Shown one piece after another: positions 1-23,594 of a DNA stretch of 23,594 nucleotides; position 1 is the stretch's first letter; each line of letters starts with the position of its first letter. Source of the DNA: a virus. A model generated the notes under the pieces. That model had not been told where the DNA came from. It ran no database searches and saw nothing but the letters and a program-made list of their open reading frames with translations. The stretch covers positions 1 to 23,594 of IMG/VR virus record IMGVR_UViG_3300043411_000526; one strand, written 5' to 3'. A program made the position numbers and the translations under genes.

Positions 1-479
1 GTCTCGACGCGCCGCTCGTGATTGCCCTCTATGTATTCAATCTTCGCCCTCGGCGCAGCCTTCTGCAACGCATCCAAAAACGAGTTGGCCGCGGCAATGT
101 CTTCCTCGTACGTGTAGTCCGTTTCGTCGACGTACCCCATGACGTGATGCTGGGCCAAGAACCCGCCACAATCGACGTGATCGCCGAGGAGAATAATTTC
201 ATGCGGGTCGAGCGCCTTCACATCGCCAAGGAGCGCAGCAAGCGCCCCCTTGTCCACCAGCGCGCCATGCGTGTCGGGAATCACCACGCGCACCACATCG
301 CCGACTCCGCGCTTCCTCGCCTCCCTCACCATGGGAGCCCGAACCTTCCGGGCGTTGCGGTGGCGCTCCAACGACTGCTTCGCAATATCCAACTCCTGCT
401 TGAGCCCGGCCACCTCGGCGGCGTGCGCCTTCTGTGACTCGTCACGCTGCACCGCATCCCAGTTGGTTTTCGAGTTCAT
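1..479 (-). CDS. Calcineurin-like metallophosphoesterase, N-terminal part (cut by window edge)
   Basis: The reading frame starts with ATG at 477-479 and stays open to base 1, giving 159 residues; the C-terminus lies outside the window. Three signature motifs of the calcineurin-like phosphoesterase fold are visible in order: IPDTHG (D69, H71), LLGDHVDCGG (G99, D100) and EGNHE (N153, H154). These supply metal ligands of a two-metal phosphatase or nuclease; the later histidine motifs would be off the edge. Residues 14-45 are rich in Glu, Lys, Gln and Leu and look like a short coiled coil, followed by a basic stretch (R39-R57). The gene follows the 89-residue membrane protein after 9 bases and is the last visible member of the late operon. 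The substrate cannot be told: phage members of this fold include protein phosphatases and DNA-processing enzymes. The superfamily assignment is strong; the specific role is unknown. Confidence 0.88.
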   Translation of the reverse strand, partial: MNSKTNWDAVQRDESQKAHAAEVAGLKQELDIAKQSLERHRNARKVRAPMVREARKRGVGDVVRVVIPDTHGALVDKGALAALLGDVKALDPHEIILLGDHVDCGGFLAQHHVMGYVDETDYTYEEDIAAANSFLDALQKAAPRAKIEYIEGNHERRVE

Positions 480-488
480 GCAGTCATT

Positions 489-758
489 TTATTTCGCCCC
501 GTACACCACCCGCTCCAAGTTCTGAATCTGCACCAGCATGGCTGCGATGGTGCTGCTCTGGTCGCTGACAGTCTTCAGCGTCCAACCGGAAAGCGTCATG
601 ACGATCAACAGCAGCACTGAGTTGAAGTTGAAGGATTCCGCTTTTCGTGGAGGCATGGCAGTTTGGGTATTTGAGGAGGATGAATTCCCGTGCGTATCGG
701 GCAAAACTCCTTTTTTTACCGGGAATCCGGAAGACGAAGGTGTTGCAAATCCACTCAT
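489..758 (-). CDS. Small single-span membrane protein, possible spanin or holin component
   Basis: This 89-residue protein begins with an ATGA overlap with the end of the lipoprotein gene. Residues 1-40 are polar and Ser/Asn/Pro-rich. One hydrophobic helix spans about 45-61 (NSVLLLIVMTLSGWTLK) and is preceded by basic residues (R38, K39), suggesting N-in/C-out topology. The tail (about 62-89) is helical and may be a short coiled coil. An internal ATG at 654-656 (M35) would give a 55-residue protein starting just before the helix, so the true start is uncertain. Position beside a lipoprotein and a two-helix membrane protein fits a lysis cassette, where an inner-membrane partner (i-spanin-like) or holin accessory is expected. 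Function is inferred from topology and context only; I recognise no family. Confidence 0.62.
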   Translation of the reverse strand: MSGFATPSSSGFPVKKGVLPDTHGNSSSSNTQTAMPPRKAESFNFNSVLLLIVMTLSGWTLKTVSDQSSTIAAMLVQIQNLERVVYGAK

Positions 759-1048
759 AAGCGTTTACCGAGCGCGAAATGCGCGTACGACATCGCGGGT
801 CCATCCCGCGTGTACTCGGCGTAGGTGAACGTCCAGCCGGCCGGCGTGCGCGCCAAGCCCTGCACTTCGATCTGGATGCTCAGGTACATCGGAATTTTGT
901 AGCCACCGCTGAAGGTGGAGCCGGCGAACCCAGCAGGAATCAAGCGGTCCATCGCTTGCTGGATGAGGCTGGATTGCGGGGCCGTGCCGCAGCCCACCAA
1001 AGCGAGCGTGGCGATGAGAAGCAGGACGCTACGGAGTTGGGCGGTCAT
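755..1048 (-). CDS. Small lipoprotein, possible outer-membrane lysis protein
   Basis: This 97-residue protein has a hydrophobic N-terminal signal (residues 5-19) ending in a lipobox LVGC, with C20 as the predicted lipidated cysteine. The +2 residue is Gly rather than Asp, so it would be sorted to the outer membrane under the usual E. coli rule. The mature part is soluble and mostly beta or turn, with no long coiled coil. The ATG lies 20 bases inside the 3' end of the holin-like gene, in another frame, and the stop overlaps the next start as ATGA. Overlapping small genes of which one is a lipoprotein resemble Rz/Rz1-type spanin arrangements, so an o-spanin role is plausible; a superinfection-exclusion lipoprotein is the main alternative. 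The lipoprotein call is strong, the lysis role moderate. Confidence 0.75.
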   Translation of the reverse strand: MTAQLRSVLLLIATLALVGCGTAPQSSLIQQAMDRLIPAGFAGSTFSGGYKIPMYLSIQIEVQGLARTPAGWTFTYAEYTRDGPAMSYAHFALGKRL

Positions 1049-1322
1049 AAGATGGGAATGGAGGCGGAGAGCCCAGCGACGGCGGAAGCGGGTGGTCTTT
1101 GAAGTATCCTATCGCCGAAATCGCAAATGACACTCCAAAAATATAGAGGATCATTTCCCAGTTCGGGGCTTGGATTTTCTGCGGGTCCAGCGCTGAGCCG
1201 GTGGCCACGCCGACGAAGCCGTACACGCCGGCAATCGCACCATTCCACGATTTGGCAAACGCACCGTAGAAAAAGTGCTTCACCCACCGCCAAACATCGC
1301 TGCGTACGGCGCGGGCGGTCAT
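1029..1322 (-). CDS. Holin-like small membrane protein
   Basis: This 97-residue protein has a basic amphipathic N-terminus (R4, R7, R12, K15), two hydrophobic segments at about 27-45 (WNGAIAGVYGFVGVATGSAL) and 56-74 (MILYIFGVSFAISAIGYF), and a proline-rich C-terminal tail from residue 77. Size, two predicted helices and a position directly after the spike gene and before a lipoprotein are typical of a phage holin. It starts with an ATGA overlap with the spike gene, so it is probably translationally coupled to it. The 3' end overlaps the lipoprotein gene by 20 bases. No endolysin is visible nearby, so the lysis assignment rests on topology and context. An alternative is a small membrane protein used in DNA entry. 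Confidence 0.65.
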   Translation of the reverse strand: MTARAVRSDVWRWVKHFFYGAFAKSWNGAIAGVYGFVGVATGSALDPQKIQAPNWEMILYIFGVSFAISAIGYFKDHPLPPSLGSPPPFPSYDRPTP

Positions 1323-3577
1323 GGCGCGAGGCGAATGGTCCCGACGTTGAGGTTTGTTACGGTGGCGGTGGATGGCGATCCGCTACTAAGCCAGTAACCA
1401 AGTACATACGCCTGCCCCGACGGAATGATTTCGTAAGACGTATTGGGCGGGCTTGAAGTAGACACGGGCGGCCACGCCAAACCAGACTCGGTAAAGAATG
1501 ACGGCTCTGACGAAAGGAAAAGCGAATTGGCTAAGGTTTCTCCGCCCAAACTCTCAACCGCCGGGATGCCCGATCCGGTTGTCTGATGATAGTAATTGCC
1601 CTTGAGTATCGCAGTCAGCAACACATCTAGGTCGAGTTCCTGCATTCCCGCGGCGCTTGGGTAAACGGTGAGAGGAGTGCTCACTAGCGGAAGCACGTTT
1701 GACGTAAAACTCGAAAAAGAATCAAATGTGACATCATTTCCGGTGACGTTAGTGACTAACGCCGTTCCGTTTCCTCCCGACCATGCAAATTGTCTTTGCC
1801 CGTCAACCGCGTTGGCGAGCGCCGCGTTGAACGTGGTGGCCATTCCGCCGTCTAGCGTCATTATGCCGGCGGTATCGGACGTTCGCGTTGACAGTGTTCC
1901 GGTCCATGTGCGCGGTCGCATCAGCGTAGGGTCCCAATCGAGGGAGTAGGCCCAGAGCGCGCTATTGCTCGTTGGGACAAGCACACTTGAACCCGCAGTA
2001 GGCAGGTCGTTGCCTTCGCCGCCAGAAAATGGAATGCTATCGCCAGAAACGGTTCCAACGGTCACGGACCTTCTAATTCGCGCTGTGTTGTAACCGGAAA
2101 TTACTTCCATCCAGTACACGTCAATGGTCGATCCTGTTGTTACGCCGTGCCCCGTCGGAGCCGTGATAGTGCCGGACGTTGCGTCGTTGCGCGTGGCAAG
2201 CGTCGAGATCGTGCCATACATGGACGCGACGCCATTGCTAGACCCGTTGCTGATGTTCGGATTTCCAAACGAAGCACCCGTGCCGCCCGTGCCGTGCCCA
2301 AATACGTTTCCGACCAGATTTTCAAATCTGGAAAGTCTGTTCATCACCGCCGCGACTCCATATGTGGGCTGACCAAGCTCTAGTCCGTATAGCCAATTTC
2401 GGAAAACTGTGTCCCATCCAGTTCCGCCAAAGTATCCGTCGTTTTTGTACTGAGGAGCCACGTTCCCTTCAAACAGTATGAATTGATTGTAGGGCGCGTG
2501 ATTGGAGTTCATCAGCGCAGAGTAAGCGGGAGGAGTTAGGTCGGGCCTATCTGTGACGATTGTGTTATAGGCCAACACGATTCCAGAGACGCGAGCTTGC
2601 GTAAAAAACGCAAAAAGACCGTCCTTTAATACGTTATCAATGAACAACAGTTGACTCGAAAAATCAGCCAGCGCGGCAACTGTGGACGTTCCGTACCCAT
2701 TAAAAAACTCCGTCCAACACCTTCTGATTTCGCATTGATGAGTTATGGTGATGTAAAATCCGTAGTTGTAATAGTCGATAACTCTAACGTTGTATGCCCA
2801 GCATTTCCACGCGGTTTCAAGACGAATGCCTGCGAATAGGTTAGTGTTTGTGCCGTCTATAATTAGGTTTTCGATACCACACAGCGTAGTCTTATAATAT
2901 GCGGACGTGACTGTCGCCGAAGGCGCGCCGGTATAATCTCCATGAAGGCCCGGAGAATCCAATACCAGTGTCGTTCCATTAAGAATGCCGCCAGTGTCGG
3001 CAATCTTCGCGATTTGCGCCCTGAGTTCCGTATTTGTATTTAGTGAATATGTAGGCGGGTCGCTCACGTCGCCCATTCTCACCTGAATTAGTTCGCCGTT
3101 ATTAAACGACGCCGTGCTTGCAACTGTGATAGTCGTAGCGCCCTTGGATAAAGACGCCACCGTTGCGGTTGTATTTCCTGAAGTAAATTGGAATCCGGTT
3201 GTTGCAATGGCGTTAGTCGCCCGTGTGTCTATGGTGGTAGTTGGAGCGCCGTTGGAATCGACGGAACCGCGTAACGTGACTTGCTTAGTCCACGGAATAT
3301 CAATCGTTCCGTCACACCTAAAGGTTCCTGGGCCGAGCAACACCACTTCGCCGTTTGGGCAAGCGCTCAACTTTGCCTCAATTTCCGCCGTGCGGTCGGT
3401 AGAATCGCCCGTCGTGTTGATTGTGGTGTAAATCGTATTTCTGACAGGAATGCCCCCCGGTATTCCTGCCGATTCCCATGTTCCGGCAGTCGGCAATCGC
3501 GACGATGGAATAGAGTATTCTGCCGCAAAGGCGAACGACGAAACAGCAAACAGAACGGCTCGAAGGATTCGATTCAT
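1319..3577 (-). CDS. Pectate-lyase-fold beta-helix tailspike-like protein with predicted signal peptide
   Basis: This 752-residue protein has a region at about 50-100 of the form seen at the start of right-handed beta-helix proteins (DSTDRTAEIEAKL, then GEVVLLGPGTF). Helix-type rungs follow, for example GIENLIIDGT at about 234-243 and repeated Asn/Gly turns to about 430. Later parts (about 465-750) look like small beta modules. Such proteins in phages are usually trimeric spikes that bind or cleave surface polysaccharide; I cannot name catalytic residues. The N-terminus (MNRILRAVLFAVSSFAFA, with likely cleavage around residue 18) looks like a Sec signal peptide, which is odd for a tailspike. 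There is no obvious virion-anchoring domain. Base composition is lower in GC than the capsid genes (25 of 60 bases in 2581-2640), suggesting separate acquisition. ATG follows the previous stop after 2 bases. Confidence 0.82.
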   Translation of the reverse strand: MNRILRAVLFAVSSFAFAAEYSIPSSRLPTAGTWESAGIPGGIPVRNTIYTTINTTGDSTDRTAEIEAKLSACPNGEVVLLGPGTFRCDGTIDIPWTKQVTLRGSVDSNGAPTTTIDTRATNAIATTGFQFTSGNTTATVASLSKGATTITVASTASFNNGELIQVRMGDVSDPPTYSLNTNTELRAQIAKIADTGGILNGTTLVLDSPGLHGDYTGAPSATVTSAYYKTTLCGIENLIIDGTNTNLFAGIRLETAWKCWAYNVRVIDYYNYGFYITITHQCEIRRCWTEFFNGYGTSTVAALADFSSQLLFIDNVLKDGLFAFFTQARVSGIVLAYNTIVTDRPDLTPPAYSALMNSNHAPYNQFILFEGNVAPQYKNDGYFGGTGWDTVFRNWLYGLELGQPTYGVAAVMNRLSRFENLVGNVFGHGTGGTGASFGNPNISNGSSNGVASMYGTISTLATRNDATSGTITAPTGHGVTTGSTIDVYWMEVISGYNTARIRRSVTVGTVSGDSIPFSGGEGNDLPTAGSSVLVPTSNSALWAYSLDWDPTLMRPRTWTGTLSTRTSDTAGIMTLDGGMATTFNAALANAVDGQRQFAWSGGNGTALVTNVTGNDVTFDSFSSFTSNVLPLVSTPLTVYPSAAGMQELDLDVLLTAILKGNYYHQTTGSGIPAVESLGGETLANSLFLSSEPSFFTESGLAWPPVSTSSPPNTSYEIIPSGQAYVLGYWLSSGSPSTATVTNLNVGTIRLAP

Positions 3578-3579
3578 GG

Positions 3580-4374
3580 TCAGTATTTGAAAGATGCGAT
3601 TGTAGTTGCGCCGTCACCTGACGATGAAGCGGATGTCCATGTTGGGTTTTGAGCGGAGGCCGACGCAAAGATTTGGTACGCCAACGACCCTCCCTCGCCT
3701 GACCCTGGAGAATGCGCAGTGGTGTTTGAGATCGTGTAACCCCCGTCTATGGATATAGCACCGCTAGAATTGGCCTCAAAAGACAGCCCAACGAAAACCA
3801 CGGTGTTTGCTTGCGACGGCGTAATGCTTCCTGGCTGAACCGTTGTCCATGCCCCTCCGCTGCCCGTGCCGTTCTGCTGATCCAGCGGAGTTGACGCCAT
3901 TCCACTGAATGCAATGACCTGTACCGAGCAGTACACGGCTGTGCCAGACAGCGTAAAGTTGTGGCCTGAGCCGACTGTACCACCATAACAATAGTATAGG
4001 CGATTGGAAATAAAAGTGCTAGTGCGCGTGGTGAGCGGAGTCCATGTATTGCTTTTTGAATCAGTGAGCGTTACATCAGCAGAGGCGGCGCTATACCACG
4101 ATGCGCTTACGACCATGAGATTTGCCCCGGTCGTAACAATGTCACCCGTGGTCCCTCCATTGATCCCTAGATTTGCCGCTACGTTCGATACTAGCGCAGG
4201 CCCGCCACCGCCCCCGCTCACAATCGTCAGCCCGTTAAACGCCGAATTTGGCGTCTTGCCGTTGATGGTCGAAGCGGTCGTGATGCTGATGCCGTTCTTC
4301 GCGTTCACGTCCGCAAACGCATGCGGCCCCAGTAGCCAGAAGCCGACCAAGAGTGTGACGATGAAGTGCTTCAT
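3580..4374 (-). CDS. Secreted beta-sandwich fibre-like protein
   Basis: The chosen start at 4372-4374 overlaps the previous stop as ATGA and gives 264 residues; the frame is open further upstream but that extension is arginine-rich out-of-frame translation. The protein begins with a clear signal peptide: K3, a hydrophobic core ([13 protein letters not shown]) and an Ala-X-Ala site (AFA) at about residue 21, followed by DVNAKNG. Residues 50-70 include a poly-Gly linker. The rest is a Gly/Ser/Thr-rich beta-sandwich-type domain with regularly alternating strands, ending FKY. I recognise the pattern as one common in phage fibre and bacterial surface proteins but cannot name the family. It sits between two other genes that begin with signal peptides, so the three may act together. 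Function: probable adhesin or host-surface-binding component (inference). Confidence 0.75.
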
Positions 4375-5696
4375 TGTACGGTCAGGTACTCGCTGTTCAC
4401 GTTGAGGAGGATAATGTCGGCGGTGAGCGCGCGACCGACTTGCTGCACTTTGTCGCCAGACGTGGCCGGCGCGGTCTGCGTTAAGCCGCCAGCAGTGGCG
4501 GATAGATAAATGACACCACCGGGCGTCCACGACCACGCATCGTTGCGCACCGTGCCGGAGTAGACCACCACGGCAGGATTCGTGGACGAGTAGGCCGCGA
4601 CTGCCAGACCGACTGCCGGGTACGTGCCGGAGCCGTTGGCGTCGGCAAGCTGCCACGTGGAGGAGCCGTCAAGGTAGACGGCCTCCCACTGCGCAATCGT
4701 TGCGCCTGCGAGCAAGCCAGAGACCGCGAGGCCGCTGTAGGTGTCATCGGTGCCGAGAGCGCCATTGAAGGTCACGGACGACGACCAATTCGCCCCATAC
4801 GTAGCAGAACTATTGGCGGTGAGCATGCTCCCGTTCGGCCCCACGCCGAGCTGCGCGTACGTGGTCGAATTGTTGCCAAGGATGATACTGCCCTTCGTCG
4901 TCGTTGGACCAATCCCGGAACCGAGAACGTCAATCGTGATCGGATTTGTTACCGTAAGATTCGTCGCATTCAGGTCTGTCACCGTAAGGGCGGATAGCGT
5001 GACGACGTTGGCGATGATGTTGCCCATGCCGGCAGCGCCAATCGTCACCGTCGTGGCGTTGGATTGGATGATAGAGTCGGACAGGCCGACCGTGCCATTG
5101 CCCTTCGGGATGACGTTCGCCGTGAGCGACGACACCGCAATCACGTTGCCAGTACCAGAAGGCGTCGCCCACGTGCCGTCGCCCCGCCAATACGTGGAGG
5201 ACGACGCACTAGTGCCTCCGTTGAGATTCGCCACAGGAAGGCTCCCGGTGATAATGTTGGAGCCGCCCGCCAGATTGAGCGCGCCAAACGCCGGAGGTGC
5301 GCCAGCGCCAGCAGAGAGCAGCGGTGCGCCGGAGTTGCCGATGGACGCCAGCGGGACAATCGCGGTCGAGCCACCTCCGACCATAACGACATTCGCAGTC
5401 GCTCCCGTCGTCGTGACATTTCCACTCCCACTCGCCGTCGAGTTGATCGTGATGTTTCCGGCATTCTGAGTGACTGTGATATTGTCACCGGCCACGATTG
5501 TCTTGGAAACGGGAACAAGCGTGCCGTTGTACATGATCACGGCGTTTGCCGTAGCCGTAACCGGGCTCTGCACGTTGGTCGTGTTGCCGGAATTACGCTG
5601 CGTCAGAATGACTTCATTGGCCGCAACAGCACCATGCGCCGACGCGATGGACAGCGCGAAAAGAATTAGGACGAATCCGTGAAGGAATGTTTTCAT
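4371..5696 (-). CDS. Tail-fibre-like protein with predicted signal peptide and decoration-type C-terminal domain
   Basis: The ATG at 5694-5696 starts [10 protein letters not shown] with a hydrophobic core to about residue 18 and Ala-X-Ala sites at about 20 and 25, a Sec signal peptide. The frame is open upstream but that part reads antisense-like, and the start here lies 7 bases after the previous stop. The 441-residue product is Gly/Thr/Asn-rich. Residues 157-177 hold the tail-fibre motif [19 protein letters not shown], well known in short fibre repeats. The region 190-330 is a repetitive beta-strand series. The final 120 residues resemble the small domain found in capsid decoration-type proteins (AVYLDG, then GTVRNDAW, then GGVIYLSAT, then VQQVGRAL). 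The likely role is a fibre or surface protein. The signal peptide is unusual for a virion fibre. Confidence 0.78.
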
Positions 5697-5703
5697 TGGT
5701 GCG

Positions 5704-7374
5704 TTAGCGGTAAGGGATCGGGCGGGGTTGAGTGGGTTGGCGTCCGGCTGACTGGGCAGCGAGTTGAGCGACCATGGCAGGCACGTCGGCGCGCTCGGCA
5801 CCGTAGTTTGGACGCAGGAATTGATTCTGGTACAGGCGAGACAGCATGACTTCACGAGCGCCGCGTGGCGTGCCCATCATTGCGGCCATGGCGGCTGCGG
5901 CTCCAGGATAGCCACCCATACCCTTGCCGAGCAGTGCCCCCGTTGCAGGAGCGACGTACTGCATGAGCTGATTTACACCAGACGGAGGCGTGTCAGCAGC
6001 GTCCTTCACGGACTGCCAAAAGGCATTCTGAAAGCGGCCAATCTTTTCGAGGTTTCCGCTGAGTTTTTCACCCGCCGCGTAAGCGTCACCGATGACCTTG
6101 GCGGAAATGTTGCCGTCGCCCTTGTTGAGCGCGTCCTGAACGAGCCCAATCTTGGCCAGCGTTACGCGGGCTTCTTGGAGCTTCTTTCCGATGTCGGGCT
6201 TGCCGTTAGACACAGCCTCTCTTTCCAGCCGAGCAAACGCATCGTCCGCATCGGTCTGGTGCTTTTTTGCAATCTCAAGCACGCTGGGGTCTTTCTTCGG
6301 CATGTTCCGGTAGTTCGCGAATGCCTGATTCGCGTTCGCCTGAGCCTGCTTGAACTCATCCAGCATGATTTTCGCCTGCGGAGAGACCGCCGCAGCATCC
6401 GCGTATGCCTTGTTTGGGACGATGCGCGCTACATTGAGCGACTGATCCGAAAATGCCGTATTCGGCGGCAGCTTCAGTTCCTCGCGGATCGCTTGATTTG
6501 TGATGGGCTGATTGCGGCGGATCGCCTCCTGCGCGGTCGCAGCCTTGCCGCCGATGGAGTTCAACGTATCCGTCGCCAGACTGGGACGAATGACCGATGG
6601 CGGGATAACGTAGCCGAGTTCCTTGCCAATACGCAGCGTCTCTCGCCGGGTGGCATCCTGAGCAGCCTTCAGGGCCGTAGCAGCCGCAACAGCGCCCGCG
6701 TCAATACCCTTGGCCAGCCCAGTGCCAACAGCCGATGCAGCGGCAGATACAGCATTCTCTCCGAGCGTAGCCGCACGGCCTTCGTCGATGCCTGTTTGCA
6801 CGTTGCGAGCCACTACATTACCAGCTGCCTGCTTCACGCCCTCGCGCACGACACCGCGCATTCCCGTTCCGGCCAAAGGACCAAGCGGAATTGCACCCAC
6901 GGTTGCAGCCCCAGCAATCGCTCCGGGACGAATCGGACCGCCCTCGATGGCTTGCGCGGCCAATTCACCAGCGCCGCCAAGGATAGCGCCACCAGCAGGG
7001 CCAGCGACCATTTGCCCAATCGTCGGCGGACCAGCACGAATGGCCATCATGCCCATTTGCTTCATCGCCGTACCAGACGCCTGCTGCACTTCATCTGGCG
7101 TAAGTCCACCCATGCCCATCTCGGTCGATGCGGTGAGCGCGCCAGAGCCGGGCACGTTGCGATAGTCGGTCTTGTCCTTGACGGCACCGAGCGCGCCCAT
7201 GATGCGAGCGCCAAGGCCAGCCTGCTGCTCGGGAGCGGCAGGAGCTTTTGCACGCACCGCCTCCTGCTCAGTCAGTCGAGCATCGTACGCCTGCAAGGCC
7301 GCAATATCGTCCTCAGTGGGAGGATTCGGCTTGTCCCAGTTGTAGGTGCGGCCAGATGGGGAAGTAATTTTCAT
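5704..7374 (-). CDS. Putative internal virion / DNA ejection protein
   Basis: The ATG at 7372-7374 shares its A with the TGA of the previous gene (TGATG), so I prefer it to the GTG one codon upstream; this gives 556 residues. The N-terminus ([13 protein letters not shown], then PTEDDI) is a short hydrophilic segment. Residues about 75-230 are Gly/Ala-rich with hydrophobic stretches such as [19 protein letters not shown], resembling membrane-active parts of ejection proteins. Residues 230-470 are helical and charged. A second Gly/Ala-rich hydrophobic stretch lies at about 475-510. In podoviruses, large helical Gly/Ala-rich proteins encoded after the tail nozzle are ejected to form a conduit for DNA; I infer this role. 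No lytic transglycosylase motif is visible. It pairs with the 445-residue gene upstream. Confidence 0.65.
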
Positions 7375-8711
7375 CACTCGATTTTCCAGCCAGCCGGAAG
7401 ACGCGGAAGACTGCCATCAACCTCACGCGCATTTCCAGCCGGCGCAGGAGCAACGCCACCAAGAACGGATTCGTCCTTGGCGTCGAAAATGGGCATTTCA
7501 AGAATCTTTTCGTTGATGGCGTCCTGAATCTCGGTCGCCTTCTTGCCGGCCTTGCGCATGGCCTGCACGTCGCGAGCGATGGCGCGGTTGCGTTCCTCAA
7601 CCTTTTTGAGCGCAGTAAAGATGGCTACGTTGCCCTCCGGCGTCTTGTTCATCGCTGCGGACCACTTCTCAAACAGGCCCATTTCAGTGTCGGAAATAGC
7701 GCCCTTGGTCTGATTCACGCGCTTCAGGACTTGATCGCCAAGAAGCTGCTGCAACTCTTCAGCCTTTGCGACGGAACCCTTATCAATGAGTCCAGCGGTT
7801 TCAGCGGCGCGACGGACCATAAGCTCGGCGTCGGCAGCGGTGCCGGTACGCACGGTGTCGAGCAACTTTACGGCGCGGTCGTAGGACGCGATGTTGGAAC
7901 TGGCTGCTTTGCCAGCCTCCAAAAGACCCTCGTTGAACTTGTGTGCGCTCTCTCCGCGCTGAAGAAGCTCCTGCTTGGCAGCCTCCTCCTCGGGTGAGAG
8001 GACGGGGCGCTGCGGCTGGGAAATGGGACCGCGTGCAACCTCCCTCATCGTCCGCTTGTCCACGGCAATTTCGATGGGATTACCTTTTTCGTCCGCAGAG
8101 CGAATCTTCTCCACGTCGAACATGGGCGACCGCTGCGGCCCCAGCATCTTCAGCACCGCATCCACGCGCTCAATCGACTGCGGAGAGCCGCCAGACTTGG
8201 AGTAAATTTGCAGGAAGCGCGCCGGGTCAAACGCCGGAGCCTCGGCGGTGTCATCGGGCGGCATGAACTGGGCGAGCGACTTGGCCAGCGCCTCTTGGTC
8301 GCGCTGTTGCTGCACCATGACCTGCTGAGATGCCTTCAACTGCTGCTCGCGCATCGCGCCTTCCTGCGCCTTCAGGCGTTGGTCCTGAATGTGACCCTTG
8401 GTTGCGAGGGCGGAATTAAGCATGCCGTTAAAGCGAATGTTGTCCGAGAGCGATAGACCGCCGTTCTTGATGGTCTTTTCGATGAACTGCTCAACGCCTT
8501 CAGGAGCGTACTTCTTCGTCTCTTCGTCCTGCATGAAGGCTTTGATCAAGCCCTCGTTTTGACCCTGAAGCGCCGCGTTACGGGCACGGTTCTGCGCGTA
8601 CTCCTGATAGCCGCCAGAGATGCCCTGAGCAATGCCCTGCGCTTGGGCAACTTTGCCTTGCGCGCGGAGCTGGCCGCTGATGTCGGTGACGCCTGGAGCG
8701 TAAGCACACAT
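7374..8711 (-). CDS. Putative internal virion protein, helical
   Basis: The start at 8709-8711 is preceded by AAAGGAGG with a 9-base spacer, so it is preferred over the ORF extension to 8795, which lies inside the HNH gene in another frame. The 445-residue product begins MCAYAPGVTDISGQLRAQGK. It is mostly helical: an Ala/Gln-rich start, a Gln/Lys/Glu-rich likely coiled coil at about 108-147, a proline-rich linker near 235-245, and a second long helical part. There are no membrane segments. Its composition and coupling (TGATG) to the Gly/Ala-rich gene fit one of the set of internal head proteins that are ejected with DNA. I do not recognise a catalytic domain. Minor structural protein is the safe call; ejection protein is inference. 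Confidence 0.62.
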   Translation of the reverse strand: MCAYAPGVTDISGQLRAQGKVAQAQGIAQGISGGYQEYAQNRARNAALQGQNEGLIKAFMQDEETKKYAPEGVEQFIEKTIKNGGLSLSDNIRFNGMLNSALATKGHIQDQRLKAQEGAMREQQLKASQQVMVQQQRDQEALAKSLAQFMPPDDTAEAPAFDPARFLQIYSKSGGSPQSIERVDAVLKMLGPQRSPMFDVEKIRSADEKGNPIEIAVDKRTMREVARGPISQPQRPVLSPEEEAAKQELLQRGESAHKFNEGLLEAGKAASSNIASYDRAVKLLDTVRTGTAADAELMVRRAAETAGLIDKGSVAKAEELQQLLGDQVLKRVNQTKGAISDTEMGLFEKWSAAMNKTPEGNVAIFTALKKVEERNRAIARDVQAMRKAGKKATEIQDAINEKILEMPIFDAKDESVLGGVAPAPAGNAREVDGSLPRLPAGWKIE

Positions 8712-8712
8712 G

Positions 8713-9231
8713 TTAGTTTGCCTCCTTTGGTTGAATCGGAAAGTTGGTACGAGCGAATGGACCGTGGGCAGAAATCGCCGCCGCATCGTATGCACGGGCA
8801 GCCTCTTGCTCGGTATCGAAGCTACCCAAGTATTTCATTTTTTTATTCACTACGATGTAAGCGGCAGGCCGGCACGTGGCCTTTTTATTCGCGTAGTAAA
8901 CCCCCTTGAACTTGCGGCCATTTTTCGGGTTAGTGTTGGCGCAATTCTGGGCATGCGTTGCCCAACGAAGATTGCAACGTCTGTTATCAAGTCCATCGCG
9001 AGACACGTGATCTATTACAAAGCCATCCATCCGGCCCATCAAGTGGACGTGCATCAGGATGTTTTTCTGAATTCTTTTCTTGCCCTTCGGATAGGTAAGT
9101 TCGCATCGAAATGCGTACACCGTGCAGCCCTTCTTGATGCGCGCGTACCACCTATACTTCATCAGGTCATCATAGTCGCTGTCATCTACCGTGGCCATAT
9201 GGCCGTGAGAAAGTGGAATTTGACTAGGCAT
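8713..9231 (-). CDS. HNH homing endonuclease with C-terminal AP2 DNA-binding domain
   Basis: This is a 172-residue protein. The HNH core is visible at about 60-97: MHVHLMG (H61, H63), VIDHVSRDGLDNRRCNLRW (D74, H75, N83, N87) and ATHAQN (N96). Residues about 106-160 form an AP2-type domain, with FKGVYY near its start, YLGSFDTEQEAARAYDAAA near its end, and FARTNFP after it. This HNH plus AP2 pairing is typical of free-standing phage homing endonucleases, which nick a specific site and spread by recombination. It sits alone between two virion genes, 4 bases after the upstream stop and with no Shine-Dalgarno sequence. It is more AT-rich than nearby genes (28 G+C of 60 at 8881-8940). It probably has no virion role. 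No intron boundaries are seen. Confidence 0.9.
   Translation of the reverse strand: MPSQIPLSHGHMATVDDSDYDDLMKYRWYARIKKGCTVYAFRCELTYPKGKKRIQKNILMHVHLMGRMDGFVIDHVSRDGLDNRRCNLRWATHAQNCANTNPKNGRKFKGVYYANKKATCRPAAYIVVNKKMKYLGSFDTEQEAARAYDAAAISAHGPFARTNFPIQPKEAN
8721..8726 (-). promoter_or_regulatory. Strong ribosome binding site inside the 3' end of the HNH gene
   Basis: AGGAGG (AAAGGAGG over 8721-8728) lies 9 bases before the ATG at 8709-8711 and decides the start of the helical virion protein. It is formed by the last codons of the HNH endonuclease (Lys-Glu-Ala-Asn-stop), so the endonuclease gene carries the binding site of its downstream neighbour. Confidence 0.85.
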
Positions 9232-9235
9232 TTTA

Positions 9236-11254
9236 TTATGATTTGCCGTAAAGACTCCCGAGCAATTGTAAAAAATTATTCACAAGCACTCCGTTGTTAG
9301 CGTCTTTTGCGCCGGCCAATGCGGCCGAATTATTTCCAGCAGCAATCGATCTAGCATTCGCAGCATTGAAATTGTCGCCATAAACCCCGTTCGGATACGC
9401 CGCAAACGGGTCAAATTGCTTGAGCGTGTTCGCGTTGGACTGCGCGCCGGACGAAAACCCAGACCCCTCTCCAAAGAGCGTAGTATTGCTACCCGTGTTC
9501 TGGGTTGACTGCATATTGAATGGGTCAAACGCCGTCGCATTCCGAAAGTTTGCCGCCGTGGCAAGGTTGCTGACGTTCTGGCCTTGGCGCGTTTGGTCGA
9601 GGCCGGCGAGGCTGAGTCCCAAACCCTGATTCTGCTTCTCAGCCGCCTGCTGCTGACCGTAAGCATTCTGCGCAAACGTCTGGCGCTGCTTCAGGCGGTC
9701 GTTGCCAAGGTTGTAGCGATTGAGGACTTCGGACGCCACCGCGCCAGTCGAGTTGACGAGCCCGCGTGCCGACCAGCCCTCGCGAGCGGCCTGCGATGCA
9801 GCACGATTCTCTTCACCAGAAAGCGACGAACCGAGCTGAAGCTGGTCAAGTGCTGACTGGTCGAGCGCCGACCCGAGCTGGCTGTTTCCACGCGCAAACG
9901 TCGCACCAAGCTGGTCCTCGTACGGACTGCGTTGAATGCCCGAAGATGCAGCAGCATCCAGCCGGTCGAGGTTGGCGTACAACTCGGGATTCGTCGCGCG
10001 ACGAAGGGCGTCCGCCTGCGGGGCAAGATTCTGCGCGTCTGTGAGATTCCCCTGTCGAAGCGACGTATTCGCTTCCTGCGTCTGCTGATTAGCGATTCCA
10101 GTCAGCGTTTGATTCGTGCTGCCAAGGACGCCGAGCGTGCTGGCGTAGTTGGCGAGGTCGGCTTGCGTGTACTGGGGAGCAAATTGCGCGTAGTTGCCGT
10201 ACAGTCCTTTTCCAAGCCGATTAAGGTCGGAAATGGTCTGCGAGCCCTCGCGGTAAAAGTTCCGATCAAGCGGATTTGCAATCGTTGTGGTTGGCACCGT
10301 AGGAGTCGTTGGATTTGGCTGCGGCGTGGTCGGCGTTGGCGCGGGGGTCGGAGTCGGGGTTGGCGTAGGAACCGGCACCGGGATAATCGTGCCACCACCA
10401 CCCTCACCCGGCACAACACCGGGAGCCGTCGGCGTGGTCGGAATCACCGGAGGCGGAACAATCGTTCCACCGCCCTGCTCATTCGGCGATCCAGGTAGCG
10501 GAGCCGGGATGATCGTCGGATTCGTGTTCGGCGTTTCGTTCACGCCGGCCGGATACGGACCAGCCGGACGGTTTGGATCGCCAACTGGAATAGGCGGAGG
10601 AATCACCGTGCCGCCTCCCTCATTTGGGGAGCCGGTATCAGTCGGGTATCCTACGGGCGGAATAATCGTTCCACCGCCACTTTGACCACCACCAGAGGTA
10701 GCAGACCCACTGCCACCTCCTCCGCCGCCGCCACCAAGAAGACCACCGAGCATGACACCGCCGAGGCCGACACCAAACAGTCCAGGAATACCGATTCCGA
10801 TATTGCCCGAATTGTTCGGCGACTGGGTGGTGTCGATGACGCCATGGTTCGGATCGGTCGGAAGCGTGGTAAGGATATTGACCTTGCGCACGGTTTCGTC
10901 GGCAAGGCGCGAGATGGCGTCCTTGTCATACGGCCGAAGCGGAGATTCACCAGCAATCGCACGACGAGCATTCTCCTGCGTTAGCAGCTCGTTGAAAATG
11001 CGGTTATAGTCGCTGCCATCGTCGGGCAGTGGTTCGTACCTCTGGATCGGCGGCTCAAACACCGACGGAGGAGGGGGCGTGACGTACGTTCCAGCGCCGC
11101 CCCAATAGTCGTCGGTCGTGTCCGTAACGCCACCGTTTGTGCCAGACCAATCCCACGGGTCAACCGGCAGGGGCGTCGCCGTCACCTCAAACGGAGGCAG
11201 CACCGTGGGCTGACCAAGGTCGTCTCCACTCCAGTAATTGAGATTGGTGGGCAT
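9236..11254 (-). CDS. Large Gly/Pro-rich virion protein, probable internal or tail component
   Basis: This 672-residue protein starts 3 bases after the previous stop. Its layout: a hydrophilic N-terminal part (1-145); a hydrophobic glycine stretch at about 151-181 (GIPGLFGVGLGGVMLGGLLG and a run of glycines); four GGGT-(I/V)-(I/V)-P repeats and a Pro-Thr tract at 193-320; then a long Gln/Asn/Ala-rich helical region (330-672) with many LNRLG and QGN-type segments. The C-terminal half resembles helical minor virion proteins. The glycine stretch could insert in membranes and the Pro-Thr tract is a likely extended linker. Its position between a fibre-like gene and the two ejection-type genes suggests a third internal protein or a tail-needle/hub partner. 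I do not recognise a family. Confidence 0.65.
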   Translation of the reverse strand: MPTNLNYWSGDDLGQPTVLPPFEVTATPLPVDPWDWSGTNGGVTDTTDDYWGGAGTYVTPPPPSVFEPPIQRYEPLPDDGSDYNRIFNELLTQENARRAIAGESPLRPYDKDAISRLADETVRKVNILTTLPTDPNHGVIDTTQSPNNSGNIGIGIPGLFGVGLGGVMLGGLLGGGGGGGGSGSATSGGGQSGGGTIIPPVGYPTDTGSPNEGGGTVIPPPIPVGDPNRPAGPYPAGVNETPNTNPTIIPAPLPGSPNEQGGGTIVPPPVIPTTPTAPGVVPGEGGGGTIIPVPVPTPTPTPTPAPTPTTPQPNPTTPTVPTTTIANPLDRNFYREGSQTISDLNRLGKGLYGNYAQFAPQYTQADLANYASTLGVLGSTNQTLTGIANQQTQEANTSLRQGNLTDAQNLAPQADALRRATNPELYANLDRLDAAASSGIQRSPYEDQLGATFARGNSQLGSALDQSALDQLQLGSSLSGEENRAASQAAREGWSARGLVNSTGAVASEVLNRYNLGNDRLKQRQTFAQNAYGQQQAAEKQNQGLGLSLAGLDQTRQGQNVSNLATAANFRNATAFDPFNMQSTQNTGSNTTLFGEGSGFSSGAQSNANTLKQFDPFAAYPNGVYGDNFNAANARSIAAGNNSAALAGAKDANNGVLVNNFLQLLGSLYGKS
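10370..10678 (-). repeat. Degenerate in-gene repeat coding GGGT(I/V)(I/V)P units
   Basis: Four copies of a GGGT-(I/V)-(I/V)-P unit are coded at residues about 193-200, 213-221, 261-269 and 287-295, spaced irregularly by 10-45 residues of Pro/Asn/Gly-rich linker. They are followed by an alternating Pro-Thr tract at 297-309. At the DNA level the plus strand shows repeated GG-aataatcgt-CCACC-like blocks. Such repeats may expand or contract by slippage. Confidence 0.75.
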
Positions 11255-11257
11255 GGG

Positions 11258-11944
11258 TTATGTCAGAGCTGCGTACTTCCACGCGCCGTTGTATCGGAAA
11301 TAAAGCCGATGGTTGGTACTATCAACGACCATCGCAGCAGCAGCAGTACCCCAGTTATCCGGCGCACCAGTAGCCGCTCCGGCGCATGTTTTGATGTAAA
11401 CGAAGCCGTTGTTTGCGCTTGTGCTGATGGCAGAGCTGACATTCCCCATGCGAATATCTACCTCAAATGTACCTCCACTACCCTGCGGTGTCTGAATTAT
11501 TCCGGACGCAGAATCGGTGCCATTTCCAATTGTGAACGTAAGCGTTCCAGTCGCAAATGTAACAGGTCCACCACCAGCCGAAAGTGAGCCTGTACTGATA
11601 CCGTTTTGAATTGTGACACCACCGGAGATGAGTCCGCTGTGAGCAATCTTAAGCCTAGCCGTCGAGCTGAGACCCATTGTAAACTCGGTGTCGCCACCGT
11701 TGCTTAGAGCGATGCCGCACGTCGGCCATGTAAGAGTCGTGTTGAGCTGGCAAAATGAAATTGCGCCGCCACCAGACGCAGTGCGACCAAGGAAACCTCC
11801 GCCTGTTGCGGCAGGAGCAAGGTTGGCAATCGTTACCTCGCCGGAGCCAATGGTTACAGTCGGATTCCCCAAAAGATTCAGCTTTTGGTAAGTAATTGGA
11901 TCGGAAGCACCTGTGAAGGTGTAGCCAGGAACTACATTACTCAT
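11258..11944 (-). CDS. Tail-fibre-like structural protein
   Basis: This 228-residue protein starts inside the last codons of the endonuclease VII gene (8-base overlap, ATGAGTAA). The N-terminus (PGYTFTGASDPITYQKLNLL, then GNPTVTI) resembles short segments that open phage fibre proteins. The body is Gly/Thr/Ser-rich with regular beta strands, and the C-terminus (STNHRLYFRYNGAWKYAAL) is the type of sequence that ends phage receptor-binding or fibre-knob proteins. It has no signal peptide, unlike the three fibre-like genes further downstream, so it is the best candidate here for a conventional virion-attached short fibre. The exact attachment partner is unknown. Confidence 0.65.
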   Translation of the reverse strand: MSNVVPGYTFTGASDPITYQKLNLLGNPTVTIGSGEVTIANLAPAATGGGFLGRTASGGGAISFCQLNTTLTWPTCGIALSNGGDTEFTMGLSSTARLKIAHSGLISGGVTIQNGISTGSLSAGGGPVTFATGTLTFTIGNGTDSASGIIQTPQGSGGTFEVDIRMGNVSSAISTSANNGFVYIKTCAGAATGAPDNWGTAAAAMVVDSTNHRLYFRYNGAWKYAALT

Positions 11945-12602
11945 TTTGGGTCAGGTGATGAAGGTTCCCAGTGCCACTCTTCCACAAATAGATTTGGGCG
12001 TCATTCAAGAGAGCGATGTTATCCTCAAAATGCCCAAGCCCCTGATTGCATCGAAGACAAAGCAAGCCGCGCACCTTTTGGGTTTCGTGGCAGTGATCGA
12101 CAGCCAAGCGCCTTCCGCTTTTACATGGCTTTCTGCAAATTGCGCACGCCCCTCCTTGCGACTGAAACATATCAAAATACGCAGCCTCATCCATGTTGTA
12201 TCGCCTAAGCTGCATGCGACGCATTGCATTCTTCCTGATCTCAGGGTTCTTTGCCCTCCACTTTGCACAATACGCTAGTTTCTTATCTCTTGGGGCCGCG
12301 TGCTGCCTCTCAATAGCACAAGTTTTGCAAAACTTTTTACCGGAGGCCAAGAATCCTGTATTCGGATGGCCCTCTGAGTATGGGTGCCCATGAATGCAGT
12401 ACTCCTTCTTCTTTCTTGGAATTTTTACGTATCTCGCTCTTTTCCCTTCGCGAATGCATGTCCGGCAGCTTCTACTGCCTGTCTTGCTGACGAATGTGTT
12501 TTCATCCGAATACGGATGGCCCTTCGGACAATGCGTCTTACTTTTCCTGTAAGACGGAAATCCTCGCTTATCCAAAACTGGATATTCAATTACAATGCTC
12601 AT
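11937..12602 (-). CDS. Recombination endonuclease VII-type HNH nuclease with two N-terminal zinc-knuckle repeats
   Basis: This is a 221-residue protein. The C-terminal part (about 145-200) matches the endonuclease VII fold: C153-x2-C156 and C182-x2-C185 for zinc, VDHCHE with D169/H170 as the catalytic pair, RGLLC, and N186. Before it are two tandem units, C25-x3-H29-x16-C46-x2-C49 and C69-x3-H73-x18-C92-x2-C95, each with GHPYS, likely zinc-binding DNA-recognition modules. A basic linker joins them (RKKK). T4 endonuclease VII resolves branched DNA, but such stand-alone copies in tail operons are commonly homing-type genes. It overlaps the nozzle stop as ATGA and the fibre start by 8 bases, so its insertion has kept translation coupled. 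Local composition is AT-rich. Homing is more likely than a resolvase role, though both are possible. Confidence 0.85.
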   Translation of the reverse strand: MSIVIEYPVLDKRGFPSYRKSKTHCPKGHPYSDENTFVSKTGSRSCRTCIREGKRARYVKIPRKKKEYCIHGHPYSEGHPNTGFLASGKKFCKTCAIERQHAAPRDKKLAYCAKWRAKNPEIRKNAMRRMQLRRYNMDEAAYFDMFQSQGGACAICRKPCKSGRRLAVDHCHETQKVRGLLCLRCNQGLGHFEDNIALLNDAQIYLWKSGTGNLHHLTQNE

Positions 12603-14266
12603 CCTACTTGAGTGAGTGAGAGTCTATCGCCGCTTCTCGCTTCGTCGCCAATGCCATCTATTTCTATATATCCCGTAGAGTTATAGATTTTGAACCAAAT
12701 TTGCCTGCCATTTCTCCTGCAAATAAGTGGCATTCTAAAAGTTTGAAGCATTTCAGGCTGAAACCCGGTGCCCGATTGCACGCTGTCCGGCCCCGTGGAG
12801 TAGTCCTTTCGAAACGCCCGGTTGTAGTCGTCGTTGGAGTTGTTAAGCGCGTACGGCGTATCGCCAAACAACCACGTCTGTGAGCGGGAGTAGGTCTGGC
12901 TGGAAAGCACCGTCTCGTTTTCGCTTGCGCCTTCAGAGTACGCGACGACTGAGAAGTTTGGCCGGTTCGTAGACGCATCGAACCACATCCGGCGCGAAAT
13001 GCGATTGTTGTTGTCCATCAGGTACGGGCGGCTCGTGAGGCTGAAGGCAATCTCGCCAACCGTCGCTCCACTGATGTCGTTCTGTCCGGTGCCAGTGACG
13101 AAAATGCGCCCGTCATCGGTGACGGCATGCAGGCGGGTCGCGCCGTAGTAGTTCGCGACAACGAAGCCTTGAATGGCCATGTTCAGCGACGAGGCAAAGC
13201 GCCACTCGCCCCACCACTGACCCGTGATGAAATTGTAGACGGCGACCGTGTTGCAGGTCGTGGAGTTGTCCAACGGAAGCGCGACGTAAAGATTATTATT
13301 CCAGTACGCCATCGAAACCTTGCTCGCGTACATCCAGTTCACCCGGCTCATGATGCCGGAGATGTTGCGCGATAGCGGCTCCGTCACCGACTGAAGTTGA
13401 TTCTGGAGATTGAGCCGGATCGACGTGATGTTCCGGTCGCTCATGTAGATCAAGTCGGGACCGACCGTGACACAGGCGTTGATCCCGATGATGCCGAGCT
13501 GGCGCGTAATCTCCGTGGCCGTCACGTCCTCAAGACCGCCCTGTACGTTCTGGAGCAGCAGCGACGAATCGTGCTTAAACACCACGAGCGCGTTTTCACC
13601 GAACGGGTACGTGCAAACCACGTAGTCGCTCGTGCCGGTGTTCAGATTGAAGTCATTTGAGATGAGATCGTATTCCGTGAAGTCCAGCACTTCGGAAGCG
13701 GTCACGCGGTCCTTGCCATTCACAACCCAAAGACGGTTCTGGTAGTACGTCGCTTGATTGCTTTCCGGAATGCTCTCAAATCCAGGATCACCAGCCGAGT
13801 CGGGCACAACCTCAAATGACGTTGACCAGTTACCGTCCCAGCGAATAGGCGTCTGTCCTTCACCGGCAAAGATGAGCAGGTAGTTGTTGGCCTGAACAAC
13901 CGTTGACTGCTGCGAGACCGTGTAGGCCGCAGGATACGCGATGGTGCGCGGGGTCTGTCCGAAGGCGTAGAATCCAGCGGTCGTCGCGCCAATCAGCACG
14001 ATCCACTCCTGCGCAGGAGCAGCAGGGTCCGAGTATTTTCCGGATGCGTAAACATCTCCGAACGGCGTGGCCCCGAGAACGGGAATGCACGTCCATCCGC
14101 CTCGCGTGGCCGCGTTTGTGGTGCGCATGTCCACATTGATCGCTTCCTGCACTTGCCCCGGCTTCAGATTCTCGGGGGAGTCAAACTGGTTGACGCCGAA
14201 AAAGTCTTTATCCCCTTCCTGCATGGGAGGGGAGTCGGTAGCGCCGTAACTGGAATATCGGTCCAT
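12599..14266 (-). CDS. Beta-propeller tail-nozzle-like protein
   Basis: This 555-residue protein has an N-terminus (FDSPENLKPGQVQEAINVDM then RGGW, about 28-58) of the form common to phage propeller proteins of the P22 gp10/T7 gp12 type, in which a short arm precedes the propeller. Regular blocks of strands ending in aromatic-rich turns run from about 85 to 420 (YNFITGQWWGEW near 355-366 is a typical blade). The C-terminal part (430-555) is a beta-rich domain. In podoviruses these proteins extend the portal-neck channel and close it after packaging. It starts with a one-base TAATG overlap with the coiled-coil gene and ends with an ATGA overlap with the endonuclease VII gene. The last 200 bases are AT-rich compared with the rest of the gene. 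Assignment is from fold pattern and position. Confidence 0.72.
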   Translation of the reverse strand: MDRYSSYGATDSPPMQEGDKDFFGVNQFDSPENLKPGQVQEAINVDMRTTNAATRGGWTCIPVLGATPFGDVYASGKYSDPAAPAQEWIVLIGATTAGFYAFGQTPRTIAYPAAYTVSQQSTVVQANNYLLIFAGEGQTPIRWDGNWSTSFEVVPDSAGDPGFESIPESNQATYYQNRLWVVNGKDRVTASEVLDFTEYDLISNDFNLNTGTSDYVVCTYPFGENALVVFKHDSSLLLQNVQGGLEDVTATEITRQLGIIGINACVTVGPDLIYMSDRNITSIRLNLQNQLQSVTEPLSRNISGIMSRVNWMYASKVSMAYWNNNLYVALPLDNSTTCNTVAVYNFITGQWWGEWRFASSLNMAIQGFVVANYYGATRLHAVTDDGRIFVTGTGQNDISGATVGEIAFSLTSRPYLMDNNNRISRRMWFDASTNRPNFSVVAYSEGASENETVLSSQTYSRSQTWLFGDTPYALNNSNDDYNRAFRKDYSTGPDSVQSGTGFQPEMLQTFRMPLICRRNGRQIWFKIYNSTGYIEIDGIGDEARSGDRLSLTQVG

Positions 14267-14433
14267 TAAACGTCAGCGGGAGGCACGAACGGTTCTTCTT
14301 TTTCGAGCTTGGCGATCTTTTCCTTAAGCCCCTCATTTTCGACTGACAGCTTCGCCATTTCGTCAACGAGCGAGCTGACGGTGTGCTGATTGATGTTCAG
14401 CAAAATCTGAAGCTTACGTTCTGCGACGGTCAT
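14266..14433 (-). CDS. Small coiled-coil protein (55 residues)
   Basis: This is an ORF too short for most gene callers. It starts with ATG at 14431-14433, 2 bases after the previous stop, and ends TAA at 14266-14268, with its last base shared with the next ATG. The residues begin MTVAERKLQILLNINQHTVS and continue with a heptad pattern (SLVDEMAKLSVENEGLKEKI then AKLEKEE), then PFVPPADV. Leu/Val/Ile positions at every third to fourth residue over about 21-48 indicate a helical coiled coil. The tight fit between two structural genes with coding-like codon choice makes it real. It could be a chaperone or a small trimerising component for the neck or tail, but I recognise no family. Confidence 0.72.
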   Translation of the reverse strand: MTVAERKLQILLNINQHTVSSLVDEMAKLSVENEGLKEKIAKLEKEEPFVPPADV

Positions 14434-14435
14434 GG

Positions 14436-15098
14436 TCAGCGCGTCTGGAATGGGATAAAGGCCCAGCCCGGAAGGTCCGGGTTGTAGAAAGCAAAATCGA
14501 AGTCGTCGAAACTGAAGTCGCCAAACGCGCCAGCATCCGCCGTGGCAGTCGGCATGGCAACGAGGTTGTTGAACGCTGCGCCGCCGATGGTGAGTGCTCC
14601 AGTATTCACCGTGACCGCAGCGCCGGCCTTAGCTACAATGGCGGAACTGGACACCTCGGAGGCAAAACGGGCAATGACCGTACCACTGGCGCTCGGTTTG
14701 ATGACGCCCTGGATGATGGCGATATTTCCGGTCGTGAGCGAACTGGCATTGCTCGCAGCCGGGAAATCGTACGTCGATCCGTAGTTCAACGTGCCACTCG
14801 TGGCGTCAAGCGTGTACGTGGACTGGTACTCAAGCAGGTCTGGAGTCGCGGGGCCATTGATAGACCAGCGCGATCCCGTTGTGGTCGCGGCCGACGTGTA
14901 CGGGATGATGAACTTGAAGCGATAGGTCGTGCCTGCAATGACGGGGAACGACAGCCCCGTAACGTCCTGCATCGTATTCGGCGTGGCGTTGTTGTTCGTC
15001 ACGTCACTTTCGATGACGACAGACGAATTACCACCGGAGGACGACGTGCCGGAGCCACCGCCACGACTACCTAAAACGGAAGGATGGTTGGTCAGCAT
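14436..15098 (-). CDS. Beta-rich virion structural protein
   Basis: This 220-residue protein begins with a Gly/Ser-rich linker (about 10-25), then a beta domain. VTNNNATPNTMQDVTGLSFP and GTTYRFKFIIPY are a pattern I associate with phage structural proteins of unknown function, with regular strands to about residue 175. The end is acidic and aromatic (DFSFDDFDFAFYNPDLPGW). No signal peptide or membrane segment is present. The start ATG is preceded by ACTACC rather than a Shine-Dalgarno sequence. Located between a small structural gene and the coiled-coil/nozzle pair, it may be a decoration, head-fibre or tail component. Function is inferred only from composition and context. Confidence 0.6.
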   Translation of the reverse strand: MLTNHPSVLGSRGGGSGTSSSGGNSSVVIESDVTNNNATPNTMQDVTGLSFPVIAGTTYRFKFIIPYTSAATTTGSRWSINGPATPDLLEYQSTYTLDATSGTLNYGSTYDFPAASNASSLTTGNIAIIQGVIKPSASGTVIARFASEVSSSAIVAKAGAAVTVNTGALTIGGAAFNNLVAMPTATADAGAFGDFSFDDFDFAFYNPDLPGWAFIPFQTR

Positions 15099-15104
15099 GG
15101 TAGT

Positions 15105-15446
15105 TTATGCCTGCGCTCCAGACGCGAACAAGGTGGCGTCGGTAGCTGCGGTTGAAATGCGGATAAATTTGGCGTTATTCCATTGCGTCACCCACCACGT
15201 ATAGGCGGAACCGGCTGGAAGAACGTGTCCCACCGATCCCGTGGGGTCGGTGCCATCCCAGCGGCAGCGTACGTCCACGCCCTGCACGTCAAACGTCACC
15301 ATCTCAGGGCCACCAGCAGCGGGAATGGCAAAACCAGCAGCAGCGACGGCAGCGGTGGACACGGTGAGCGATTGGCTGGGAATCTGATTGCCAGCCCCAT
15401 CGTATGCGGGGCGCGGGTATAGTGGGCCGATTGAATTAAAAGCCAT
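15105..15446 (-). CDS. Small conserved-looking structural protein
   Basis: This 113-residue protein has a central part VTFDVQGVDVRCRWDGTDPT followed by GHVLPAG and a tryptophan pair (YTWWVTQWNNAKFIRIS), a compact beta-sandwich-like layout that I have seen in small proteins of phage head-tail regions. The N-terminus is Pro/Tyr-rich (FNSIGPLYPRPAYDGAGNQI). The start ATG follows the previous stop by 12 bases and is preceded by ACCACC. It has no signal peptide and no charged helices. A minor structural or head-decoration role is likely, but I cannot name a family. Confidence 0.6.
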   Translation of the reverse strand: MAFNSIGPLYPRPAYDGAGNQIPSQSLTVSTAAVAAAGFAIPAAGGPEMVTFDVQGVDVRCRWDGTDPTGSVGHVLPAGSAYTWWVTQWNNAKFIRISTAATDATLFASGAQA

Positions 15447-15458
15447 GGTGGTATCGGG

Positions 15459-16772
15459 TTAAACTCTTGCTGGATACGAAAGGTGCGTGGAGACGATCCA
15501 TGGCATGATGCGCCCGTTTTGGCGCTCCTGCTTGTCGAACTCATCCTGGAGCTTGCTGTCGGCCACGGAGTACATACCCACGGCCTTGTCCTGCTGACCA
15601 TCCGAGATCAGCCAGTCGGCGAAGGACTGGTAGAGCGAGTTCCAGAACAGCACTTCAGGAATCTCGATCAGCTCCCACTTGGAAGGAGTGTCATCCGGGT
15701 CCTGTCCGGCCGTGGTCGTCGCAAGGCACTTGTAGAAGTTGCCAACGCCAATCGAATTCACGTAGTAAATCTGCTCGTCCACCGTGTACGTGTCCGCAGC
15801 GTCGAATTCGTCGCCCGTGTACGACGGCGATTTGCGCCGGTAATAGATGAAGCACGGGTTGAGCGGAGGAGCCCCGAAAATCTGGTTCTGCGCGATACCG
15901 TTGACGTAGTATTGCGACACCAGCCCGGAAATCATCTGCACACCAGCCGGCACTTCAACGTAGGACTGAAGCTGAGGATACTGGGAAGCGGTCGGGTTGC
16001 TCTGGTAGACTTGGTAGACAGTCTCAATGTCGTACTCGCCAAGCTGATTGTATGGGAGAAGCTGGGAGTCCTGACCGATGTTCGTGGTCTGAACGGCAAG
16101 AGCGCCCCAAACGTAGAGGCCGAGCGACGTGTTTCCGGCATAGGTGTCCGTTGTACCGTCAGCGGAGATGTAGTAACCTGACGTGCCTGAACCGGCTGTT
16201 GACGAAGCGGTGAACGTCACGGTGCATAGGATAAATCCCGATGCCTGCTGTCCCGCATTTGCCGTAGCGTTTGACGTGCTTACTACCGATGCCGAGGCAA
16301 GGTTGAAGTACGCGCTGTGCACCGTCGCGCCGTCATTGACAGTAATGAGGGCATAATTCCGCCCATTTGGCCTAAAATACGCCGACACCCGGTATTCGGT
16401 GTTCGGGAGGAAGGTCGAAGCCTGCGTAGTGCCGTGCGGAGCCGTTGTGGCCGCTTCCAGCAACTTCGAGACGTTGTACCGACCATCAGCCGGGTTTGAG
16501 ATTCCGGTGGCAGGATACGTCGCTGTCGTGCCAACCGCAGTCCAGTACGTGGAATTGGATAACCGGTTAGGGTACTGATTCTGATTCCCCACAAACCGCG
16601 CCTCGCCGTACGGGCAAAGGTCCGTCCAGTTCGTCAGCTTCCACGCCCGCTGAATCGCCGTGTCAAAGTGGACATTCCAAACCGCCGCAAGCTCCGTCGT
16701 GATGCGCGTCGGCGGAATGCCAACCAGCGCAGCCATTTTCTTCAGGTACGTGGAGTATGGTACGGTCTGCAC
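15459..16772 (-). CDS. Neck/connector protein with an inserted carbohydrate-binding-like domain
   Basis: The 437-residue product starts with GTG at 16770-16772, three codons after an in-frame TGA. Residues 1-60 (YLKKMAALVGIP, then WNVHFDTAIQRAWKLTNWTD) and 235-437 are helical and typical of a neck/tail tubular adaptor; the end reads EIPEVLFWNSLYQSFADWLI and GQQDKAVGMYSVAD. Between them, residues about 62-235 form a beta jelly-roll-like block (STYWTAVG, then PNTEYRVSAYFRPNGRNYAL, then GLYVWGALAVQT), a pattern seen in carbohydrate-binding domains. A second small insert (IGVGNFYKCLATTTAGQDP, then SKW) at about 341-366 looks like the short aromatic module seen in chitin-binding-type domains. The protein likely joins portal to tail and displays sugar-binding parts outward. 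The domain assignment is by pattern only. Confidence 0.7.
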   Translation of the reverse strand: MQTVPYSTYLKKMAALVGIPPTRITTELAAVWNVHFDTAIQRAWKLTNWTDLCPYGEARFVGNQNQYPNRLSNSTYWTAVGTTATYPATGISNPADGRYNVSKLLEAATTAPHGTTQASTFLPNTEYRVSAYFRPNGRNYALITVNDGATVHSAYFNLASASVVSTSNATANAGQQASGFILCTVTFTASSTAGSGTSGYYISADGTTDTYAGNTSLGLYVWGALAVQTTNIGQDSQLLPYNQLGEYDIETVYQVYQSNPTASQYPQLQSYVEVPAGVQMISGLVSQYYVNGIAQNQIFGAPPLNPCFIYYRRKSPSYTGDEFDAADTYTVDEQIYYVNSIGVGNFYKCLATTTAGQDPDDTPSKWELIEIPEVLFWNSLYQSFADWLISDGQQDKAVGMYSVADSKLQDEFDKQERQNGRIMPWIVSTHLSYPARV

Positions 16773-16781
16773 AATGTCATA

Positions 16782-17135
16782 TCAAACCGGCTTGCCGTTC
16801 ACAAAAGTCTTGCCGTGCAGCATCGCGTTCTTCTTCGGGCGATACCCCGGCGCACATAGTTCCGGGCACTCACCCAGAAAATCATCCAGCCAGTTCTCCT
16901 CATGCCCGAACGAGTACCGCATGCGGAAGAACAGTCGCGGGTCGATTGACGCCACGCGCTGCCCCAAGCTCTCTTTCAACTGCACCGATCCAGCTGCCTG
17001 CATCACGCGGGCATTGCGGGCCTGACGCAATTCGACCTGCGCCTTCTCCATCGGAAGCGTGCCCTGAATATGGTCGCGAAACTCGCGGATAAATTCAGGC
17101 GGAACGTCCGTGATGAGGTCAGTCGGATTGCTCAT
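16782..17135 (-). CDS. Small conserved protein between capsid and neck genes
   Basis: This 117-residue protein has a helical, Arg-rich middle (FIREFRDHIQG, then VELRQARNARVMQAA) and a C-terminus rich in Pro, Cys and Trp (ENWLDDFLGECPELCAPGY). It lacks a Shine-Dalgarno sequence, its ATG directly follows a TTTTT tract and a perfect hairpin, and it ends with a TGA that is in the same frame as the next gene. A position after the decoration gene suggests a head-completion or adaptor function, but I do not recognise a family. The predicted start is uncertain; an internal M29 is the alternative. Confidence 0.6.
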   Translation of the reverse strand: MSNPTDLITDVPPEFIREFRDHIQGTLPMEKAQVELRQARNARVMQAAGSVQLKESLGQRVASIDPRLFFRMRYSFGHEENWLDDFLGECPELCAPGYRPKKNAMLHGKTFVNGKPV

Positions 17136-17176
17136 AAAAAGGGTAAATGGGCCGCGTCATCCCTAACGCGGCCCAT
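17136..17176 (-). terminator. Perfect 11-bp hairpin with U-rich tail (terminator or attenuator)
   Basis: ATGGGCCGCGT (17147-17157) and ACGCGGCCCAT (17166-17176) form a perfect 11-bp stem with an 8-base loop. On the transcribed strand it is followed by TTTACCC and then TTTTT directly before the ATG of the 117-residue gene. It fills most of the 57-base gap after the decoration gene. It looks like an intrinsic terminator that would cut transcription partly between the abundant head proteins and the neck/tail genes; the interruption of the T-tract by ACCC suggests leaky termination. Confidence 0.75.
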
Positions 17177-17192
17177 GATTACACACACATGC

Positions 17193-17681
17193 TTAACTAG
17201 ACTGGCCACCGAAGTCGGCCGGCTCATCCACCGAAAGGTAGATGAACAGTTCGCCAGCCGTCAGGGCGCTCGGAGAGCCACCCGTGGCGTTGGTGAACGT
17301 CGCAACGAGATTCTTCGTCGCCGTGCCGGTCGAGCCGGCAATCGTGGCAACGGTGTTCTTGCCGGTGGAGGGCTGGATAAGCCCGGCCGTCAGAACAGAG
17401 GTGCTGGCAATGAAGTTATTCGTCGTGGTGGTCGTACCGACGATGATCGTCAGCGCCGTGGTGCCAGCAAAGGCCGTGGTGACATTCACCGCCGCCTTAT
17501 CGACAACCCACTTCGCCGGCAACGCACCGAGCGTCATCGTCACGGTATCGGTCGAGCCGGCGCCGTAGGCGATGTCACTGTACGAGACCCGATAGGCTAC
17601 GCTGTAGCCGTGGCATCCACGCTCTTGATTAGAAAGCGGAATAACCCGTGAACCTGCAATGGTAACTGCTGTATCTGCCAT
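17193..17681 (-). CDS. Head decoration-like structural protein
   Basis: This 162-residue protein is rich in Thr, Ala and Gly and has regular beta strands. VAYRVSYSDIAYGAGSTDTV near 28-47 and LGALPAKWVVDKAAVNVTTA near 52-71 are a pattern typical of proteins encoded just after the major capsid gene that sit on the capsid surface or fill its openings. No membrane segments are present. It has the best Shine-Dalgarno sequence of the head genes (AGGAGG, 8 bases from ATG), suggesting high translation, as expected for a protein needed in many copies. A hairpin follows its stop. The decoration role is inferred from position, composition and expression signals; I cannot assign a named family. Confidence 0.65.
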   Translation of the reverse strand: MADTAVTIAGSRVIPLSNQERGCHGYSVAYRVSYSDIAYGAGSTDTVTMTLGALPAKWVVDKAAVNVTTAFAGTTALTIIVGTTTTTNNFIASTSVLTAGLIQPSTGKNTVATIAGSTGTATKNLVATFTNATGGSPSALTAGELFIYLSVDEPADFGGQSS

Positions 17682-17689
17682 GGTAGTAT

Positions 17690-17695
17690 CCTCCT
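17690..17695 (-). promoter_or_regulatory. Strong Shine-Dalgarno site for the decoration-like gene
   Basis: AGGAGG lies 8 bases before the ATG at 17679-17681, in a 27-base gap after the capsid gene. It is one of only two strong sites in the window; most other starts have none and rely on stop-start overlaps. Confidence 0.85.
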
Positions 17696-17708
17696 GGTTT
17701 TAGGGTTA

Positions 17709-18716
17709 TTAGCTGGAAGCGGCGAATTTGCCGAGGCCACGCGGATTTTTGCACACGAGGGCAAGCGTCGCGGCAACGAAGCCACGCCGACCGCCACCCT
17801 GATTTTCAAGCTCCTGCGACTGCATGCCGATCATGTAGCCGATGCCCACGAGGGCCGGATCGACAACGTAACCGCGAGCGAGCTGCTGGTTGGTGGGAGT
17901 GGACGGCTGCGCGCCATCCAGAAGGCCGTTGAACAAGTCGGGGATAACCGCGACCGTGTGGAACGAGCCCTTGTAGATTTCGACGTTCAGATCGATCTGG
18001 TGCTTCGTGGCGTCCTGCGTGACCTGATAGGTCTTCGTGGTGCCGGAAGCGCCTTCAACGCGCTGGAACGTGTTGATGGCGGTCATCAGGTTCGGACCGG
18101 CAAACAGCGAGTAGCTGCGCCGACCGCCGTTCTGCGTAAAGATCGACTGGAAGACGCTGTTGAAAAGCGCCTCCGTCAGCGATCCGGTAGCAGTCGAGTT
18201 GATGTTGCCAGCCGGCGTGAGGAATCGCGTCGGGACCGGATTGACGGTCTGGGCGGTGGAACTGATCCACGAGCCGAGGCCACGGGTCTTCCACGGCACG
18301 CTGCCGTTGTCGGCCTGCATGTCGTTGTCGGAACCGATAGCAGCCTCGATGGACCGCTTCAGCTCACGAGCCGCCTTGGTCTTGGACTCGGCGACTTCGG
18401 ACGAAACGCCGGCAATGTCGGACGCCTCTTCTTGGTCAGACACCATCCACGGGCGACGGAAAATCTGGATGTAGTTGCCGAACCGCGCACGGTTGGCAGC
18501 TTCATTGTTGAAGGCGGCAACGTCCTGACCTTCAAGGATGCCGGCCGTATCGACCGGGGCGAGCGTGTCCGCTTGCCACTCCTGAAGCCGATTGGTCGGC
18601 CCCGGAGTCTTGTTGAACATCGACGTTTTCGGGCAATCTTCGGGCTCAAGGATCGTCAGCCAATCCTGCAAATCTTCACGGGCTCCTGCGGTATTATAGG
18701 TTGTTGAAACAGCCAT
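17709..18716 (-). CDS. Major capsid protein, SU10/DUF5309 type
   Basis: This 335-residue protein is of the usual HK97-fold length. The N-terminal part (TTYNTAGAREDLQDWLTILE, then CPKTSMFNKTPGPTNRLQEW then QADTLAPVDTAGILEGQDV) matches the pattern of the SU10-type major capsid family, in which a 'REDL' helix and a 'EW-x-D-L' segment are conserved. The middle (KAARELKRSIEAAIGSDND) is the long helix region, followed by beta-rich domains to the C-terminus. No N-terminal extension that would act as a cleaved delta domain is obvious, matching a separate scaffold gene. It starts 2 bases after the scaffold stop with no clear Shine-Dalgarno sequence. Identification rests on sequence pattern and on the order portal, scaffold, capsid. 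Confidence 0.88.
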   Translation of the reverse strand: MAVSTTYNTAGAREDLQDWLTILEPEDCPKTSMFNKTPGPTNRLQEWQADTLAPVDTAGILEGQDVAAFNNEAANRARFGNYIQIFRRPWMVSDQEEASDIAGVSSEVAESKTKAARELKRSIEAAIGSDNDMQADNGSVPWKTRGLGSWISSTAQTVNPVPTRFLTPAGNINSTATGSLTEALFNSVFQSIFTQNGGRRSYSLFAGPNLMTAINTFQRVEGASGTTKTYQVTQDATKHQIDLNVEIYKGSFHTVAVIPDLFNGLLDGAQPSTPTNQQLARGYVVDPALVGIGYMIGMQSQELENQGGGRRGFVAATLALVCKNPRGLGKFAASS

Positions 18717-18718
18717 GA

Positions 18719-19984
18719 CTAGGGTGAATTACGAAATCGTTCTCGGTTGAGAAGCTGCTGCTTTGCATCTTCTGCCGTGATACCGTGTTTCGCCTTCACC
18801 TTCTCTTCACTAGCTGCCAACTGTTGCCGAGCGCCTGTACCGATAGGAACACGAGCCGCCGAACCTGACGCCGCCGTGGCGGTCTGATCCGTCGATGTCT
18901 TAACGGGAAGTACGGTCTTGGGCTTGGATGCGGCTGGAGCGGCGGATTTCGCCTCTTCGGCCTCAATAGCCTTCAGACCTTTCACGTAGACTGCTGCGAT
19001 CCACTCGGAATGCGGGTTCTGCTGTGCCCACGAGTTCGATAGAAACTGACGCACTTGCTGATACTCCGGAGATTGCTTGTCCCTCAGAAACGCGAATTTC
19101 TGCTGGGCAAGTTGCTGCGTTTGGGCACGGGCGGCAAGGTACTGTTCACGAGCGGGGATGTGATCCTCAAGCGTGAGCTTTGCCTGCCGACGTACTGCGC
19201 GTAGCTGATCCTCGGTGAGTTCCTGATCCCCTAGCTTGGTCGTGCGCACTTTGATCTCAGAGCCGGGGTTTTCCGGATCATCAATCATGCGCTCTTTCCA
19301 TGCCCTGGGAGTCTCAAGTGTGTCCTCCACAAAACGAATCGCTTCCTTCGCCTGCTTTCGCAGATCGGAGAGTGAGGCCGTGTCATTAACCTCAGCGAGT
19401 GGGACATTGGCCGGGACTTGAACGGTGCGCGGTGCCGGTTGGCGCTGCTCATCGCTCGGTGCTGGTGCCTCAACGCGTTGGCGCTGCTGCCCCTGCATTT
19501 CAAGAGCAGCGATCTTTGCATCGCGCTCCTTAATTTGGGCCTCAAGTACCCCACGCTTGGCACGCTCCTTATCGATTCGCTTCTGAACCTTGGCCTTGTG
19601 GTAGTCGTCGAGAGAAGATTTGGGTGAAAGAACGTCATCACCGCCCTCGTCTTCGCCGGATGCGGCTTGTCCGTCATCGCTCGGTTGAGCGGCTTCAGAC
19701 TGCTGCGTTTCCGTCGTATCCGTGGGCGTGTCAGAAGAAGCTGCCTGTGCGGCTTCCGCTACGGACGCGTCTCCGGTCTGTTCAGCTTTCGCTGGGGCTG
19801 TCTCCGCCGTAGCAGTGGGCGGTGGCGTTGCAGGCTTCTTTGCAGCTTCGACCTGACGGGCGAACATCTGCGCGGACGCTGCTGCCATCGAGAGATTACC
19901 CGGACCAGTTTTCTTCGCATCACTCGTTTGCGCTGCGGGTGCAGCGGGGGCTGGTGAAGAAGCCACGGATGTTTCAGTCGGCAT
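18719..19984 (-). CDS. Scaffold-like capsid assembly protein
   Basis: This 421-residue protein has a low-complexity Ala/Pro/Thr/Gln first third (1-110), an acidic stretch (SGEDEGGDDV, about 108-117), then a strongly charged coiled coil at about 125-165 (KAKVQKRIDKERAKRGVLEA). More helical segments run to residue 355 and the end is basic (NRERFRNSP). This is the typical make-up of phage scaffold proteins, which line the inside of the procapsid and leave before maturation. It sits directly before the capsid gene, the standard place. No protease domain is fused. The ATG has no Shine-Dalgarno sequence and lies just after a hairpin (19989-20013). Assignment is by composition and position. Confidence 0.78.
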   Translation of the reverse strand: MPTETSVASSPAPAAPAAQTSDAKKTGPGNLSMAAASAQMFARQVEAAKKPATPPPTATAETAPAKAEQTGDASVAEAAQAASSDTPTDTTETQQSEAAQPSDDGQAASGEDEGGDDVLSPKSSLDDYHKAKVQKRIDKERAKRGVLEAQIKERDAKIAALEMQGQQRQRVEAPAPSDEQRQPAPRTVQVPANVPLAEVNDTASLSDLRKQAKEAIRFVEDTLETPRAWKERMIDDPENPGSEIKVRTTKLGDQELTEDQLRAVRRQAKLTLEDHIPAREQYLAARAQTQQLAQQKFAFLRDKQSPEYQQVRQFLSNSWAQQNPHSEWIAAVYVKGLKAIEAEEAKSAAPAASKPKTVLPVKTSTDQTATAASGSAARVPIGTGARQQLAASEEKVKAKHGITAEDAKQQLLNRERFRNSP

Positions 19985-19988
19985 GAGT

Positions 19989-20013
19989 TTAAGCGATCAA
20001 GGCGCTTCGCTAA
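19989..20013 (-). promoter_or_regulatory. Small hairpin just upstream of the scaffold start
   Basis: On the transcribed strand TTAGCGA and TCGCT-T-AA can pair over 7 base pairs with one bulge and a 10-base loop, ending 4 bases before the ATG. With no Shine-Dalgarno sequence present, the fold may affect scaffold translation. The fold is weak and could be chance. Confidence 0.3.
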
Positions 20014-20083
20014 CGGCATGGCGGTGTGCCAAGTGACTCCGTGAGTGGCAGAATTATGCCGGACTGTAAAGCACCAACTAGTG

Positions 20084-20105
20084 AAAAGTCCCACTATCGG
20101 TGGGA
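20084..20105 (-). terminator. Short hairpin with CTTTTC tail after the portal unit
   Basis: TCCCAC (20105-20100) and GTGGGA (20094-20089) form a perfect 6-bp stem with a 5-base loop, beginning one base after the stop of the 87-residue gene and followed by CTTTTC. It sits at the start of the 122-base gap before the scaffold, the longest gap in the window; the rest of the gap shows no promoter I can support. The short stem and T-run make it a weak terminator or attenuator candidate. Confidence 0.45.
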
Positions 20106-20106
20106 A

Positions 20107-20370
20107 TTATTCCGGTGCTTGAGCCGGGATCGGCGCGCTGGCCAATTCGTCGTAGGAATCGATGATGTCAGAGTACGTCCGAATCGCGCCGGCCGCAGCC
20201 ATGCTCATGCGCTGATTCGAAACCACGGCGTCGCTGTAGGCGTCTCGAATGGTCGTCTCGCGGGCATCGCGGATCGACTCCATGAACAGGCGGAAATTCT
20301 CGTTACCCACGAGCGATACCATCGCCTCGCGGATGCGGCGGTCGCGGGCTTCGCGTTGTTTGGCTGTCAT
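20107..20370 (-). CDS. Small helical protein coupled to the portal
   Basis: This 87-residue protein starts with an ATGA overlap with the portal stop and is charged and helical throughout (QREARDRRIREAMVSLVG, then MESIRDARETTIRDAYSDAV), ending with a Pro/Ala tail (APIPAQAPE). Small helical genes at this place in phage maps often encode head-assembly cofactors or portal chaperones, but no family is recognised. Coupling to the portal suggests comparable production. It has no membrane segment or metal motif. Confidence 0.65.
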   Translation of the reverse strand: MTAKQREARDRRIREAMVSLVGNENFRLFMESIRDARETTIRDAYSDAVVSNQRMSMAAAGAIRTYSDIIDSYDELASAPIPAQAPE

Positions 20371-22493
20371 AGGGTGCCCATTCGGCCGATACGTGGGTTC
20401 TCGACGTTCTGTTGAAAGCTGAACTTTAGTTGCTTAGCAATCTTTTCGATGCGAGAACCAAACGGGTCCTGCTTGTTCTGCATCTTCTGCTGCACAACCG
20501 GATCGGACTGAATATAGTTCTGGAGCACGCTCATTCCCAATTCAGGCGGAGTGCCCGGCTTTATATCCTGCTCAAAGCCCGCGTAAATCTTGGAAAGAAG
20601 CTCCTGCATCTCCCCGACCACTTTTTGCTGCCCCTCCTCGGCCGGACGGATGATGCGCTCGGCAATCGCCGGGTCTACGGCCTCCACCATGACCTGAAGC
20701 CACTCGTCGTAGTCAATGATGCCATTTCGGTCGGCAGTGGCGACGATTTTTGCGATTTGTTCCAGCTTTTGGAACGAAAGCTCGGCATTCATCGAGTCCA
20801 CATTGAACTGGAGCGTGAAATCGTAGTCTTCGTCCGGCCCCTGCACGTTAAAGTCGATGGGCTGCGGTGTTTTCACGCCAATCACGCGGAAATACACCTG
20901 TTTTGGCCCGAATTGGCACCAAAGTTTCCAAATCTGGTTGAATGCAGCCGACCACGAGCCCAAAAACTTCTCAATTTCGTACTGATTCTTAAGCTGCGCG
21001 AACTGTGGATCGGTGTCGTTTGACACGAAGCCGTTGTACCGCATGAAGTCATCGTGCAAAAGCTGCTCTGACTTCTCGGTGTTCATGTCCGGCAGCGGCC
21101 GGTCAAGGTAATGGTACTCTCCAGGGCGTCTTTCAGGCACGCGGGCACCAGCACCCCATTTACCGGGCGGACGGCCTGCCGGATACCCCATTGGCGGTAG
21201 GATGGCCACGCTGGCGGCGTCAATGCGCGAGTCCTTGTGGACCTTGATCTGGTCCTGAATCGGCTGGCCAGGCTCCGGAATGCCACGAGAATCGTGCAAT
21301 TTGCGAGATAGGTACTCTCTCCGATGAAGAACGAAGGGATATTTCCCATGCGCGTACCCGAGAAGTTGGTACTTCGCGTATCCGGGATTCTCCGGTCCGT
21401 CCGGCAGCATCGGATTGAAGATCGTCAGGTAAATACCCGGCACGCCATCCTCATCCGAAAGCCGCTGGTAGGCATAGCAAACGCCGATCTTATCGGTCAT
21501 TCGCTGGTTGATATACATGAACGAGCGATTCTGCGGCTGATTGTACTCGGTGTACGCCATCGAGATCATCTGCCCCTTGCACTTCTTGATCGCCGCCTCC
21601 ACCCAGTCCTTGTCCCAGCCATCCGTATTCACAAACGACCGCAACTGCTCTGCCCCGAAATACTGCACCCGGTAAATTCCCGATGCGTTCTCAATGTCGG
21701 TTGAAGAATCCGGGATGAAAAGGTCGGAATCGAGATTGAACGCCCGCACGACAGGGCGACGAATGACTTTGCCGAGCGTCGCAACCGTCGTAGTGCCCTC
21801 AGAGCGAAGTTCGGACAGCATGCGCTTGGCCTTCTTCTTCGCGCACCCGTACCGCTCCTCAAAAAGCGCCACAAAATCGTCGGTAAGCTCCTCCACGCCG
21901 AGCGCCGCAATCACATCGATATTCGGCACGAGTTCCTGCACGTTCTCAATCGTCACCGTCGTCAGGGTCTTTTCCTGAAGCGTCTCCCAGAACTGACCCG
22001 TGACCGCCACACCCTTTTCCTGGATGTACTGCGCCAGCAGCTCCACCTCGCGGCCAAGCTCGGGAATCTGCGTCCGCACGAGCCACCGCATGAAATCCTG
22101 CACGGTCTTTGAGCGCCGGTAGTCGTTGCCCTCAATCGGGCTGGCGATGATGTTGGCCCGTTTGAAAGCCGTGCCGAGCAGCGCCACCTTGGAGTTGATC
22201 GCCTCGTCCACGAGGTAAACGCGAAGGTCGCTTGCACCGTCCCACGGCGTCGGGTCCGGCTGGTTCATGCCACGAGCATGCTTCCGGCCGTCTGCGCTCT
22301 GATTCTGCCAAATCGCGTACCGTGTCTCGTAGTTAATTCGACACTGGTCGATGTACGGCTGACAGGAATTGATGCAGTCTTCGAACGCCTTTTTCAGCGT
22401 GCCAAACTCAGGTCCACTTTCTCCACGCGGAGCCTCCTGAAGAGAGGGGTCCGTGGGGGTGTTGACGGTGTTGGTGCCACCGAATGTGCTCAT
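20367..22493 (-). CDS. Portal protein
   Basis: This 708-residue protein has a length typical of podovirus portals. The N-terminal region has NYETRYAIWQNQSADGRKH followed by DPTPWDGASDLRVYLVDEAI (about 80-99), the 'P-W-x-G-A-S-D' motif widely seen in large portal proteins of this group. A charged helical middle and a wing/stem region follow. The C-terminal part (about 600-708) is a helical crown/barrel with a Lys/Gln-rich end. Twelve copies would form the ring through which the terminase packs DNA. It starts 61 bases after the terminase stop; the gap shows no clear terminator or promoter. The stop overlaps the next ATG as ATGA. The assignment from motif, size and position next to the terminase is firm. 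Confidence 0.87.
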   Translation of the reverse strand: MSTFGGTNTVNTPTDPSLQEAPRGESGPEFGTLKKAFEDCINSCQPYIDQCRINYETRYAIWQNQSADGRKHARGMNQPDPTPWDGASDLRVYLVDEAINSKVALLGTAFKRANIIASPIEGNDYRRSKTVQDFMRWLVRTQIPELGREVELLAQYIQEKGVAVTGQFWETLQEKTLTTVTIENVQELVPNIDVIAALGVEELTDDFVALFEERYGCAKKKAKRMLSELRSEGTTTVATLGKVIRRPVVRAFNLDSDLFIPDSSTDIENASGIYRVQYFGAEQLRSFVNTDGWDKDWVEAAIKKCKGQMISMAYTEYNQPQNRSFMYINQRMTDKIGVCYAYQRLSDEDGVPGIYLTIFNPMLPDGPENPGYAKYQLLGYAHGKYPFVLHRREYLSRKLHDSRGIPEPGQPIQDQIKVHKDSRIDAASVAILPPMGYPAGRPPGKWGAGARVPERRPGEYHYLDRPLPDMNTEKSEQLLHDDFMRYNGFVSNDTDPQFAQLKNQYEIEKFLGSWSAAFNQIWKLWCQFGPKQVYFRVIGVKTPQPIDFNVQGPDEDYDFTLQFNVDSMNAELSFQKLEQIAKIVATADRNGIIDYDEWLQVMVEAVDPAIAERIIRPAEEGQQKVVGEMQELLSKIYAGFEQDIKPGTPPELGMSVLQNYIQSDPVVQQKMQNKQDPFGSRIEKIAKQLKFSFQQNVENPRIGRMGTL

Positions 22494-22554
22494 TACGCAC
22501 TTGCCTTACAGTCCGGCTTGGATTTTGCAAGGTGAATGCGGAGGTGGTGCCGGG

Positions 22555-23594
22555 TCAGTAAACACCTGTTGATCTCTGCGCCTTGGAGTCGGCCTCGGCG
22601 TCCATGAATTGAATGTCAGACACGGCCATGTAGCGGCAGGCGTCAATGGGGTCCTTGGTTGCCTCGGTCTGACCCAATTTCGCCGTATACTCACTCATTG
22701 CGTAAATGAAGTTCTGGCACCCGTCGCTCACCATGAGGCGCGGCGCATTCACAGAGTCCAGCGGACGCTTATCGTCCCACGCTAGCTGGTTGTTGATGAG
22801 CTGAAGGCCATTTTCAATGTCCACACCAGATGCCGGAATCACGGTCATGTCCAAGTCGTCCAAGTCGGAAATAATCGTGCGCGCACCGTCGTCCTTCGAC
22901 TGCGTTTCAGCCGCACCCATGCGAGGGTCTATGTACCGCTCGAAAATCTTTTCCTCGCCCTCGGCCGTCTTGATGGTGTCCACGTAGTCCTTCACGCCGA
23001 ACTTGCGACCCTTCTGCGCCGGACCGGGTTTGTTACCGGGTAACGCCCAGTCATCGTCGTCAGGAAATTCCCGATATACCCACCAGCAGCCGCGAGCATC
23101 GACTGCAATCCAAAGCATGAACCAGCTCTTGCTTCCGCCTGGATCGATGGCCATGTAGCGCGTTACCGGATACTCTGGATTCTTGATGAACGGAAGCTTG
23201 TCGTGCTCGATGACGTTGATCTCTTTATTGAATCCGGGGAACACGCCTGCAATCGACTTCGTAGGCACACCAAATCCACGCGCGAGAAACGTCGCCTTAT
23301 CTGCATTCCTATTGAGGCGCAAAAACTCCCTGTAGTCCGTGAATGGATTGTCGGCCGTGTGGGCGTAATAAATCATCGTGCTCTCCATCGACAGACTCTC
23401 CTGCACGACCGGCACGTAGCCATTGATTCGCGGATCGTCGCACCATACTTTCTCAATCGTTTTAGTCTTCGCTAGAATCTTTTCAATAGTGTCGTTCCAC
23501 CCGTCAATGACCGTGTACGTGAGCAGCAAGCGACCGTGGTATGTGAAAAGTCGATACTTAAGAGTTTCGAGCAATGCTAGTGGGACTTTCTCAT
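22555..23594 (-). CDS. terL: Terminase large subunit, C-terminal part (cut by window edge)
   Basis: The frame is open to the right edge. The first readable residues are x-E-K-V-P, the end of a Walker B 'D-E-x-x-P' segment, whose first codon is NAT and so allows Asp. The TTG at 23572-23574 is therefore internal, not a start. Next comes LLLTYTVIDGWNDTI (ATPase coupling motif), then the linker with FGVPTKSIAGVFPGF. The RNase H-like nuclease follows: YMAIDPGGSKSW carries the first metal-binding Asp, DPRMGAAE a second candidate, and DPIDACRYM the last Asp. The ATPase N-terminus lies outside the window. The protein cuts concatemers and drives DNA into the head through the portal encoded directly downstream. 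Confidence 0.9.
   Translation of the reverse strand, partial: EKVPLALLETLKYRLFTYHGRLLLTYTVIDGWNDTIEKILAKTKTIEKVWCDDPRINGYVPVVQESLSMESTMIYYAHTADNPFTDYREFLRLNRNADKATFLARGFGVPTKSIAGVFPGFNKEINVIEHDKLPFIKNPEYPVTRYMAIDPGGSKSWFMLWIAVDARGCWWVYREFPDDDDWALPGNKPGPAQKGRKFGVKDYVDTIKTAEGEEKIFERYIDPRMGAAETQSKDDGARTIISDLDDLDMTVIPASGVDIENGLQLINNQLAWDDKRPLDSVNAPRLMVSDGCQNFIYAMSEYTAKLGQTEATKDPIDACRYMAVSDIQFMDAEADSKAQRSTGVY

Follow-up and report, generated by a model that had tools for sequence, protein, structure and literature searches.

Three adjacent fibre-like genes with predicted Sec signal peptides in the late operon of a podovirus-like fragment

Gene organisation and predicted signal peptides

The stretch of viral DNA analysed here (23,594 nucleotides; hereafter the window) is a podovirus-like fragment in which three adjacent, tightly coupled late genes, F1, F2, and F3, each encode a fibre- or spike-like protein with a predicted Sec-type signal peptide (SP). 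The features of the window are as follows.

12599..14266, minus strand: 555-aa tail/stabiliser protein, phrog_3287; query for body-plan relatives
11258..11944, minus strand: 228-aa fibre-like protein without SP, encoded next to the stabiliser gene; a candidate for a conventional fibre of the virion
5704..7377, minus strand: 557-aa internal-virion-like protein without SP, directly upstream of F1; relatives in phages sharing the body plan
4371..5696, minus strand: F1, 441-aa fibre-like protein with a predicted N-terminal SP and a phage fibre segment mid-protein
5622..5696, minus strand: predicted SP of F1, cleavage after residue 20 or 25
3580..4374, minus strand: F2, 264 aa, comprising a predicted SP, a collar of ~36 aa and a β-sandwich phage tail domain (~57–264)
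4312..4374, minus strand: predicted SP of F2, putative cleavage site LGPHAFA/D
1319..3577, minus strand: F3, 752-aa spike-like β-rich protein with a predicted SP
3524..3577, minus strand: predicted SP of F3, cleavage after MNRILRAVLFAVSSFAFA, h-region 2.49, PWM 8.0
1029..1322, minus strand: small, possibly holin-like membrane protein with two hydrophobic segments; its start overlaps the end of F3
755..1048, minus strand: 97-aa lipoprotein, lipobox LVGC/G, h-region 2.98; fourth predicted exported product of the F1–F3 operon

The ATG of F1 (5696) lies 7 nt past the stop of the upstream gene, that of F2 (4374) overlaps the TGA of F1 (ATGA), and that of F3 (3577) is 2 nt beyond the F2 stop, a tight spacing and overlap that make the predicted starts of all three credible. 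No clear Shine-Dalgarno sequence was found at F1, which is consequently likely to be translated by coupling. The three genes occupy the fibre slot of the late virion operon, on the same strand as the virion genes and coupled to them, with lysis-like genes following; the holin-like character of the 1029..1322 product is suggested by its position and hydrophobicity.

SPs were scored with a custom-built scorer combining a weight matrix derived from 35 Escherichia coli SPs, a Kyte-Doolittle h-region and the n-region charge. The h-core scores of F1, F2, and F3 (3.16, 2.78, and 2.49, respectively) all exceed 2.39, the highest value among 803 internal segments taken from this window, and the F1 SP has an n-region charge of +2, including the amino terminus, and a PWM score of 8.0. 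The cleavage-site score is good in F1 and F3 and weak in F2. All three are predicted to be substrates of Sec and signal peptidase I, with n-, h-, and c-regions and an AxA-type site, the c-region of F2 being weak. The scorer assigned an SP to no other large gene of the window, and among its 24 genes only that of the 97-aa lipoprotein shares the feature; were 3 of the 17 large genes picked at random, adjacency would have a probability of p = 0.02. The open reading frames and N termini are those given in the initial annotation, and its proposals that F1–F3 carry Sec-type signals and that the fibre-like gene at 11258–11944 does not are both borne out by the scorer. The fibre-like gene at 14436–15098 is likewise without an SP. 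Within F1–F3, the cleavage site has no lipobox (L-x-x-C), the N-terminal hydrophobic segment is not followed by a second transmembrane segment, and no peptidoglycan hydrolase or lysin domain was matched in PHROGs and Pfam.

The C terminus of F1 matches phrog_12121 (E = 8e-11, PHROGs), and fibre-domain relatives of this protein are present in viral contigs. For F3, no relatives were found in viral contigs, public phages, 84,980 genomes or the PDB, nor any family match in PHROGs or Pfam, and the single-sequence AlphaFold model has a pLDDT of 34; the β-helix first proposed for this protein is thus not confirmed. F1 contains no cysteine, F2 contains two (129 and 149), and F3 contains six in close pairs (73/88, 233/259, and 282/287). 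The 12599..14266 query retrieved 17 relatives (L101–L117), among which SP-bearing fibres are absent; a scan with the 445-aa neighbour as query gave no matches.

The F2 family and the distribution of signal peptides among phages

The structure model of F2 (pLDDT 82, pTM 0.76) resembles phage minor tail proteins, with TM-scores of about 0.5–0.7, and has no convincing fold match in the PDB (best E = 0.07). The family is nearly phage-only, with one MAG contig among 84,980 bacterial and archaeal genomes, and a host origin of F2 was dismissed on this basis. Among 77 distinct members, 51 start within 6 aa of the domain and 13 have an intervening SP or Tat-like signal. The latter are dispersed across the tree, requiring ~12 changes of state, at least three of them forced by well supported branches. 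Where homologues have no SP, the protein starts with the collar (L002) or directly with the domain, and in L002 genes related to F1 and F2 lie side by side, neither with an SP. BLAST of mature N termini among the fibres was dominated by low-complexity matches, and only the F2/L002 pair was used. In L014, L202, and L046, Tat-type twin-arginine signals take the place of the Sec signals. Homologues lacking the N termini had been named at the outset as grounds for rejecting the signals; L002 provides them, yet its genes show the predicted SP to be a swappable prefix on the same tail domains and not a spurious one.

Runs of two to five consecutive SP-bearing fibre/spike genes recur across many unrelated viral contigs. 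The use of tail proteins described as unusual in the initial annotation therefore needs qualifying, as the pattern is found in many environmental phages. The cassette of fibre, F2, and large protein, with a predicted SP on all three, occurs in L129 and L156 as well. Neighbours with an SP were found at 8 of 10 loci of SP-bearing F2 members versus 13 of 56 loci of SP-less ones (p = 0.001), corresponding to 17/34 and 14/216 neighbour genes, and in a second sample, which overlaps the first, at 13 of 17 versus 12 of 56 loci (p = 6e-5). The predicted SP state tracks the phage and not the domain. In the 34-kb podophage G001, complete as judged by its matching ends, every fibre candidate found carries an SP, as does a 116-aa protein with weak similarity to tail-fibre assembly/XkdW proteins; this protein and a 498-aa SP protein of the same phage matched only themselves in viral contigs. 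The complete phage MW202444 has one long fibre of 1253 aa, with an SP. A "sep15/selm redox" annotation beside this fibre was dropped, the protein having no cysteines.

An AxA motif is present in 48 of 64 SP-bearing proteins, compared with about 27 of 64 at shifted positions (p = 3e-4). Even and odd numbers of cysteines stand at 33:12 in SP-bearing proteins versus 179:235 in comparison proteins (p = 1e-4) and, when only fibre-domain proteins are counted, at 15:6 versus 14:26 (p = 0.008, or 0.025 without near-copies); within the F2 family alone the parity is not significant (p = 0.12). Among fibre-domain proteins cysteines are also denser in those with an SP (p = 2e-4), and in the SP-bearing group they occur as closely spaced pairs. 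Even, paired cysteines are as expected if these proteins form disulfides and fold outside the cytoplasm.

Proposed export and attachment, and alternative roles

The predicted signals, their placement before complete tail domains, their tendency to recur phage by phage and the group's signature of an oxidised fold are evident from these comparisons, and from them we infer that the proteins are exported, cleaved and folded in the periplasm and that they attach to particles at lysis. F1, F2, and F3 would be made as precursors of fibre/spike proteins, their N termini serving as normal Sec signals that are cut off by signal peptidase I. The mature proteins would fold in the periplasm, with disulfides in those having cysteines, and wait in the envelope, joining particles once lysis brings the two together. 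That the SPs function and the mature fibres fold in the periplasm is very probable; given export, attachment to virions is on balance probable, and the whole sequence of events, from Sec export to fitting at lysis, is put forward tentatively, as close to an even proposition. Two observations favour the virion as destination: F2 in its mature form is a tail domain of the usual phage kind, and certain complete phages lack any SP-less fibre candidate. In the window and in L087, where four SP genes adjoin an SP-less collar fibre, SP-less fibre-like genes are present, and the SP-bearing fibres there need not therefore be the receptor binders of the virion.

Proteins already beyond the inner membrane would have to meet the particles at lysis, a counterpoint to attachment.

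A serious, if rather doubtful, alternative is that the SPs are functional and their products target the infected cell itself or its environment, masking or trimming surface glycans for superinfection exclusion or to keep progeny off debris, loosening exopolysaccharide or sticking cells together, with the virion fibres being other, SP-less genes. The SP genes of other phages carry SASA (a sialate-acetylesterase-type esterase), ConA-like lectin and β-helix domains, with a sub-threshold match to GH43, and an O-antigen-ligase-like gene (Wzy_C) lies within the late operon of G001; the SP-less fibre-like genes of the window, the lipoprotein in the F1–F3 operon and the pairing in L087 are consistent with such a role as well. 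However, virion tailspikes typically bear such enzymes and lectins too, SP-less fibre candidates are absent from G001 and MW202444, and late expression shortly before lysis would leave little time for exclusion. The sequences do not separate a change to the host envelope from pick-up by particles at lysis, both of which had been raised in the initial annotation, but the two complete genomes in which every fibre candidate carries an SP favour pick-up. Its further option, uncleaved hydrophobic anchors tethering the fibres to membrane or tail during assembly with no export, is compatible with the hydrophobic N termini and the weak cleavage score of F2; the AxA motif following the h-region in most SP-bearing proteins, the cysteine parity and pairing indicative of an oxidising compartment, and the twin-arginine variants make it very unlikely, and together with the placement of SPs before complete fibre domains they support export.

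Lysogenic-conversion cargo, in which a prophage would express exported surface proteins from the fibre slot, has a parallel in lambda lom, which lies among the tail-fibre genes and encodes an exported protein, and would fit the integrase of MW202444. It is an unlikely account of F1–F3, which are coupled to late virion genes and encode fibre proteins, neither barrels nor small lipoproteins, and the 84,980 prokaryote genomes, in which prophage copies would appear, contain next to no members of the F2 family. Wrong starts or random hydrophobic N termini are more improbable still: the starts are inferred and the scorer was built for this analysis, but the ATGA-type overlap and tight spacing fix the starts, all three h-cores lie above every internal segment, and the association of SPs by phage appears in both overlapping samples.

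Attachment of exported fibres at lysis could represent a widespread, hitherto undescribed mode of assembly in tailed phages, in which whole fibre sets are exported by Sec or Tat, disulfide-folded in the periplasm and fitted only at lysis. Phages would then change from producing fibres in the cytoplasm to producing them in the periplasm, or back, as otherwise unchanged domains gain or lose their N-terminal signal; G001 would also export its weakly fibre-assembly-like protein and small virion-module proteins. This generalisation is possible but more speculative.

Relation to known systems

F1–F3 resemble ordinary tail fibres and tailspikes in their late structural operon, their fibre slot before lysis genes, common fibre segments, and the minor-tail-protein fold of F2. 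In ordinary tail fibres, in contrast, the protein begins with the domain itself and folding takes place in the cytoplasm, whereas F1–F3 have predicted cleavable export signals and paired cysteines are more frequent in the SP-bearing group. Assembly of tailed phages is held to end in the cytoplasm, and no tailed phage is known to us for which the fitting of Sec-exported fibres at lysis has been demonstrated. T5 Llp, lambda Lom and Bor, and Streptococcus mitis PblA and PblB are phage-encoded and placed on the host surface; the Pbl proteins are tail proteins, reported without SPs, and Llp, Lom, and Bor, unlike F1–F3, are not fibres. A lipobox like that of Llp is absent from F1–F3 and present in the neighbouring 755–1048 product. 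No published description of SP-bearing phage tail fibres was found in the open-access literature.

fOg44 Lys44 and the SAR endolysins are likewise made late by phages and rely on the Sec machinery of the host ahead of holin triggering (PMC6116005, PMC3765740). These are muralytic and have a role in lysis, whereas F1–F3 are fibre-like. The mosaic adhesive trimer (MAT) fibres of Bdellovibrio are bacterium-encoded, serve predation and have a conserved domain of ~130 aa directly after the SP (PMC10769870). In F2, by comparison, the SP is followed by the collar and a phage-only domain, and F1–F3 lie in a phage late operon. Membership of F2 in the MAT group was dismissed, as it has no β-rich domain of ~130 aa after the SP, sits in a phage operon and belongs to a family nearly absent from genomes.

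If phages do route fibres via Sec or Tat, the picture of their assembly is altered and disulfide-bonded fibres become possible; if the products instead stay on the host, they would constitute a novel group of phage proteins that modify the cell surface. Annotation of receptor-binding proteins is affected as well, SP-bearing fibre genes being at risk of discard as host-derived or "cell surface" proteins; a related fibre gene, SP-less in the one record checked, is named "membrane-anchored cell surface protein" in three public phage records.

Signal peptides of F1, F2 and F3 and their genomic setting

The IMG/VR record is a linear 23.6-kb fragment with every large gene on the minus strand; position and sequence suggest, in order, terminase, portal, scaffold, capsid, connector, stabiliser, internal virion proteins, F1-F2-F3, small membrane proteins and phosphoesterase, the names being mostly inferred from this order, with few PHROGs and Pfam matches. 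The capsid protein shares 39% identity with that of Phage C75C1 across 99% of its length, and the stabiliser has 17 relatives in viral contigs (about 48-65%). Among the virion genes lie two HNH/endonuclease VII-like ORFs (8713-9231 and 11937-12602, minus strand), probably homing endonucleases. The lysis-like region includes a 97-aa lipoprotein with an LVGC lipobox (755-1048, minus strand), which may act as an Rz1-type spanin or as a lipoprotein that blocks receptors; downstream, an ORF truncated by the window edge (3-479, minus strand) carries the calcineurin-like phosphoesterase motifs DTHG, GDHVD and GNHE. The adjacent fibre/spike-like genes are:

4371-5696, minus strand: F1
3580-4374, minus strand: F2
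1319-3577, minus strand: F3

The Sec-type signal peptides assigned to all three by the initial annotation were borne out, with positive n-regions, hydrophobic cores of 3.16, 2.78 and 2.49, respectively, and A-x-A sites, that of F2 scoring poorly. All three core scores exceed 2.39, the highest reached among 803 internal segments. Signals were called with an in-house scorer built on 35 E. coli signal peptides. Start codons in the metagenomic contigs are predictions; those of F1-F3 are pinned by close spacing to, or overlap with, the upstream gene. No additional transmembrane segment follows the signal in F1, F2 or F3. Fibres of this kind were not found in L101-L117, the loci related by stabiliser protein, and the run thus sets this phage apart from the rest of its group.

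Recurrence and the F2 family

Loci were retrieved with the F1 and F2 sequences as bait, independently of signal peptides. Of 78 fibre-domain genes, 18 carried signals; among 339 other large genes the figure was 26, and these mostly adjoined signal-bearing fibres. Common ancestry among sampled genes makes some counts not fully independent. Consecutive signal-bearing genes occur in L082, L087 and L050 (four each), L142 (four to five) and others, and L036 combines a lipoprotein-type fibre with four further such genes. Since these runs recur in other viral contigs, the use of tail proteins that the initial annotation called unusual is not a one-off. A signal-bearing neighbour was found in 13/17 loci with a signal-bearing fibre versus 12/56 without (p=6e-5), the 12 including several fibres whose signal was marginally sub-threshold or missed through start choice or type. 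Sec use is already known for phage lysis proteins, and Bdellovibrio MAT proteins are signal-bearing phage-like fibres, there surface adhesins of the bacterium; no report of signal-bearing tail fibres in phages was found in open-access papers, an absence that is weak evidence. L041 and L044 encode, from 4681, signal-bearing fibre proteins of ~2000 aa with 24 and 26 cysteines, both even.

Alignment of 16 F2 relatives revealed that members lacking a signal open with 'MA' and the domain, that in L008 and L009 the signal is placed exactly before the domain, and that in F2 itself a ~36-aa collar intervenes. L002 (49% identity) has the same collar without a signal and adjoins an F1-related gene likewise without one. 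In a second scan, 13 of 77 distinct members carried a signal (12 called, plus L141, counted although the contig end cuts off its start); 51 began within six residues of the domain. Two of the 13 are twin-arginine-like (L014, 5797, RRKFIK; L202, 3817 region, RRKFLL); a further fibre-type protein, at L046 (7697 region), carries RRKFAK, and such signals imply export of folded protein. Signal state changes ~12 times on the domain tree, a quick tree with many weak branches, with at least three changes forced by well supported ones, and clusters no more than with shuffled labels. Signal-bearing neighbours occur in 8/10 loci with a signal-bearing member versus 13/56 without (p=0.001; a sample overlapping in loci with the previous one), or 17/34 versus 14/216 neighbouring genes. 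Signal state goes with the phage. L129, with the closest relative (54%), and L156 share the window's arrangement of a fibre gene, F2 and a gene for a large protein, each bearing a signal; no relative of the window capsid was detectable in these two records.

The F2 model, built with relatives (pLDDT 82), resembles phage minor tail proteins, with no good match in the PDB. Since the family is all but missing from 84,980 prokaryote genomes, a borrowed host adhesin was excluded. In other phages, signal-bearing genes encode esterase, lectin and beta-helix domains, along with a GH43 match below the Pfam cut-off.

Function of the signal and destination of the products

Among large proteins with hydrophobic N-termini, an AxA-type site directly follows the core in 48/64, versus ~27 at shifted positions. 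Even cysteine numbers are an established general correlate of disulfide folding outside the cytoplasm. The even:odd ratio was 33:12 in mature signal-bearing proteins versus 179:235 in other phage genes (p=1e-4), and 15:6 versus 14:26 within fibre-domain proteins (p=0.008; p=0.025 minus near-copies). Cysteine density was also higher (1.21 versus 0.35 per 100 aa), with cysteines in close pairs, although cysteines are clustered to some extent in homologues lacking signals too. F1 has none, F2 two and F3 six, in close pairs. On this basis, we infer that these phage proteins may undergo disulfide folding outside the cytoplasm.

G001, a 34.3-kb podophage, is complete, as its ends overlap by 80 bases and divide the terminase. 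Signals are found on a 498-aa protein adjoining its stabiliser, on 526-, 255- and 198-aa proteins in the fibre slot, and on small proteins encoded beside the capsid and the stabiliser. The complete phage MW202444, which encodes an integrase, has a single long fibre in addition to its central tail protein, and this fibre bears a signal. To our knowledge, virions of all tailed phages bear receptor binders; if these two have any, their signal-bearing fibres are the candidates, which favours attachment to virions after export, as read from gene content. Alternatively, the products could modify the host surface instead of joining virions, as suggested by an O-antigen-ligase-like membrane protein (Wzy_C above the Pfam cut-off) encoded within G001's late virion operon (locus L126, 8321-9487, minus strand); fibre-like genes without signals in the window and L087 also speak against attachment.

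Immediately after a signal-bearing fibre, G001 encodes a 116-aa signal-bearing protein (L126, 4433-4783, minus strand) with weak tail-fibre assembly/XkdW likeness (E 0.003 and 0.001; Pfam match under the curated cut-off), possibly an exported fibre chaperone. A 165-aa signal-bearing protein (L126, 10712-11209, minus strand) directly follows the capsid gene, where a head decoration protein would be expected.
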